DNA of 64,000 bases from Secundilactobacillus angelensis (GTDB lineage: Bacteria; Bacillota; Bacilli; Lactobacillales; Lactobacillaceae), in contig NZ_JAAXLJ010000002.1 in NCBI RefSeq assembly GCF_012641075.1, forward strand, positions 1 to 64,000. The letters run 5' to 3'. A model generated the notes under the pieces. That model was not told the DNA's origin and searched no databases. It was given only the letters and a program-made list of their open reading frames with translations. Positions 1 to 64,000 of this stretch are shown here, piece by piece (position 1 is the stretch's first letter; every line of letters starts with the position of its first letter). The translations under genes were made by a program, and so were the position numbers.

Positions 1-10
1 CTTTTAGCGT

Positions 11-47
11 AAAAAATAGCCTTAGCAGTCGCATCTGCTAAGGCTAT
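11..47 (-). terminator. Rho-independent terminator
   Basis: A perfect 13-bp inverted repeat (16-28 with 35-47, 6-nt loop) is followed on the minus strand by a run of U (bases 15-11). It lies about 75 bases past the stop of the AP2-domain gene and should end that transcript. Confidence 0.85.
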
Positions 48-120
48 TGGTGTTCACAGTGTTCAACTTTTTACAATATTAATTATATCATCTTTCCCAA
101 CTATAGCAAGCAGCCACATG

Positions 121-588
121 CTACTTTACCGGATGCTTAAAGTACCGTTCTTCGGCTTCCTTACGCAACCGCACCGCTTCTTCAAAGTCGGGCGTCATAT
201 GGTTCAGCACGTATCTACCATGAAACATGAGCCGGGCGACGAACCGCTGAGCGTTGTTATCAAATGATACGCCGATCACGCCCGTTCGATTCCGCTTCCC
301 CTTATACAAGCTGGAATAGGCAATGCCATCTTCGTTGTACATAGGATTGCCCTGATTGGCCACAAAAGCTTCATTACACTTCGCGGCTTGACTGGACATT
401 TCTCGCCGTAAGCAGCCGCAACTTCGAGTAATGCCGTGGCGCAGGGAGTAACCATCCGCAACAATGTGTTTACCGCAATCGCATACGCAGTTCCAACGAG
501 CGTTACCATTCGCCCCCTTGTCGTAAGCCCGGGTAACCACTAACAAACGACCAAATTTTTGGTTTACCATATTAATCACTTTACTCAT
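121..588 (-). CDS. AP2-domain, Cys-motif DNA-binding protein (phage-type)
   Basis: A protein of about 155 residues. The N-terminal half has paired cysteines (VCDCG and SCGC motifs) that look like a small zinc-binding module. The C-terminal half (GVIGVSFD, then RFVARLMFHGRYV) matches the AP2/ERF-like fold found next to HNH modules in phage and mobile-element proteins. No HNH nuclease triad is visible, so I call it a DNA-binding protein, not an endonuclease. ATG at 588 is chosen because a GAGGGG ribosome site lies about 11 bases upstream; a TTG at 597 sits too close to it. It is the last gene downstream of the adhesin and two glycosyltransferases, separated by a terminator-like hairpin at 661-690, so it may have its own promoter. 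Its target is unknown. It may be a leftover of a mobile element. Confidence 0.7.
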   Translation of the reverse strand: MSKVINMVNQKFGRLLVVTRAYDKGANGNARWNCVCDCGKHIVADGYSLRHGITRSCGCLRREMSSQAAKCNEAFVANQGNPMYNEDGIAYSSLYKGKRNRTGVIGVSFDNNAQRFVARLMFHGRYVLNHMTPDFEEAVRLRKEAEERYFKHPVK

Positions 589-660
589 GCCAATCAAGTC
601 CCCTCAAGATAGTAATGAACGGGTCTGGTGTTATTGGTAGCAGATCCTTCCCTCCAGAAC

Positions 661-690
661 AAAAAAGCGATTAAAGATAATCGTTTTTTT
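661..690. terminator. Bidirectional terminator-like hairpin
   Basis: CGATTA (668-673) pairs with TAATCG (678-683), flanked by A6 on one side and T7 on the other, so it can act on either strand. On the minus strand it follows the stop of the glycosyltransferase at 725-1690. Confidence 0.75.
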
Positions 691-724
691 GCCGGCTGAA
701 TATAAAGCGTTAGTTACTGTCTGA

Positions 725-1690
725 TCACTTCGCCGCCACTTGCAAGAGCTTGATCTGATCCACCAAGAAGGCCATCAGACTAGCTTTCGTCAATCCCTTA
801 TAGGCTGGCTCAGTGGCGAGTAAATGATCGATCTGATTCCCCACCAAAGCACTGACGTTGGGCCAGATGCTGGCAAACTCCCGAACTAGCTGGGCGTGTT
901 CCCGCTGAAAAGTTTCCTGGTCCGCTGCAGGAAAGCGTTGCGCGCGAAGGTAAATGTCGGCGAAATACGCCACCGCGCGAGGCACCAGCTGTTCAGGCCG
1001 CTGATCACGAATCTTCTCTAACAGATAACGGTTGACTTCGACCCACTGATCAAGCTGACCAGCAAGCGCCCGTTTAATGGCATCCTCGTGCCACAGCCAG
1101 ATATAGACCACTTTATCCAGGTACGAAATATCGGTGGCCATGGCACACGCCAGCCCCACAAAGTAGGTGTCTTCATTGAATTGCAGATCTTCCCGCCACG
1201 TGAGCGACAGGCTGGAAATATACTTCCGGTTAAACCATTTAGCGGCAACCGTCTGCCAGTTATGCTCAGGATGAGTGACGTACTGGTACGTGCCGTCAGC
1301 ATCGCGGATTTCCTCTACATAGCGCGCGATAATGACTTGATGGTCCCCCGCTTTGACTGCGTTGAAGAACGACCACAGTGCTTGGGTATTTTGCAGCTCA
1401 TCGTCGGCGTCCACGAACATATAGTAATCCCCACTAGATATGTCCATACCGACCTGCCGAGCCACGCCAGCACCTAGGCTGTCTTCATAGCCGTAATAGC
1501 GGGCGTCTAAGTTTTCAAATTCCTCAAACAGCGCGTCCCCATCGATGGCTTCAGCCCCATCACCAATAAGGATGACTTCCACCTGGGTAAAATCGATCCC
1601 CGTTTGATTGTTGATCGACGATAATACCCGTCTGAGCTGGTTTAACGTCTCGTTGTGATACGGGATAATAATTGATACTAGCTTACTCAT
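725..1690 (-). CDS. Family 2 glycosyltransferase
   Basis: A 321-residue protein with the GT-A fold of family GT2. It starts with the VSIIIPYHNE strand-loop that begins the nucleotide-sugar site, has SSINNQT in the first helix, and the metal-binding VDADDE (DXD) near residue 97. No transmembrane segment is evident, so it is probably cytosolic. ATG at 1690 overlaps no other gene and lies 14 bases after the upstream paralogue. The two GT2 genes are tandem relatives (both carry the SSINNQ motif) and follow the giant adhesin on the same strand. The inference is that they glycosylate the adhesin or a surface glycan. The acceptor and sugar cannot be told from sequence. Confidence 0.8.
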   Translation of the reverse strand: MSKLVSIIIPYHNETLNQLRRVLSSINNQTGIDFTQVEVILIGDGAEAIDGDALFEEFENLDARYYGYEDSLGAGVARQVGMDISSGDYYMFVDADDELQNTQALWSFFNAVKAGDHQVIIARYVEEIRDADGTYQYVTHPEHNWQTVAAKWFNRKYISSLSLTWREDLQFNEDTYFVGLACAMATDISYLDKVVYIWLWHEDAIKRALAGQLDQWVEVNRYLLEKIRDQRPEQLVPRAVAYFADIYLRAQRFPAADQETFQREHAQLVREFASIWPNVSALVGNQIDHLLATEPAYKGLTKASLMAFLVDQIKLLQVAAK

Positions 1691-1704
1691 CGTCCATATC
1701 CCCC

Positions 1705-2697
1705 TTAATTTTGCGCGACGTTAAAGGAAAAGCCCAACTGTTTCAAATAAACCGTGAAGCCGTCCAGATACTGATTGAACTGAGCGGTCTCAGCGTTCCA
1801 GGGTGCCTTTGGTGACTGGTCTTGACGCTTCAAATCACCGATAAACCCAAGGACGTACCCCCAAGTCAGCGCGTTCTTCCCTACTAGCGACTGCATCAGC
1901 TGCTGCATGGTTCCCTTAGCCGTTTCTGGCAGCTGTTTGATCTGGCTGTAGAAACGAACCACGAAGCGGGCAAATTCATTCGCGTAGGTCTGCTGATTCA
2001 AGTTCTTGAGTTTCTCAAAATATTGTTCCTTCATGGTCAGCCATTGGGGGTCGACCGGCCGCTTGAAGCCAGCTAAGACACCGGCTGGTAAGTGGCGGTT
2101 CGTGAACTTAGTGTAGCCGATTTCGTTGACCGCCACATCTTCGTTAGCAAATAGATGAACGAGGTTGCAGAAATATTCTTCTGCGTGTTCAGGTACGCCA
2201 ACGGGGAAATTAATCTGCTGTTCACTGAGAAAGCCCCGTCGAAACAGTCGGCCACGAACCGTTCGCGTGTTTTGGCCAACTTTATAATCAAACTGCAGAT
2301 CAGGTGAAAACGCCTGTTCCAGCAGTAACGGTGAAATGACATCGGCTCCCGCATGCGCCTTCATCTGCCGCAGGAAGGTCTGCAAAATATCGGTCTGGTT
2401 CAGCTGACCATTGACCCCCATAAACATCACGTATGTGCCTGTGGCCTGGCCCAAGCCAAACTGCAACGCTGCCACCCAATCCAAAGCTTGATTCGTTTTG
2501 AGGTAGGTCATTTCAATATTGGCAAACAGTTCCAGTAGTTTGGGCTGCTTCAGCTTGTACGTGCCGTTATCCACCAAGATCACTTCGATCTGGGCTAAAT
2601 CCACCCCGATTTGATTGTTAATGGATGATAACGGGACTGCCAAATCGCTCTCCTGTGCGTTGTTAACTGGGATGATAATACTGATCTGCTTTTCCAT
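1705..2697 (-). CDS. Family 2 glycosyltransferase-like protein, divergent
   Basis: A 330-residue relative of the next gene. It keeps the GT2 opening (ISIIIPVNN, SSINNQIG) and the VILVDNG strand, but the place where the paralogue has VDADDE reads FMGVNGQ, so the canonical DXD is lost. It may be catalytically altered or act as a chaperone-like partner of the active paralogue. Paired active and degenerate glycosyltransferases are known for adhesin glycosylation (GtfA/GtfB), though those belong to other families, so the parallel is only functional. The start at 2697 is preceded by an AGGAGG-type site (GGAGGTAGGC). It is cotranscribable with the downstream GT2 (14-base gap). About 210 bases with two strong hairpins separate it from the adhesin stop. 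Confidence 0.65.
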   Translation of the reverse strand: MEKQISIIIPVNNAQESDLAVPLSSINNQIGVDLAQIEVILVDNGTYKLKQPKLLELFANIEMTYLKTNQALDWVAALQFGLGQATGTYVMFMGVNGQLNQTDILQTFLRQMKAHAGADVISPLLLEQAFSPDLQFDYKVGQNTRTVRGRLFRRGFLSEQQINFPVGVPEHAEEYFCNLVHLFANEDVAVNEIGYTKFTNRHLPAGVLAGFKRPVDPQWLTMKEQYFEKLKNLNQQTYANEFARFVVRFYSQIKQLPETAKGTMQQLMQSLVGKNALTWGYVLGFIGDLKRQDQSPKAPWNAETAQFNQYLDGFTVYLKQLGFSFNVAQN

Positions 2698-2733
2698 TGC
2701 GCCTACCTCCTAAAATATTAGTGTTGCTATGTA

Positions 2734-2782
2734 TCCCCAGCGGTCAGGCTCCGCCGGGGAATCGAGATGAACTCATCTCGAT
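2734..2782. repeat. Two tandem strong hairpins without a U-tract
   Basis: The first hairpin pairs 2734-2743 with 2751-2760 (GC-rich, 7-nt loop). The second is a perfect 10-bp stem, 2761-2770 with 2773-2782, closed by only two bases. Neither is followed by a T-run on either strand, so they are not ordinary terminators. They lie between the adhesin stop and the glycosyltransferase start and could act as RNA processing or stability elements in a long transcript. Confidence 0.6.
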
Positions 2783-2907
2783 GAGTGCTGATTATGATTA
2801 GCAGTCAAGAAACGTTGGGGGCCGCCGTGACCGCTATGAGGAAGAATCAGCTATGGGAAATCTTGGTTCAATTCGTGACTTTCGGAGAATGAATTAACCG
2901 GTTTCAA

Positions 2908-5900
2908 TTAATACAGAGCATCCTCGTCATCATCGTGACGTTTCTTACGCTTCAATGCACCGTAGACCATTGCGGCCTCCAGAACACTTGCGCCGATACC
3001 TAACATGACTGCTGCTTCGCCATCGTTGGTCTCGCTGGTTTGTGGCAACGTCTTAGCAGCTACACTAGCCTGCTTAGTGTTGCTGGTGCCAGAGAGAACT
3101 TGCGTGGTGGCGGTTGGGGCAGCCTTGCCGCCTTCAGTATCGTAACCCGTTTCAGTCACCACACCGCCGTTGTCGGTATCAGTACCGTTGTCGCCGATCA
3201 GGCTGTCACCATCGACACCGGTAGAATCGCCATCAGTCGTCGTGGTTTGACCGTTATCGCCGCCTGGAACAACCGTATTGTCACCAGTTGTCGTCGTGGT
3301 ATTGTCACCTGTTGGTGTGTTGCCCGTTGGGGTGTTACCGCCTGGGGTATTGTTACCTGTTGGTGTGTTACCAGTTGGGGTATTACCATCTGGTACATTG
3401 CCATTTGGTACGTTGCCGTCTGGTGTATTACCACCTGGCTTGTTACCATCCGGTGTGTTGCCATCTGGGGTATTGCCATTTGGTGTTACACCGCCAGGAA
3501 CCTTTTCAATCGTGTCCGTGGTGGTCGTTGACTTAGAACCGTCTGGGTTGGTAATCGTGGTAATGATAACCGTCTCAGTCGTCTTCGAACCATCTGGGCC
3601 ATTGGTGATCGTGACCGTCTTATTCGTGGTGGTGTTAGAGTTATTGCCACCATTGTTATCCGTGTTGTCTTTACCCGGAGTCGTCACAATTTCGGTCGTG
3701 GTCGTCGTGGTCTTATTGCCGCTAGGATCCGTAACGATCGTGACAATAACCGTCTTGGTGGTCGTTGAACCATCCGTGTTATTAGTGATCGTCACCGTCT
3801 TAGTGGTGTTCGTTGAAGACCCGTCAGTACCAGTATTGCCGCCATTGTTATCACTTGGCTTCGTGTTATCAGCAGGTGTCGTTACGATGTTGATCGTGGT
3901 CGTAGAATCGGCACCATCTTCACCTGGCGTCGTCGTGGTGGTTGTCTTAGTCGTCTTCGAGCCATCTGGATTAATAATAATCTCAACGGTCTTAACGGTC
4001 TTTGAACCATCAGGATTAGTCGTGGTGTTGGTGGTCGTCGACGTATTCGAAGTCGTCGAACTATCGGTTCCTTGACCATCACTACCGCCGCCGTTGTTGA
4101 TATTGTTGTTGGTAATGTTAATGCCACCGTTACCAGTACCCGTACCATCACCAGTGGTGCTGCCACCACCGTTTGGCACCGTGATTGAACCAGCATTGCT
4201 GCCGTCTGGGTAAGTGAAGTAGTAAGTGGTTGTGCCGGCTTCTTTATTGACTACCGTCTTGGAAGGATCGATTTGTGGTGTTTGACCATCTTTACCGTCA
4301 GCACCATCTTTGCCGTCTTTACCATCCTTAAGGGTGTAATCAATACCGTTCAGGGTGAAGGTCCACCCATCGACATTGCCGTCAGCATCGTAGTGTGGCG
4401 CAACCGTTGGCGTTTGACCATCTTTACCATCCACACCATTCTTCGGTGCGTCTACGCGACCAACGGAAACCTTGTCGCCGTCAGCGTTAGTGTAGTAGAA
4501 GTTGTAAGCAACGATGTTACCGTCGCCATCTTTGATAGCTTCAACGTGCGGTGTCTTACCATCCACACCATCTTTTGGTGCGTTAACCTTACCAACAGTA
4601 GTGGTTGAGCCGTCTGGGTTAAGGACGTAGAACTCGTATGAAGTCGTGCCGTCAGTGTTCTCAACGGCTTTGACTTGAGGCGTTTGACCGTTCTTACCGT
4701 CTTTGCCGTTAGGAATCTTAACTTGACTGCCATCGCTGAAGGTAACAACCGTATTACCATCTGCATCAGGTGCTTGGCTAACAACGGTGATGCTTTGACC
4801 ATCTGCACCGTCTTGACCATTCTTAACGGTGTAATCCTTACCATTCAAGGTAAAGGTCCAGCCGTCAACGTTGCCATCACCATCAGTGTGCGGTGTAACT
4901 GTTGGGGTTTGGCCATCCTTAGGTGCAGGAACCATCCCAAGTGTGACTTTCTCGCCCTTATCGTTGGTGTAGTAGAAGTTGTAGCTAACTGTATTGCCGT
5001 TAGCGTCAGTGATTGGTTCGACTGATGGGGTCTTGCCATCTTGACCATCCTTAGGTGCGGTGATCAAGCCAACCGGCGTCTCAGAGCCATCTGGGTTGTT
5101 GACGTAGAACTCGTATGAAGTCGTGCCGTCTTCGCCCTTAACCACTTTCATTTGAGGCGTGAGACCATCTTTACCATCCACACCATCTTTACCATTCAAA
5201 ACGGTGTAGTCCTTACCGCCGATCGTGAAGGTAAAGCCGGTTTGACCATCTTTATCGTATGGTGTAACCGTTGGCGTCTCGCCATCTTGACCGTCCTTAG
5301 GTGCCGGTACATTACCAACCGTCTTTTCGGAGCCATCTGGATTAGTGATGTAGAAGACGTATGACTTCGAACCATCATTATTCGTGACTTCCTTAACCTG
5401 TGGTGTTTGTGCATCTTGACCGTCTTTAGGTGCGTCAACCGTACCGACGTCAACTTCCTTGCCATCTTCACCAATGGTGTAGAAGACGTATGAAGTCTTG
5501 CCGTCTTGGCCAACAACCGCTTTCACTTGAGGCGTCTCACCTGGTTCACCTTGATCACCTTTGTCGCCTTTATCACCCTTAGCACCTTTATCAACTGTGA
5601 CGGTTGAGCCATCGCTGAAGATAATGACAGTGTTGCCATCCTTATCAGTAGTTGAACTCTTGATCGTCAAATCTTTACCGTCTTCACCATTCTTAACGGT
5701 GTAGTCGTGACCGTCGATAGTAAATGTGTAACCATCAACATTGCCTTCGCCGTCAGTGTGTGGTGTTACTGTAGGCGTTTCACCATCTTTACCATCCTTA
5801 GGCGCTGGAACGTTACCCATATCGGTGGTAGAACCATCTGGGTTGGTGATGTAGAACTCGTATGACTTCGAGCCATCTGAGTTCGTTACTTCCTTAACCT

Positions 5901-8900
5901 GAGGTGTTTGAGCATCCTTACCATCGACACCGTTAGTCCCGTTGATACCATCTTTAGGTGCCTTAACTGTACCAATTGTCGTGGTTGAACCGTCTGGGTT
6001 AACAACGTAGAACTCGTAAGCATTCGTGCCGTCTTCACCCTTCACAGTTCTAACTTGAGGTGTTGGCGCATCCTTACCATCAGTACCGTTAGTGCCATCT
6101 TTACCTTTGTTAACAATGATTTGTGAACCATCGCTGAAGGTAACGACCGTGTTGCCGTCGGAATTGATAAGTTGGCTCTTAACGGTTAATGCTGCGCCGT
6201 CTTTACCATCCTTAGGTGCCGGAACGATGCCCATGATCTTGTCGTCAGAACCATCACCAGTAGGACCTGGAATGTAGAATTCGTATGAAATGGTGTTGCC
6301 GTCAGCATCCTTAATTGGTTTAACTGTTGGCGTCTGACCATCTTTACCATCCGTACCGTTAGTCCCATCCTTAGGTGCATCAACCTTGCCGAGAACTGTA
6401 TCATCGGAACCATCACCTGCAGGACCTGGAATGTAGAATACCAGTGACTTAGTCCCATCAGGGTTAGGAACTTCCTTAACCCGTGGTGTTTGACCATCCT
6501 TACCAGCAGCGCCGGCAGGAATCTTGACGTTATGGCCATCGGAGAAGGTAACAATGGTGTTGCCATCCTGATCAATGGTTGAGCCGGTGACGGTTAAGTC
6601 TTTACCATCGGTACCGTCTTCACCATCTTGACCATCAACACCGTTAGTAACGTTGTAATCAACGCCGTTCAGCGTGAAGGTGTAGCCAGTCTTACCATCA
6701 GTACCAGTGTAAGGTTTAACCGTTGGCGTAGAACCGTCCTTAGGTGCCGGAACAATACCAGTTGAAACCTTTTCACCCTGGTCGTTAGTGTAGTAGAACT
6801 GGTAATTTGTAACGTTGCCATTATCATCCTTGAGTGGTTCAACCAATGGTGTGTGCCCGTCTTTAGGAGCAGGAACGTTGCCAACGACCTGGTCGTCAGA
6901 ACCGTTTTGACCTGGAATGTAGAAGACCAGCGTCTTGTTACCATCACCATCGGTAACTTCCTTAACTCTAGGCGTCTGAGCATCCTTACCATCAGCACCC
7001 TTATCGATCGTTGCTTTAGTACCATCAGAGAAGGTGACAACCGTGTTACCTTGATCATCTTTCGAAGTGTCGGTAACGGTGATTGACTTCCCATCCTTAG
7101 GTGCGTCAATGGTACCAAAGTCGTGTTCCGTACCATCCGGGTCAATCGTGTAGAAGACGTACGATGTCTTGCCATCAGCGCCCGGAACGGCTTTAACCTG
7201 TGGTGTCTTACCATCGGTACCATCTTTACCGTTAGAAATGTTAATGGTTTGAGCTGGTTGATCAGAACCTGGCGTGGTAATGGTGATGGTTGTGCCAATA
7301 GTCTTGCCGTCAGTATCCTTTTCAGGCGTCTGGGTAATCACTGGTGTCTTACCATCAACACCGTTCTTGATGCTGCCGACCGTCTTGCCGTCAATGGTAA
7401 TGTTGTAGCTGATGATATTGCCCTGATCGTCTTTAACTGGCGTGAAGTCAGGGGTCTTACCATCTACACCATTGTGCAGTGTGCCGACAGTCTTACCATC
7501 GATAACGATATCAAGCGTCCCAGTTGGGTTGCCGTTAGGATCTTTTTCAGGCGTGATAACTGGTGAAGCACCATCTTTACCATTCAGGATCGTATCGCCG
7601 TCTTTGCCATCGATCACAATGGTGACACCAATTTGGTTGCCGTCCTTGTCAAGCGCTGGCTTAGTCGTGACAACAGAACCATCCTTACCATTCTTAAGCT
7701 CACCGGCTGGGTTGCCGTTGATGGTAATTGCGTAACCAATAATGTTGCCATTATCGTCTTTTTCAGGCGTCAGTACAGGCGTTGAGCCGTCTTTACCATT
7801 AGTAACGTTGATGGTTTGAGTCTTATCAGAACCTGGCGTGGTAATGGTAATTGTGGTCCCAGTAACGTTGCCATCGCCATCCGTTGTCGGCGTCTGGGTA
7901 ATGACTGGTGTAGCACCATCTTTACCATTGGTGATAGAGCCAACCTTGGTGTTGTTAACCAGAATGTCGTAGCCAGTGACGTTGCCGTCATTGTCCTTGA
8001 CTGGGTTGAACTGTGGTGTTGCACCATCTTTACCACTGCGCAAGGTTCCAACCGTTTGCTCGCCTACCGTAATGGTAAAGTTGCCAGTTGGTTGACCATT
8101 TTCATCAACTTCTGGTGTGATGACTGGTGAAGAACCTGGATCACCCTTATCACCTTTTTCACCTTGGGGACCATTCAAGATGGTACCGGAGTCTTTACCA
8201 TCAATGACCAGCGTAACGCCGATTTGTTTATCGCCATCCATTAATGGCTTAGTGGTTACAACTGAACCATCTTTACCATTGGTAATGGTACCGACCGTCT
8301 TGCCATCAATCGTAATGGTGTAACCGAGAACTTTACCATCAGTATCCTTGTTTTCAGTAAATTCAGGTGTCTTACCGTCTTTACCGTTTTGCAGGGTACC
8401 AACCGTCTTGTCGCCAACTTTAATGACGAAGTTGCCAGTTGGGTTGCCACTGTCATCAAGTTCTGGCGTGATGACTGGTGAATCACCCGTGTCACCCTTA
8501 GGACCGTTCAAGATCGTACCGGAGTCCTGACCATTGATAACCAGTGTGGTTCCGATTGGCTTGCCATTTTCATCAGTAGCTGGCTTAGTTGTAACCGTTG
8601 GCGTCTTACCGTCTTCACCATCCTTAAGTTCACCGACCTTGGTACCATTCAGCATGATATCGTAGCCAGTTTCAGTCTTGGTAAATGTTGGTGTTGCACC
8701 GTTAGAAATGGTTACAGTTTGTGGTGCGTCAGTTGAACCTGGAGTAGTGATCGTTAGTGTGTTGCTAATGACGTTACCCGCGTCATCTTTGTTAGGCGTT
8801 ACGGTAATCTCTGGTGTCTTACCATCTTCACCATTCTTGATTGTCGCCACATCTTTGCCACCGATTGAAATGGTAAAGCTCTTACCGTCTTGAGATGGTG

Positions 8901-11900
8901 TAATCTCTGGTGTAGCACCGTCATAGATGTAGGAAATGGTATCCGGATCGCCATTGGCATGGGTAACCGTAATCTTAACACCGCTTACACCTGGCTTATC
9001 AGTATCGGTTACCCGTTCGCTGGTGATCGTGTCACCCGTATTTGGAACTGGCAAAGTGCTGATATCAGTATCATCCGTGCCATCGCCCTTTGGACCTGGA
9101 ATGTAGAAGACCAACGTTGGTTTCCCATCTTTATCCGTACCAGGTTTAACTGAAAGTGGCGTACCATCCTTGCCATCATTACCGTTCTTGACGGTAAATG
9201 AACCGGCTGGCTGACCGTTGACAGTCATGTTGTAAGTGGTTGTGCCGTCGCCGTTATCAATCCCCTTTGGATCAACAACTGGTGAAGCACCATCGTTACC
9301 ATTCCAGATGGTTTGGGTCGTATCATCACTGCCATCACCATGTTTGATGGTCAACAGCGTACCGCCGTTTGGATGATCAGCGTCGCCATCGATTGGTGTT
9401 GCTGTGATGGTGTCACCATCTTTTGGTTGAGGAATCGTAACCATATCGTTTTCAGGTATATCATCATGAGCAGGCGTAAAGAAGATGATGACTGGGTTAC
9501 CATTAATATCCATCCCAGTCTTAGCTTGAACCGCTTGTCCATCAGCACCATCTTTACCATCCTTAACGGTGAATGAACCAGTTGGTTTGCCGTTAACAGT
9601 GAACTGGTACGTGGTCGTGCCATCACCGTTATCCGTCCCCTTTGGATCAACGACTGGTGTAGCACCGTCGTTACCATTCCAAATGGTCTCGGTGGTATCT
9701 TTGCTGCCATCACCGTGTTTGATCGTGATCAAAATGCCGCCGTTTGGATGGTCAGCATCGCCATCAATTGCACTTGTGGTGATCGTGTCGCCATCCTTTG
9801 GTGCAGGAATGTTGCCTAAGTCTTGTTCAGGTGTGTCGCCGTTAGCTGGAATAAAGAAGGTCAAAACTTTATTACCTTTTTCATCCGTCCCAGGCTTGAC
9901 ACTTGGCGTTTGGGCATTCTTCCCATTTTCACCATCGTAGAGATAAGTGATGGTTGGGTCGCCTGTAGCGTGGGTAACCGTGATCTTAACACCACCGATA
10001 CCTGGCTTATCAGTATCCTTGACCCGTTCGGCAGTAATCGTGTCACCGGCACCAGGTAGTGGAACTGTGCCAAGGTCTTTTTCAGGAACATCGTTGCCAT
10101 CAGCATCTTTACCAGCAGGGATAAACAGGATTAAGTTGCCACCCTCTTCTTTGATATGAGGGTCGCCGTTGGTGTTGCTGCTGCCATCCGTACCATTCTT
10201 AATCGTGAAGTTTTCTTTCGTTGGATTACCATCATTGTCGTAACTGGTAATGGTGATCTCTTCGCCAGTAACTTTGTCCTTGTTGGTTGGATCATCTTTG
10301 ACATCAGCGTGAGTGATAATCGGTGGATTCAACACAACGAAGGTTTGAACATCTGGTGTCCCATCATCCTTAAATGAGTTAACTGTAATCGTCTTACCAA
10401 TAACAGTCGTACCATCCTTGGCATACTTATCAGCCGTCTGAATCGTTGGTGTTTGACCATCCTTAGGAATTGGAATCGTCCCAACTGATTGATGGTGGCC
10501 ATCAGGTCCAGTGACATAGAAGCTGTAAACGTTCTTGGTTGAATCATCAGGATCCGGAATCGTTTCGATTTGTGGTGAAACCCCATCAGAAACAGTCACT
10601 TCACCTACTTTAGCTCCTGCTGGAATATCAGCTGGTGTCAGCGCATCTTCACCTTCTGCAGGTTTGAGTACATCACCGGTGTAGAAGTAAGTCGTGTGCT
10701 GAGTTGGTGTACCAGTAGTAGCATCGCCTAACTTATCGACTGTAAATGAGTGAATAGCTTCCGGTGTTGGTTCTTCAACCGTACCGATTGACTGGTGTGA
10801 ATTATTAGGGCCAGGAATATAGAAGTTATAAACGTTCTTGCTTGGATCGTCAGGATCCGGAATCGTTTCAACTTGCGGTGTCTGACCGTCTTCACCATCA
10901 TGAGTCTCCACATCCCCAATGATTGGGTTCTTAGCATTTTGAACATCTTCATAGGTTAATGGCGATTCAGGCGTAATCGCTGTACCGTCTGTATGAGTTG
11001 CTGGCACATCACCCGTGTAGAAGTAAGTGGTGTGGGTACCCTTATCAGTATCATTAACAGTGACGGAGTGAATGGTTGGGGCTTTGGTTGGAAGAGTGAT
11101 CGGTGTACCAGTACCTACCCCGTTAATTGTAAGTTCAAATGTACCGTCATGATTATCTTGAAGATCCAGATCTGGTAAATTACCGGCTGGTGCATCCGGA
11201 ATATCAACTTCTGTTCTATTGCCACCAGCAGTGTTCGTCGTATCACCATCAGCAAAGATATAGATTGGCGTGTAACCATTGGCTGTGTCAGTCTTGTCAA
11301 CGTGGTCACCAGCTACAAACGCTGGAATATTTCCCTTTGGCATTGCGACCGCAGTACCACTCGGTTGACCGTTAACAGTGAGTGTAAAGGTCCCGTCATG
11401 GTTATCCTGAGCGCCAATCAGCGGATCATCAACAGTAACATGGCCGATTTCTGTATCCTTATTCTTTTCGATATCAGCTTGTGTCAGCTGAGTACCTTGA
11501 GCGGGATCTGGAATCTTGTCACCAGTGTAGAAATAAGTTGTGTGACTTGCTGCTTGGGTGATTGTACCGTCTTGGCCTTTAGTAGCTGGTGTGTCCACAG
11601 TAAATGAGTAGATATTTGGTGCTTTACCATCTTCACCATTCTGAGCATCGAAAGTACCAACCTCGGTTGTACCGTTATAGATAGTGTAAGTGGTCTTATT
11701 ATCTTTAGGGTCAGTATCGGTATTCTTGACATTCAAATCAAGTTTTGGCGTTTCACCATTCTTAACAATAACTTGACCAATCATATCGTCTGCTGGAATG
11801 TCCTTAAGATCTGTGACTTTAGGACCCTTGTAGAAGTATACCGTGTTGCCAGTGCCAGTTTCATTACCCTGATCATCTTTGTCAGGAACCGTCAATGATT

Positions 11901-14900
11901 GAATAGCACTTGCACTTGGTGTGTACGTTACCGTAGTCTCCAAATCTTCAGGGTTACCTTCGACATCCAAAGGTACATTTTGGTCATCAACCATTGCGTT
12001 GTCTGGTGTTAAGTCAGCGACTGTAGGTGATGCAAGTGATGTGAAGATCTTCTTGACTGTAGTATCAGCAGTCCCTTTGCCATCTTCGGAAGAACCGGTA
12101 ACAACATAAGATACAGTCTTAATAACATTACCTTTTTCATCCTTAATGACCTTTGGCGTTAACGTCAAAGTTTGAACAGCATCAGGAGCCACACTAACGG
12201 CCTTAGGATTACCATCCGACTGTACTTCATTCTTCACATAGTGAATCGTCCGCTTAACTGTAACTGGCGTGCCATCCTCTACCTTGGAGTTATCAATACC
12301 TGGCTTAGCTGTGTAGATTACCCAGATATCTTGACCATCCGTTTTGTACTGAGAATCTGGACCAATATTATCAGGCAAAGCGTTGAACTGACCGCCGTTA
12401 ACATCAGCAGTTGCATAGTAGTACAGGGTACTGGTATCTAATGTACCGTTGCCGTTATCCAGCGCGGTACCGTCAGTGCCTTTGCCATCTGTTGTTTTAA
12501 TGGTCGGCGGTACGGTGATTTGACTAGTGTAGTCATCACCAACATCACCGCTGATAGGCTTATCAGGTGCGACTTCTGGACCGTCAACATTCTGGTAAAC
12601 GTAGTGAACGGTTCCGGCTGCCTTTTCTTTCGTGTAGTTAACCGCCCGATCAATCTCAATCGGCGAGTTATTCGCGTCCTTAGCAATCTTCAGCGAAACA
12701 TCAACGTTAGCTGCCTTCTGATCATCCGTCAGCGTAGCGCCGGTTGCAGTGTTCGCGAAGGATTCCGTGTAGCCGGGCTGCTTTTGCAGTTCGTTCGTGG
12801 TGAGCTTTGCGACGTTGATCGTATCAGTCCCATCAGAAACGTTACCGTCAGCATCAAGCTTTACATCACCGTTAGTGTTGGTTGTCCATGGACTGTAAGT
12901 GATGGTTGGATCTGTCTTACCCTCTGTATAGGTAACCGTTGCCGTCCGATAAAGGTCGTAATCCTTCAATTCTTCCTTAGTCGTCCCATCACCAACTGGA
13001 GCGCCATATGTGACGTATTCGGTGACTGCCTTAGTCAGCGCATCGTGATTAGTTTGATCCGTATCGCCAGGATTGTCTGGAGTATACGTCGTGTTAGCCT
13101 TGCGCAGATAAGTGTAGAATTCTGCAGGTGTCGTAGCGTCATATGTTTTATCAGTAAGATCAGCTTTTTGTACAGCAACGTAACCGTCTTTAGCGTAATC
13201 ATACAGCTTGGCACCATCAGTTGAAATCTTGGCACCAGTGTCACCATCCAGAACAACTGAAGCAACCTGATTACCATCGTTAGGTGCAAAGCCTGACGTC
13301 TTCTTGGTGTTGGAAACATCAATATAGTGAATTTCAGCACCGGCTGACTTAGTCGCACTCAACGTGATGGTTACTGTTTGATTTGCTTTGCTTGCGATGT
13401 CTTTAACGTCAACGCTACCATCAACAGTAACGTCACTGGCACCAACAGTAGCATCAACTGGCGTTGCGCCGGCCTTTGAAGCACTTAAGGTAGCACCGTT
13501 ATTCGCAGTTGCCTGGTGGTTTTCTGGAATTGCAAATGTACCTGAATCACCGTAACCAGCGGCAAGTAGTTTCGCAGCATCAGTATCGTTGTCTGGATTG
13601 GTATCAGACATATCAGTAACGTAGGTCTTAGCGTTATCTTCGCTGGCAAATGCTAACCACGTGCTGCTTGGCGTAATGCCTGTGACCTTACCACTAGCAT
13701 CTGTCGTAGCCTTGTTCGTTGTTTGCTTTACCCAGTAAAGGGTTTGGTTATCCAATTTAAGCCCAGTTGAACCATCACCTGTAAAGGTAAATGAACGTGT
13801 AGACTGGTGTTCTGCATCGCTAGGATCAGTAGTATCAAATGCAGTCTTCTTAACCAGGTATACATAACCATTAGCACTCTTATGATCAAGCTGATCCTGT
13901 GTGAACTTGCCACTTGGCAGGTTTTCCTGAACAACAAAGTAGTCAGGATACTTCGCTAAAACAGTAGGTTCATCTGTATAGGTGATTGGATCGTCAACGT
14001 TACCAATTGGCACTGGATCAGTTGTTAATACATTTGTTTTACCTGTTGATGAATCTTTTTTAATATCATCTGGAGTAAATCCTGATGTTTTACCAGAATC
14101 AGTCACATCAACATAACTGACTTCACCAGCATTCAACGTTGGGTCATTCAGCTGGAAAGTAACATCAACTGTATCAGTTGCTTTATCCAACTTATAGTTA
14201 ATCTTGGCAGTAACTACACCAGTTGCCGCACCTGAACTATCCTTTGCAATGTCAATTGATGCCGGCTGACCACCCACACCTTCGTCATAGACTGAAGGTG
14301 TGATTAGTTTATTAGGATCAGCAGCTTCTGGATTACCAGCAGACGGGAAACCAATTATCGGCTGCTTATTCGGATTTGCCCAAGTGTATGTGGTCTTCGC
14401 AGCATTGATTGTCTTAGTAATCGTCTTTGTTGCATCATCTGGGTCTGGAACGGTGTACGAGTATGATTGCCCACTCAAAAGAGCGTTCAAAGCTTGTGAA
14501 ACGTCAATACTGGGAATATCAGCTGTTTCTGCTGTTAACGTCTTATCATAAGGTGCTTGAGAAGTATACGTTACATTTCCCGTACCCTCTTGTGAGTACA
14601 CCGTTTGATTATTCTGATTAACGATTGATACTTGCACATTAGCTGAAGTTGTATTTTGAGCCAACAAACTATTCCAAGTGACTTGGTGACCGGTAATTCC
14701 CGTAGTGGAATCATCAGTAAAACCAACTGTCTTCCCGTTTGTTTTAGCGTCAGCAAGCATATTCAACAGCATATCACGTTGAGCATCAGTAAAGTGATAC
14801 GTATAAACTGATTCCCTACCAGTATTATTACCATATAGCGGTGCGGTCGTTGCACTTACTTGCCCCGTCATTGTTGCTGTTGACTTATCAGCGTCAGTTA

Positions 14901-16140
14901 GCGGCTTATTGGGATCACTTATGGCAACATAGAAGTGTTCATTGGGTTTAGGCAAAGCGACCCAAACCTCTGTATCGGGATATGCTTGGTTATCTGTACC
15001 GATTCTAACCGAGGATGTCAAGAATAATCCGAAGGCATTGCCGTTGTCACCGTCTGGAAAGTCACCACCTATATTTTCCATATCAATATGGTTATACACT
15101 AGAGGATCACTCGAAATAGAGATTCTGTTACCCAAACCATCCTTACTATTCGAAATGAAGAACGATTGCCCGGTAATTGTCATTGGAGCGGTGGTATTAC
15201 TGCCAGTCCCTGACCAGCCGGCAAATTGTTTGATTGCAGCAACTTGGCTTTGTGTTAACTCATAGTCGTTAGCCAGATTAATAGTCAACGTATTAGTTGC
15301 TTGATCATAGGTAACAGATCCTTTAGCAGGAGTGTCTACCTTAGTTGGGTCAGTCTTATCATAAACCGCCTGTGGTATCCCAAATTGGTTATCCAGATTA
15401 AACTCTGAAGTATCCGTCGAACCTGATTCAGCTGGATCTAAAGCCGTAATCTCTTGGGCTTTACCGGTTTTAGCAAACTCAGCAGCTGCAGCAGTCTTAA
15501 CCGCATCAATAAGTTGCGTGTCTGTACTGCCTAAGTCAGTCTTTTGGATATCCGCACTCTTGGCTGAAGCATCCGTCTTGGTATCCGTTGCGGATTGCTG
15601 TGCGCTTGCGTCAGCAGTCTTGCTACTGTCGGTAGTAGGTGTCTGCATTGCGTCCGTCTTAGCGGCAGTTTGGGCAGCGACCTTAGTATCAGTTGCTGCT
15701 GGTGCAGCAGTCTTTGAACTGTCTGTTGTAGCCGCCTTAGTCGTTGTCTGCGTTGCAGTCTTACTATCAGTAGTAGGAGTTGCAGTACCTTGAGTCGTTG
15801 TTGCTTGAGCGGTACTGTCAGCTGAAGTACTCTTTACGGCTGTCCCCTGTTGAGTCTGGGTTGTAGCTGGAGTACTGGTCGCAGTACTTGTATTGTGTAA
15901 CGTGACCTGCTTAAGCGCGGTCGCTGATTGATCGATGGTAGTAGTGTTGCTGTTACTACCATCCGTAGCTACTGTGTCCGCTTTAACTTCTTGCGGTAAA
16001 GCAAACGCAGAGATTCCAAAAGTCAGTGTTGCCATTCCAGCAACTAGCCAACGTGTTCCCGCTTTATAGAGCTTGTAATGTACTTTTCGATCAGCGGAAT
16101 CACGTTGCAACTTCTGCCTGTTGAACTTATATTTTTCCAA
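2908..16140 (-). CDS. Giant LPxT-anchored, KxYKxGxxW-signal repetitive adhesin
   Basis: A 4,410-residue cell-wall protein. Residues 1-56 form a KxYKxGxxW signal (YKLYKAGTRW, then a hydrophobic stretch and a site near VKADT). Residues ~57-205 are Ser/Thr/Ala/Gln-rich. Residues ~210-650 look like a globular binding head. Mucin-binding-like modules follow (VSYVDV near 672, EIHYIDV near 935, TVHYVYQNVDG near 1174, TIHYVKN near 1296). From ~1460 to ~3960 come dozens of Asp/Gly-rich repeats built on KDGxTPxV, with short Gly-X-Y runs. A Thr/Asn stalk and PDGNTP-type repeats lead to LPQTS at 4365-4369, a membrane helix and RKKRH. The tail then ends in DDDEDALY, unusual after the basic stop-transfer. 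Start is TTG at 16140 behind GAGGGGGG. No good promoter lies directly upstream in this orientation; the adjacent invertible segment carries one. Ligand unknown. Confidence 0.93.
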   Translation of the reverse strand: MEKYKFNRQKLQRDSADRKVHYKLYKAGTRWLVAGMATLTFGISAFALPQEVKADTVATDGSNSNTTTIDQSATALKQVTLHNTSTATSTPATTQTQQGTAVKSTSADSTAQATTTQGTATPTTDSKTATQTTTKAATTDSSKTAAPAATDTKVAAQTAAKTDAMQTPTTDSSKTADASAQQSATDTKTDASAKSADIQKTDLGSTDTQLIDAVKTAAAAEFAKTGKAQEITALDPAESGSTDTSEFNLDNQFGIPQAVYDKTDPTKVDTPAKGSVTYDQATNTLTINLANDYELTQSQVAAIKQFAGWSGTGSNTTAPMTITGQSFFISNSKDGLGNRISISSDPLVYNHIDMENIGGDFPDGDNGNAFGLFLTSSVRIGTDNQAYPDTEVWVALPKPNEHFYVAISDPNKPLTDADKSTATMTGQVSATTAPLYGNNTGRESVYTYHFTDAQRDMLLNMLADAKTNGKTVGFTDDSTTGITGHQVTWNSLLAQNTTSANVQVSIVNQNNQTVYSQEGTGNVTYTSQAPYDKTLTAETADIPSIDVSQALNALLSGQSYSYTVPDPDDATKTITKTINAAKTTYTWANPNKQPIIGFPSAGNPEAADPNKLITPSVYDEGVGGQPASIDIAKDSSGAATGVVTAKINYKLDKATDTVDVTFQLNDPTLNAGEVSYVDVTDSGKTSGFTPDDIKKDSSTGKTNVLTTDPVPIGNVDDPITYTDEPTVLAKYPDYFVVQENLPSGKFTQDQLDHKSANGYVYLVKKTAFDTTDPSDAEHQSTRSFTFTGDGSTGLKLDNQTLYWVKQTTNKATTDASGKVTGITPSSTWLAFASEDNAKTYVTDMSDTNPDNDTDAAKLLAAGYGDSGTFAIPENHQATANNGATLSASKAGATPVDATVGASDVTVDGSVDVKDIASKANQTVTITLSATKSAGAEIHYIDVSNTKKTSGFAPNDGNQVASVVLDGDTGAKISTDGAKLYDYAKDGYVAVQKADLTDKTYDATTPAEFYTYLRKANTTYTPDNPGDTDQTNHDALTKAVTEYVTYGAPVGDGTTKEELKDYDLYRTATVTYTEGKTDPTITYSPWTTNTNGDVKLDADGNVSDGTDTINVAKLTTNELQKQPGYTESFANTATGATLTDDQKAANVDVSLKIAKDANNSPIEIDRAVNYTKEKAAGTVHYVYQNVDGPEVAPDKPISGDVGDDYTSQITVPPTIKTTDGKGTDGTALDNGNGTLDTSTLYYYATADVNGGQFNALPDNIGPDSQYKTDGQDIWVIYTAKPGIDNSKVEDGTPVTVKRTIHYVKNEVQSDGNPKAVSVAPDAVQTLTLTPKVIKDEKGNVIKTVSYVVTGSSEDGKGTADTTVKKIFTSLASPTVADLTPDNAMVDDQNVPLDVEGNPEDLETTVTYTPSASAIQSLTVPDKDDQGNETGTGNTVYFYKGPKVTDLKDIPADDMIGQVIVKNGETPKLDLNVKNTDTDPKDNKTTYTIYNGTTEVGTFDAQNGEDGKAPNIYSFTVDTPATKGQDGTITQAASHTTYFYTGDKIPDPAQGTQLTQADIEKNKDTEIGHVTVDDPLIGAQDNHDGTFTLTVNGQPSGTAVAMPKGNIPAFVAGDHVDKTDTANGYTPIYIFADGDTTNTAGGNRTEVDIPDAPAGNLPDLDLQDNHDGTFELTINGVGTGTPITLPTKAPTIHSVTVNDTDKGTHTTYFYTGDVPATHTDGTAITPESPLTYEDVQNAKNPIIGDVETHDGEDGQTPQVETIPDPDDPSKNVYNFYIPGPNNSHQSIGTVEEPTPEAIHSFTVDKLGDATTGTPTQHTTYFYTGDVLKPAEGEDALTPADIPAGAKVGEVTVSDGVSPQIETIPDPDDSTKNVYSFYVTGPDGHHQSVGTIPIPKDGQTPTIQTADKYAKDGTTVIGKTITVNSFKDDGTPDVQTFVVLNPPIITHADVKDDPTNKDKVTGEEITITSYDNDGNPTKENFTIKNGTDGSSNTNGDPHIKEEGGNLILFIPAGKDADGNDVPEKDLGTVPLPGAGDTITAERVKDTDKPGIGGVKITVTHATGDPTITYLYDGENGKNAQTPSVKPGTDEKGNKVLTFFIPANGDTPEQDLGNIPAPKDGDTITTSAIDGDADHPNGGILITIKHGDGSKDTTETIWNGNDGATPVVDPKGTDNGDGTTTYQFTVNGKPTGSFTVKDGKDGADGQAVQAKTGMDINGNPVIIFFTPAHDDIPENDMVTIPQPKDGDTITATPIDGDADHPNGGTLLTIKHGDGSDDTTQTIWNGNDGASPVVDPKGIDNGDGTTTYNMTVNGQPAGSFTVKNGNDGKDGTPLSVKPGTDKDGKPTLVFYIPGPKGDGTDDTDISTLPVPNTGDTITSERVTDTDKPGVSGVKITVTHANGDPDTISYIYDGATPEITPSQDGKSFTISIGGKDVATIKNGEDGKTPEITVTPNKDDAGNVISNTLTITTPGSTDAPQTVTISNGATPTFTKTETGYDIMLNGTKVGELKDGEDGKTPTVTTKPATDENGKPIGTTLVINGQDSGTILNGPKGDTGDSPVITPELDDSGNPTGNFVIKVGDKTVGTLQNGKDGKTPEFTENKDTDGKVLGYTITIDGKTVGTITNGKDGSVVTTKPLMDGDKQIGVTLVIDGKDSGTILNGPQGEKGDKGDPGSSPVITPEVDENGQPTGNFTITVGEQTVGTLRSGKDGATPQFNPVKDNDGNVTGYDILVNNTKVGSITNGKDGATPVITQTPTTDGDGNVTGTTITITTPGSDKTQTINVTNGKDGSTPVLTPEKDDNGNIIGYAITINGNPAGELKNGKDGSVVTTKPALDKDGNQIGVTIVIDGKDGDTILNGKDGASPVITPEKDPNGNPTGTLDIVIDGKTVGTLHNGVDGKTPDFTPVKDDQGNIISYNITIDGKTVGSIKNGVDGKTPVITQTPEKDTDGKTIGTTITITTPGSDQPAQTINISNGKDGTDGKTPQVKAVPGADGKTSYVFYTIDPDGTEHDFGTIDAPKDGKSITVTDTSKDDQGNTVVTFSDGTKATIDKGADGKDAQTPRVKEVTDGDGNKTLVFYIPGQNGSDDQVVGNVPAPKDGHTPLVEPLKDDNGNVTNYQFYYTNDQGEKVSTGIVPAPKDGSTPTVKPYTGTDGKTGYTFTLNGVDYNVTNGVDGQDGEDGTDGKDLTVTGSTIDQDGNTIVTFSDGHNVKIPAGAAGKDGQTPRVKEVPNPDGTKSLVFYIPGPAGDGSDDTVLGKVDAPKDGTNGTDGKDGQTPTVKPIKDADGNTISYEFYIPGPTGDGSDDKIMGIVPAPKDGKDGAALTVKSQLINSDGNTVVTFSDGSQIIVNKGKDGTNGTDGKDAPTPQVRTVKGEDGTNAYEFYVVNPDGSTTTIGTVKAPKDGINGTNGVDGKDAQTPQVKEVTNSDGSKSYEFYITNPDGSTTDMGNVPAPKDGKDGETPTVTPHTDGEGNVDGYTFTIDGHDYTVKNGEDGKDLTIKSSTTDKDGNTVIIFSDGSTVTVDKGAKGDKGDKGDQGEPGETPQVKAVVGQDGKTSYVFYTIGEDGKEVDVGTVDAPKDGQDAQTPQVKEVTNNDGSKSYVFYITNPDGSEKTVGNVPAPKDGQDGETPTVTPYDKDGQTGFTFTIGGKDYTVLNGKDGVDGKDGLTPQMKVVKGEDGTTSYEFYVNNPDGSETPVGLITAPKDGQDGKTPSVEPITDANGNTVSYNFYYTNDKGEKVTLGMVPAPKDGQTPTVTPHTDGDGNVDGWTFTLNGKDYTVKNGQDGADGQSITVVSQAPDADGNTVVTFSDGSQVKIPNGKDGKNGQTPQVKAVENTDGTTSYEFYVLNPDGSTTTVGKVNAPKDGVDGKTPHVEAIKDGDGNIVAYNFYYTNADGDKVSVGRVDAPKNGVDGKDGQTPTVAPHYDADGNVDGWTFTLNGIDYTLKDGKDGKDGADGKDGQTPQIDPSKTVVNKEAGTTTYYFTYPDGSNAGSITVPNGGGSTTGDGTGTGNGGINITNNNINNGGGSDGQGTDSSTTSNTSTTTNTTTNPDGSKTVKTVEIIINPDGSKTTKTTTTTTPGEDGADSTTTINIVTTPADNTKPSDNNGGNTGTDGSSTNTTKTVTITNNTDGSTTTKTVIVTIVTDPSGNKTTTTTTEIVTTPGKDNTDNNGGNNSNTTTNKTVTITNGPDGSKTTETVIITTITNPDGSKSTTTTDTIEKVPGGVTPNGNTPDGNTPDGNKPGGNTPDGNVPNGNVPDGNTPTGNTPTGNNTPGGNTPTGNTPTGDNTTTTTGDNTVVPGGDNGQTTTTDGDSTGVDGDSLIGDNGTDTDNGGVVTETGYDTEGGKAAPTATTQVLSGTSNTKQASVAAKTLPQTSETNDGEAAVMLGIGASVLEAAMVYGALKRKKRHDDDEDALY
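16105..16133 (+). promoter_or_regulatory. Candidate promoter for the recombinase, inside the adhesin 5' end
   Basis: TTGCAA (16105-16110), a 17-base spacer and TATATT (16128-16133) read rightwards. It lies within the first codons of the adhesin, antisense to it and outside the invertible segment. In the present orientation it would transcribe the left crossover site, the attenuator hairpin and the recombinase. Confidence 0.5.
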
Positions 16141-16170
16141 TGAAATTTCCCCCCTCGTAAATTTTCGATG

Positions 16171-16198
16171 TACCTTTTCGGGTACACCCCAAAAAGTA
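16171..16198. repeat. Left candidate crossover site of the serine recombinase
   Basis: On the minus strand the core is GGGT-GT-ACCC (16189-16180): palindromic arms around an asymmetric central dinucleotide. The dyad extends outward, ACCC(C/G)AAAA(A/G)GTA on both sides. This is the usual architecture of Hin/Gin/Pin crossover sites. The right copy at 17127-17154 has the same core in opposite orientation. Confidence 0.65.
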
Positions 16199-16206
16199 TA
16201 AAATTT

Positions 16207-16239
16207 GAAGTGAGGCCATTGGGTCTCACTTCATTTTTT
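16207..16239 (+). terminator. Attenuator/terminator hairpin before the recombinase
   Basis: An 11-bp stem with one G-U pair (16207-16217 with 16222-16232, 4-nt loop) is followed by ATTTTTT and then immediately by the recombinase ribosome site. Transcription entering from the left would be expected to stop here most of the time, keeping invertase levels low. Confidence 0.7.
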
Positions 16240-16254
16240 GTAGGAGGATTTTTC

Positions 16255-16848
16255 ATGATATACGGTTATGCGCGCGTCAGTACTAAAGACCAAAACCTTG
16301 CTCGGCAGATCCAAGCATTGTCCGATTTGGGCGTTGATAGAATATTCAAAGAAAAGGCTTCAGGGTCTAATCTATCCCGGCCAATCTTAAAGAAACTGCT
16401 AGCGTTATTAAAGCCAGATGATGTGATCAAAGTCCTTAGTCTGGATCGACTAGGCCGCAATGCAAATGACGTGACCAATGTGATCATCGAAATCCGAAGT
16501 AAAGGCGCCAACATTGACTTTCTGGACATCCCATCATACGAAGATGTTCGAGATGAAAACACCCGCAACTTACTCAGTTCAATTACCATTGAACTGCAGA
16601 AATACCTGGCAGCTGAGGAGCGCAAAAAGATCCTTGAGCGCCAACGTCAAGGTATCGCACTCGCTAAGCTAAGGGGCGTCTATCAAGGACGGCCTATTCT
16701 TTATGGGCCAAACGTCTCAAACTCGGATAGAAGGAAAACTTACTTTGAAATCAAACGTTTATTAAAAGCTGACACCCCCGTCCGCAGGATTCAACAGCTC
16801 ACGGGAAGAAGTATCACCCTGATTCAGCGCATCAAGAGAGAGTTGTAA
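16255..16848 (+). CDS. Serine recombinase, Pin/Hin-like DNA invertase family
   Basis: A 197-residue resolvase/invertase-family protein. The N-terminal catalytic domain has the nucleophile motif YARVSTKDQ (Ser at residue 10) and LDRLGRNANDV with the conserved arginines. A long E-helix region (TIELQKYLAAEERKKILERQRQG) leads to a short C-terminal helix-turn-helix (TGRSITLIQRIK). The size fits small invertases, not large transposon integrases. ATG at 16255 is chosen over upstream possibilities because TAGGAGG ends 7 bases before it. It is divergent from the giant adhesin and flanked by inverted crossover-like sites (16171-16198 and 17127-17154), which fits a local DNA inversion role. An alternative is a resolvase left from a mobile element, but no transposase or other mobile genes are nearby. 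Confidence 0.9.
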   Translation: MIYGYARVSTKDQNLARQIQALSDLGVDRIFKEKASGSNLSRPILKKLLALLKPDDVIKVLSLDRLGRNANDVTNVIIEIRSKGANIDFLDIPSYEDVRDENTRNLLSSITIELQKYLAAEERKKILERQRQGIALAKLRGVYQGRPILYGPNVSNSDRRKTYFEIKRLLKADTPVRRIQQLTGRSITLIQRIKREL

Positions 16849-17000
16849 TTCGCTTTGTAAGAGTTAAAAAATTATAAATATTGTTTATGGGGTTAATCTT
16901 TCTATGATTCATATTTGTAATTATGTTTATATAAGTGTTTTAAATATCCACTTTGCTTTATAAATAATCATATTTTCAGATGTGTCCCATCTGGCGCGGG

Positions 17001-17029
17001 TTGTACATTTATGTATCCGGTGCTATATT
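17001..17029 (+). promoter_or_regulatory. Strong extended -10 promoter inside the invertible segment
   Basis: TTGTAC (17001-17006), 17-base spacer, TATATT (17024-17029) preceded by TGC (extended -10). It is followed by a leader with a GGGGGAGG ribosome site and a short reading frame. It faces right, away from the adhesin, in this orientation. Confidence 0.65.
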
Positions 17030-17063
17030 GCTATTGAGTTTAGCGAACTAGAAATTCTATCTC

Positions 17064-17148
17064 GGGGGAGGAAGAAATTGCTAGGAAAACTGCTAGTTTA
17101 CTGAACAACTTGCAAAGAAGTTTTTGTATGTTTATGGGTGTACCCTAA
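17064..17148 (+). other. Ribosome site and short reading frame ending at the crossover
   Basis: A near-ideal ribosome site (17064-17071) precedes a frame open from 17044 to 17145 and closed by TAA at 17146-17148, directly after the crossover core. ATT at 17077 is in this frame at ideal spacing but is a very rare start; TTG 17110, ATG 17128 and ATG 17134 are further in-frame options. TTG at 17078 is also well spaced but in another frame and gives only 8 residues. If the segment is inverted, the long frame joins in phase to the codons upstream of the adhesin start and runs into it without a stop. Confidence 0.4.
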
Positions 17149-17154
17149 AAAGTT
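17127..17154. repeat. Right candidate crossover site of the serine recombinase
   Basis: Core GGGT-GT-ACCC at 17136-17145 on the plus strand, identical over 10 bases to the left site read on the minus strand. Flanks also agree (AAAA, then GT two bases further, on the right; TTTT.TA..TTT on the left). Opposite orientation of the central GT predicts inversion, not deletion. Confidence 0.65.
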
Positions 17155-17353
17155 ATGCGCTTATTTTGCCCTTAATCAAATCTTAATATTTATACAATCG
17201 AAAAAAGTTTCACCATTTTTTTCAATTTTTACTAAATTTTTGGGATTTGTAGAGTTCTCCCGGCTTATACGTCAGTAATTTCGCTGTGGATGTCAATTAC
17301 TAGACAGGTAAAATTTGACTGTTGATAATGACTTGCCCAGAGATATACATTAA
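17155..17353. other. AT-rich non-coding stretch right of the switch
   Basis: Between the right crossover and the stop of the ComK-like gene I see only AT-rich sequence and no credible gene. In the inverted state this flank would lie upstream of the recombinase. A consensus TTGACA is present on the minus strand near 17300, but without a well-spaced -10. Confidence 0.5.
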
Positions 17354-18106
17354 TCAGAACTCGGTTTCCGGAATCTGATCATATTGTTGCTTGTTGAGTT
17401 CCTTATCGACCTGCTCGTGGAACTCCAGGAAACCGACTTTTTGTAACACTTGTGCCCGCTTCAGCCGATCTTCTTCCACGATGGCTTTCTTCAAGTCTGC
17501 TGGGCTGAGTCGGAACTCCTTGTCGTCTAGGATGGGACACATGAGGATTAGCTTCTGCCTGAAGTAACTGGCGATCTGCTTGCACCTCTTTTGCCGGTGT
17601 CGAATGGCAAATTCGGATAGTTGCCATTCCAGCACCATCTGATTAGCGACTACCACCCTGCTGACATTATCGAAGTGGTACCAAAAGTCGCGGCGGTGAT
17701 GCCAGCGAAACCAGCTCCGATTCTCGGATATGCGCTGATTCATCGGCATGAGCCAAAAGTCTTGGCAGATGAACGGTACCGACTTTTTGATCCCCAGTGC
17801 CCGGCCGGCGGTGCGCCTGATATCGTTATAGAAGTCGACAGCGAAGGTTTCTCGCAGGCGCTTCATCATCTGGCAAGTGGTTGTCCTGGCCTTGATGATG
17901 CGCTGATTATCATAGATGACGATCGTGTTATGAATGTCTTGGGTTTCGATCTTGTTGATCAGGGCGACCACGTGGTGCCAGTCTGGTACGAAGATCAGGT
18001 CTTCATTGCTGACGACCACGTCTGCAAGTTCCAGCTTCTCTGGTACCAGGTACCCTTGCTCTTCGACTTTTGCGCGGCATTCCGGCGTAAGGTCCATATA
18101 GTGCAT
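17354..18106 (-). CDS. ComK-like competence transcription factor (probable)
   Basis: A 250-residue basic, aromatic-rich protein. The middle (about residues 88-190) resembles ComK: a basic run ending in GRALGIKKSVPF, a stretch with MPMNQRIS where ComK has its FPT segment, then W.RWH and a C-terminal run of S-F-x-x-x-x-R-Q-x-R type (ComK: WISH ... SFQNQ). ComK binds AT-rich boxes upstream of DNA-uptake genes and activates them; B. subtilis ComK is about 190 residues, so this one has an N-terminal extension (residues 1-60). ATG 18106 lies 11 bases from AGGAGG. No other competence gene is nearby. The similarity is from memory of the family and is moderate; an unrelated regulator is possible. Confidence 0.5.
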   Translation of the reverse strand: MHYMDLTPECRAKVEEQGYLVPEKLELADVVVSNEDLIFVPDWHHVVALINKIETQDIHNTIVIYDNQRIIKARTTTCQMMKRLRETFAVDFYNDIRRTAGRALGIKKSVPFICQDFWLMPMNQRISENRSWFRWHHRRDFWYHFDNVSRVVVANQMVLEWQLSEFAIRHRQKRCKQIASYFRQKLILMCPILDDKEFRLSPADLKKAIVEEDRLKRAQVLQKVGFLEFHEQVDKELNKQQYDQIPETEF

Positions 18107-18514
18107 CTGTGTTGTTTCCTCCTACGGAAGTTTTATATTTGTTACTCGTGCATAGTAACCCACATTTGCCTGAATTGTAAGTGAAACGAATCGGGTGAGT
18201 TGGACGCTGGGTACCCTGTTACGTCGGCATTTATAAGGTGTGCGGTATGGCAGATTGGGCGGTGGTTTATACCCTTGGTTATGGTTGGCTAGTTAGTATT
18301 GGACTAGACCACATGGTGTGCCTGTTCGCCCTTTTGCTTACTGGTTAGTTGCCATTTAAAGACTCACATTTTACGACTTGGGTCTTTTGGTAGGCTTATT
18401 TTGGCTGTAATTTGTTAAAAGTTTTTTTAACTTTTTAATGTTTGGGACTGGATCGTGGCAGATGCCCCTTTATTTTCCTTGATGAGATATTTTGCGGCTT
18501 CCGAGTGATATAAC
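18107..18514. other. Intergenic stretch with one small hydrophobic reading frame
   Basis: Between the ComK-like gene and the small-RNA promoter I see only the 33-codon frame at 18247-18348 and a terminator-like repeat (AAAGAC...GTCTTT, about 18358-18392) after it. No other gene is supportable. Confidence 0.4.
18247..18348 (+). CDS. Possible 33-residue hydrophobic peptide
   Basis: ATG 18247 follows AAGG with about 8-9 bases spacing. The peptide is mostly hydrophobic (VVYTLGYGWLVSIGL, then VCLFALLLTG), could cross the membrane once, and is followed by a terminator-like repeat. It could be a small toxin or leader peptide, or chance. I do not recognise it. Confidence 0.2.
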   Translation: MADWAVVYTLGYGWLVSIGLDHMVCLFALLLTG

Positions 18515-18543
18515 TTGGGATATTATTGGTCACATGCTATACT
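18515..18543 (+). promoter_or_regulatory. Extended -10 promoter of the candidate small RNA
   Basis: TTGGGA (18515-18520), 17-base spacer, TATACT (18538-18543) with TGC just before the -10. Predicted start near 18550, right at the first hairpin of the RNA. Confidence 0.6.
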
Positions 18544-18549
18544 GCCTGC

Positions 18550-18662
18550 GTAGTCGAAAGACTACTACTCGTTGATTGTCGAAAGACAACCTCTGTTTGA
18601 CGTCGTTCTAGTGCTTGCTAGATACGAAAGCACTTCGGTCCATCTCACCGAGGCGTTTTTTT
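18550..18662 (+). ncRNA. Candidate structured small RNA, about 113 nt
   Basis: A promoter is followed at once by a chain of hairpins: 18550-18565 (6-bp stem, GAAA loop), 18576-18589 (5-bp stem, GAAA loop), 18611-18633 (GTGCTT/AAGCAC) and a terminator stem 18633-18639 with 18647-18653 ending in T7. The first two hairpins share the decamer GTCGAAAGAC. No reading frame with a ribosome site lies inside. The layout is that of an independently transcribed regulatory RNA. I do not recognise the family. It sits between the ComK-like gene and the par-type toxin locus. Confidence 0.6.
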
Positions 18663-18865
18663 AGTGGGCTCATTTAGTGCTCGTTGCGTCTATCCTACGA
18701 CCGTCAGGGCGTTTCCCCTCACTTGTCACCTAGGATGACTGGCATTGAAAGTCTGGTGGCTTTCGTCGATCGACTGAAATTGGACGGCCATCATGCTGCC
18801 AATTTGACGCGGTGTTTGACTGAAACCATTGGCCATTGATGAGTACGTTTCGTCTGGGCTGTTGC

Positions 18866-18893
18866 TTGACTTGGTTTATTTCTCTGGTAGAAT
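18866..18893 (+). promoter_or_regulatory. Promoter of the par-type antitoxin RNA
   Basis: TTGACT (18866-18871), 16-base spacer, TAGAAT (18888-18893). It faces the toxin gene, as expected for convergent RNA I/RNA II transcription. Confidence 0.65.
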
Positions 18894-18900
18894 AAGAGAT

Positions 18901-18926
18901 GAATAAACGTTGTCATTGATGACACA
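18901..18926 (+). repeat. par direct repeat, copy in the antitoxin RNA
   Basis: Matches 19068-19093 at 23 of 26 positions. In par loci such repeats give the short complementary patches through which RNA II binds RNA I. Confidence 0.75.
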
Positions 18927-18932
18927 AGAAAA

Positions 18933-18958
18933 GAGAGCCGGTGCTGGCTCTCTTTTTT
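18933..18958. terminator. Shared bidirectional terminator of the par-type module
   Basis: Seven-bp stem GAGAGCC/GGCTCTC with T6 on the plus strand and a TTTTC run on the minus strand. It ends both toxin and antitoxin RNAs. Confidence 0.8.
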
Positions 18959-18993
18959 GGTGCCTTTCGCTGGTTTTCATCGCCCGTTGCCTG

Positions 18994-19083
18994 CTAGTGT
19001 TTTCGGCCCAGCCAATTAGCGAATAACGCTACAAGGATGCCAGATATCACACTAGCAAGGATCGTTAGAATAAACGCTGTCAT
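18994..19083 (-). CDS. Fst/Lpt-type small membrane toxin (29 aa)
   Basis: Twenty-nine codons from ATG 19083 to TAG 18994: a hydrophobic membrane helix (residues 4-21, ILTILASVISGILVALF) followed by ANWLGRKH. A short helix with a polar, charged C-terminus (W/HWL..R pattern) is typical of Fst/Lpt peptides, which insert into the membrane and disturb it. The ribosome site GGGGGG lies 8 bases upstream. The promoter is at 19146-19174 and the terminator is shared with an antisense RNA (18900-18958). Chromosomal par copies are common in lactobacilli and enterococci; whether this one is a stabiliser or a stress module is unknown. Confidence 0.75.
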   Translation of the reverse strand: MTAFILTILASVISGILVALFANWLGRKH

Positions 19084-19093
19084 TAATAACACC
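19068..19093 (-). repeat. par direct repeat, copy over the toxin start codon
   Basis: Covers the toxin start codon (19083-19081) and the bases just upstream. The antisense RNA carries a near-identical copy at 18901-18926. Confidence 0.75.
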
Positions 19094-19145
19094 CCCCTTC
19101 TCCGTAATCAGATGTGCATTGCTTTGAAAGTCGGGCAAGCGTAGT

Positions 19146-19174
19146 AGTCTATAGAACTTGGGTGGCTGATACAA
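19146..19174 (-). promoter_or_regulatory. Promoter of the Fst-like toxin mRNA
   Basis: On the minus strand TTGTAT (19174-19169), 17-base spacer, TAGACT (19151-19146). It leaves a leader of about 55 bases before the toxin start, room for the 5' stem-loop usual in RNA I. Confidence 0.55.
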
Positions 19175-19196
19175 GATTTGAGGGGAAATTGACACA

Positions 19197-19376
19197 ATGG
19201 GGGTAATTATTGTGGAGAATACAAACATTACATTTAGTATTGAGCACGCAGATTTAAATATCCAACCTACTCATCTTTCGGAGGAGGAAAAGCAACGTAT
19301 TATTGACGCATCAGCGGCTGAGATATTTGGGCAACCCGTCGTACGGGACATACTACGAGAACTTTCTAAGCTTTAA
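19197..19376 (+). CDS. Small hypothetical protein (59 aa)
   Basis: Fifty-nine residues from ATG 19197 to TAA 19374-19376. A GAGGGG site lies about 11 bases upstream, and a clear terminator follows at 19401-19439, which supports a real gene. The protein is soluble and acidic-helical: THLSEEEKQRIIDASAAEIF, then VRDILRELSKL. I do not recognise it. It starts right beside the par toxin promoter, which runs the other way. Confidence 0.5.
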   Translation: MGVIIVENTNITFSIEHADLNIQPTHLSEEEKQRIIDASAAEIFGQPVVRDILRELSKL

Positions 19377-19400
19377 TGTCGCCAAAATGCCGATGGTGAA

Positions 19401-19439
19401 AACGACCTCACTCCTTTGATAGGAATGAGGCCGTTTTTT
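19401..19439 (+). terminator. Rho-independent terminator
   Basis: Stem 19401-19415 with 19421-19435 (two mismatches, 5-nt loop) running into T6. It ends the 59-residue gene at 19197-19376. Confidence 0.85.
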
Positions 19440-19818
19440 AGTGTTTACGGTTATATTTAAACAATTCACTATCTTTGTCCCTATTTGGTGATTGGGGTAT
19501 TTCAGGGGAACATATGTGCTAGAATGATAGCTGGAATAATACAAGGTTGAGGATATACTCCAACCAAGAGTAGTAACTTAAATTCAACCTAATCTATAAG
19601 AGTAAACAATTTGGGTGAAGAGCGTATGTAACTTACGAACTAAAGTACTACATTACACTTTTATTTACTTACTTGGGAAAACATTCTTATAAAGTCTCCA
19701 AAAGCGGAAATTTTACCACATAAATCACTAAATCATAATATTACTTGAAAGTTCTTTTATTAATACTCAAAAGAATCTTCCATCGGAAAACTATTTCAAT
19801 ATGTAAGGAGAGTTTATT
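19440..19818. other. AT-rich intergenic region before the accessory island
   Basis: No gene is visible. A TGC-TAGAAT extended -10 box (near 19510) with a weak -35 could drive the DUF4145-like gene through a leader of about 300 bases. Base composition drops here compared with the regions on either side of 19-28 kb. Confidence 0.4.
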
Positions 19819-20547
19819 TTGTCACAAACACCATTCATTACTAATTACCCCAAAACTAGCATCGTTGAAATTAAATCACCCAATTATGGTCAAATTGACT
19901 GTTCAATTGAAGTTCCTAATTACTGTGCATTTGAAAATCTTCCTAGTAATTTTTCCGACATACACCACGGTACAATTGAGGAATTTGTCGATAACTATAG
20001 TCAATCAACATATCACTTCCCTATACTATATGAATGTAATTCGTGTCATGCATTTTTTGTATTAGACTACTTTTTCAATAGTTTAGATAGTTCTGTGACA
20101 ACGAACATTGCACCGTATGATTATGATTTCGGCCATTATGAATACAACTTCGATGAATTAATTGCAGACGTATCCCCAAGGTTTAAAAGTATTTATTTAC
20201 AAACTGAAATGGCTGAACAAAAGGACCTTTCCGAAATCGATGAGTTTGGTTATAGAAAGGCACTTGAATTTCTTGTAAAGGATTATTTAATAAAATACAC
20301 TCATGAAACAGATGAGAATATTGGGGATCTCCCTTTGGGAGCATGCATAAAAAAATTAGATTCTAAAGACCTAGAAATAACTGCCACTATTGCATCATGG
20401 ATAGGCAATGATGGCACGCATTATGTACAGAAGAATCCTGAGCTGACTATAAGCGATGAAAAGAACTACCTTGAGGCTGTGGTGGCTTTTATTACTTACA
20501 AAGTTCGAGCGCAGAAAGCTCGTGACTACAAAAAATCACATTCCTAG
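19819..20547 (+). CDS. DUF4145-like (HEPN-clan) protein
   Basis: A 242-residue soluble protein starting at TTG 19819, eight bases after AAGGAGAG. A C-x-x-C pair (ECNSCHAF, near residue 76) lies in the N-terminal half. The C-terminal half has the DUF4145-type pattern: YLQTEMAEQ, YRKALEFLVKDYL, and then IASWIGNDGTH, comparable to the GN-x-A-x-H region of that family. DUF4145 belongs to the HEPN clan and often occurs in defence islands or fused to restriction proteins. The catalytic Rx4-6H is not evident, so it may be a binding or sensing module. It precedes an Abi_2/HEPN gene on the same strand, 275 bases away. Confidence 0.6.
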   Translation: MSQTPFITNYPKTSIVEIKSPNYGQIDCSIEVPNYCAFENLPSNFSDIHHGTIEEFVDNYSQSTYHFPILYECNSCHAFFVLDYFFNSLDSSVTTNIAPYDYDFGHYEYNFDELIADVSPRFKSIYLQTEMAEQKDLSEIDEFGYRKALEFLVKDYLIKYTHETDENIGDLPLGACIKKLDSKDLEITATIASWIGNDGTHYVQKNPELTISDEKNYLEAVVAFITYKVRAQKARDYKKSHS

Positions 20548-20822
20548 ATTAGGAATTCACTCACAGCAGTCCGTTTAGGTAACCCATTGATTCAAATTAC
20601 TATTACAACGACAAAGTAGATGAACTACCTCCACCTTGTATTACAATTAGCCTGTACATCATTGCAAATAATTCAGTAAGAAGTTTACAAAAGCGGGAAC
20701 GCTACACCTGTACTTCTCGGAAACCTTTTGGTTGAAAGATAATTAAGCTGCTAAAAAAGTAAATAGCTCGACTCAATTCAATCGTGATCCGCATATTTTC
20801 TGGGTCTGAAAGGAAACTTACA

Positions 20823-21731
20823 TTGACATTAAAAGAAATAAAGCCTATGTATTCAACCACCATGCTCATTGCACACATGAAACAAAAAGGAATTAAGTTC
20901 AACATTGCAAGTGAAGATGATGCTCGCTTAATGCTTGAACAAAAGAATTATTACTTTAAGCTCACTTCGTACCGTAAAAACTTCCCTAAAATCGATGATC
21001 AATATCAAAACTTGGACTTTGCCTATTTAACTGATCTTGCTTCAATTGATATGCAATTACGCGAATACCTACTAAATCTTTCACTAGATATTGAACACGG
21101 CATTAAAGTTAAATTAATGTCATTAATTTCAAATGATCCCTCAGAGGACGGTTACTCAATCGTTCAAGATTTTAAAGCAGCAAACGAGCAGAGCTACCAA
21201 AAAACTATTAGCTACTTAAAAAAGAATCGGTATCTTCACGATTTATATGAAAAGCATCATGCCGAACCGTCTATTTGGGTTTTTTTTGAAGTTATGACCT
21301 TGGGAACGTTGTCTATGTTCGTTGATTTCTACGTAAAACGTTCCCCTGTAAAAGCTGTTAAAAGGATTCATAAATTTCTGAAATTCACCAAAAACATCCG
21401 TAATGCGTGCGCACATAACAACCCCCTTTTAGTCAATTTATTCAGTGAACGTGAATTTCTCAGACAGCCATCGGCTCCAGTTAAAAGTGCTTCAAATACA
21501 ATAGGAATCTCTTCACAATATTTGAATGATTTAAAGGTTAATGACTTAGTTTCTTTATTCTATTTACATCAAACATTACAAAGTCCTGCTTTAGGTAAAC
21601 ACCGTGTTCACCAAGGAAAACGACTGATAAACAGATTCCATCGACATAGTGATTGGTATGCAGACAATGTCAATATCACAACTTTTATTAAAATACTTAC
21701 CGTTTTGGTTGACTACATTGATTGCAACTAG
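20823..21731 (+). CDS. Abi_2 (AbiD/AbiF-type) abortive-infection protein
   Basis: A 302-residue protein. The N-terminus has the family pattern: MLIAHMKQKGIKF, an L..QKNYYFKLTSYRKNF segment, and LDFAYLTDLASIDMQLREYLL followed by a helix LDIEHGIKVKLM. Near residue 196 is RNACAH, an Rx4H motif typical of HEPN ribonucleases. AbiD/AbiF proteins of lactococci abort phage growth. TTG 20823 is preferred because AAAGGAAA lies just upstream; a GTG at 20784 has no ribosome site. A terminator at 21802-21842 follows. It probably acts alone, as known for the family, but the DUF4145-like gene upstream could be its partner. Confidence 0.8.
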   Translation: MTLKEIKPMYSTTMLIAHMKQKGIKFNIASEDDARLMLEQKNYYFKLTSYRKNFPKIDDQYQNLDFAYLTDLASIDMQLREYLLNLSLDIEHGIKVKLMSLISNDPSEDGYSIVQDFKAANEQSYQKTISYLKKNRYLHDLYEKHHAEPSIWVFFEVMTLGTLSMFVDFYVKRSPVKAVKRIHKFLKFTKNIRNACAHNNPLLVNLFSEREFLRQPSAPVKSASNTIGISSQYLNDLKVNDLVSLFYLHQTLQSPALGKHRVHQGKRLINRFHRHSDWYADNVNITTFIKILTVLVDYIDCN

Positions 21732-21801
21732 TAACATGTGAATTAAGGAAAAGACGGTTCGACCGTTTGCTAACTAAGGTACTGCTGAACGTTAGTTATT
21801 G

Positions 21802-21842
21802 AAAAGGCTAGCTGACGTATTTATACGTTGGCTGGTCTTTTA
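21802..21842 (+). terminator. Rho-independent terminator after the Abi gene
   Basis: Long imperfect stem (AAAAGGCTAGCTGACGTA with TACGTTGGCTGGTCTTTT, 4-nt loop) ending in a T-run. Confidence 0.75.
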
Positions 21843-21905
21843 ATTTACCCATAATTAAAAAGCCTGAAAAGTATTTTACATTTGTTGATCTTTTCGTGCT
21901 GAAAA

Positions 21906-21943
21906 ACAAAAAGTCTTCTAACCTATGTAGGTCAGAAGACTTC
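21906..21943 (-). terminator. Rho-independent terminator (minus strand)
   Basis: Stem 21912-21924 with 21929-21941 followed on the minus strand by U5. It ends the membrane-protein/RelB transcript. Confidence 0.8.
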
Positions 21944-21952
21944 ATTATCAGA

Positions 21953-22201
21953 TTATACTTTAATATGTGACTTTTCCCTCACTGCAGCTTTAGCAAGCTG
22001 GTGCTTCTTGCGCTCATTCAGCCAAAGCAAAATGAAGAATATTCCACTGCTGATGCCCCAAGCAATACCCGTTATCAGCGATAGCCAAAGCGGGTGAAAA
22101 AAGATGGTGATCATCATTAGAATAAACGCAACAGAATTAAATCTGTCATTAATTTTGTTCCATTTGTCGTATGGGGCAATCCATACCTTTGCAGTTTTCA
22201 T
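21953..22201 (-). CDS. Small two-helix membrane protein
   Basis: Eighty-two residues: a short soluble N-terminus (AKVWIAPYDKWNKIND), two hydrophobic helices (FILMMITIFFHPLWLSLI and IAWGISSGIFFILLWL) and a basic tail (ERKKHQLAKAAVREKSH). I do not recognise the family. It lies 46 bases after a RelB/DinJ-type antitoxin, in the place where a RelE/YafQ toxin is normally found, and shares its terminator. It could be an unrelated hitchhiker, or a membrane-acting partner of the antitoxin. Confidence 0.6.
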   Translation of the reverse strand: MKTAKVWIAPYDKWNKINDRFNSVAFILMMITIFFHPLWLSLITGIAWGISSGIFFILLWLNERKKHQLAKAAVREKSHIKV

Positions 22202-22247
22202 TATTCGTCATCGGCTTTCAGAGATTTAGTGGTCGTCACGGTCTACA

Positions 22248-22517
22248 TTAAATATGATCTTCCAACTGTTTAATGGCGTCAAATTGAGTCAAATTACGGA
22301 TATGCAGTGCATCAGTACGGGCTTCATCAACATCGTCTGGAATCAGAGTCGACTTGTCGAGTGGCCATGAGTTGTTGATGACCGTTTGCGCTAAGAACAT
22401 ATTAACTGCCGTGCTCAGATCAAGCCCCAGCGCAGCATAGATTTTCTGAGCTTCTTCTTTTGTTTGCTTATCCACTCGTACGTCTATCCGAGCATTCTTA
22501 TTCTTTGGTTTGAACAT
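22248..22517 (-). CDS. RelB/DinJ-family antitoxin
   Basis: Eighty-nine residues. The N-terminus (ARIDVRVDKQTKEEAQKIYA) is the ribbon-helix-helix DNA-binding part, followed by LGLDLSTAVNMFLAQTV, the classic RelB/DinJ helix, and a C-terminal toxin-binding tail. Such proteins repress their own operon and neutralise RelE/YafQ mRNA interferases. No RelE/YafQ homologue is present next to it on either side; the following gene encodes an 82-residue membrane protein. Upstream (22545-22580) a GCGCTTA...TAAGC inverted repeat could be the operator. It may be an orphan antitoxin or part of an unusual pair. Confidence 0.8.
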   Translation of the reverse strand: MFKPKNKNARIDVRVDKQTKEEAQKIYAALGLDLSTAVNMFLAQTVINNSWPLDKSTLIPDDVDEARTDALHIRNLTQFDAIKQLEDHI

Positions 22518-22895
22518 GTCAGCACCTCATGGATTATTTTAGTATATGTGCGCTTACTATACATAATATAAGCAAATTACTGGTGACATAAATTTCAGAA
22601 ACTAAGTTAATTTGCAGTGATTCTGGATAGATGATGAATACTTAATTTAAAAATACAAAGGAGTCTCTTATATGATCAAGAATAATTAAAATAAGTTAAA
22701 ATTTCAAATCCATGGGAAAACGGGTAATATGATAACTTTAATTTCATCAAAGATTTTGAGATGGTTGTTGGTATGGGTAATACATTCAGGTGTTAAGTTC
22801 TCATAATTTAATGCTAATTACAAAAAAACAACACTTTACAATCTGAAGTGCTGTTTTTAACTTAAGAAATTACGGAATTACAATCAATGATTTTA
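22518..22895. other. Intergenic region with antitoxin promoter area and a gene remnant
   Basis: The left part carries the RelB-type promoter region. At about 22660-22688 a perfect ribosome site (AAAGGAG) precedes ATG and only four more codons before a stop, like the start of a decayed gene. A bidirectional terminator (22822-22859) closes the region. No full gene is seen. Confidence 0.45.
22822..22859. terminator. Bidirectional terminator
   Basis: ACAACACTT (22829-22837) pairs with AAGTGCTGT (22847-22855), flanked by A7 and T5. It follows the stop of the gene at 22896-23438 on the minus strand. Confidence 0.75.
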
Positions 22896-23438
22896 TTATA
22901 TTTGTGATCGTACTTTTTCCAGTGATTCTATCAAGTCTAGCCCCATGTCGCCATCAAATTCCCAATTAGTTCTTGAGACAGTCTGTTTGTCATTTGTTTT
23001 TAGCTCATTAATGCTTTCATCAAGCGAATTCACCGAATTATCAGCAACTTTTTGGTAGCTAATTGATTGATCCCAAATTGGTTTTTCAAAATGCTTTTGA
23101 TTTCTTATTCGAAGATAATTTAACGTAAACAAATATTTTCGTAACAAAAATACACTTTCAGATTGTTCAGTCACAAATTGCCTATCAATTATCATTTCCC
23201 TAGTATCAAAATTTTGTCTTATACAGGCTTCTCTTATTCTAAGATTCAGTTGTCCACGAATAGTTTCTATCGCTTGCACGACGTCTGTAACTTTATCAAT
23301 TTTGTTATCAAACTTTTCTTTTTTATTCCTTTTTTCCGCAAGTTTATTATTCATCCATGGTGCAAAAAGCCCAGTAACAGCTAGTGCTACTGTGAATGAA
23401 ATACCCCCAGTAATAAAATAGTTCAATAAATTATTCAT
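22896..23438 (-). CDS. Membrane-anchored hypothetical protein
   Basis: One hundred and eighty residues: an N-terminal membrane helix (YFITGGISFTVALAVTGLF), a strongly basic linker (NNKLAEKRNKKEKFDNKI) and a helical cytoplasmic domain with no motif I recognise. Membrane-anchored helical proteins of this shape are common in defence islands, often of unknown role. It is about 150 bases downstream of a SEFIR/TIR-like gene on the same strand, but the intervening sequence could hold a promoter, so operon membership is open. Confidence 0.55.
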   Translation of the reverse strand: MNNLLNYFITGGISFTVALAVTGLFAPWMNNKLAEKRNKKEKFDNKIDKVTDVVQAIETIRGQLNLRIREACIRQNFDTREMIIDRQFVTEQSESVFLLRKYLFTLNYLRIRNQKHFEKPIWDQSISYQKVADNSVNSLDESINELKTNDKQTVSRTNWEFDGDMGLDLIESLEKVRSQI

Positions 23439-23588
23439 CTTTATTTTCCTTTCTTAAAAAAGTCACTCTACGTTGAACGGATAATGAGAAATTTCAATAA
23501 ATTCAGTTTTCTTAGCGACTTTCAACTTCAAAAGAACATGAGAATTCACCCAGTACGATTTGCTGAAGTAACTTTTACTTTGTAACTG

Positions 23589-25004
23589 TTAATACATTTT
23601 ATTACTGTCATATTCACTAAGCGCTGGAACTCCAGTAAAATTACCGAAGCGAGTAAATTCGTTATACTCCTTAGCTGCTTCTAACTCTTCTTTACTTAAA
23701 CCAGTGAGTGATAACAATATATTCATATTTTCTGACATGTCTAAGTTATCGAGCAGTGGGAAGTCCGGAACTGGTACCCACACATCCCCAATTTGAATTT
23801 TAGGAATCCATGTCCTCGAAACCGAATCATCACGGTGAAAGCGTAACCTTCCAATATAAAATAGTAAGATATCTGCTGACCACAATTGATTATTATCCGA
23901 TTTATTTCTTTGGGACAGTAGTTCGCCCTCAGGACTTAGAAATGGCTGTTTGAGACTCGAGTTATGATCATAGATACTCATCGACGGTTTGTTTAAGGCT
24001 TCAAAATTAACCTTATAATTCGAGCTCTTATACTTGATTTCAACTAAATACTTCAGCTTGTCCCATTGACGCTGTTTTATCAATTCACCGCAAACAATCA
24101 AGAATTGCTCTAATAAGATAAACTTAATAGCGTCAAATCTTTCTTCTGGGTTATGAGGTTTATCAATGAATTCATTTACCTTGCTAAAATATTCAGCCAG
24201 ATAGGCAATATCCGCTTCACCACTTCTGATATATAGCCGCACGCATTCCTTAAACTTTTCTTCTACCGAATCAAAACTGGCTAACTTATCCATCACCATC
24301 TGGTAAATTTCTTCTTTTGAGTGCCATTCCTTAGTAATATCACACTGTTTTACCAGCTTAAGCAGTTCTGAAATAAATTCATTCTCAAATAAGTTGGCCA
24401 AACGGTGCGGTGTGTCAACGTAACTGTTGATTAACGTTGCGGCCCTTCTAAGTGGATAGTCATTTGCTTCATGGTTAAGAATTTTTTCTGGTACCGGTCC
24501 AAGCATGGGCTTTTCGATTACCGTTTGATCATAGATAACATTGACTAGCTCCTCGAACATTTCTGCATGTTTCTGGGGATTGGAAAAATCGAGGTAAAAT
24601 TTTGAACTCAGAAAAGTTGGAATGCAAGCTTGTTGATTCTCATCGAGCTCCTTTAAGATTGGAATATACTTTCTTGGGGAAGTTCGCTTATATATCTCGG
24701 GGGTTAATATTTGCGTCTCTGTGCCCACACCACCTTGACGATTATTAGCTTTTTCTTTGTACTGTTTATCACACACAATTAACACTTTGTCTATGGATTT
24801 ATCATTAACCTCCTTCTCCATATATACATACATATCATCGCCTTTCTGTAAATCCCAGAAGTCAACGGCTACATCAATTCCGTTATTTACCAGTTCTTTG
24901 GCAAGAGCATTGACCCATGCTTTACTTGACCAAGAATAGGAAATAAACACCTTTTTTCGAGGATATGCTTGTTTAGCTGGTTCAACTACATTTTCTTTTT
25001 CCAT
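23589..25004 (-). CDS. SEFIR/TIR-like domain protein
   Basis: A 471-residue protein. Residues ~17-160 form a TIR-superfamily domain of SEFIR type: KKVFISYSW at the first strand, then AKELVNNGIDVAVDFWDL, KGDDMYVYMEKEV, and VLIVCDKQYKEKANNR-GGVGTE. Bacterial proteins of this kind act in abortive anti-phage defence; many TIR enzymes cleave NAD, and single-gene SEFIR defence systems have been reported. The remaining ~300 residues are helical with no motif I recognise and probably sense the trigger. ATG 25004 has AGGAGAATTAA just upstream. It follows the subtilase/ATPase pair on the same strand with a 48-base gap, so the three are probably cotranscribed. Confidence 0.8.
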   Translation of the reverse strand: MEKENVVEPAKQAYPRKKVFISYSWSSKAWVNALAKELVNNGIDVAVDFWDLQKGDDMYVYMEKEVNDKSIDKVLIVCDKQYKEKANNRQGGVGTETQILTPEIYKRTSPRKYIPILKELDENQQACIPTFLSSKFYLDFSNPQKHAEMFEELVNVIYDQTVIEKPMLGPVPEKILNHEANDYPLRRAATLINSYVDTPHRLANLFENEFISELLKLVKQCDITKEWHSKEEIYQMVMDKLASFDSVEEKFKECVRLYIRSGEADIAYLAEYFSKVNEFIDKPHNPEERFDAIKFILLEQFLIVCGELIKQRQWDKLKYLVEIKYKSSNYKVNFEALNKPSMSIYDHNSSLKQPFLSPEGELLSQRNKSDNNQLWSADILLFYIGRLRFHRDDSVSRTWIPKIQIGDVWVPVPDFPLLDNLDMSENMNILLSLTGLSKEELEAAKEYNEFTRFGNFTGVPALSEYDSNKMY

Positions 25005-25052
25005 TTAATTCTCCTATCCAGTAAATTTAGCAACTATATATGCTCAAAACTG

Positions 25053-27281
25053 TTACTCCAAATCAATATCCTCTTCCGCCTGGTTATAAACTTCAACCCG
25101 GTTCTCAACATCGATGCGATTAACCAGCCAGCCTTTTAAGCTGGCTTGCTGAATAAAATCGTCAATGCGGTTTACCCCATTCATTTCCTTAAGTGTGATA
25201 ACAATGCCGAATCGAGTGTGTTCACCATCGCGATTATCCAAACGTTCCTTAGTTTTTACACTAATTGCCCACATTGGGTTGTCATAAACTTTCTTGGGCC
25301 GTGGATTTGACTTCAATGTTTCACTGACATGTTTGACGTTATCCCATTTTCTGAAGAGTTTACGGGCATCTTCTTCTTTAATACGACTATTAATTTCAGT
25401 TTGGGTGTTTTGATTGATGTCGTTGATTGTAGATTTGTTATTAATTCGGCCAAATTTGAAATCAAACTCGGTATTGGTATAATCTACACCTTGATTGCGA
25501 GAGCACTTTGGAAAGTAACAAAGTGTGGCTTTCGCATTAAACGGTTGTTTATCGTTAACGACAGGCACAGGTAAATCATACGTATAGGTATCCCACATTT
25601 CCGAAACACCTTCGATGACAAATTTGATTTCATCGTCTTTACTATGCAGGACATCCTCAATTCTGACTGGAACCACGCCATTACCGCGTAGGCTGAGTGT
25701 CTCAAAATCCGTTTCATTTTCCCAGCCGATTGCTGCGTCAATCAACAGTGCTTTAGCAACTTCCCGGCTAAGACCTAATATATCGATCATATAGGCCATC
25801 TTTCTGGCAATCCACGGTGCTGAGAAAGAAGTTCCAGAAACCAAGGCCTCACCATAAGAGTTGACTGTCCGCATTGGGTTTATCTGATCACCACCGTAAT
25901 AACTGGCATCCGGCTTGGTAAAGAACGACAATACAATGCCTTCTCGGGAATATTTTTCAGGTAACTTATCCATACCTACTGAATTAACCACTACTGAGTT
26001 GATTGAATCAGCTGGTGCACCAATTCGTCGCATCTCTTCTTCTGGATTTTTATTGGTTCCTGCAATGACGAAAATCACGTTATGTTCGTACTGGATTTTA
26101 TCCAGAATAGCTCCTTCAGCTGAAATAAAGTTTTGATTGACCTCGGCATTGGACCCTAACGACAAATTCCAAACGTGAATTTCGGGATTCTCAATTACTG
26201 CGCTTTGAATGGCTTTGACTACCGAAAACGAGCTGAATTGACGGTGGGTTGAAACCCCGAAATGCTTAACTTTAAATCGGCCGCAACCATCATCCAGCTC
26301 TGGGTTTAAAGTCGGACCATCAACAATAATCGAACTGACTTCCGTACCATGTCGATAATCATCTGGCTCACGAGGAATACTAGGATCTAACAAGTCCTTA
26401 TAACTAACCCACTGATTAAAGTAGACATTTTCATCGAATAATGTGTCGATAACACCAATTGTTGGTTCATCACTTGGTGCCGGAATCTGAGCCGTTGGCT
26501 GTTCATTTGTATCACTAAAATCACTAGGAGCTAGTTCAGACATATCCTCAGTGGACATCGAAATTAAATAAGGTGCCTGCTGCATCAAAACACTTAGTGA
26601 ATCTCGATCTAAGAGCACGGTTTGGTCATCCAACATACGACTGTTGTAAACCTTGATTCCTAATTCCCCTAGCAGTGAAATAGCATTTTTACCTGTGTCG
26701 TACAATGTAATAATTGCACTTTGTTCAGTTGAAATATCGGCTTCTTCTACGTCAAAGCGTTCAACATAATAGGCGTCTACAACATAGTCCCGAAACTTCG
26801 ATTTGGAGATATCGTACCGACTAAAATCAATCTGTTTGTAGGTATCATCTTTATTAAAAACGTCTGCAGTAGCTTTCCCGGCAAAGTGATCATCCAAAAC
26901 TTTCACTGTTTCACGGGCGTAATCAATAGTCTGATTAACATCTTCAGCAGATACAAAGTATGTGATGATGTGTCTTTTATTTCCATCGGTATTTTTACCA
27001 AACTTAGCACCGACAATCTTAGAGTTAGCTGATATCCCTTGGCCAAAAAAAGCTTGAAGCCTATTTGATTTGGCAGCTATTTTAGTATAGTAGGCACTGA
27101 TCAGCATCTTCGGTAGAACATCTTGTTTTGCCCAATATTCCTTCATCTGCTCCAAGTCGTTAATGAGTGATAAAATGCGTTTCGTGTCGACTGACTGTTT
27201 CGCCGGTAATTGTGAGGCTCCAGGACGACTATTATTTTTACGCTGCTTAAATTTTCCCTTTAGAGTTAAAACATCATTCAT
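25053..27281 (-). CDS. Subtilisin-like (S8) protease of an IetAS-type defence pair
   Basis: A 742-residue protein. The catalytic triad is visible: Asp in IGVIDTLFD (about residue 278), His in RHGTEVSS (about 310) and Ser in GTSFSAPW (about 484); FVIAGTNKN supplies the oxyanion Asn. There is no signal peptide, so it acts in the cytosol. About 270 residues precede the protease domain and about 240 follow it, presumably regulatory. It overlaps the AAA-ATPase gene by 8 bases (ATGAATGA), showing translational coupling. A cytosolic S8 protease paired with an AAA ATPase is the composition of the IetAS defence system (IetA ATPase, IetS protease), as I recall from published defence screens. Assignment is by architecture, not by alignment. 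Confidence 0.8.
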   Translation of the reverse strand: MNDVLTLKGKFKQRKNNSRPGASQLPAKQSVDTKRILSLINDLEQMKEYWAKQDVLPKMLISAYYTKIAAKSNRLQAFFGQGISANSKIVGAKFGKNTDGNKRHIITYFVSAEDVNQTIDYARETVKVLDDHFAGKATADVFNKDDTYKQIDFSRYDISKSKFRDYVVDAYYVERFDVEEADISTEQSAIITLYDTGKNAISLLGELGIKVYNSRMLDDQTVLLDRDSLSVLMQQAPYLISMSTEDMSELAPSDFSDTNEQPTAQIPAPSDEPTIGVIDTLFDENVYFNQWVSYKDLLDPSIPREPDDYRHGTEVSSIIVDGPTLNPELDDGCGRFKVKHFGVSTHRQFSSFSVVKAIQSAVIENPEIHVWNLSLGSNAEVNQNFISAEGAILDKIQYEHNVIFVIAGTNKNPEEEMRRIGAPADSINSVVVNSVGMDKLPEKYSREGIVLSFFTKPDASYYGGDQINPMRTVNSYGEALVSGTSFSAPWIARKMAYMIDILGLSREVAKALLIDAAIGWENETDFETLSLRGNGVVPVRIEDVLHSKDDEIKFVIEGVSEMWDTYTYDLPVPVVNDKQPFNAKATLCYFPKCSRNQGVDYTNTEFDFKFGRINNKSTINDINQNTQTEINSRIKEEDARKLFRKWDNVKHVSETLKSNPRPKKVYDNPMWAISVKTKERLDNRDGEHTRFGIVITLKEMNGVNRIDDFIQQASLKGWLVNRIDVENRVEVYNQAEEDIDLE

Positions 27282-28320
27282 TTTCTGTTCCTCTTAATTC
27301 TCTAGCAACTTGGCTTTTTGAAGTGCCAGTCAATACTCCAATTTCTCTCACAGTAAAACCTTCATCTTTTAAGTCAACCATGCTAATTTGATCAACCTGA
27401 TGAGTGTCCTTGTATATTCTGATAAGATAATCAAACGGCTTGCTAGGATCACTAAATGCTAGTGCCACTTTAATGATATTTTTTAATTCACCTGGATTGG
27501 GAAGCTTTTTAGCTGTATCAAGTATCTTTCTGAACAGTTTTGTATCTCTGCCAGCTTCCTTAAAGCTCTTAAGATCATTTGTGAGTAATACCTCTGCCAC
27601 CTCTAGCAAATCTGATTTTGAGTAACGATCAAAACTGATGACTGTATCAAAACGGCGTCTAAACGCCCTATCCAGCTTATTGTACAAGTTAGTGGTGGCG
27701 ATAATGACCACGTCACTATTGACGTTATCCAAGGCTTTCAACATGCTGGAAGTTGCCCGGCCCATTTCCCGGATATCGTTATTATTTACTCGATCCAATG
27801 CGATTGCATCAATTTCATCAAACAGAATTACGGCATTTGAAGGGTTAGGCATCCGATTGATTTCATTAAAGACAATTGCGATATTTTTAGCTGTCTGTCC
27901 CATCTTGCTATCGATCAATTGATTGAAATCAACCAAGTAAAGTGAACGGTTCAGCAATCTCGCAACCTGTTTGGCAGACTCAGTCTTACCAGTACCTGGT
28001 TCACCTTCAAAGAGAAATTTATTAATTCCAACACGATGATTTACAGCATTGATAATCCCCTTAATGTCCTCAGCAATTAAAGTCGGCAATGGTAAGGAAG
28101 AAGTCCCAACATCCACCGCGTTAACAAACTGACTTTCAAACGTAACCGATTGAGGCACAAAAGTATTCACATCAGACAGAAATGACATGACATATTCAGC
28201 TAGTTGATGATCGCCATTTTCATCAAAGCTTCTAGCAATATCATTGGCAGTTGCCCGAAACTGAATTTCGTCCTTGTCATAGTGATACTGGATTAATTTG
28301 ATTATGTCCCTTTTCTTCAT
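27274..28320 (-). CDS. AAA ATPase of an IetAS-type defence pair
   Basis: A 348-residue protein with one AAA module: Walker A EGEPGTGKTES, Walker B VILFDEIDAI, sensor/arginine-finger region ATTNLYNKLDRAFRRRFD. It has an N-terminal helical domain and a C-terminal part with a helix-turn-helix look (FTVREIGVLTGTSKSQVARELRG). ATG 28320 is chosen because GAGAGG lies 8 bases upstream; upstream in-frame codons have no ribosome site. It overlaps the S8 protease gene by 8 bases. In this type of pair the ATPase is presumed to gate or unfold substrates for the protease. A terminator (28388-28423) separates it from the upstream nuclease gene, so its promoter must lie in the short interval 28330-28390. Confidence 0.8.
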   Translation of the reverse strand: MKKRDIIKLIQYHYDKDEIQFRATANDIARSFDENGDHQLAEYVMSFLSDVNTFVPQSVTFESQFVNAVDVGTSSLPLPTLIAEDIKGIINAVNHRVGINKFLFEGEPGTGKTESAKQVARLLNRSLYLVDFNQLIDSKMGQTAKNIAIVFNEINRMPNPSNAVILFDEIDAIALDRVNNNDIREMGRATSSMLKALDNVNSDVVIIATTNLYNKLDRAFRRRFDTVISFDRYSKSDLLEVAEVLLTNDLKSFKEAGRDTKLFRKILDTAKKLPNPGELKNIIKVALAFSDPSKPFDYLIRIYKDTHQVDQISMVDLKDEGFTVREIGVLTGTSKSQVARELRGTENE

Positions 28321-28387
28321 CTCCATCACCTCTCTAAAAGAGTAACACGGTCTGGGACAAAAAACAATAATTTGGGACAAAGGATAC

Positions 28388-28423
28388 AAAAAAGCATCCA
28401 GAATGTTGAAAATTCTGGATGCC
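28388..28423 (-). terminator. Rho-independent terminator after the nuclease gene
   Basis: Perfect 11-bp stem (28394-28404 with 28412-28422) followed on the minus strand by U6. Confidence 0.9.
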
Positions 28424-28506
28424 ATTTTACGTAAAATCTCGTTATGAACCTGATACTTTTCTAAGCGAACTACTCAACCCAAAATTGGAGCCTATTGATT
28501 AAAGGT

Positions 28507-29421
28507 TCAGGCAGCCTTACTGGTACCCGTCCGATAATTCAGCCGAAAACCTGGTTGAACGTTAAAGATATAGACGTTGAACCGAATCGCACGGCTACCA
28601 ATTGATTCAGCTTGCATCTCTACCCCGTTTGCTAACAAGTTATTACCAGCAAATACCGGTTTAACTTCGTAGCGGACGTAATGTGACCGGCTGCTTCGTA
28701 AATAGCTAGCCACCTGATTTTCATACTTTTCCATACCGGGAGCGTTCAGTGATCGGGTCCCCGTCATGAGATTTTTCAGATTGTTATTTTGACCCGTGAG
28801 TTGATAGCCAATTAAGTGACTTCGGTTGTAAAGCCAACCACCATGACCATGTTTATTGTGCCAGCCGGTAGGGTTAACGTATAACGGTTGCCGTTCAGTA
28901 TGTGGCATCAGCCGTTTGTTCAACATCGCATCCGCCGTAGTCACCCTGTTTAACCGATCCAAATTACCATAATGTTGCCAAGCACCCTTCTTAATGCTCA
29001 ATCGGTTTAACTTTGGCTGATTATGGTTAATGATCACGATCTGCTGCCCGTGATAGTTGAGCTTTTGCAGTCCTGAAGCACTGGCTTTAGCCTGCTTGAT
29101 ATGTTTAACGGATACTCGTTTAACAACTGGCCGACGCTTAACGTGACGATGATGCGTCGACTTATGGTGAGCAGTGGCTTGATCCGTTGCAGCTAGCGTC
29201 AAGCCCCTACGTTTAGCGGTTTGCAAACTAACCTTAAATACTTTTCGGGCTCGGTTTAGTCCACGGTTATGCCGATGATAAAAATAATGCTTACCTGTCC
29301 TTGTGACGTAAACCATCGTGGCTGCATTGGCATTGCTTGGTTCTCCAGTAACGCTTACTGGTACTGCTAAAATTGTGACGGCCACAATCAATGACAGTAC
29401 CGTCTTGAACACTTTCGACAT
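28507..29421 (-). CDS. Secreted DNA/RNA non-specific endonuclease (EndA/NUC1-like)
   Basis: A 304-residue exported protein. The signal peptide is residues 1-~33 (VLSLIVAVTILAVPVSV, cleavage near NANAA). Residues ~35-130 are very rich in His, Lys and Arg, probably binding nucleic acid or wall polymers. The C-terminal ββα-metal nuclease domain has GWLYNRSHLIGYQLTG, with the general-base His, and NNLKNLMTGTRSLN with the metal Asn. The family motif is usually DRGH/DRSH; here the Asp is Asn. Functions known for the family are nutrient scavenging and DNA processing during uptake; the ComK-like gene lies 10 kb away. ATG 29421 is preferred over an upstream TTG that overlaps the GGGAG ribosome site. 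Confidence 0.85.
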   Translation of the reverse strand: MSKVFKTVLSLIVAVTILAVPVSVTGEPSNANAATMVYVTRTGKHYFYHRHNRGLNRARKVFKVSLQTAKRRGLTLAATDQATAHHKSTHHRHVKRRPVVKRVSVKHIKQAKASASGLQKLNYHGQQIVIINHNQPKLNRLSIKKGAWQHYGNLDRLNRVTTADAMLNKRLMPHTERQPLYVNPTGWHNKHGHGGWLYNRSHLIGYQLTGQNNNLKNLMTGTRSLNAPGMEKYENQVASYLRSSRSHYVRYEVKPVFAGNNLLANGVEMQAESIGSRAIRFNVYIFNVQPGFRLNYRTGTSKAA

Positions 29422-29436
29422 TTTATCTTCTCCCAA

Positions 29437-29767
29437 ACAGACGAGTAATAATCCGTTATTATTAAATTAGTAACTGATTAATTATACAAGTCATGATATG
29501 TTGGGGTCAATCTTAAATGTGTTTAAACTATAACTATTTATCTATGCAAGTGTTTTAATTTTAGCGTACGCCAGATCAGTAACTTTACCTTTATGGAACC
29601 AAAGCCAAAATTTCCACAACAAAAAACCAGCCTGAGCCTCCGCCGCTCAAGCTGGTATTTGATTTCAGTTTCATTAATAGCGTATCTTAATTATATCACT
29701 TTTGACCTTATTGTCGAGTAACACGGCCAGACTGGGCTAGCCGGGCCTTAGACCAATTGAGCATCAA
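29437..29767. other. Intergenic region between the nuclease gene and glyS
   Basis: Holds the nuclease promoter area (AT-rich, 29440-29560) and the glyQS terminator. No gene is visible. Confidence 0.5.
29620..29656 (-). terminator. Rho-independent terminator of the glyQS operon
   Basis: Stem 29626-29638 with 29645-29656 followed on the minus strand by U6. Confidence 0.85.
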
Positions 29768-31840
29768 CTACTTAACGATTAATTGGTTAAGATCGCCAAG
29801 GCGTAAGATCAAGTCAGACAGCTGGCTTAACTGGCTAAGACGGTTATTCTTAACGGCTTCATCATCCGCCATGACCATGGTTGCTTCAAAGTAATCATTG
29901 ATCACTGGCTTCAGGGCTGCTAAGGCGTTGTAGTAAGCCGGAATATCTAATTCTGAGGCTTGCTTTGCAACTTGATCCACAGCATCGTGAAGCTTGGGTT
30001 CACTATCATTATCAAACAAGCTGGTATCAACCGCTGTTACTTTGGCCTTATCTGCCTTTTGAGCAATCCGCAGAACCCGAGTCAATGCTTCGATGGTGCC
30101 CTTGAAATCATCATCGTTTTGGTGATCAGTCAGCACTTGAGCAACCGTGAAGTTATCCAGTAAGTCGGTGTTGGGTCCGCCAATAACGGCGTCCACAATA
30201 TCATGTTTAACCTTCTCACCGAGCAACGTCACTTTGATCCGGTCACGCAAGAAGTCACCAACCGCTTTGATTTGAGCCTTTTGATCCAAATCAGGGGCCA
30301 CGTTAGCGCTCACTTCAGCGTCAATAGCGTCTGCCACCATTTCCTGATTGAAGTGCCACTTGTTGGTGCGGATAATCCGCACGATACCGGTAGCCTGACG
30401 ACGCAGTGCGTAAGGATCGTTAGAACCGCTTGGAATCATCTCAGCTGCGAAGAACGTCAGAATACTGTCGATCTTATCAGCAATGGCTAAAACCGCACCA
30501 ACGGTTGATTCTGGTAAATCACCATCGGCTGAAATTGGCATGTAATGTTCGCGGATTGCTTGAGCAACCACTGGGTTTTCGCCGTTTAATAAGGCGTACT
30601 TCTCACCCATGACCCCTTGTAATTCCGCAAATTCGCCGACCATCCCGGTCACTAAGTCGAACTTGTAGATGTGCGCTGCCCGGACGAGATCTTTGATCTG
30701 GGTATCATTCAAGCCAAGCTTTTGACCTAGATTAGCGGCGATCACAGCGACCCGCTGCATCTTGTCATACATGGTGCTGATCTTATCGTGGAAGCTAACT
30801 GTCTTCAGTCGTTCAACGTAGTCGTCAATCGTCTGCTTTTGATCTTCTTCATAGAAGAACATCGCATCAGACAAACGGGCAGCCAGCACACGTTCGTTAC
30901 CAGCAATCACGTTTTGAATGTGATCAGCGTTCCCGTTACGAACGGAAACAAAGTGCGGCAATAATTTACCGTTTTGATCCAGCACGTAGAAGAACCGTTG
31001 GTGATCACGCATTGAAGTAATCAGCACTTCGTCTGGAATCTTGAGGTACTTTTCATCAAAACCGCCAGCAAAAGCAGTTGGCCATTCAACTAGGTTAGTC
31101 ACTTCTTCCAGCAGATCTGGATTTAATTTGATCACCCAGTTATGATCCGCAGCCAGCTTTTCGATTTGCTTTTGAATCTCTGCCTTACGCTTCTTAGCGT
31201 CGGCAATCACAAATTCGCTGGTTAAAGCGGCTTCGTAATCGGCAGCTTGCGCTAATGTAATGGTCTTACCCAAGAACCGGTGACCGCGAGTTTCCCGGTC
31301 AGTCGTCACGTCCAAGATCTTAAATGGAATGACTTTGTCATCTAACAGTGCAACCAGCCACTTGATGGGACGGATATATTCAAAGTGATAACTGCCCCAC
31401 TTCATCATCGTTGGGAAAGTCATGCCGGTAATGACGTCCTTCAAACCAGCTAAGACTGATTCCACGGGCTGACCAGCAATGTGTTTTTGAACGTAGACGT
31501 ATTCGGTTCCCTTTAATTCCTTAAAGGTAATGTCGTCCACCGTGACCCCTTGGCCACGAGTAAATCCTTGAGCAGCTTTCGACCAATTACCCTCTTTATC
31601 CAAGGCAATTTTCTTAGCTGGTCCCTTGACTTCTTCATCGATATCAGGCTGCTTGTTAGCTAAACCGCTAATTTGAACGGCTAACCGGCGTGGCGTTGAA
31701 AACGACTTGATGTCATCAAAGCTAATCCGTTGTTCTTTGAGGTACTTCTTGGTTTTTTGAACTAATTGCTGGATGCTTGGCGTCACAACGTGAGCGGGCA
31801 TCTCTTCCAAACCAATTTCAAGTAAAAATGTATGTGCCAT
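29768..31840 (-). CDS. glyS: Glycyl-tRNA synthetase beta subunit
   Basis: A 690-residue protein with the typical bacterial GlyS start ([15 protein letters not shown]) and body ([45 protein letters not shown]). With GlyQ it forms the α2β2 enzyme that charges tRNA-Gly; the beta subunit carries most tRNA contacts and a C-terminal anticodon-binding region. Its ATG (31840-31838) overlaps the glyQ stop by one base (TAATG), so the subunits are translationally coupled. The operon is under a glycine T-box. Length is normal for the family. Confidence 0.97.
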
Positions 31841-32763
31841 TACTTCTTGTCCTCCCCGTCTGCTAATAATGCTTGCCGTTTTTCTTCATCCTTGATCAAC
31901 GGGAAGCCAAATTCCTTCCGTTTAGCGACAAAGGCTCTGGCAACACTGTGCGCCATCCGACGAATCCGAGAAAGGTAACCGGCCCGTTCAGTAACGGAAA
32001 CGGCACCCCGGGCATCTAACAGGTTAAAGGTGTGTGAACACTTCAAGATGTAGTCGTATGCTGGGTGAACCAGACCATTCGCAATCTGCTTTTTAGCTTC
32101 AGCTTCGTAGTCGTCAAACATCTGCAGCAGCATTTCTTGGTTGCTCTTTTCAAAACTGTAAGTTGAATGTTCGATTTCGGGTTCACGGAAAATATCGCCG
32201 TACATGACACCGTCGCCCCATTCCAAGTCGAAGACACTGTCAACGTCTTGGATGTATGAAGCTAGCCGTTCGAGACCATAGGTGATTTCTGAAGTGACGG
32301 GATCTACTTCTAGACCACCAACTATTTGGAAGTAAGTGAATTGTGAGACTTCCATCCCATCAAGCCATACTTCCCAACCAACACCGGCACAGCCCATTGA
32401 TGGGTTTTCCCAGTTATCTTCAACGAAGCGAATATCGTGTTCCAAGGGATCAATACCCAATTCCTTTAAACTGTTTAAATATAAGTCCTGAATGTTTTCT
32501 GGTGACGGCTTCATGACCACTTGGAACTGGTGGTGTTGGTACAACCGGTTAGGGTTTTCAGCGTACCGGCCATCCGCTGGCCGCCGTGATGGTTCTACAT
32601 AAGCCGCGTTCCAAGGTTCTGGGCCGATTGCCCGCAAAAAGGTGTAAGGGCTCATGGTCCCGGCACCCTTTTCGGTATCGTAAGCCTGCATCAGCATGCA
32701 GCCCTGTGCGGACCAATATTGCTGCAAGGTCAAGATAATTTGTTGCATTGACAATTTCTTGGT
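31840..32763 (-). CDS. glyQ: Glycyl-tRNA synthetase alpha subunit
   Basis: A 307-residue class II catalytic subunit: [53 protein letters not shown] and [11 protein letters not shown] are near-invariant GlyQ segments. It makes glycyl-adenylate and charges tRNA-Gly together with GlyS. TTG 32763 is chosen because AGGAGG lies 9 bases upstream and the resulting N-terminus (MTKKLS) is the usual one in lactobacilli; an ATG further in (32748) is the alternative. A glycine T-box leader precedes it. Confidence 0.96.
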
Positions 32764-32817
32764 CAAAATGAATATCCTCCTATTGTGTGATGGCAATGAC
32801 GAGGGACAAACGGCACA

Positions 32818-33032
32818 AAAAAACGTCCCAATGTAGTCTTGTAGACCTACATAGGGACGAAAGTTTATTTTCGCGGTTCCACCCTACTTCTGGGAATCTC
32901 CCAGCAGCTTCGTTTGCGCCAGCTCTAAAAGTGCCAATTGGTTCACGATTACTCCGGCTTTCACCTATCCCGAAGTCGCTGTTTAACCGTTGAACCAACC
33001 CTCTTTTTTCATTGCCGATCACTATTCAATTC
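32818..33032 (-). promoter_or_regulatory. Glycine T-box riboswitch (glyQS leader)
   Basis: The minus strand carries the T-box sequence GGGTGGAACCGCG (32884-32872), Stem I with a GGC glycine specifier (32935-32933), and a strong terminator (32824-32859) ending in U7. The antiterminator bulge reads UGGA, complementary to the U discriminator of tRNA-Gly. Uncharged tRNA-Gly should stabilise the antiterminator and switch glyQS on. Confidence 0.92.
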
Positions 33033-33038
33033 CTCATT

Positions 33039-33067
33039 ATTCTAAGCGTCTACAAAATAAAAGTCAA
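33039..33067 (-). promoter_or_regulatory. glyQS promoter
   Basis: On the minus strand TTGACT (33067-33062), 17-base spacer, TAGAAT (33044-33039). It lies just beyond the MFS gene stop. Confidence 0.8.
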
Positions 33068-33081
33068 TCGGGATTGCAGAA

Positions 33082-34491
33082 TTACTTTAAGTCTAATTCG
33101 CCCTGCTTTAGCGAAAGCAAGATGGCCAGCACAATAAAAATGAACGATCCGGTAAACGCCACGTGCATCCCGGTAATAAATAGTTGTGGCTGACTCGGCA
33201 GATACGTGGTGACCTTAGTGTGAGCAATGAAGCTCATCACGCTGAACAGCACCGTGGTCGACAGCGCGGTCCCCGAAACCATGCCGACGTTTCGCGCCAG
33301 CGCATTAATACTACCAGCGCTGCCCAGCTGATCCTTATCCACCACTGACATGACAATATCACTGTTTGGTGACTGGAATAAACCGGTCCCCGTCGCCATG
33401 ATCACCGTAATGATTCCGTAAACCCACAGCGAACTGTGGAGGTCCAAAAACCAGTATCCAAGCTGTGACAGCGCCACGGTACTGAGTCCCAGCGTGACAA
33501 TTTTTGCTGGATTAAACCGGTCAGCTAGCACGCCGCCGATCGGTCCAGCAATCATCGTGACAACTGGGAAAATAATCATGAGTAATCCTGCCTGACCAGC
33601 ACTTAATCCACGCGCGTCCTCAAGATAAAATGGCATGAGTACTACGGTGAAAAAATTGGATAAGAAAATTAAAACAGCAGCACCAACGCCATAGGAGAAT
33701 GGTTTAATTTTGAAAATACTCAACGGCATCAATGGTGTCGTGCTGCGACGCTCCGCCCGAATGAACCAGATGATTGAAAGCAACGCAATCACGTAACCGG
33801 CCAGTGGTACGGGCTTGAAGTAGCCCACCTCTTGGCCCCAAAAAATTGCTAGAAATAAACTGACGATCAGTAGTGCAAAGGAAACCGAACCCGGCCAATC
33901 AATTTTTTTATCTGCTGATTCCGGTGTGGATTTGGGCAGTACAATTTGACCCAGAATAATCGCAAAGATTCCCAGTGGAACGTTGATCCAAAAGATATAG
34001 CCCCAACTAAAATGTGACAGGACTAATCCACCAACACCTGGACCAGCAACTGCACCAAAGGACACGAAAGTTCCAATCAACCCCATCGCTTTGCCCCGCT
34101 CCTTCAAATTAAAGGTCGCGGTGGTAATGCCATAAGTGTTTGATAAAGTCATTGCGGAGCCGATTCCTTGGATCACCCGACCTAAAATCAGGAACTCGAA
34201 GGTCCACTGAAGTCCTGAGATGAAGGAACCGAGAATAAAAATGGCAGTCCCAATACGAAAGATTTTAATTTTGCCGTACATATCACCTAATTTACCGAAA
34301 AATAGCAATAATGCGCTTACCACGATCAAATAAATGGACACTACCCATTCAATTTTATTCATGGGAATGACCAGCTGTTTTGCCATCACCGGCATGGCAA
34401 CGTTAACGATACTGGAATCCAAATTGCTCATAAAGGCAAAGATTCCAATTGAAAGCAGTATCCACCACCGGCGTGGCTGAGTGTCACTCAT
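33082..34491 (-). CDS. MFS multidrug exporter, DHA2 (EmrB/QacA) type
   Basis: A 469-residue membrane protein with the 14-helix layout of DHA2 proton-drug antiporters. Visible motifs: LDSSIVNVAMPVM (helix 1, motif D1), GKLGDMYGKIK (motif A) and GPGVGGLVLSHFSW (motif C, antiporter signature). Substrate cannot be told from sequence. ATG 34491 (MSDTQPRRWW) is preferred; a longer reading to 34566 has a Ser/Asn-rich leader without a ribosome site. It is divergent from the dehydrogenase at 34838 and ends just short of the glyQS promoter. No regulator lies beside it. Confidence 0.85.
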   Translation of the reverse strand: MSDTQPRRWWILLSIGIFAFMSNLDSSIVNVAMPVMAKQLVIPMNKIEWVVSIYLIVVSALLLFFGKLGDMYGKIKIFRIGTAIFILGSFISGLQWTFEFLILGRVIQGIGSAMTLSNTYGITTATFNLKERGKAMGLIGTFVSFGAVAGPGVGGLVLSHFSWGYIFWINVPLGIFAIILGQIVLPKSTPESADKKIDWPGSVSFALLIVSLFLAIFWGQEVGYFKPVPLAGYVIALLSIIWFIRAERRSTTPLMPLSIFKIKPFSYGVGAAVLIFLSNFFTVVLMPFYLEDARGLSAGQAGLLMIIFPVVTMIAGPIGGVLADRFNPAKIVTLGLSTVALSQLGYWFLDLHSSLWVYGIITVIMATGTGLFQSPNSDIVMSVVDKDQLGSAGSINALARNVGMVSGTALSTTVLFSVMSFIAHTKVTTYLPSQPQLFITGMHVAFTGSFIFIVLAILLSLKQGELDLK

Positions 34492-34837
34492 TTTAACAAC
34501 CCCCAATCTACTCTTATTGCGTTGATTATAACTGGTATTTGAGGTTGAGGGTGAATTAAAGCTCACCTTGAGACCGACATCTTCGTATGAACTATACCAA
34601 TTAATTTCATTCTATCTATTGCTTGAGTAAACCATTTAACGTTGATTAGTTATATTGTGAAATATTTTTAGTGTGTTTTAATTGTCATAAAGCCATTTTG
34701 TATTTAAAATCACAAGCTAAAGAATTGTAAGCGACTACAATAAAGCGTATTTTTAAATCGTATCAAAGGCCTTATCCATGGATAACCAATTTTATTTATG
34801 ACTAGTTTTCTTACGAACTAGAAGGAGGAATTTTCAA
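34492..34837. other. Divergent promoter region
   Basis: AT-rich region between the exporter and the dehydrogenase gene. It holds the dehydrogenase promoter with a cre-like site and presumably the exporter promoter. No gene is seen. Confidence 0.5.
34725..34753 (+). promoter_or_regulatory. Promoter with overlapping cre (CcpA) site
   Basis: TTGTAA (34725-34730), 17-base spacer, TATTTT (34748-34753). The 14-mer at 34726-34739 fits the catabolite-responsive-element consensus at 13 of 14 positions and covers the -35 box, the position of a repressing site. Confidence 0.65.
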
Positions 34838-36259
34838 ATGGCTTATGCAACTATTAATCCTTACAACAATGAAGTCGTCAAAGAATATCCTTATGCTACT
34901 GAAGACGAATTACAGGCTGCGTTAGCAACTGGCCACGCGCTTTATAAGCAAAACCGGAAACAGCCAGTCGCAGAGCGAGCCGCTATTTTACACAACGTTG
35001 CCGCTAAGTTACGTGAGCATTCCGCAGAATTGGCACGCGCCTGCACGATCGACATGGGTAAACTGCTTCGCGAATCCGAAGGTGAAGTTGAACTGGTTGC
35101 CATTATCGCCGACTGGTTTGCTGATCACGGTGAGGCAATCCTGACACCTGAAAAAATCGAGACTATCGCTACTGGTCAAGCTGAAATTCGCCATTCAGCA
35201 ACCGGTATCGTCATGATGGTAGAACCGTGGAACTTCCCATACTACCAAATCATGCGGGTCTTCGCGCCAAACTTTATCGTAGGTAACCCAATGATTTTAA
35301 AGCACGCTGCTAACACACCAACTAGTGCTCAAATGTTTGCTGATATTGTGGCTGAAGCTGGCGCACCAGCAGGTTCATTGACTAACCTGTTTCTGTCATA
35401 TGATCAAGTTACTGAAGCTATTGAAGATCCACGGGTTCAAGGTGTTGCTTTGACTGGTTCAGAACGTGGCGGTACTGCCGTTGCGGAAGCAGCTGGTAAG
35501 AACTTGAAAAAGAATACCATGGAACTTGGCGGGATGGATCCATTTATCGTTCTAGGTGATGCTAACATGGATGATGTCATTGATATTGCATGGCGCGCCC
35601 GTCTTTATAACACCGGTCAAGTATGTACGTCATCCAAACGGTTTATTGTGATGGACAACGTTTACGACCAGTTCGTGGACGGCTTAAAAGAGAAATTTAG
35701 TAAAGTGGTTCCTGGTGATCCACTAGACCCCGCAACTTCACTGGCCCCAATGAACCGCGAAAAGGCGAGAGTTAAACTACAGAAACAAGTTGACGACGCC
35801 ATCGCTGCTGGTGCGACACTGGTTTATGGTAACGAACCAATCGACTTACCAGGCCAATTCTTCATGCCAACCATTTTGACCGACATCGACAAGAATAATC
35901 CTGCTTACTCAGAAGAAATGTTTGGTCCGGTTGCTGCCGTTTACAAAGTTCATTCAGAAGAAGAAGCCATTGAATTGGCTAACGACAACCCTTATGGTCT
36001 GGGTGGAATCGTCTTTGCTGGCGATGCTGACCACGGTGCAGAAGTTGCCGCCCAAATCGAAACTGGAATGGTCTTTGTTAACAACTTCATGGTGACGCTC
36101 CCAGAATTACCATTTGGTGGTGTTAAACTATCTGGTTACGGCCGCGAAATGAGTCACATCGGTGAAATGGCCTTCGTCAACGAGCAACTGATTGTTAAGA
36201 CCGACAAGCCTAATATGGACAACGTCGCTGGTGGGTTAGTTGCAACTGACCCAGCTTAA
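34838..36259 (+). CDS. gabD: NAD(P)-dependent succinate-semialdehyde dehydrogenase family
   Basis: A 473-residue aldehyde dehydrogenase of the SSADH-like class common in lactobacilli (start MAYATINPYNNEVVKEYPYA). The cofactor region VEPWNFPYYQIMR, catalytic Glu in MELGGMDPF and catalytic Cys in GQVCTSSKR are present; EMFGPVAAVYK and the C-terminal FGGVKLSGYGRE complete the fold. It oxidises succinate semialdehyde or related short aldehydes; the exact substrate is not certain. GGAGGA precedes the start. It stands alone, with its own promoter (cre-overlapped, suggesting glucose repression) and terminator. No GABA transaminase is nearby. Confidence 0.88.
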   Translation: MAYATINPYNNEVVKEYPYATEDELQAALATGHALYKQNRKQPVAERAAILHNVAAKLREHSAELARACTIDMGKLLRESEGEVELVAIIADWFADHGEAILTPEKIETIATGQAEIRHSATGIVMMVEPWNFPYYQIMRVFAPNFIVGNPMILKHAANTPTSAQMFADIVAEAGAPAGSLTNLFLSYDQVTEAIEDPRVQGVALTGSERGGTAVAEAAGKNLKKNTMELGGMDPFIVLGDANMDDVIDIAWRARLYNTGQVCTSSKRFIVMDNVYDQFVDGLKEKFSKVVPGDPLDPATSLAPMNREKARVKLQKQVDDAIAAGATLVYGNEPIDLPGQFFMPTILTDIDKNNPAYSEEMFGPVAAVYKVHSEEEAIELANDNPYGLGGIVFAGDADHGAEVAAQIETGMVFVNNFMVTLPELPFGGVKLSGYGREMSHIGEMAFVNEQLIVKTDKPNMDNVAGGLVATDPA

Positions 36260-36278
36260 AAAAGTATTTTGCCATTAA

Positions 36279-36312
36279 AAAACGCCTGCAGTTGAAAAAT
36301 TGCAGGCGTTTT
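36279..36312. terminator. Bidirectional terminator
   Basis: ACGCCTGCA (36282-36290) pairs with TGCAGGCGT (36301-36309), flanked by A and T runs. It serves the dehydrogenase (plus) and recO (minus). Confidence 0.88.
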
Positions 36313-36315
36313 ACT

Positions 36316-37095
36316 TTATTCATTTTTCGAGTTATCTAGCGGTTTCCACTTCATCATTTGATCAATAAACCGTTTAGACTTGGGATAAACACCAATGGTA
36401 TCAGAATAAATCATGTCCAACGCACGGCGTAAATGCTGCTTAGTTTCCTCATGGACACTAATGTTCTTTAACTTGGTTAGATCAATTGCTGAAAATTGGC
36501 GCAAATAGTAAATCGTCCGCTGATCCAAATCCAAGCGATTAGGGTCTAAATGCCAATGAGCTTGACACAGCAAACCGCCATAAGACTCAGAGTAATCAAA
36601 GGGCAAGTCTGTCCGACCACAAATCACGCATTGCCGTAAATTAGGCTGAACGCCGAATAAACCCATGATTTGAACCTCAAAAATGTTGCAAATAATGGCT
36701 TCATCTAAGCCGTCGTTAATCAACGACAGCGCATGGAATAAGCGCTGATACCAGCCACCAAGTAACTGATCATCAGGGATTGCCATATCTAACAGTGACA
36801 TGATGTATGTGGCGTAGGCGTTCTTAGAGATATCCTGGCCAATGTGAGTAAAGTTAGCAGTATCCTTGGCCGCATTGATGAAGGACAGTCCCGGTTGACG
36901 AATATCCCCCGCGTACACCCCATACGTAAACGGCAGCAAGTCAGCCGTCATTTTAAAGCCGCGCTTCTTGGCACCGCGAATAAAGAACATCCGCTTACCG
37001 GCTTCTTCAGTGAAAAATTTGATCAGCATATCTCTCTCGCGGTACGCTTTTTGATACATGACAATGCCATGAAAGTTCATGAGTTGTCCAGCCAT
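36316..37095 (-). CDS. recO: DNA repair protein RecO
   Basis: A 259-residue protein with an N-terminal OB-fold (FHGIVMYQKAYRERDMLIKFFT) and a C-terminal zinc motif region (CVICGRTDLPFDYSESYGG, then CQAHW). RecO works with RecF/RecR to load RecA on SSB-coated single strands during gap repair and recombination. It is the last gene of the phoH-ybeY-dgkA-era-recO operon, 14 bases after era, a conserved Firmicute arrangement. Confidence 0.95.
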   Translation of the reverse strand: MAGQLMNFHGIVMYQKAYRERDMLIKFFTEEAGKRMFFIRGAKKRGFKMTADLLPFTYGVYAGDIRQPGLSFINAAKDTANFTHIGQDISKNAYATYIMSLLDMAIPDDQLLGGWYQRLFHALSLINDGLDEAIICNIFEVQIMGLFGVQPNLRQCVICGRTDLPFDYSESYGGLLCQAHWHLDPNRLDLDQRTIYYLRQFSAIDLTKLKNISVHEETKQHLRRALDMIYSDTIGVYPKSKRFIDQMMKWKPLDNSKNE

Positions 37096-37109
37096 TGGAT
37101 CACCACATT

Positions 37110-38015
37110 CTAATAATCGTCTTTACGGTAACCGTAAGATTGTAAAGCTGACGACTTATCCTGCCAGTCTGGCACAACCTTGACCCAAAGTTCCAGGTAA
37201 ACTTTATCACCTAGCAGGTTTTCAATGTCTTGCCGAGCTAACGTACCAATCTTTTTCAGCATCGAGCCGCCCTTACCAATCAAAATACCCTTTTGCGTTG
37301 GTCGGTCTACGATAATCGTCGCTTGGACGTGAATCTTCTGTTCGTTTTGCCGACTCATCTTATCGATGACAACCGCAACTGAGTGAGGAATTTCCTGACG
37401 GGTCAGCTGAAAGATTTTTTCGCGGATCAATTCAGAAACAATAAATCGTTCTGGGTGATCGGTCACCTGGTCTTCAGGATAATATTGAGGCCCTTTTGGT
37501 AGCTTACCAGTCAATTCGCTAAGAAGTTCTTCAACGTTGTTGCCTTCTAAGGCTGAAATTGGTAGCACTTCTTGCCAGTTTAAAGCATCTTTGTACTGAT
37601 CAATGACCACTAACAAATCGTCTGGTGTAATCTGATCAATCTTATTAACCACTAAATAGACCGGTTTTTTAACGGTCTTCAACCGATCAATAATAAAGTT
37701 ATCACCCGCACCACGCCGTTGCTCAGCGTTGACCATCATGATGACTGCATCAACCTCATTCAAGGAAGATAAAGCAGACTTCATCATATAGTCACCTAAT
37801 TCGCTCTTGGGCTTGTGAATTCCTGGTGTATCAATGAACACAATCTGAGCATCGTCAGTCGTGTAGATACCTTGAATTTTGTTACGTGTTGTTTGTGGTT
37901 TATCTGACATGATGGCCACTTTTTGCCCCACCACCCGATTCAGCAAAGTTGATTTACCAACGTTAGGGCGACCAACAATGGCCACAAAACCACTACGGTA
38001 ATTTGGATTATCCAA
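37110..38015 (-). CDS. era: GTPase Era
   Basis: A 301-residue GTPase with [12 protein letters not shown] (G1), [13 protein letters not shown] (G3) and NKID (G4), then a C-terminal KH domain ([22 protein letters not shown]). Era binds the 3' end of 16S rRNA and guides 30S assembly, coupling it to growth. It lies 14 bases after dgkA. Standard length. Confidence 0.97.
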
Positions 38016-38029
38016 AATTTTCGTTCCTC

Positions 38030-38431
38030 CTATAAGTGAATATGAAATTCGTGCATCAGTTCCGGAATAAAAATCAAACAGCCGATCACCAAGGCAAAGA
38101 TGGCTGCAATCAATACGCCACCAGCAGCAACGTCTTTAGCTTTCTTTGCTTCATCATGATAATGATGACCAACAATTAAATCAACGATAGACTCCACCAC
38201 GGTATTTAAGACTTCGGCAACGACTACGACGAAAATAGCTAGGGTAATCCACAGCCATTCGTTAATGGTTAATTGGAGCCAAATACCCATGATAATTGCA
38301 ATAACAGCTAAAGTAATATGCTTGCGGAAATTCCGCTCGGTGGACACTAAACTATAGACCCCACCTAAAGCATGCATGAGTGACTGAAAAAAATTGCGAT
38401 TTTTATTCACTTGTTTATCGTTTAAGCCCAT
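38030..38431 (-). CDS. dgkA: Undecaprenol/diacylglycerol kinase
   Basis: A 133-residue membrane protein with three helices. The family motifs [13 protein letters not shown] (catalytic/metal Glu residues) and [12 protein letters not shown] are present. In Gram-positive bacteria this enzyme phosphorylates undecaprenol, the lipid carrier for wall synthesis. The first codons overlap the end of ybeY by 17 bases, so translation is coupled. Confidence 0.93.
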
Positions 38432-38900
38432 AAGCGTCGAGTATATCCCTTTGTAGTTTGAACATCACTTTTTCGTCTTCTGGCTCCATATGGTCATAGC
38501 CGTTAAGGTGCAGAAAGCCATGCACAACCAAAAAGCCTAGTTCCCGTTCATAGGAATGTTCAAGGTATTCTGCCTGTTCGCCAACTTTATCAACAGAAAC
38601 AAAAATATCACCAATGTTTTCGGGAATTTCTTCTTCTAATGCTTCGTCCATGACAATTGGAAATTCATCATCTTCCGCACTATCCTCAATGGCAAAACTG
38701 ATCACATCGGTAGCCCGGTCAACGCCACGATATTCACGATTAATTTCTTGAATTCGGTCGTTATTGACGAACGTAACTGACATTTCGGTGTTTTCTTTTA
38801 ACTTAATATACTTACCGGCATATTCGAGAATATTTTTCACTAACTGAACGTGTTCTTCGGGAACCCCATTTTTAGTCTCATCATAAATTTCTAAATCCAT
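38415..38900 (-). CDS. ybeY: rRNA maturation endoribonuclease YbeY
   Basis: A 161-residue protein with the zinc motif VHGFLHLNGYDH (HxxxHxxxxxH) near residue 130 and the family segment DVISFAIE. YbeY is a metal-dependent RNase involved in 16S rRNA 3' maturation and ribosome quality control. It sits between phoH (17-base gap) and dgkA (17-base overlap). Confidence 0.95.
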   Translation of the reverse strand: MDLEIYDETKNGVPEEHVQLVKNILEYAGKYIKLKENTEMSVTFVNNDRIQEINREYRGVDRATDVISFAIEDSAEDDEFPIVMDEALEEEIPENIGDIFVSVDKVGEQAEYLEHSYERELGFLVVHGFLHLNGYDHMEPEDEKVMFKLQRDILDAYGLKR

Positions 38901-38917
38901 ATTTTATCTACTCGTCC

Positions 38918-39886
38918 TTATTTATTTTCCACGGCTTCATAAGCGTTAATGATTGCAGCAACAACTGGGTGACGAACAACATCATCCGAGGTAAATGTGA
39001 CAAAGTTGATATGGTTAACGTTCTTCAATATCCCCATTGCTTGAACCAGTCCGCTTTGACTATGACGTGGTAAATCAATTTGGGTAATATCACCATTAAC
39101 AATCATTTTTGAGCCAAAACCAAGTCGGGTCAAAAACATCTTCATCTGCATATTCGTCGTGTTTTGAGCCTCATCCAAAATCACAAACGCGCCGTCCAAA
39201 GTTCGGCCACGCATGTAGGCCAGCGGTGCGATTTCAATGACACCACGTTCCATCAAACGATTAGTGTGTTCAGCACCAAGAATTGCATACAAGGCATCAT
39301 AGATTGGCCGCAAGTAAGGGTCAACCTTTTCCTTCAAATCGCCTGGCAAAAAGCCTAAGCTCTCGCCTGCTTCAACGGCCGGACGGGTTAAAATGATCTT
39401 TTCCACATCACCGCGTTTCAACGCAGCAATTGCCATCACCACCGCTAAATAAGTTTTACCGGTACCGGCTGGGCCGACGCCAAAAGTCACATCATTGTGT
39501 TTGATGGCATCAATATACTGTCGTTGACCGTAGTTTTTGACCCGAACTGCCCGACCTTTAGCATCTTTGATCAGCGTTTCGGTGTATAAATCTAAAAAGT
39601 ACTCCAAAGTACCATTATCAGCCATTTTCATAGCACTAACCACATCGGCACTATTCAGCTGAATGCCTTGCTGGATGAGCTGATCCATATTTTTTAAAAT
39701 GGCCATGGCCTTTTGAACCTGAAACGGCTCGCCGGTAACTTTAATGGAATTACCAAATGGATGAATCGTCACGTTTAACCCTTCTTCTAAGAGTGAAACG
39801 AAGTGATCTTGCGCACCCAAAATGGCGACTCCCTGTTCCGGATTGGCTAGGATATATTCTTTTTCAGTTTGCGTATTGTCAGCCAA
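38918..39886 (-). CDS. phoH: PhoH-family ATPase (PhoL)
   Basis: A 322-residue protein with an N-terminal KH-like part (~1-110) and the PhoH P-loop domain: GVGPAGTGKTYLAVV (Walker A) and GAFVILDEAQNTT (Walker B). The family is an RNA-binding ATPase tied to ybeY in nearly all genomes and probably acts in RNA processing. First gene of the operon; the promoter should lie in the 39890-40090 interval shared with a divergent gene. Confidence 0.93.
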   Translation of the reverse strand: MADNTQTEKEYILANPEQGVAILGAQDHFVSLLEEGLNVTIHPFGNSIKVTGEPFQVQKAMAILKNMDQLIQQGIQLNSADVVSAMKMADNGTLEYFLDLYTETLIKDAKGRAVRVKNYGQRQYIDAIKHNDVTFGVGPAGTGKTYLAVVMAIAALKRGDVEKIILTRPAVEAGESLGFLPGDLKEKVDPYLRPIYDALYAILGAEHTNRLMERGVIEIAPLAYMRGRTLDGAFVILDEAQNTTNMQMKMFLTRLGFGSKMIVNGDITQIDLPRHSQSGLVQAMGILKNVNHINFVTFTSDDVVRHPVVAAIINAYEAVENK

Positions 39887-40093
39887 AAACTATTGACCCC
39901 TTTACATTAAAATAGATTTCTTAGACCATTATACGACAAAGCAACCAGAAAAGCTCGAACAAGTGTTACATAAGCGATTGGACCGCTGTTAACTTCTTGA
40001 TAAGCACTATTTCACTTATCACCATATAACAAAATTATCACACCAAATATAACATTTTTGAGTTATGATATTGCCTAGATAGGAGGGACTATT

Positions 40094-40855
40094 TTGAAAA
40101 TACTTGGGATTCTTGGGGCTCACAAGCAAACCGGCTTAACTGCTCAAATGCTGTCGGCCGTTTTAGAGGGTGTGCCCGCACCCCACACAACCGAAACCAT
40201 TTACTTGGAGGACTACGATTTTCACCCTGATCAAATTAATCACCGCGATCCCATATTGGATCAACTGACTGACAAGCTTCTGGAAAGTGACGTCTGGATC
40301 TTAGCAGCGCCCACTTATTGGGGTGGCCTGTCGGGTAGAATGAAAGATTTTCTAGATTGCATGCGGGGGCGCCTAGTCCGTTTTGATCACAAAGGTGGCA
40401 CTCATCCTGATCGATTCGAAAATAAGCACTATATGAGCATTACCAGCTGTTATGCCGGAACATTTGAAAATTTTGTCTCTGGCATTACCGATAATAGCTT
40501 TCGGACCATAGACAAAATTATGTCTGCTGCAGGTCTAATCAAAATTAAAGAGTTGGTTCTACCAGGTACTCTGTTTATGAAACAAATTCCAGCTACTAAG
40601 TTAGCAGAATGTAAGCGTTTGGGCAGCAAACTAATCACTAAACCGAAACGAGATGATAATACATTGAAACGTTATATTGAACTTTTCTGCATGATTGCCG
40701 TAATGGCCTTTTTAACAATGGGTATCCAGTTTTTATTCCACTTGGTCTCCGCCAGTGAGTTTTGGGTCGTCTATGCTAGCTTTGTCCTGATTTTCTTTGT
40801 GTTGTTAGCCAGTATTTTACACTTCTTTACGGTTGTTAAACATCGCCGCCGCTAA
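40094..40855 (+). CDS. Flavodoxin-fold NAD(P)H oxidoreductase with C-terminal membrane helices
   Basis: A 253-residue protein. Residues 1-~185 resemble the NADPH-dependent FMN reductase/flavodoxin-like family: ILGILGAHKQTGLT (FMN phosphate loop), WILAAPTYWGGLSGRMKDFLD (isoalloxazine side). Residues ~195-250 hold two hydrophobic helices (LFCMIAVMAFLTMGIQFLF and FVLIFFVLLASILHFF) and a basic tail, so the enzyme is tethered to the membrane. That extension is unusual for the family and may place it near quinones or an electron-transfer chain. TTG 40094 is set by GGAGGG just upstream. It stands alone, with a terminator at 40892-40932. Confidence 0.75.
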   Translation: MKILGILGAHKQTGLTAQMLSAVLEGVPAPHTTETIYLEDYDFHPDQINHRDPILDQLTDKLLESDVWILAAPTYWGGLSGRMKDFLDCMRGRLVRFDHKGGTHPDRFENKHYMSITSCYAGTFENFVSGITDNSFRTIDKIMSAAGLIKIKELVLPGTLFMKQIPATKLAECKRLGSKLITKPKRDDNTLKRYIELFCMIAVMAFLTMGIQFLFHLVSASEFWVVYASFVLIFFVLLASILHFFTVVKHRRR

Positions 40856-40891
40856 GGATTATTGTATCTAGCAATTATACGTTTGTATATA

Positions 40892-40932
40892 GCAAATAGT
40901 CACTCATTATACTAGTTGAGTGACTATTTTTT
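40892..40932. terminator. Bidirectional terminator
   Basis: AAATAGTCACTC (40894-40905) pairs with GAGTGACTATTT (40918-40929) and runs into T6 on the plus strand. It ends the oxidoreductase gene and touches the thiE stop. Confidence 0.8.
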
Positions 40933-41563
40933 AATGTGTAATTGCGGTTACTTTTTGTCGTAACTGTTGAGTGGCAGTCAATGGATCATCAGCCTTCATG
41001 ATTGCCGAAACAACCGCCACTCCGTCAACACTAGCTGGCTTTACCGCTTCTACGTTGTTTACGTTTAACCCGCCAATGGCGTAAACCGGAATGTCGACCG
41101 CTTGTTTGATTGCTGCCAGCATAGTAACACTCGTTCGAACGGTTTCGACGTGAGTAGTCGTTGGAAAAATGGCACCGACTCCCAGATAATCAGCCCCCTG
41201 TTCAACTGCTGCATAGGCCTGATCGAGCGTCTTTGCTGTAGCGCCGATAATGGCATCCGGTCCCAAGATCTGTCGAGCTATTGCCACCGGCAAATCCTGT
41301 TGACCAAGGTGCACACCTGCCGCCTTGACTGCCTGTGCAATATCTAATCGATCATCGATGAGTAAAGGAATGTGATATTTGTCGGTAATCTGTTTGACAG
41401 CATATGCTCGCTGAAAATATTGCAAACTGGTTAAGTCTTTTTCACGCAGTTGGACAAGATCCACGCCACCCTGACAGGCTGCTTCAATTCGCTTTAAAAA
41501 ATCACTCTCCGAATAGTTCAATGCATCTGTGACTAAATACAACGGTCGATTATTAATTGTCAT
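40931..41563 (-). CDS. thiE: Thiamine-phosphate synthase
   Basis: A 210-residue TIM-barrel enzyme that joins HMP-pyrophosphate and thiazole phosphate. Key segments: YLVTDALN, DLVQLREKDL, IPLLIDDRLDIA, GVHLGQQDLP, YLGVGAIFPTTTH and VYAIGGLNVNN (phosphate loop). ATG 41563 has AGGAGG close upstream; a longer reading has none. It is divergent from the TPP-controlled thiS operon, and no riboswitch is visible on its own side, so it may be constitutive or regulated otherwise. Confidence 0.94.
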   Translation of the reverse strand: MTINNRPLYLVTDALNYSESDFLKRIEAACQGGVDLVQLREKDLTSLQYFQRAYAVKQITDKYHIPLLIDDRLDIAQAVKAAGVHLGQQDLPVAIARQILGPDAIIGATAKTLDQAYAAVEQGADYLGVGAIFPTTTHVETVRTSVTMLAAIKQAVDIPVYAIGGLNVNNVEAVKPASVDGVAVVSAIMKADDPLTATQQLRQKVTAITH

Positions 41564-41647
41564 GATGTCCTCCTGATTGACTGAATTTCGAATACTCGCA
41601 AACAGTCTAACCAAAAGTTACGTGCTTGTCACGTGAATATTTCTTGC

Positions 41648-41676
41648 TTGACTTCCACAACGTTCTAGCTTATAAA
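41648..41676 (+). promoter_or_regulatory. Promoter of the thiS operon
   Basis: TTGACT (41648-41653), 17-base spacer, TATAAA (41671-41676), about 45 bases before the riboswitch. Confidence 0.75.
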
Positions 41677-41724
41677 TATAACCAACGGGTCGCAATCCGG
41701 CTCAAAACTTAAAATTAAATAACG

Positions 41725-41815
41725 TTAGTTCGTCTGGGGTGCCAATTGGCTGAGAATATACCCATCGAACCTGATGTAGTTTGTACTACCGAAGGAAGAC
41801 AACTTTTACTGACTT
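41725..41815 (+). promoter_or_regulatory. TPP riboswitch (THI element)
   Basis: Carries the conserved THI-box segments in order: CTGGGGTGCC, GGCTGAGA, ACCC, GAACCTGAT, TACTACCGAAGGAAG, with a closing P1 helix (about 41728-41733 with 41808-41813). Binding of thiamine pyrophosphate should turn the thi operon off. Confidence 0.95.
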
Positions 41816-41822
41816 ATCAGTC

Positions 41823-41852
41823 CAAAGATCTTCCTGTGCGAAAGGTCTTTTT
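41823..41852 (+). terminator. First terminator candidate of the TPP expression platform
   Basis: AAAGATCT pairs with AGGTCTTT across a loop and runs into T6. An alternative pairing (TTCCTG with CAGGAA, GTCC with GGAC) spans the same bases and would break it, as expected of a switch. Confidence 0.6.
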
Positions 41853-41888
41853 TCGTGCAGGAACGGACCATGAGCCTAAATTGATGAA

Positions 41889-41925
41889 CCCCCTTCCTCG
41901 TAGACAAACGGAAAGGGGCTTTTTT
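41889..41925 (+). terminator. Second hairpin, hiding the thiS ribosome site
   Basis: CCCCCTTCC pairs with GGAAAGGGG and is followed by C and T6, then directly by the thiS ATG. The right arm is also the thiS Shine-Dalgarno sequence, so the hairpin can both stop transcription and block translation. Confidence 0.65.
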
Positions 41926-42126
41926 ATGGTTACTGTAAACGGCGAGCCATTAGCGGACGCTGCTGGCCAAAACCTACTCACCTTTTTACAACAACGTCAG
42001 ACACCGGTAGATAACGTTGTTGTGGAGTTGAATGGGACGATTATTCATCGTCCAGAGTACGAGCAAACACTAATTCAGCCGAACGACAAACTGGAACTCA
42101 TTTCGTTTGTCGGCGGCGGTCGTTAA
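41926..42126 (+). CDS. thiS: Sulfur carrier protein ThiS
   Basis: Sixty-six residues with a β-grasp ubiquitin-like fold (VTVNGEPLADAAGQNLLTFL, VELNGTIIHR). ThiS carries sulfur as a C-terminal thiocarboxylate to ThiG. The end reads FVGGGR: an Arg follows the glycines, whereas the active form must end in Gly-Gly. Processing, or a tolerated extra residue, is implied. ATG 41926 is chosen over a much longer reading that would run back through the riboswitch. First gene of thiS-thiF-thiG-M20. Confidence 0.88.
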   Translation: MVTVNGEPLADAAGQNLLTFLQQRQTPVDNVVVELNGTIIHRPEYEQTLIQPNDKLELISFVGGGR

Positions 42127-42139
42127 AGGAGTGATGTGC

Positions 42140-42784
42140 ATGCAGCCAACTATTCAAGGAATGTCCATCGATAGCGTTTATCAAGGGATGAAGGACCGCA
42201 ACGTCGCAGATTCCACGGACCGCTTAACCGCAGCTCACGTTACCATTGCCGGTGCTGGTGGTTTAGGTTCCAACATCGCCATTGCACTGGCTCGAATTGG
42301 TGTTGGCCATTTGACCCTGATCGATTTTGATCAGGTCGAACTCAGCAACTTAAACCGCCAGCAATTTAAGCTTAGCCAGGTCGGTATGGATAAAGTCACC
42401 GCCCTTAAACAAAACTTGCAGGAGTTTAACCCATTTGTCACCATCAACGCACTGGTAAAAGAGGTCACTCATGATAACGTTGCTGAGCTCTTTTCCGACG
42501 CAGACATTATCTGTGAAGCCTTTGATAATCCCGGTGCTAAAGCGATGCTGTTAGATTCAGCCAGTGAATTTTTCCCCGACAAGCCGATGGTGATGGCTAC
42601 TGGAATGGCTGGTACCCATAGTTCCAATACAATTACAACTAAGCAAGTTCGCCCCAACCTGTACATCACAGGCGACGGTACGACTACTGGTGCTGAAGGT
42701 CTCATGGCACCACGGGTCATGATTGCTGCTGGTCATGAAGCCAATATGATTACCCGTTTGATTTTAGGCGAAACAAATATTTAG
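42140..42784 (+). CDS. thiF: ThiS adenylyltransferase ThiF (short, anaerobe type)
   Basis: A 214-residue E1-like enzyme that adenylates the ThiS C-terminus. It has the ATP loop [27 protein letters not shown] and the Asp region [11 protein letters not shown]. The zinc CxxC pairs and the rhodanese tail of longer ThiF/MoeB are absent, which matches the shorter ThiF subfamily often found with ThiH. ATG 42140 lies 8 bases after AAAGGAG; an ATG at 42134 is too close. Confidence 0.9.
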
Positions 42785-42795
42785 GAGGAAAACAC

Positions 42796-43566
42796 ATGTC
42801 AGAAGAAGCAGATTTACTCACCATTGGTGGGCACACGTTCACCTCACGTTTTATCCTTGGATCCGGTAAGTATTCCTACGATTTGATTGATTCCGCCATT
42901 AACCAAGCTAAGGCGCAAATCATTACAATGGCCCTACGCCGGACAGACTCAGCAGAGGAGAACATCCTCAACTATATTCCTGATGGGATCACCATTTTAC
43001 CCAACACCTCAGGATCAACTAATGCTGAAGAAGCCATTCGGACGGCTCGATTAGCTCGAGAGCTTAGCGGCAGCAATTTTATAAAATTAGAAGTTGTTCC
43101 AGATAAAAAATATTTGATGCCTGACAACCATGAAACCGTTAAAGCCACCGAAGTATTAGCTAACGAGGGCTTCATTGTGATGCCATATGTCTTACCTGAC
43201 TTGAACATTGCTAGACAGTTAGTTGACGCGGGTGCTGCTACGGTAATGCCTTTGGCGGCCCCAATCGGCACGAACAAGGGGCTGGCTACTAAAGACTTGA
43301 TTCAAATTTTGATTGACGAAATAGACGTTCCAGTGATCATCGATGCGGGAATCGGTCGACCAAGTGAAGCGGCTGAAGCGATGGAGATGGGAGCTGCTGC
43401 GATTATGGCTAATACTTCCATGGCGACTGCGGAAAACATTCCGCTGATGGCAGAAGCCTTTCGCCTTGGTGTTGAAGCTGGCCGTAAAGCTTATTTGGCG
43501 GGTCCTGGCCGGATTATTGAACGCGGAGCCGTTGCCTCATCCCCACTTACCGGCCTCAGCAAATGA
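42796..43566 (+). CDS. thiG: Thiazole synthase ThiG
   Basis: A 256-residue TIM barrel. Conserved parts: [40 protein letters not shown], the Schiff-base Lys in IKLEVV, and [25 protein letters not shown]. It builds the thiazole ring from deoxyxylulose phosphate, ThiS thiocarboxylate and dehydroglycine. GGAGGA lies just upstream. No glycine oxidase (thiO) or tyrosine lyase (thiH) is in the operon to make dehydroglycine. Confidence 0.96.
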
Positions 43567-44786
43567 TTCGCGAAACCAACGACTGGCTGACGTTTAAACA
43601 CCAGTTTCTGCAAATTATTCAACTTTCTGATGGTACAGAGGGGCAAAATCGCTTGGTCTATTCTCCAAATTGGATTGCTGCACAGTCGGAACTCATTGGA
43701 TTTGGTCAGCAAATTGGCCTCACGTCGATGGTTGACACCTACGGAAATGTCTACCTGGATCTTCCTGGCAAGGATGACCAAGTAATTGCTGCCGGTTCAC
43801 ACATGGACACCGTGGTTAATGGTGGCAAATATGATGGCTTATACGGTGTTCTTGGTGGTCTGCAAGCAATCAGGACACTAAAAAAACAATTAGGAACGCC
43901 GCAACACACCCTTCGTCTCATTTCTTTTAGCGAGGAAGAAGGCAGCCGTTTCAACGCGACCTTCACTGGTTCCAAATTCTACGCATTGCATGAATCGGCG
44001 GGTTCATTGGAAGATGGTACTGGTTGGACCTTTGATGATGCTAGACAACAGGCCGTTACCAGGCTGCAATCTCTCAAAAATGTCCTTATCAAACACCCAT
44101 CGCTTCCGAAAAGCTTTACCGAACTGCACATTGAACAAGGTCCAAGACTCATTAACAATCATGCACAAATTGGCTTAGTTGCCGGTATCGTCGGTCAGCG
44201 ACGTTGGCTGATAACGATTCAAGGTGAGTCTAATCACGCGGGAACCACACCGATGAACAATCGCCACGATGCTCTGCAAACCACTGTGACGATGATTTCG
44301 AAATTAGCTGAGTTTGCACAGCAGATCGGCGATGGTTTAACCTTTACAGTTGGCCAATTAAACGTGATACCCAATGCCGCCAACGTTATCCCTGGCAAAA
44401 CTCAGTTTACCATCGATGCTCGCCATGCTGACAATCAAGTCTTAGACCAATTTGAACAAGCTATTAACAAAACAAGTGACCAGCTTGAAGATGGCCAGAT
44501 TACAGTGACTACTGAACAATATGTCAAGGATGAACCGGCAACCTTTGACGCAACCCTGCTTTCACAAAATGAGCAAATCGTTCAACGATTAGGACTCACA
44601 TCACAGGTCATGGTTTCAGGTGCTGGCCATGATAGTTACGTTATGAATCAAGTGTCACCTACGACGATGATTTTCGTACCTAGTGAAGGCGGGATCAGTC
44701 ACGCACCTAATGAATATACCTGTTCAGCCGATTTAAAGGCTGGCATTGAAGTACTAATGGCTAGTCTGCAAGCCCAGGCATACTAG
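43563..44786 (+). CDS. M20 amidohydrolase, hydantoinase/carbamoylase type (YlmB-like)
   Basis: A 407-residue zinc hydrolase with the metal ligands in place: GSHMDTV and [21 protein letters not shown], and a C-terminal His in [22 protein letters not shown] marks the dimerisation domain. The family covers N-carbamoyl-amino-acid hydrolase, allantoate amidohydrolase and YlmB, which deformylates a thiamine breakdown product (formylaminopyrimidine) in B. subtilis. The ATGA overlap with thiG and TPP control argue for the YlmB role in pyrimidine salvage. Confidence 0.85.
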
Positions 44787-44811
44787 TGATTAAAACACTT
44801 TCCGATTAATT

Positions 44812-44858
44812 AAAAAGGGACCAAGTAGTTGTGCTTAACAACCACTCGGTCCCTTTTT
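44812..44858. terminator. Bidirectional terminator
   Basis: GGGACC (44817-44822) pairs with GGTCCC (44848-44853), extended inward, with A5 and T5 at the ends. It closes the thi operon and the yqeY transcript. Confidence 0.85.
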
Positions 44859-44866
44859 AGTATCGC

Positions 44867-45313
44867 TTATTTACTTAATAATGACTTAACGGTCTGATTC
44901 ACTAGACTGCCATCGGCCTTACCCTTAAGTTTAGGCATCACAGCACCCATCACTTTACCGAAGTCGCCCATTGAACTGGCACCAACTTCGCTAACAGTAT
45001 CTGCGACGATTTGCTTAACTTCATCTTCGCTCAACTGCTTTGGGGCATATTTCTCCACCAATTTAATTTCAGCATCCAAGCCATCCACTAAATCCTGACG
45101 ACCTGCATCCGCAAATTCTTGGCGAGATTCCTTGCGTTGCTTAAGTTCACGAGACAGCACCGTTAATTCCTCGTCATCGCTTAAATCATGACCTAATTTG
45201 ACCCGTTCGTTGGTCAGGGCTGCCTTGATCATTCGAATGACACTTAACGCAACCTTGTCGCGAGCCTTCATAGCTGTTTTTAAATCTTCAGTAAGCGTGT
45301 CTGATAATGACAT
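44867..45313 (-). CDS. yqeY: GatB/YqeY-domain protein
   Basis: A 148-residue helical protein ([23 protein letters not shown] ... [31 protein letters not shown]). The domain is shared with the tRNA-binding tail of GatB and probably binds tRNA; the cellular role is not settled. It follows rpsU, the usual order in Firmicutes, with a weak terminator between them. Confidence 0.92.
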
Positions 45314-45355
45314 GTGAAAAACCTCCTAATAATGATTAATTGGTTCTGAATCCTC

Positions 45356-45385
45356 AAAAAAAGACCCCTGTCAAGCAGGAGCCTC
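45356..45385 (-). terminator. Weak terminator between rpsU and yqeY
   Basis: GACCCCTG (45364-45371) pairs with CAGGAGCC (45377-45384) with two mismatches, then U8 on the minus strand. Likely leaky, allowing some read-through into yqeY. Confidence 0.7.
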
Positions 45386-45393
45386 GATGCAAC

Positions 45394-45579
45394 TTAGAAA
45401 CGCTTCTTGTTCTTGCGCTTTCTTGCTGCTTCTGATTTTAATTTCTTTTTAACGCTTGGCTTTTCATAAAACTCACGTTTACGGTATTCTTGTAAAGTAC
45501 CGCTTTTTGAAACGGTTCGTTTGAAGCGCCGAAGAGCATCGTCAAGAGACTCGTTTTTGCGAACGACTGTCTTTGTCAT
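45394..45579 (-). CDS. rpsU: Ribosomal protein S21
   Basis: Sixty-one residues, very basic ([30 protein letters not shown], then a Lys/Arg-rich tail). S21 sits on the 30S platform and helps initiation. Preceded by a near-consensus promoter at 45658-45686. Confidence 0.97.
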
Positions 45580-45657
45580 GTAAATCCCTCCCTCCGAGCT
45601 CTAGTAGTAACCGTTGAAATGAACAACAAAAGAAGCCCTTTCCAATAGTTCCTTTTA

Positions 45658-45686
45658 ATTATACCTACCTAACGCCCACACGTCAA
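45658..45686 (-). promoter_or_regulatory. rpsU promoter
   Basis: On the minus strand TTGACG (45686-45681), exactly 17 bases, TATAAT (45663-45658): near-perfect housekeeping promoter, fitting a highly expressed ribosomal gene. Confidence 0.88.
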
Positions 45687-45784
45687 TCATTTCAATTAAC
45701 TTTTACCATATAAATTCAAATATCCGCTGGTGGTTCTGACCTGTGCTAAAATTAGACTAACTATTGAATAACGGAGGTCTTATT

Positions 45785-46624
45785 ATGCCTGAAAATTCAG
45801 ATATCGACATCTTTATTATCTCAGATTCATCTGGTGAAACTGCATTAACGGTAGCTCAAACTGCGGTGGCGCAATTCCCTGATATTCAAGTGAAGTACCA
45901 ACGTTTTCCTTTCATTCAGACGGAGTCAATTCTAGCAGGCATTTTAAAAATGGCTGCCCGTAAAAATGCCGTTCTATATTATACCCTAGTTACACCTTCG
46001 TTGAGCGAACTGGTCAACCATTTTACAGATGAAAACCAACTTCAAGCTTTCGACTGCCTTCAACCAGCAATCAAAGCGCTAACTAACCGAACTGGTGTCC
46101 AGCCCGCTTCCATCCCAAGCATCAACCATAGTCTCACGGATACTTACTTTGACCGGATTGGTGCCATGGAGTTTGCCGTAGCCTATGACGATGGTAAGGA
46201 TCCCACCGGGCTGTTGAAAGCTGACATTGTCATCCTTGGAGTTTCTCGAACCTCGAAAACACCCTTATCACTGTTTCTTGCAAACCGTGGCATCAAAGTG
46301 GCTAACCTGCCACTATCACCACAATCACAACTTCCTGATGAACTCTGGAAAGTTGACCCGGCAAAAATCATTGGTTTAACTAACAGTCCCAAGGTATTAC
46401 GGCGGATTCGTCAACAACGAATGATTTCCTATGGTTTACCTGCAGAGAGTGCCTACTCAGACGCTGAGAAAATTAAGGCAGAACTTCAATACGCAGACGA
46501 AATCTATAAAAAGATTGGCTGTTTGGTGATCAATGTTTCTAACAAGTCGATTGAAGAAACTGCGACACTAATCCTGGAAAATCTGAATTTGCAACCAACT
46601 GAAATTGATACGATCAAAGATTAG
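45785..46624 (+). CDS. PPDK/PEP synthase regulatory protein (DUF299)
   Basis: A 279-residue bifunctional kinase/phosphorylase family protein. ISDSSGETA starts the N-terminal part; the P-loop is GVSRTSKTPLSLFLA; the C-terminal LTNSPKVLRRIRQQR and YADEIYKKIGCLVINVSNKSIEETA are family blocks. Relatives switch pyruvate phosphate dikinase on and off by phosphorylation of a Thr. ATG 45785 follows GGAGG. No PPDK gene is in the window, so the target is elsewhere or different. Confidence 0.9.
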   Translation: MPENSDIDIFIISDSSGETALTVAQTAVAQFPDIQVKYQRFPFIQTESILAGILKMAARKNAVLYYTLVTPSLSELVNHFTDENQLQAFDCLQPAIKALTNRTGVQPASIPSINHSLTDTYFDRIGAMEFAVAYDDGKDPTGLLKADIVILGVSRTSKTPLSLFLANRGIKVANLPLSPQSQLPDELWKVDPAKIIGLTNSPKVLRRIRQQRMISYGLPAESAYSDAEKIKAELQYADEIYKKIGCLVINVSNKSIEETATLILENLNLQPTEIDTIKD

Positions 46625-46692
46625 CTCCCACAGTTTTCAACTAAAAAAACATGTTTGTCAAAACTCACGGTTCACACAAAGGAGTGATTGTC

Positions 46693-47538
46693 TTGACTCA
46701 GATTGGAATCATTGCTGGCAGTCTTCGCAAGGCGGCTTATTCTAAAAAAGTGGCAACCGAACTGACAAATTTACTACCAGTTCAGTTCGAACCCGTTTTT
46801 ATTGATATCAGCCAATTACCGCTATATAACGCCGATTTAGATGAGTCAGTCGCGGTTCCCGCTTGGGAAACTTATCGTCGGCAGTTGGACAACGTAGCTG
46901 GTTTCATCATTGTCACACCAGAATATAATCGAGGTACCACAGGGGCGTTGAAAAACGCCTTAGACATCGGTTCTAAACGCCACAACCACTGGAAACACAA
47001 ACCAGCCCTAGTGGTTTCTACCTCACCCGAAGCAACTGGCGGTTTTGGCGCAAATCAACAAATTAGACAGTCTCTGGTCACTTTGAATGTCACTCCAGTG
47101 CAACGACCCGAAATCTACTTAGGTCACGTTGATCATTTATTCGACGATCAAAACTTAATTACCAACCCTGACACGATTGCATTTCTGCAGACCGCAATCA
47201 ACGCTTTCGTTAAATTGCAGGCTAAGTTTCAAATTGGGGAAACAGAAGCGCCAACTTCTCCATTAACCAGGTATGAGCCAGGTCGTTTTTATATTAATGA
47301 TGAAACCGGCCAGCTGTTGGCAGAAATTATTTTCCGTGATCAGCAGAATAAACGAATTAAGATTACCGACACCCGGGTTAACGAACTACTGCGTGGCCAA
47401 GGGATTGCTAAACAACTGACGTTAAGAGTCATTCGCTTCGCACAGCTTCATCAACTGACTATCATACCGGAATGTACGTATGCACAACGCTTTGCTGATA
47501 AACACCCGGAATATCAGCACCTCTTTACTACCAATTGA
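46693..47538 (+). CDS. NADPH-dependent FMN reductase fused to a GNAT-like domain
   Basis: A 281-residue fusion. Residues 1-~175 are a flavodoxin-fold FMN reductase (QIGIIAGSLRKAAYSKKVA, LPLYNADLD, FIIVTPEYNRGTTGALKNALD). After a linker, residues ~195-281 match the small GCN5-related acetyltransferase type (YINDETGQLLAEIIF, ITDTRVNELLRGQGIAKQLT, IIPECTYAQRFADKHPEY), where RGQGIA is the acetyl-CoA loop and the Cys region is typical. TTG 46693 is set by AAAGGAG 8 bases upstream. The reductase could supply reduced flavin; the role of the acetyltransferase is unknown. Confidence 0.8.
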   Translation: MTQIGIIAGSLRKAAYSKKVATELTNLLPVQFEPVFIDISQLPLYNADLDESVAVPAWETYRRQLDNVAGFIIVTPEYNRGTTGALKNALDIGSKRHNHWKHKPALVVSTSPEATGGFGANQQIRQSLVTLNVTPVQRPEIYLGHVDHLFDDQNLITNPDTIAFLQTAINAFVKLQAKFQIGETEAPTSPLTRYEPGRFYINDETGQLLAEIIFRDQQNKRIKITDTRVNELLRGQGIAKQLTLRVIRFAQLHQLTIIPECTYAQRFADKHPEYQHLFTTN

Positions 47539-47545
47539 TTAATAA

Positions 47546-47579
47546 AAACAGCGTGAGCAATTTCACGCTGCTTTTTTAG
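47546..47579. terminator. Bidirectional terminator
   Basis: AGCGTGA pairs with TCACGCT, flanked by A5 and T6. It separates the fusion gene from nfo, which ends convergently. Confidence 0.82.
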
Positions 47580-47580
47580 A

Positions 47581-48510
47581 TTAATCGTCAAACCCAAGAC
47601 TAGCGTCGAAAGGCTTTTGAGCCAGTACATCCGCTTCGATATTTGGATTGAAGGTTTGCTGTTTGAGCATTTCAACTTCGTAGCCATAAGGAGCAAATTT
47701 ATGCTTTTTGTCAACTACCACCCATGGCGTTTCCATGACTTTAGGCACATTGATCAAACTTGGATGATGAGCAACCGCGTTTAAGGCATCAAAGCCGATT
47801 GTCCCGTTACCCAGTAATTCATGCCGGTCTTTATGACTACCTTGAGGATTTTTCGAGTCGTTTAAATGAATCACCTGCAAACGATCAAGACCAATGACAT
47901 CATCGAACTGCTTCAATACACCATCAAAGTCATCTTTAATCGCATAACCAGCGTCACTGGTATGGCAAGTATCAAAACAGACTGATAATTTATCATTATC
48001 GGTGACCTGATCAATAATGGCGGCCAACTGCTCAAAGGTGATTCCCACTTCAGTCCCTTTGCCAGCCATGGTCTCCAACGCAATTTTAACGTGTTGATCT
48101 GGCTCAATGATTTCGTTTAAGCCTTTAGCAATTTGCGCAATTGCGGCTTCTGGACCGGCACCCACGTGAGCTCCAGGATGCAGGACAATTTGAGTAGCGC
48201 CAATTGCTTCAGCTCGCTTAACTTCTTCTCGCAAGAATTGAACCGCAAAGGGATAATTTTCAGGCTTAACCGTGTTACCCAGGTTCACTACATAAGGTGC
48301 GTGAACCACAATTTGCTGTAAATGATGGTCCTTCATGAACGCATGTCCCGCGTCAATGTTTAACTCATCGATTGGCTTTCTTCTGGTATTTTGCGGTGCG
48401 CCTGTATAAACCATGAAGACATTTTCACCATAGCTGGCAGCTTCTTTAGCTGACCCCAGCAACATATCCTTACCCTTCATGCTAACGTGTGACCCGATTA
48501 AAAAAGTCAT
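47581..48510 (-). CDS. nfo: Endonuclease IV (AP endonuclease)
   Basis: A 309-residue TIM-barrel enzyme with three-zinc-site segments: [76 protein letters not shown]. It cuts DNA at abasic sites in base excision repair. ATG 48510 shares one base with the stop of the teichoic-acid gene (TAATG), so it rides on that transcript. Confidence 0.96.
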
Positions 48511-49733
48511 TATTTCTTTCCCCCTATAATAACCTGAACAACTTTGGTCGAGGCTGATCCATCTTCCCACTCACAATACTTTTGGTTGAATCCTGCCAAC
48601 TGAGACTGGTAGCCAGAAAAACCGCCTTGCTGAGTAAACTGTTTTAAATACCCATCCAACTCAGCTTCGGTGGTGGCTAACGGCCCCGGAATTTCTGCTT
48701 GATAGTCAAAGTAAAACCCTCGCAATTGGTCTCGATAGTGTTCTAAATCATAAGCATAAAATAACATTGGCCGATTAAGATTGGCAAAATCAAACATCAC
48801 TGATGAATAATCGGTTACCAATAAATCGGTGATCAAATACAGATTAGCGATGTCTTCGTCTGCGATGATTTTTACCCGATCTTCGAACCCGGTAATATCA
48901 ATGTGATCCTTCACCAAATAATGCGGTCTCAAAACTAGGATGGTTTCTGCACTTACTTGCTCAAAAAAGCGATGCAGGTCAAACGGCAGTTCAAAATGAT
49001 ACTGGCCTGTTTTAATCGCATCATCATCGCGCCAAGTTGGCGCATAGGTGATCACTGTTGCATCGGAAGAGCCAACCAAACGCTGCTTCAACAGGCGAAT
49101 CACCGCTGAATTATTTTCATGGTAAAGCACATCGTTTCTCGGGTAGCCAATATCTAAAAACTGATTGTGAAATTGAAAGGCTGATCGAAAAATTTGTTTG
49201 GAATAGTCATTCGGCGCAATTAAATAATCCCATCTGGCAGCTTCCCTAATAAACTGACAGTAGTAATCAGCAGTTTGGGTTCCCGGAATCGCCACGTGTT
49301 CAATATCAACACCCAAATGTTTCAAGGGTGTCCCATGCCAAGTCTGAATGTAAACTGTCCCCTTATTCTTTCGCCACCAATTTGGTAACCTAGAATTTAA
49401 GACCCAAAAACCGGCATGAGCCATCAACCAGACCCACTTAAACGAAAAGCGTTTAACGAGCTGAATGTCTGGATACTTGGCATGTAGCTCACGATATCGC
49501 CGGGGTTTAACGCCGAAGTATGCAGAAGTTTGAAACTCTGGTTGTTCAGCAACCAATTGACGGTAAATCGCTGCCGGATTATCGTTGATATCATTGCCGT
49601 TAAAGCTTTCAAACATGATCAGATCTTTTTTTGCCGGGATACAAATAAACCCATCGTTTAAAACGATGAGTCCATAGCGAATCACGATTTTTAGACCTTT
49701 TATGACTTGGTTTTTAAGTCCAGTCAATTTCAT
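48510..49733 (-). CDS. CDP-glycerol glycerophosphotransferase family (TagF-like)
   Basis: A 407-residue peripheral membrane enzyme. The Glyphos_transf signature is clear: [12 protein letters not shown] (catalytic His) and [21 protein letters not shown] with a following RGFYFDY. Such enzymes add glycerol- or ribitol-phosphate units to wall teichoic acid. Length fits a one-domain polymerase or primase. It follows the export permease with a 23-base gap and is coupled to nfo downstream. Which step it catalyses cannot be fixed by sequence. Confidence 0.88.
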
Positions 49734-49756
49734 CGTAATTCCTCCTTGTTTATTTA

Positions 49757-50572
49757 CTAAATTAAATCAACAAACCGTGAACGGAACTTATAATGCAAGT
49801 GTGAACCCACTAGCAAGAAGAACAGCACAATCAACCAGAATTCAATGGTCAACGTTGGCCGTTGCCAGAACCAGCCTTGTCCCAACATTGCTTCTCGGAA
49901 GCCAGAGACCACGTAGAAAAATGGGTTTAGCTGTAAGAGACGGGTTGCAACTGGCGGGAAACTACCGGTTTCAAAGTTAAACAGCACACCGGAAATGTAA
50001 AACAACATCCGCATCAGTGACTGCAATAAAACGTGATAATCCCGAATTAAAATCGATACCGCAGAGTTAAAGATCCCAAAGGCCAGCAAGAACATAATCA
50101 TGCAGAAAAAGTAGTAGATCCACTCAATCCAATAGATGCTAGGGCGAATGCCATATATTAATCCCACAACGATTGATACAACCAACATCGTCCAAAACGA
50201 ACTTAGATTCGACACAATTTTAATTGAAGGTAAGGCCGAGACCGGAAACTTCATCTTAGAAACCATGCTGACACGCTGATAAATACTCTTAGACGCGTCT
50301 AGCGTTGCCCGGTTCATGAAGAACCAAGGGGTGATCCCAATCACCATCCACGGCAGGTAATCGATACCACTACTTTGACCGTGCTTTAAACCAACACCAA
50401 AGACTAACCAGTAAATACTGATTTGAATCAGCGGGTATAAGTATTCCCAAACCAGCCCTAAATAATGACTTTGATAACTGGCACGATCTTCGTATTTTGA
50501 AATTCGGAAAATCATACCTAAACTCTCAAATTGTTCTTTAAATAAGGTAACGACCTCTTTCAAAGGTAACAC
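49757..50572 (-). CDS. tagG: ABC-2 type teichoic acid/polysaccharide export permease
   Basis: A 271-residue membrane protein with six helices (YLGLVWEYLYPLIQISIYWLVFG near the start; NAVSILIRDYHVLLQSLMRMLFYISGVLF, NPFFYVVSGFREAMLG near the end), typical of TagG/RfbA permeases that flip lipid-linked teichoic acid. The partner ATPase (tagH) is normally the next gene but is not found here; another locus must supply it. It lies between the two glycerophosphotransferases. Confidence 0.85.
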   Translation of the reverse strand: MLPLKEVVTLFKEQFESLGMIFRISKYEDRASYQSHYLGLVWEYLYPLIQISIYWLVFGVGLKHGQSSGIDYLPWMVIGITPWFFMNRATLDASKSIYQRVSMVSKMKFPVSALPSIKIVSNLSSFWTMLVVSIVVGLIYGIRPSIYWIEWIYYFFCMIMFLLAFGIFNSAVSILIRDYHVLLQSLMRMLFYISGVLFNFETGSFPPVATRLLQLNPFFYVVSGFREAMLGQGWFWQRPTLTIEFWLIVLFFLLVGSHLHYKFRSRFVDLI

Positions 50573-50585
50573 TCCTTTACGCCAA

Positions 50586-51740
50586 CTATTTTGCTAAATA
50601 GTGACAGTAATATTCCACAACCCGGTGGGTCGCATGACCATCATTATAGGTATTCCAATGATGGTTAAACCTAGTAAAATCAGTTTGGCTGTCCGCCAAT
50701 ATTGCTTGCTTTAATTCCGATGGTGTTCGCAAGGGTGCTGAAGGCAACCACTTTAAAAAGTGGGGTTGAATACCAGGATTTTGCTGGTATTCTTCTAAAT
50801 CAGACATGTAAAAAAGCAAACTATGCGCGTGTGATAATAAACTATAATCAAACGCAATTGATGAATAATCTGTAATCAAAGTCTCCGTCACCATGAGTAG
50901 ATCCGTTGTTGAAAGTTGCGGATAAAACCTGACTTGGTGAGTAGTTGACCGACTAAATCGCTGTTCGTACTTTTGAAGCAACGGGTGAAGTTTAATCACT
51001 ACTACCGCATTAGGGTCAGCCACCAGCGCGTCTTTTAGTTCTGGTGTCAGCTCAAAAGTCATGGAATCTCGATAAGTTGGCGCGTATAAAATCACGCGGT
51101 GCTTAGTTAAGCCAGGAGCTAACCGGTTAATTCGATTCAAAGCCCCTTTTTGCCACTTATCTGAAAAGAAGCGGTCAGAACGCGGATAGCCCATAAGCTT
51201 CATCCGCGAGCGTGGCACGTGGTAACTATCTTGAAAAACGGTTCCCATGGCATCAGAAGCCACCACATAATCGTCAAACTGATTATAAACCCGCTGAAAA
51301 CGTCGCTGATCAGCTTTCGACCGCCGACTGGTTGTGGGATCTCCCCACCCAAAGCGCTTAATAGCACCATTAGCATGCCATAACTGAACGATTTTAGCAT
51401 GGCGCGGATGTATTAAGCCACCCAAAAAGGCATAGTAGTTATCACAGAAAATCAGGTGTGAACTCATGATAACTGGAATGTCCCAAAGGACAAAATGCAA
51501 GTTATCCTGAAATGGAATAACTTTTACACCATAAGCGGCAAGTTGAGTTGCTTCCACCTCAACATCAGGCCGATAAAAAACGACCAGTTGCTGATTTTCA
51601 GGTAATCTATCAGCCAGAGCAAGTATAAACTTCAAATTATTGCCAAAACTCATCAGGTAAATAACTGAATGAACCTTGCTTCGCTTAAAAAAGTTCAGCA
51701 CAGATATCAACCGGACCAGCCAGATATATATGACTTTCAC
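50586..51740 (-). CDS. TagB-like CDP-glycerol glycerophosphotransferase
   Basis: A 384-residue enzyme with an N-terminal hydrophobic anchor (YIWLVRLISVLNFF). QLWHANGAIKRFGWGDP matches the TagB/TarB-type catalytic motif and ITDYSSIAFDYSLL the nucleotide region. TagB/TarB add the first glycerol phosphate to the linkage disaccharide. It is the first gene of the tagB-tagG-tagF-nfo unit; a TATAAT with an extended -10 (51818-51813) lies upstream. Confidence 0.83.
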   Translation of the reverse strand: MKVIYIWLVRLISVLNFFKRSKVHSVIYLMSFGNNLKFILALADRLPENQQLVVFYRPDVEVEATQLAAYGVKVIPFQDNLHFVLWDIPVIMSSHLIFCDNYYAFLGGLIHPRHAKIVQLWHANGAIKRFGWGDPTTSRRSKADQRRFQRVYNQFDDYVVASDAMGTVFQDSYHVPRSRMKLMGYPRSDRFFSDKWQKGALNRINRLAPGLTKHRVILYAPTYRDSMTFELTPELKDALVADPNAVVVIKLHPLLQKYEQRFSRSTTHQVRFYPQLSTTDLLMVTETLITDYSSIAFDYSLLSHAHSLLFYMSDLEEYQQNPGIQPHFLKWLPSAPLRTPSELKQAILADSQTDFTRFNHHWNTYNDGHATHRVVEYYCHYLAK

Positions 51741-52070
51741 AGCAAACCACCAATTCTATTATTCTCCCGTGTTCCGCCACCATTCAACCAGTGTCGCAAC
51801 GCACATCATGGTATTATACCACATTCAAATTTCAAGTAACTGGCTTTTATGAGAATTTAAGAATTTGTCCCGAAAGAGCTTGTGCTGTAAATCGATACTG
51901 GTAATTGTTTCTTGAGCGAAAGACAACCAATAATTGGTGTTCGTTCACTGTCTTAATTTGTTCCAGAACTCAAATTCTCGTCCGTAATACTAAACAACGC
52001 CACCCCGATGATTATCGGAATGACGCTATTTGGAGTTATTCTCTGAAAGTTACTCAGTTGTGTTAGACTT
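51741..52070. other. Intergenic region upstream of the teichoic-acid operon
   Basis: Contains the minus-strand promoter element TGG-TATAAT (51818-51813), a 13-bp palindrome ACCAAT-A-ATTGGT (51926-51938) that could be an operator, and a likely yitT terminator (51999-52009 with 52013-52025, poor U-tract). No gene is visible. Confidence 0.5.
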
Positions 52071-52946
52071 TCACAGCTTCGGCTCATAAAAATGACCTAA
52101 CACTTTATAAATCTCTGAAACACTCACGAAAGCACTAGAGTCGGCTTCATCCATAGCTTCTTCTAAATCGGCCATTTCATAGCGTGAGATAACCGTGAAC
52201 AAAATGGTTTTCGTATCATGATGATACGCACCTTCCGCATCGTGAACGATGGTAATCCCCCGCCGGATATGATTTTGAATCGAATCAATCACCGTTTTAG
52301 GCCGGTCAGTAATGATCATAACCTGCATCAACTGCTGGCGTGTGTAAGTCATGTCCATGACTCGTGCGTTGACCACTAACCCAATGGCGGAGTAGAACGC
52401 GTGCGGCCAACCGTAAAGAAAACCGGCAGCCAAAATAATTAACGAATTAAACGCAATGTTAATGGTGCCAATGGAACGTCCCGTTTTCCGGCGAATGACG
52501 ATACCAAGAATGTCGAGACCACCAGTGGAAATCCCATTTTTAAGGGCCAAACCAGTCCCAAAACCATTAACCGCCCCGCCAAAGAGTGCACAAATAATCG
52601 GATCAGTCGTCAAATGCACTGGATGCAACATCTTGATCATCAAACTGGCTAGAAAAACCGTGATGACCGTGTATACCGTGAAATTACGACTGATCTGCCG
52701 CCAAGCCAACACAAACAGCGGCACGTTGAGTAGGAATAAACCTAAGGCAGTCGAGACGACAAAGGTGAGGTGTCGTTCCGTCAAGGTTGTCACAATTTGA
52801 GCCAAGCCGGTAATTCCAGACGAATAAATGTGCCCTGGAGTCCAGAAAAAATTCATGGCCACAGAAACTAAAATACCATATATGAAAGCAGTGGAAATTT
52901 TGCCAATTGATTGATGGCGTTTGACTAACCGCTGTACATCATCCAT
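52071..52946 (-). CDS. YitT-family membrane protein (DUF161/DUF2179)
   Basis: A 291-residue protein with five or six helices in the first two thirds (ISTAFIYGILVSVAMNFFW, GGAVNGFGTGLALKNGISTGGLDILG) and a C-terminal DUF2179 domain (VIITDRPKTVIDSIQN, RGITIVHDAEGAY). Function of the family is not established; many Firmicutes carry several copies. ATG 52946 follows GAGGG; the longer reading lacks a ribosome site. Confidence 0.88.
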   Translation of the reverse strand: MDDVQRLVKRHQSIGKISTAFIYGILVSVAMNFFWTPGHIYSSGITGLAQIVTTLTERHLTFVVSTALGLFLLNVPLFVLAWRQISRNFTVYTVITVFLASLMIKMLHPVHLTTDPIICALFGGAVNGFGTGLALKNGISTGGLDILGIVIRRKTGRSIGTINIAFNSLIILAAGFLYGWPHAFYSAIGLVVNARVMDMTYTRQQLMQVMIITDRPKTVIDSIQNHIRRGITIVHDAEGAYHHDTKTILFTVISRYEMADLEEAMDEADSSAFVSVSEIYKVLGHFYEPKL

Positions 52947-53045
52947 AACAAACCCTCTTATCCAATCGTAGGTTACTATCCAGTATCTTAGCATAGCATA
53001 TCTTTGACTGTCGTACAGTCTTCCTTTTACATTCTAAGTGATTGT

Positions 53046-53594
53046 TCATTTAGCTGTGGATTTACGCCAATGTTTGCCAACAAATTTTTCTCGACCGCCA
53101 GCTTCTTGCTCCTCATATCGTTCAGGGTTCTTCCGGTAAAAATCTTGGTGCTCTTCTTCGGCTTCATAGAATGGCTGGGCGTCCTCAATTTGAGTCACAA
53201 TTGGTTCGTCAAATTGACCACTGTTAATCAGATCTTGACGTGATTTTTCCGCAATTTTTCGCTGATAGTCATCCTTGACAAAAATCACGGGACGGTAATT
53301 ATCCCCGCGGTCTTGGAATTGCCCCATAGCATCCGTCGGGTCAGTCTGCTGCCAGTAAATCGAAACCAGTTTTTTATAGGACATTACTTTAGGATCAAAA
53401 GTAATCTTGACGGCTTCCGTATGCCCTGTAGTATGGCTTTTAACCTGTTCGTACGTTGGGTTGGCAACGTGCCCACCAGTATAACCAGAAACCACCTTTT
53501 CGATTCCGGGCTGAGTATCAAATGGCTTGACCATGCACCAAAAACAGCCACCGGCAAAAATGGCCGTTTCAAAGTGTTTTGTTTGTTCGCTCAT
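53046..53594 (-). CDS. msrA: Peptide methionine sulfoxide reductase MsrA
   Basis: A 182-residue protein with the catalytic motif [12 protein letters not shown] (Cys in GCFW; most MsrA have E after the second C side), [28 protein letters not shown] and FHRKN-like tail ([14 protein letters not shown]). It reduces S-methionine sulfoxide in proteins with thioredoxin. No MsrB is beside it. Standard length. Confidence 0.95.
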
Positions 53595-53703
53595 TTATTT
53601 CACCTCTAAATTTAATGAAACTAGTATAGTGCAATCAGTAGTAGGAAACAAGCAAGTCGCACGTTATTAACTTAGCAAGCACAAACTTTTTTAAAAAAAG
53701 GAC

Positions 53704-53732
53704 TTTACAAATGATAAATTAACCAGTAAGAT
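53704..53732 (+). promoter_or_regulatory. Promoter of the T-box controlled lyase operon
   Basis: TTTACA (53704-53709), 17-base spacer, TAAGAT (53727-53732), just ahead of the T-box leader. Confidence 0.65.
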
Positions 53733-53738
53733 TGCTTT

Positions 53739-54011
53739 AAATTAAAAAATGATTAAAGCAATGATGAGCAAGAGTAAATTTTTTATCACTTTTAGAGAGT
53801 CTGTGGCTGGTGCAAACAGACAGTGATTAAGGTTGAAAGTAGGCTCTGAGCTGTAGATGCGATGTCTGAGTGTCTACTGGGTGCCCCCGTTATCAAGGCC
53901 AGCGAATACGATTTAATCGTGCTCGTTAAGGTTACGTATGTAACGAAGACAAGGTGGTACCGCGCATTGTAAAGCGCCCTTCGAAGATTTAACTTCGAAG
54001 GGCGCTTTTCT
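53739..54011 (+). promoter_or_regulatory. T-box riboswitch, probable serine (AGU) specifier
   Basis: The T-box motif AAGGTGGTACCGCG is at 53951-53964 and the terminator is 53973-53986 with 53993-54006 plus a T-run. In Stem I, GTTGAA is followed by AGT-A at 53838-53841. The hisS T-box in this window has GTTGAA followed by GAC-A, the Asp codon expected there, so the same register here gives AGU, serine. The bulge UGGU could pair with G73 by wobble, as it must in the Asp leader. GUA (Val) is possible if the register shifts by one. Confidence 0.85.
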
Positions 54012-54053
54012 CATTTTATTTTAATTTTACTATTTGATCAGGAGGAATGATAT

Positions 54054-54797
54054 ATGACAGCATCTTTGATTCACAAACTAGCTTCCATGGACCAGCCCAT
54101 TATTCCAGCGGCTGGCGATGGCCAAACCATGACTTTATTAAGTCAATCAACGTTTCCCGCTCTTTTTTTGGATGGTACGTTAACTACCCAAACATTATTG
54201 GACGAGAACAATCAGGGCTTACTGACCTTATCAGAATACGCCAAGTTTTGCCGTGACATGGCCCTTAAGAAAACGACCCCACTGATTGGTGATCTCCAAT
54301 CCGGCTTTGGTAGCCCACTGAATACCTACTACGCAGCTCAAGAGCTGGAACGGTCAGGCGCAGATACTATCATTTTAAATGATCAAACTTATCCATCCCA
54401 TTCACTTAACCGACCAACAACGACCACGCCGGCTGATTTACTTGGAAAAACCAAAGCAGCACAGGATGGCTTAGAAAACGATGCCACCGAATTATGGATC
54501 AAGTTGGAGGGTATTTGGGATTATGGCACCGAGGGCTTCCAACAGCGACTGCATTACCTCGCTAATATCGGTGCGGATGCAATTATCATCGACCACTACA
54601 CCGATGATCAATTAAACGCCATTATCGCCTCAACGCCAGAACTGCCTATTATCGCAACTTGGACGCCTAATACCCCACATAAATCAGGCATCACCGCTTG
54701 GTTAGATACGGGTTATCTGGCCCGTCAAGCTCAACAGGCTCGACAACAGGCTCTGACTGAACTCAAGAAAGGAGCAATTGAATATGCTGAAAAATGA
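54054..54797 (+). CDS. Isocitrate lyase/PEP mutase superfamily protein, catalytic motifs lost
   Basis: A 247-residue TIM-barrel homologue of the next gene. It keeps the overall pattern (AAGDGQTM, TLLSQSTFPALFL, then EYAKFCRDMALKKTTPLIGD), but where the partner has DADTGYG it reads DLQSGFG, where the partner has EDQVWPKRCGH it reads NDQTYPSHS, and the catalytic Cys is gone. It is therefore either a different enzyme of the family or a non-catalytic partner. GGAGGA precedes ATG 54054; its end overlaps the start of the next gene. First gene under the T-box. Confidence 0.72.
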   Translation: MTASLIHKLASMDQPIIPAAGDGQTMTLLSQSTFPALFLDGTLTTQTLLDENNQGLLTLSEYAKFCRDMALKKTTPLIGDLQSGFGSPLNTYYAAQELERSGADTIILNDQTYPSHSLNRPTTTTPADLLGKTKAAQDGLENDATELWIKLEGIWDYGTEGFQQRLHYLANIGADAIIIDHYTDDQLNAIIASTPELPIIATWTPNTPHKSGITAWLDTGYLARQAQQARQQALTELKKGAIEYAEK

Positions 54798-55689
54798 TCG
54801 CATGCGTCACCAATTTAAAACCGATGTCATGAGCGGCCACATTGTTCGAATGATGGTTGCACCAGATGCCCTAGCCGCTAAAATTGCTCAATCTTGTGGC
54901 GCCAAAGCAGTCTTTAGCGCCGGTTACGCCACCAGCGCATCCGCGCTAGCCATGCCAGACCGGGGCATCAGCGATTTTGGTTTTGCACTAGAACGCTGCC
55001 GAGAAATCATTAACGCCGTCGATATCCCCGTATTCGCCGATGCCGATACCGGCTATGGTGACCTAGACAACGTTAAACGAACCGTTGAATGTTACGAAGC
55101 CATCGGTGCCACCGGAATCTTCATCGAAGACCAGGTTTGGCCAAAACGTTGCGGCCATATGGATGGTAAAAAAGTTGAACCTACTGAAGTCCTTGAAGCA
55201 AAGATCAAGGCAGCTAAGGCAGCGCGCAAGCATGACGATTTCCTGATTATGTCACGAACGGATGCCCGAGCCGTTTACGGGTTGGACGATGCCATTGAAC
55301 GCAGTAAGCGTTACAAGGCAGCTGGTGCAGACCTCATCTTCATTGAAGCACCCCAAAGCAGCGAGGAACTAGAAAAAATCCATGAAGCTTTCCCCGATAC
55401 ACCTATGATGGCCAATATGATTGAAGACGGTAAGACTCCCTTGACGAAGACAGAGGACCTGGAGCGTCTAGGTTTCAACATCGTGGTTCATCCGAACGCC
55501 ATGACTTACACGCAAACCTACGCTGAAGAACAGCTGGTTAAAACACTGCAACGCGACGGCACCACCAAAGCTTATAAAGATCACATGATCACTTTTCCAA
55601 AGTTCAATGAATTTGTCGGCTTAGATAAAGTCAATGCTCGAGACGCGATGTACGCACCAGAAAAAATGGCCCAATTCATGACTGACTAA
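54784..55689 (+). CDS. Isocitrate lyase/methylisocitrate lyase-type enzyme
   Basis: A 301-residue lyase of the ICL/PEP-mutase superfamily. FADADTGYG carries the metal-binding Asp residues, EDQVWPKRCGH holds the lyase-type catalytic Cys (K-R/K-C-G-H), and MSRTDARAVYG and IFIEAPQSSEEL complete the barrel. The Cys motif means a carbon-carbon lyase (isocitrate, methylisocitrate, dimethylmalate or similar, giving an oxo-acid plus pyruvate, succinate or similar), not a phosphonate mutase. ATG 54784 lies 9 bases after GAAAGGAG and overlaps the preceding gene by 14 bases. Substrate unknown. Confidence 0.85.
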   Translation: MLKNDRMRHQFKTDVMSGHIVRMMVAPDALAAKIAQSCGAKAVFSAGYATSASALAMPDRGISDFGFALERCREIINAVDIPVFADADTGYGDLDNVKRTVECYEAIGATGIFIEDQVWPKRCGHMDGKKVEPTEVLEAKIKAAKAARKHDDFLIMSRTDARAVYGLDDAIERSKRYKAAGADLIFIEAPQSSEELEKIHEAFPDTPMMANMIEDGKTPLTKTEDLERLGFNIVVHPNAMTYTQTYAEEQLVKTLQRDGTTKAYKDHMITFPKFNEFVGLDKVNARDAMYAPEKMAQFMTD

Positions 55690-55721
55690 CCCAGCATTTA
55701 AAATCATAGGAGGCAACGCCA

Positions 55722-57014
55722 ATGGAAGCATCTGCAATGAATCTAGAAACTCAACTCAACACAGCAAAGGAGACCCCACTATTTTATAAAGTTTTCGGCT
55801 TAGCGGGTGCCGGCATCATGTTAGATGCCGCTGACGTTTACATAGCTGGCGCAATCAACGGTGCCATCACTAGTTCGGGATTTGCGAGTATTCAGCAAGG
55901 ATCAATGTTCCTATCCAGTGGCTTTTTAGGCCTCTTCATTGGCTCATTGCTCGCTGGTTACATCGGCGACTTTTATGGCCGCAAGAAATCCTATCAGTAT
56001 AACTTACTCTTATTCGGTGCCTTCACGCTACTGTCAGCCTTCGCACCGAATATCATTATCCTAACGATTTTCCGTTTACTAGCGGCAACTGGTCTAGGCG
56101 CAGAAATTGTTACCAGCTACGCCATTGTCAATGAGTTTGCACCGATCAAACGTCGTGGTCACTGGTCTGGTATGACGGCGATAGTTGCCAACAGTGGCGC
56201 ACCATTTACGCTGTTGATTGCCACCTTCATGATTCCCAAGTTTGGCTGGCGCTCAATGTTCCTATTAATCGGTATTCTGGCACTCATCTTGTGGTTCGCC
56301 CGTCGTCATTTCCCCGAATCACCTCGTTGGCTGCTCTCTAAGGGACGTAACGAAGAAGCTAATGCCATCATCAAACAACTTACCACTCGCGGTTTGTACG
56401 AAGAAGGCGAACTTCAAGATAAAAACGAAGCCATCAGCCACATTAGTTTTGGCAAAGGTTTGTTTATTGCTATTATCGCGGTTAGTGCCACCCTGCTTTG
56501 TCAATACACCTTCACCACTTGGGTACCAACCTTACTGCTCAAACGTGGTATCAGTATCGTTAGCTCCATTGGTTTCTCAGCCATCATGATGATTGGTGCC
56601 CCAATCGGCTCGGCTATCGGTGCTGGTTTGGTTGACCGTGCCGGCCGCAAAAAGGTCATCATCCCCGGCTTCATTGCTGTAGCAATCCTCGGTATCGCTT
56701 ATGCGTACGAGACCACAACCCTTGGTATTATCATTAACGGGTTCTTGCTGACAGTGACGTTGTACATTCTGGTTGCTACTGTGGTTAGTATTTATACCAA
56801 CGAATTATTCGAGACCAGTCACCGTTTCCGCGGCGCCGGTATCGCTAATGGTATCTCAAAATTATTAAACGTTTTGATGCCAACCTTAGTGGCTTTTATC
56901 ATCACCACTTCATCACCCTCGTTCCTGTACTACGGCATTGCAGCAATCGCCGTTGTTGCTGCCATCATCATCGCGGCCTTTGGTCCTGAAACAGATCAAA
57001 AAGCGATTAAATAA
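55722..57014 (+). CDS. MFS metabolite:proton symporter
   Basis: A 430-residue, 12-helix transporter of the sugar/metabolite symporter class: LDAADVYIAGAI in helix 1, GSLLAGYIGDFYGRKKSY (motif A), FPESPRWLLSKGR after helix 6, and the repeated GLVDRAGRKKV. This branch moves organic acids, aromatic acids or sugars with protons. It follows the lyase by 32 bases with a GGAGG site, so it probably imports the lyase substrate or exports a product. The operon ends at the terminator 57019-57060. Confidence 0.85.
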   Translation: MEASAMNLETQLNTAKETPLFYKVFGLAGAGIMLDAADVYIAGAINGAITSSGFASIQQGSMFLSSGFLGLFIGSLLAGYIGDFYGRKKSYQYNLLLFGAFTLLSAFAPNIIILTIFRLLAATGLGAEIVTSYAIVNEFAPIKRRGHWSGMTAIVANSGAPFTLLIATFMIPKFGWRSMFLLIGILALILWFARRHFPESPRWLLSKGRNEEANAIIKQLTTRGLYEEGELQDKNEAISHISFGKGLFIAIIAVSATLLCQYTFTTWVPTLLLKRGISIVSSIGFSAIMMIGAPIGSAIGAGLVDRAGRKKVIIPGFIAVAILGIAYAYETTTLGIIINGFLLTVTLYILVATVVSIYTNELFETSHRFRGAGIANGISKLLNVLMPTLVAFIITTSSPSFLYYGIAAIAVVAAIIIAAFGPETDQKAIK

Positions 57015-57018
57015 CACT

Positions 57019-57060
57019 CAAAAAGCTGCATTTCCTTCAATCGGAAATGCAGCTTTTTTG
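57019..57060. terminator. Bidirectional terminator
   Basis: AGCTGCATTTCC pairs with GGAAATGCAGCT, with A and T runs outside. It serves the lyase operon (plus) and aspS (minus). Confidence 0.9.
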
Positions 57061-57075
57061 ATTTAAAGTAAAGGG

Positions 57076-58875
57076 TTATTTCTCATCCTTACCTTCATCG
57101 TCATCCTTAGTAACAAACAGGCTTAAATCTTGCAATTGTCTGTCTGAAACCGTGGTTGGTGCTGAAGTTAATGGTTCGATTGCCTTGGAGTTCTTAGGGA
57201 AGGCAATTACGTCTCGGATGTTGCCACGCTTAGCAAGCAAGCGGGCAAAGCGATCCAAGCCGATTGCCAGACCACCATGAGGCGGAAAACCGTAATCTAA
57301 AGCATTTAGCAGGTAACCAAATTGGTCTTCTGCCCGTTCTTTAGTGAAGCCTAATGCCTTAAACATCTTCATTTGGAGGTCACGGGTGTGGATACGAATC
57401 GATCCGCCACCTAATTCCAAACCGTTCAAGATAATATCATAGCTTTGAGCATAGGCTTTATGAGGATCTTCACCTTCGTCCAAGTAATGCTCGTCGCCGG
57501 CCTTTGGCATGGTGAATGGATGATGGGCTGGCACCCAACGCTTCAAATCCACATCGTAGTCAAACAGTGGCCAGTTAACGACCCAGAGAAAGGCAAACTT
57601 GGATTCGTCGATTAAACCGAGCTCTTCAGCAATCGTCCGACGCAGGTAATCCAAAGTCTGTGCGACTACTCGGCTAGAATCACAAGCAAATAACAGCATA
57701 TCACCTGGTTTGGCACCAGTTCGTTCGGTAATTGCCTTGTATAATTCGGCATTATCCTTGAAGAACTTAGCAATTGGCCCGGTAAAGTTATCTTCAGTAA
57801 CCTTCAACCAAGGTAAGCCCTTAGCACCGAAACGATCGATATGTTCAACAAACTTATCAATATCCTTCCGTGAGTACTTGTCAGCACCACCTGGAACGGC
57901 AATGGCTTTAACTTGGCCACCATCTTTAAGCACGTTATTGAAGACGTTAAAGCCTAAGTTATCGACTAAATCGCCTAAATCTTTCAGTTCCATGCCAAAC
58001 CGGACATCTGGTTGGTCGGTACCAAAGCGAGCCATAGATTGATCCCAGTCTAACCGATCGAATGGTAATTTAACATCAACACCCAAAGTTTCCTTCATGA
58101 CCTTAGCAATCAAGCCTTCAGTCAGATCCTGAATTTCTTCAGCATCTAAGAAAGAAGTTTCCATATCGATTTGGGTAAATTCAGGTTGACGGTCACCACG
58201 TAAATCTTCGTCACGGAAACAACGCGCGATTTGGTAGTATCGGTCAAAACCAGCACCCATCAGCAATTGCTTAAACAGTTGTGGGGATTGTGGTAAAGCG
58301 TAGAAATGACCTGGGTAAACCCGTGAAGGTACCAGATAATCCCGGGCTCCTTCTGGCGTTGACTTGGTCAAATCTGGGGTTTCAATATCGATGAACCCTT
58401 GTGAATCAAAGTAGCTGTGAACCGACTGAGTGATCCGGTTACGAATCATCAGCCCACGCTGCATCTCGGGCCGACGAAGATCCAAGTAACGGTACTTCAA
58501 CCGCAGATCATCGGAAACGTTGATGTCGTCTTGAATGTAGAATGGCGGGTTTTTAGCCTTGTTTAACAGGTTGATTTGAGATACCCGAACTTCAATTTTA
58601 CCAGTCCGCATCTTGTCATTAACTTCATGTTCCGCACGATGAACCACGTGGCCCTTTACTTCAATGACGTATTCGTTTCGTAACTGATCAGCAACAGCTA
58701 GTGCATCCTTGTCGAATTCCTCGCTGAATACTAATTGAACGATGCCTTCACGATCCCGTAAATCAATAAAAATTAAACCACCTAAATCACGACGCTTTTG
58801 AACCCAGCCCTTGAGGACGACATCTTGATCAAGATATTTTTCGTCCACTAGACCAGCGTATGTTGTTCGCTTCAT
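57076..58875 (-). CDS. aspS: Aspartyl-tRNA synthetase
   Basis: A 599-residue bacterial-type enzyme: N-terminal OB anticodon domain ([22 protein letters not shown]), class II motif 2 ([26 protein letters not shown]), GAD insertion domain, and motif 3 ([13 protein letters not shown]). Length is typical of the bacterial form. It follows hisS by 12 bases, as in most Firmicutes, under a T-box that reads aspartate. Confidence 0.97.
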
Positions 58876-58887
58876 CTTTTTCTCCTC

Positions 58888-60174
58888 TTATTCAATATTT
58901 GAAATCACACTGGCAAAGTTATTCATAACGTCTGCCATCGGCGCTGAAACTTCATTACCAGAGTCCATATTCTTAACGTGAATCGTCTTAGCAGCCAACT
59001 CGGCTTCACCAACGGTCAATGTATAAGCGGCACTTAGACGATCGGCCGTCTTAAACTGTGCCTTGGGTTTACGGGCCAGGTAATCTCGGTCCGCCGAATA
59101 ATCCTGTGCACGTAAGGCTTGAACCACTTGTAAAGTCGTCGCATTGGCTTCATCACCGATGCCGACAACGTAAGCATCAAGATGATGTTCCTCTGGAAAT
59201 TCAACACCCTCAGCTTCCATCAGTAAGATCAGTCGTTCCATTCCTAGACCAAAACCGACGCCAGAAACCTCCGGACCGCCTAACTCTTCAACCAGACCGT
59301 TGTACCGACCACCGGCACACACCGTAGTGTAACCGTGGCCTAACGCTTTGGAGTCGACCATGAATTCAAAAATGGTGTGGTTATAGTAATCCAGGCCACG
59401 AACCATCGTTGGATCAACCACGTAGTCGATGTTTAAAGCCGTTAGCAGACTTTTAACTTGGTCAAAATGATCCTTAGCCGCTGGCGTCAGATAATCCAGA
59501 ATCGATGGTGCATCCGCCACAAACTGCTGATCCTTTTGATCTTTGCTGTCCAATACTCGTAACGGGTTCTTGTGCAGCCGAACTTGGGAATCTTCACTCA
59601 GCTCATCATAATGTGGCTCCAAATAATCGATCAAGGCTTGACGGTAATTATCCCGAGTTTCTTTATCACCAAGCGTGTTAATGGCCAAACGCAGGTTAGG
59701 AATCCCGAAATGCTTAAACAGATCCTTTCCCATAGCAATAACTTCAACATCGAGTGCCGGTTCATCCGAACCAAAAGCCTCCACACCGATTTGATGAAAT
59801 TCCCGTTGCCGACCAGACTGTGGCCGTTCATAGCGGTACATCTGACCCATGTAGTAGGTCTTGAATGGCTTTTGAACTTCCGGACCATAGAGCTTGTTTT
59901 CTACGAACGCCCGAACAACTCCAGCTGTTCCTTCTGGCCGCAAGCTAATGTGACGGTCACCCTTGTCTTTAAAATCATACATTTCTTTGGTGACAATATC
60001 TGAAGTGTCCCCAGAAGTTCTAGAAAAAACTTCAAAATTTTCAAATAACGGTGTCCGGATTTCTTCGAACCGATATTTTTTGAATACTTGACGCGCAACG
60101 GTTTCCACGTATTGCCAGTGCTGACTCTCACCGGGCAAAATATCCGCAGTACCTTTAGGTCGCTGATAACGCAT
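58888..60174 (-). CDS. hisS: Histidyl-tRNA synthetase
   Basis: A 428-residue class II enzyme. [12 protein letters not shown] starts it; motif 2 is [38 protein letters not shown] is the histidine loop; motif 3 [11 protein letters not shown]. The C-terminal domain binds the anticodon. First gene of the hisS-aspS operon. Confidence 0.97.
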
Positions 60175-60212
60175 AGTATCTTCCTTTCCGATTTTCGTTC
60201 TCGTGCAAAAAA

Positions 60213-60420
60213 ATAAAAAGCACCCTTGTTTTCACAAGGGTGCTTCGCACGGTACCACCTTAAATTAACTCATCCATAACGTTGGACACGAATAATCACT
60301 TATTCACCTCAAAAGTGTCTTCAACTTCCCGCCTGCTATATCTTCTCATCAACCAGATATTTTCTGAAAGTCACGGGTTATTTACTCATCTTTTTCATCG
60401 GTGTTTCATTTATTTAACTA
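60213..60420 (-). promoter_or_regulatory. T-box riboswitch of hisS-aspS, aspartate (GAC) specifier
   Basis: The minus strand has Stem I with GTTGAA followed by GAC-A (specifier 60319-60317), the T-box AAGGTGGTACCGTG and a terminator (60218-60245) with a U-run. GAC fits tRNA-Asp. The bulge UGGU would pair with G73 by wobble. Thus the operon responds to aspartate, not histidine. Confidence 0.85.
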
Positions 60421-60426
60421 ACAATA

Positions 60427-60455
60427 AGACTACTCAGTTCACATCCAAAAGTCAA
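60427..60455 (-). promoter_or_regulatory. hisS-aspS promoter
   Basis: On the minus strand TTGACT (60455-60450), 17-base spacer, TAGTCT (60432-60427). Confidence 0.75.
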
Positions 60456-60534
60456 GGACGTTTTGGCTAGAGACTGTATCTTTAACAAAAAATATCCTAT
60501 AATTAAAATCAAAAAACTAATCGAGGAAACCAAT

Positions 60535-61383
60535 TTGAACTACCTTAAACAACACTGGCAACAAATCGCAATATCGTTTGCTGTGCTACTGACCCTCGGC
60601 ATTGCCGTCTTTCAAACAGTGCGTCAAGACCGATTAACGACACCGATTGCAAATATCAATGTCCGAACGGGCCCTAACATTAATTACCAAACGAAGGCAA
60701 TCTTGAAAAAAGGTCAAGCCGTTTACATTGTTCAAAAAAAGAATAACTGGTACAAAGTCCGCTATGATGATCATCAGTTCGGCTGGGTAGCCAGTTGGCT
60801 GATCAACCAATCGGGCAAAATTCAAACGGCAACCAACCTTTCTGAAGCCACCATCGTTTTGGATCCTGGCCACGGTGGCAGCGACTCTGGCGCACTATCA
60901 ATTGATCAGCATCACGATGAGAAGACTTACACTCTGCAACTAGCAAAAAAGGTCCGCGCACAGCTCACCGCTCGTGGGGCTCACGTTATCATGACACGTA
61001 CTGGCGACCAAACCGTGTCGCTGGGCGCTCGACCAGAAATGGCAACGGATAATCATGCGGATGCCTTCATCAGTTTTCATTATGACTCTAGCCCTAGCAA
61101 TAACCTAGGCTCTGGCTTCACCACGTACTATTACCATGCCAATACCTCATTAAAACTAGCTCACACAATTAATCAGCATTTAACTGGCTTGCCGCTGGAA
61201 AATAAGGGTGTCGAAGTTGGCAATTTTGAAGTCATTCGTGACAATTTAAGACCCGCGCTACTCCTCGAGATGGGTTACATCAATACTGCCAAAGACTTCA
61301 AAGAAATCGAAAATCCAGCTTATCAAAACCAGGTTGCCAAGGATGTTACAAACGGTTTAGCGGCCTACTTTAACAATAAATAA
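60535..61383 (+). CDS. N-acetylmuramoyl-L-alanine amidase with SH3b domain
   Basis: A 282-residue membrane-anchored wall hydrolase. Residues ~8-30 are a signal anchor (IAISFAVLLTLGIAVF). A bacterial SH3 domain follows (IANINVRTGPNINYQTKAIL ... NNWYKVRYDDHQFGWVASWL). The amidase_3 domain has zinc ligands in LDPGHGGSDSGA, EKTYTLQLAKK and ISFHYDSS, and the catalytic Glu in LLEMGYI. It cleaves peptide stems from glycan and probably acts in cell separation. TTG 60535 is chosen because GAGGAAA lies just upstream and the product then begins right before the anchor. Confidence 0.9.
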   Translation: MNYLKQHWQQIAISFAVLLTLGIAVFQTVRQDRLTTPIANINVRTGPNINYQTKAILKKGQAVYIVQKKNNWYKVRYDDHQFGWVASWLINQSGKIQTATNLSEATIVLDPGHGGSDSGALSIDQHHDEKTYTLQLAKKVRAQLTARGAHVIMTRTGDQTVSLGARPEMATDNHADAFISFHYDSSPSNNLGSGFTTYYYHANTSLKLAHTINQHLTGLPLENKGVEVGNFEVIRDNLRPALLLEMGYINTAKDFKEIENPAYQNQVAKDVTNGLAAYFNNK

Positions 61384-61406
61384 TTTAAAGAAAGGATCGA
61401 TGATAT

Positions 61407-62240
61407 ATGGATCATACATGGCTTCAGCAATTGCCAATTAAGTCAATTACCAGCGTCACACCAGTATCCGGGGGTGACATTAATCAAGCTTATCGCCTGG
61501 AAACAGCTTCTAAACCCTATTTCCTACTGGTCCAACCAAACCGAGAACAAACTTTTTATCAACACGAAATCGAGGGCCTCAAGTTATTGGCTCAAGCAGC
61601 TCTTGTCCCAGAAGTCATCGCCTCAGGTCAAATCAATGGCGATGCTTACCTGATTTTGTCTTGGCTGGATGCTGGAAACGGCAACCAGTATGACCTTGGT
61701 CAGCTGGTTGCTCATGTGCACCAGATTCATCATGATCAGTTCGGGTTCGACCACGATGTGACAGGTAAATTACCAAAGATCAATACTTGGCAAGCCAATT
61801 GGGGTGATTTTTACGTCCATCAACGGCTTGAAGTGCTTGCGAAACGGGCAGCTGAACACGGCCTGTGGAATCAAAATAGACAGGGCCACTTACAGCGGCT
61901 CTGCCAAATCATTCTTGATTATTATCAAACTCACGAAAGCATGCCAAGTTTATTGCATGGTGATCTCTGGTTTGGCAACGTCATGTTTACCGCAGATGGT
62001 AAACCCGCGTTAATCGATCCAGACGTCCTTTACGGTGAGCGAGAATTCGATCTGGCAATGACAACCGTTTTTGGTGGTTTCAATGACCAGTTCTACAAGG
62101 GATATAATGATACTTACCCACTAGAAGCCGATTTTCAGCAGCGATTGCCATGGTATCAACTTTACTATCTCATGGCTCACCTGAATTTATTTGGCGAAAG
62201 CTATGGTGGATCTGTAGACCGAATCCTCAGTGCTTACTGA
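61407..62240 (+). CDS. Fructosamine-3-kinase-like phosphotransferase
   Basis: A 277-residue kinase-fold enzyme: GGDINQAYRL nucleotide loop, catalytic loop LLHGDLWFGNVMF and metal motif LIDPDVLYGEREFDLAM. This branch phosphorylates glycated (Amadori) amines or related sugar amines, starting their removal. A ribosome site AAAGGAT lies close before ATG 61407. It ends overlapping the convergent HAD gene by 7 bases, without a clear terminator. The neighbouring amidase and dtd give no pathway link. Confidence 0.85.
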   Translation: MDHTWLQQLPIKSITSVTPVSGGDINQAYRLETASKPYFLLVQPNREQTFYQHEIEGLKLLAQAALVPEVIASGQINGDAYLILSWLDAGNGNQYDLGQLVAHVHQIHHDQFGFDHDVTGKLPKINTWQANWGDFYVHQRLEVLAKRAAEHGLWNQNRQGHLQRLCQIILDYYQTHESMPSLLHGDLWFGNVMFTADGKPALIDPDVLYGEREFDLAMTTVFGGFNDQFYKGYNDTYPLEADFQQRLPWYQLYYLMAHLNLFGESYGGSVDRILSAY

Positions 62241-62878
62241 AGTAACGCCTGCTGTAATCCCACTACGTTAGTTACATCAATTTTCGGGTGACTGGCACGC
62301 GCATCAATTAACCGACCGGGGTCAAATAAAGCGCCAGCAATACCAGCGTTGTGCCCTGCATCGATGTCTAACGTCCGGTCACCAATCATAATTGCAGATC
62401 CTCGTTGAATATTATGGCGTTCAATTAAAGCATTCAGAGAAGCCGGATCCGGCTTCCTGGGAAATGGCTGTTCACTGGTGACTGCATCAGTGAACAGCTT
62501 TTTGATACCTGCTGTCTGCAATAACTGCATGGCACTTTGATTACGGTGAGTCAATAAGTAGTGTTGCCCACCTTGATCTGCCAGTCGTTGCAGCAATGCT
62601 AACATCCCGTCAAAAGGCTGGGCCTGGGCAATATGTCGTGGTTCAATCTGACGGTAATCTTTTTCTAAACGGCCTGCATCAATACTAAACAACGCACTGA
62701 ATTTCTGTAAAGCAGTTCCCATTGAATGCTGACGCATGGTCTCGTAAATTTCCTGTTCGTCCAGCTCAATTTCGGATACCCGTTGTTGAATTAGCGCCTG
62801 CATGAAGGCTCGGACCATAATGGGATACGTGTCGAAAATTGTGCCATCAAAGTCCCAGAAAAATGTTTGGTATGTCAT
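62234..62878 (-). CDS. HAD-family phosphatase (phosphoglycolate phosphatase-like)
   Basis: A 214-residue HAD hydrolase: FWDFDGTIFDT (motif I, nucleophile Asp), LLTHRN (motif II), KPDP (motif III Lys) and MIGDRTLDIDAGHNAG (motif IV). The helical cap makes it subfamily IA. Substrate unknown; small sugar or organic phosphates are usual. ATG 62878 follows AAGGAG by 8 bases. It lies 10 bases after dtd, in the same operon. Confidence 0.88.
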   Translation of the reverse strand: MTYQTFFWDFDGTIFDTYPIMVRAFMQALIQQRVSEIELDEQEIYETMRQHSMGTALQKFSALFSIDAGRLEKDYRQIEPRHIAQAQPFDGMLALLQRLADQGGQHYLLTHRNQSAMQLLQTAGIKKLFTDAVTSEQPFPRKPDPASLNALIERHNIQRGSAIMIGDRTLDIDAGHNAGIAGALFDPGRLIDARASHPKIDVTNVVGLQQALLQ

Positions 62879-62888
62879 CTTACACTCC

Positions 62889-63335
62889 TTATAAGTCTGC
62901 ACTGTCAAAAATAATCGTCACGGGGCCATCGTTAACCAAGCTGACTTGCATATCAGCGCCAAATTCACCGGTTTCAACTTGAATACCGGCTTGCCGTAAT
63001 TTTTGATTAAACCGTTCGTAGATTTCTTTCGCGTGATCCGGTGCCCCCGCTTTAGTAAAACTTGGCCGGTTACCCTTCTTGGTATCCGCGTACAAGGTAA
63101 ACTGGGACACCGACAGAATAGCGCCACCGATATCTTCAATGGATAGATTCATTTTCCCAGCATCGTCAGAAAACACGCGTAACTTTGAGATCTTATGGAC
63201 GTAGTAATCAATCTCGTCTTCGCCATCAGTATCTGATGCGCCAAATAATATGAGGTACCCCTGCTTGATTTTTCCAACTACTTGATCTTCAATTGCGACC
63301 TGTGCTGAGGTCACCCGTTGTAATACAATTCGCAA
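62889..63335 (-). CDS. dtd: D-aminoacyl-tRNA deacylase
   Basis: A 148-residue enzyme that hydrolyses D-aminoacyl-tRNA (and Gly-tRNA-Ala). [13 protein letters not shown] opens it, [17 protein letters not shown] carries the conserved SQFTL motif and VNDGPVTI the GPVT motif. It sits downstream of rel, as in many Firmicutes, but a strong terminator lies between. Confidence 0.96.
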
Positions 63336-63359
63336 ATTAAAACCTCCCTACTGACATCA

Positions 63360-63388
63360 AAACGACACGGCTGACCGTGTCGTTTTTA
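63360..63388. terminator. Bidirectional terminator between rel and dtd
   Basis: ACGACACGG (63362-63370) pairs with CCGTGTCGT (63375-63383), with U4-5 on the minus strand. dtd needs its own promoter or read-through. Confidence 0.85.
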
Positions 63389-63393
63389 AACTG

Positions 63394-64000
63394 TTATCTA
63401 AATGGTCGCTTAACAACGTAAACATCCTGAACATTCTTCAGATTATCCATCAGCCGTTCCAGTTGCTCAGCATTTCTGATTCCCAGAGAAATGGAAACGG
63501 TGACCATCTTATCATGATCGACCCGACCATTGACGAGATTCAGCTGCTTGGTGGTGCCGTTGACGATTCGTAAGACATCATTCAACAAGCCCTCACGGTT
63601 ATAGCCTTGAATTTCAAGGTCAGCGTTATACATGGTCGTCGTTTCATTAGGATTGTCCCAATAAACTTCAACAATCCGTTCGCCATTAGCTTCGGCGTGT
63701 GCCACGTTCGGACAATCTGAACGGTGGACTGAAACGCCCCGGCCCTTGGTAATATAACCAACGATCTTGTCACCGGGTACTGGTGCACAACAGTGGCTTA
63801 AACGAACGAGCAGGTTATCAACACCTTCAATGATGACCCCTTCTGACGGTTTCAGCTTCCGCTTACGCTGCGAATCGGTCTCAGACTCGGTGTTATCGAT
63901 GGTTTGATGTTCTTCAAGCAGTTCGTGTTCTTCTTGTCGCTGACGTTGTTCTTCGCGCTCTTGACGAACATCTTCAGTCAACCGGTTGGCAACCCCAACC
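63394..64000 (-). CDS. rel: RelA/SpoT-type (p)ppGpp synthetase/hydrolase, C-terminal part (partial)
   Basis: The reading frame runs off the right edge; only the last ~200 residues are present. They show an acidic/Gln-rich linker, then NLLVRLSHCCAPVPGDKIVGYITKGRGVSVHRSDCPN (zinc-finger/RIS domain with its Cys and His ligands) and a final ACT domain (DLEIQGYNREGLLNDVLRIVN). This regulatory half senses uncharged tRNA on the ribosome. The gene order rel-dtd agrees. The catalytic N-terminal half lies outside the window. Confidence 0.94.
   Translation of the reverse strand, partial: VGVANRLTEDVRQEREEQRQRQEEHELLEEHQTIDNTESETDSQRKRKLKPSEGVIIEGVDNLLVRLSHCCAPVPGDKIVGYITKGRGVSVHRSDCPNVAHAEANGERIVEVYWDNPNETTTMYNADLEIQGYNREGLLNDVLRIVNGTTKQLNLVNGRVDHDKMVTVSISLGIRNAEQLERLMDNLKNVQDVYVVKRPFR

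Follow-up and report, generated by a model that had tools for sequence, protein, structure and literature searches.

A candidate self-contained promoter-inversion switch beside a giant adhesin gene of Secundilactobacillus angelensis

The gene for a 4,410-residue surface adhesin in Secundilactobacillus angelensis is very probably controlled by a self-contained promoter-inversion (phase-variation) switch, a reading to which sequence comparison leads us to give a probability of roughly 0.87. The locus lies in a 64,000-nucleotide stretch of contig NZ_JAAXLJ010000002.1 (the window), and its features are listed in Table 1. In the proposed mechanism, the recombinase encoded within the segment would pair two inverted GGGT-GT-ACCC sites, cut at the central GT or next to it and rejoin the ends, so that 956 bp are inverted. 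As sequenced (OFF), the segment has one strong promoter, which is directed away from the adhesin, and a conserved terminator-like hairpin separates segment and adhesin; in the flipped orientation (ON), the promoter and a structured leader would come to lie 155 nt before the adhesin start. Direct support comes from the specificity of the sites, the conserved promoter, leader and hairpin, the natural occurrence of opposite orientations and an inversion at this core in a related system. From these features we infer that inversion occurs in the present strain and that the segment promoter drives the adhesin, and display of the adhesin would then presumably be heterogeneous from cell to cell. An initial annotation had proposed an invertible-promoter switch sequenced in the OFF state, and the comparative evidence, including the opposite orientation in S. 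yichangensis, supports it.

Table 1. Features of the switch and its neighbours (positions in the window)
Feature	Positions	Strand	Remarks
Giant surface adhesin, 4410 aa	2908..16140	-	TTG start; KxYKxGKxW signal peptide; collagen-like/CFSR repeats; LPQTS-type C-terminal anchor
Adhesin ribosome-binding site GAGGGGGG	16149..16156	-	Predicted from sequence; outside the invertible segment
Left recombination site arm	16172..16203	-	Core GGGT-GT-ACCC at 16180-16189
Conserved TATAAA	16197..16202	+	Invariant in 6 loci; overlaps the crossover site
Terminator-like hairpin	16206..16233	+	Between the left site and the recombinase ribosome site
Serine recombinase, 197 aa	16255..16848	+	PF00239; intact
Extended -10 promoter TTGTAC-17-TATATT with TG	17001..17029	+	Within the segment; faces away from the adhesin in the present orientation
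Leader hairpin	17038..17106	+	Downstream of the promoter; z -2.07
Right recombination site arm	17122..17153	+	Core GGGT-GT-ACCC at 17136-17145
ComK-family protein	17354..18106	-	3' end faces the OFF-orientation promoter; paralogue found only beside the switch

The segment is bounded by the pair of inverted sites with matching flanks that had been described around the recombinase: the two cores are the only exact copies of GGGTGTACCC within the window, and the 32-nt arms match at 78%. The distance between site centres is 956 bp, in agreement with the inversion of about that length first proposed. The 10-mer alone is weak evidence because five copies with one mismatch occur in the window against 2.4 expected, and the above-chance support for the site comes instead from whole-genome counts. 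GGGTGTACCCNAAA is present once per strand in 5/5 recombinase-bearing Secundilactobacillus genomes and absent from the 10/10 others, and a control pattern does not occur in any of the 15. Among 383 other Lactobacillaceae genomes the site motif has eight matches, seven of which have a recombinase homologue no more than about 400 bp away. A chance repeat was rejected, as motif and recombinase co-occur across the 398 genomes, and a master invertase acting on further sites was rejected, as there are only two sites per genome.

The enzyme had been called a Pin-like serine recombinase, a name of which the second part holds and the first does not. It scores 108.3 bits against the catalytic-domain family PF00239 (cut-off 23.3), and Ser9, Arg7, Arg65 and Arg68 are invariant in nine homologues. 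Its nearest solved structure is Sin (2r0q, 5.7e-33), matched over the full length including the C-terminal DNA-binding part, with the Tn3/gamma-delta resolvases well behind, as are the DNA-invertases 4m6f and 3uj3 at about 1e-18. The unit has inverted sites with an asymmetric central dinucleotide, as Hin, Gin and Pin do, but they are not the closest kin of its recombinase in sequence. The match to the Mpi family (NCBIfam NF009949) is weak, at 41.9 bits against a cut-off of 272. Upstream of the recombinase, the conserved TATAAA is possibly the -10 element of its promoter. The terminator-like hairpin has 11 pairs, four of them with compensatory changes, and 100% of cells are paired across six loci; we predict that it acts as an insulator or attenuator.

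On the other side of the left site, the 4410-aa protein carries both the signal and the LPxTG-type C-terminal anchor of a KxYKxGKxW sortase-anchored adhesin: the signal scores 47.1 bits with PF19258 and 30.9 bits with TIGR03715, and LPQTS, a hydrophobic stretch and a charged tail follow one another at the C-terminus when read by eye. The position of the TTG start is an ATG in relatives G011 and G014:C8, and the ribosome-binding site is identical in three relatives. The idea that the ON flip yields a fusion protein was rejected because the in-frame ATG extension is confined to the window strain and relatives differ.

The initial annotation placed a good extended -10 promoter inside the segment, facing away from an adhesin that had no good promoter directly upstream, and both observations hold. 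A promoter scan of the adhesin strand from 15900 to 17700 found no sigma-70-like site, and the -35 and -10 elements of the segment promoter are retained in S. silagincola, S. mixtipabuli, S. pentosiphilus and both S. yichangensis loci. The case for this promoter rests on its conservation because the sigma-70 scan gave five promoter-like sites and shuffled sequence gave nearly as many, 3.7. Unlike the promoter, leader and sites, the stretch of 150 bp that separates the recombinase from the promoter (16850-16998) is not conserved. When we reconstructed the inversion, the -10 element came to lie 155 nt before the adhesin start, close to the 150 bases first estimated.

After reconstruction, the ON leader is similar to the fixed adhesin leader of a recombinase-free species (z 5.5, 0/500 shuffles), and no such resemblance is seen for the OFF side. 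In pairwise tests this homology reaches significance for G011, with a borderline result for G003; an nhmmer profile of the leader gave no significant match among fixed-promoter adhesins, and an Rfam search of the switch region gave none near threshold. Within the leader hairpin lies a conserved Shine-Dalgarno-like GGGGGAGG (17064-17071). A true translation start was rejected here: the short TTG reading frame behind GGGGGAGG is absent in S. silagincola, so GGGGGAGG more likely stabilises the leader.

The whole unit is conserved in four further species, S. silagincola, S. mixtipabuli, S. pentosiphilus and S. yichangensis. The inverted site pair is present in the window and in three of these relatives, and S. 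yichangensis shows one copy per locus. Orientation in relatives, to which the initial annotation had pointed, is not the same everywhere: three relatives agree with the window, and in S. yichangensis, judged against the conserved right flank and its ComK-like gene, the unit is reversed at both loci. The unit has the marks of an inverton: its promoter lies between the inverted sites, next to the putatively regulated gene, and is missing from the OFF side, and both orientations occur between species. In another genus, loci that are 99.7% identical differ in the direction of a 344-bp segment with this core at its ends, and the exchange falls within the shared GTGTACC. This segment adjoins a surface protein and a similar recombinase, whose gene lies outside it, and no promoter-like site was found within it. 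A second genus has the same layout as the window, namely KxYKxGKxW adhesin, site, recombinase, promoter and site. Recombinase homologues of Weissella muntiaci (L012) and Lacticaseibacillus brantae (L014) have no flanking inverted sites. From these comparisons, the unit seems to belong, as one branch, to a broader and apparently undescribed family of Lactobacillaceae serine-recombinase switches.

The switch might instead be the frozen relic of an ancestral one, now locked OFF in this strain, with the adhesin silent or using another promoter. All four genomes with an assembled adhesin junction are OFF (in S. yichangensis the contigs stop within the leader, and the adhesin contig is absent from that assembly), some relatives have lost the recombinase and show fixed leaders with a degenerate site, and in S. 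yichangensis a deletion and a frameshift disrupt one of the recombinase copies. We nevertheless consider a relic unlikely, as the recombinase is intact with invariant catalytic residues, neither core has a mismatch, and the relatives have kept promoter and leader. That the inverted ends are incidental to a resolvase or mobile element, Sin-like or IS607-like, is hardly credible. Sin is the closest solved relative, related recombinases are common on lactobacillus plasmids, and three loci with such a recombinase have a single GGGTGTACCC site; but the two sites here are inverted rather than direct, four species have the unit at this one place next to the adhesin, and the segment flipped in the other genus, with the same core at its ends, carries no recombinase gene. 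An IS607-like element was rejected as the identity of the unit.

It is very unlikely that the promoter serves another purpose, namely to make non-coding or antisense RNA across the ComK-like gene on the right, with the adhesin a bystander. A distinct ComK-family paralogue does adjoin the switch at 6/6 loci in the genus, with no clear terminator between it and the OFF promoter; against the Pfam ComK gathering score of 22.3, the window protein reaches 18.7-19.9 bits and its orthologues in S. mixtipabuli and S. yichangensis 25.9 and 26.4 bits. The gene is tail-on to the switch, however, so the promoter cannot make its mRNA; units of this kind in other genera adjoin other genes, often surface proteins; and the adhesin leader of a recombinase-free species resembles the ON leader. 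The inversion switch for the adhesin might also be extended to a two-sided toggle, in which ON drives the adhesin and OFF runs antisense over the switch-specific ComK-family regulator, the unit coming from a Lactobacillaceae-wide inverton family that shares the GGTGTACC core and was recruited from Sin-like plasmid resolvases. We regard this extension as doubtful; if true, a single flip would set adhesion and a ComK-like programme together.

Among known systems, the Hin/H-segment flagellar switch of Salmonella has an invertible segment of about 1 kb that carries a serine recombinase gene and an outward promoter; its inverted sites have an asymmetric 2-bp centre, and the recombinase promoter region is near one of them. 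The present unit is like it in all of these, with a putative recombinase promoter at the left site. It differs in its recombinase, which is of another branch and has Sin as its nearest solved relative, in its site sequence, in the conserved terminator-like hairpin and structured leader, and in its giant Gram-positive adhesin target. Sin, of the Sin/Tn552 bin3 serine recombinases and the best full-length match, resolves direct res sites with accessory sites, whereas two inverted single sites are found here. Like Mpi of Bacteroides fragilis, a master invertase, the enzyme would be a serine invertase acting on a promoter segment of a surface gene, but Mpi has many scattered sites and the present unit has one site pair per genome, with the recombinase inside the segment. 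RecV of Clostridioides difficile, by contrast, is an unlinked tyrosine recombinase. The CwpV and flg switches of that species, which depend on RecV, are alike in that Gram-positive surface structures are phase-variable by DNA inversion (PMC2784873, PMC5386303).

An adhesin is likewise the target in msa of Lactiplantibacillus plantarum, which has a promoter-inversion switch (PMC8493755, citing Holst et al. 2019). Its low-expression state predominates in ordinary culture, and PMC8493755 gives no identity for the recombinase responsible. Msa likewise has a KxYKxGxxW signal (KLYKCGKNW), and DNA is inverted upstream of it, but its segment is about 100 bp, between TTTTGTAAAAAATCGTGC-type repeats, and L214 has neither a GGGTGTACCC site nor a neighbouring serine recombinase. 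The initial annotation knew of no self-contained serine-invertase switch on a KxYKxGxxW adhesin. This was too strong because inversion before such an adhesin is published for Msa, in that case with no recombinase alongside.

The switch would explain in concrete terms how food-related lactobacilli could display a giant adhesin in an all-or-none manner, with recombinase, site and promoter in one 1-kb cassette. Msa is the one published adhesin inversion that we found for the group, and the present unit suggests that several Lactobacillaceae genera have serine-recombinase switches next to genes for surface proteins, with a core site by which they can be recognised. If this is true, loss of adhesion on laboratory subculture could be a reversible flip and not a mutation.

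The initial annotation had proposed that a serine recombinase and an outward-facing promoter, enclosed by inverted sites, form an invertible switch for the 4,410-residue adhesin, here in its OFF orientation. We re-derived the positions and distances of the sites, recombinase, promoter and segment, and all of them hold, as does the observation that the inverted sites flank both recombinase and promoter (see table). The segment measures 956 bp from centre to centre, and the 32-nt arms around both copies of the site match at 78%. A promoter scan of the adhesin strand in the present orientation found no promoter-like site, in agreement with the proposed lack of a good promoter directly upstream. 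If the segment is inverted in silico, the promoter's -10 element would sit 155 nt before the adhesin start, close to the roughly 150 bases predicted.

Features of the switch locus and its neighbours
Feature	Position	Strand or direction	Remarks
Two glycosyltransferase family 2 genes	725-2697	minus	immediately downstream of adhesin
Adhesin (surface protein), 4410 aa	2908-16140	minus	KxYKxGKxW signal peptide (PF19258, TIGR03715); LPQTS-type anchor
Adhesin ribosome site	16149-16156		outside the segment, unchanged by inversion
Inverted 10-mer GGGT-GT-ACCC	16180-16189 and 17136-17145	opposite orientations	just upstream of adhesin
Hairpin followed by T's	16206-16233
Serine recombinase, 197 aa	16255-16848		between the two sites
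Promoter TTGTAC-17-TATATT, extended -10	17001-17029	away from adhesin	between the two sites
ComK-family paralogue	17354-18106	minus

The start region of the adhesin is conserved among relatives, and the TTG start is supported because ATG replaces it at the same position in two relatives' adhesin loci (G011 and G014:C8). In the flipped state of this strain only, read by joining 16140-16190 in silico to 17140, an in-frame ATG would lie about 30 codons upstream of the TTG, with the frame running through the crossover site; this extension is not conserved in the relatives compared. The glycosyltransferase genes perhaps serve glycosylation of the adhesin.

The 10-mer alone is unremarkable within 64 kb; it stands out when whole genomes are compared. 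Among 15 Secundilactobacillus genomes, GGGTGTACCCNAAA occurs once per strand in all five that bear this recombinase and is absent from the 10 without it; the reversed pattern, used as a control, has no hit in any of the 15. A further 383 Lactobacillaceae genomes contain eight occurrences of the motif, seven of them no more than ~400 bp from a serine recombinase homologue and the eighth (G048) within a lipoprotein gene. Because motif and recombinase co-occur in this way, the motif is very probably the recombinase's own site. A master invertase acting on many sites was rejected, since the window's genome has one site pair only.

Orientation varies between species. In the window and three relatives, on contigs that span both sites, the promoter is directed away from the adhesin. 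The opposite orientation, which the initial annotation had suggested looking for in relatives, is found in S. yichangensis, where the conserved right flank (TAAAAAGTTATGC..CTTAA.CAAA.CTTAATAAATATACA plus the ComK-like gene) adjoins the recombinase end of the segment at both switch loci. Both contigs stop at an identical base in the leader, short of the expected adhesin junction, so the ON junction itself is unread there. One of the two recombinase copies (L013, contig 28) carries a deletion and a frameshift that disrupt it, and the intact copy could act on both loci.

Inversion at the same core is seen in another genus, g12, where four genomes carry a recombinase 47-48% identical to the window's adjoining a surface protein, annotated from its sequence, whose complete copy ends in an LPxTG-type anchor. 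Three of these genomes share one orientation of a 344-bp segment between GTGTACC cores and the fourth (L196) has it reversed, at 97-99.7% identity, with both flanks unmoved and the exchange within the shared GTGTACC. This reversal is natural evidence for the GTGTACC core as an inversion site; no promoter-like sequence was found in the 344-bp segment. Together with the S. yichangensis orientation, it supports the reading of the window's locus as an invertible-promoter switch. The window's layout recurs in a further genus (L174, G160:C13) as a KxYKxGKxW adhesin, site, recombinase, promoter TTTACA-16-TACACT and site. Units in genus g5 (L170, L171, L172) adjoin a different gene, encoding a 'TGKRFGKLVA..CDCG' protein, toward which the recombinase is directed in two of the three genomes and away from which it is directed in the third.

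Fixed leaders offer a further comparison. G011, a species that lacks the recombinase, has a directly oriented adhesin leader similar to the window's ON leader (z 5.5, 0/500 shuffles) but not to its OFF side (z -0.8); behind this leader comes TTTTGGGGTGTA, which has the appearance of a decayed site. For G003, another relative's fixed-leader locus, the similarity is weaker; it is absent for G014:C8 and undetected by a profile search, and for these reasons we regard it as supporting the switch model without being decisive.

The order adhesin, site, hairpin, recombinase, promoter, leader, site and ComK-like gene is the same in S. silagincola, S. mixtipabuli and S. pentosiphilus, whose recombinases are 85-87% identical. 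In a DNA search with 16850-17145, relatives match over promoter, leader and site only, the first 150 bp having no match. All 11 pairs of the hairpin between left site and recombinase are kept in six loci, four of them changed on both sides (reached by 1/500 shuffles), and its pairing is far above slid controls. It would stop flank transcripts from entering the recombinase gene; in the OFF state it may, in addition, serve the adhesin as an insulator. The leader 3′ of the promoter folds into a hairpin of modest stability (z -2.07) that contains a Shine-Dalgarno-like sequence, its stem being predicted in all four species. The -10 of the recombinase gene may be a conserved TATAAA that adjoins the left core. 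Hin bound at its own site represses its own gene, and if TATAAA has this role, site-bound recombinase would do likewise.

The ComK-family paralogue is found only beside this switch (six loci in five genomes, 46-51% identical); elsewhere in the genus, genomes carry a remote paralogue (27-33%) at best. In the OFF orientation the promoter is directed toward the 3′ end of the switch-side gene, and the interval has no clear terminator.

By mechanism the locus resembles the Hin switch, with a recombinase and an outward promoter inside a segment of ~1 kb. The label 'Pin-like' is imprecise, as the recombinase falls outside Hin/Gin/Pin kinship and is closest to Sin among solved structures. The suggestion that such a switch is new stands in part. 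In the open-access literature that we searched, no serine-recombinase switch came up for Lactobacillaceae, but inversion control of a KxYKxGxxW adhesin is published: in Lactiplantibacillus plantarum, both auto-aggregation and a mannose-specific adhesin are described as controlled by an inversion upstream of msa (PMC8493755, citing Holst et al. 2019). Msa, whose promoter we located in genome G261, shares the KxYKxGxxW signal with the window's adhesin, but its switch uses other repeats and has no adjacent serine recombinase. At three further loci (L131, L138, L140), whose recombinases are ~53% identical, a single GGGTGTACCC stands ~87 bp upstream and may be a resolution site. Because such single-site loci exist and relatives of the recombinase are common on lactobacillus plasmids, it is a fair hypothesis that the window's recombinase was recruited from a plasmid resolvase.
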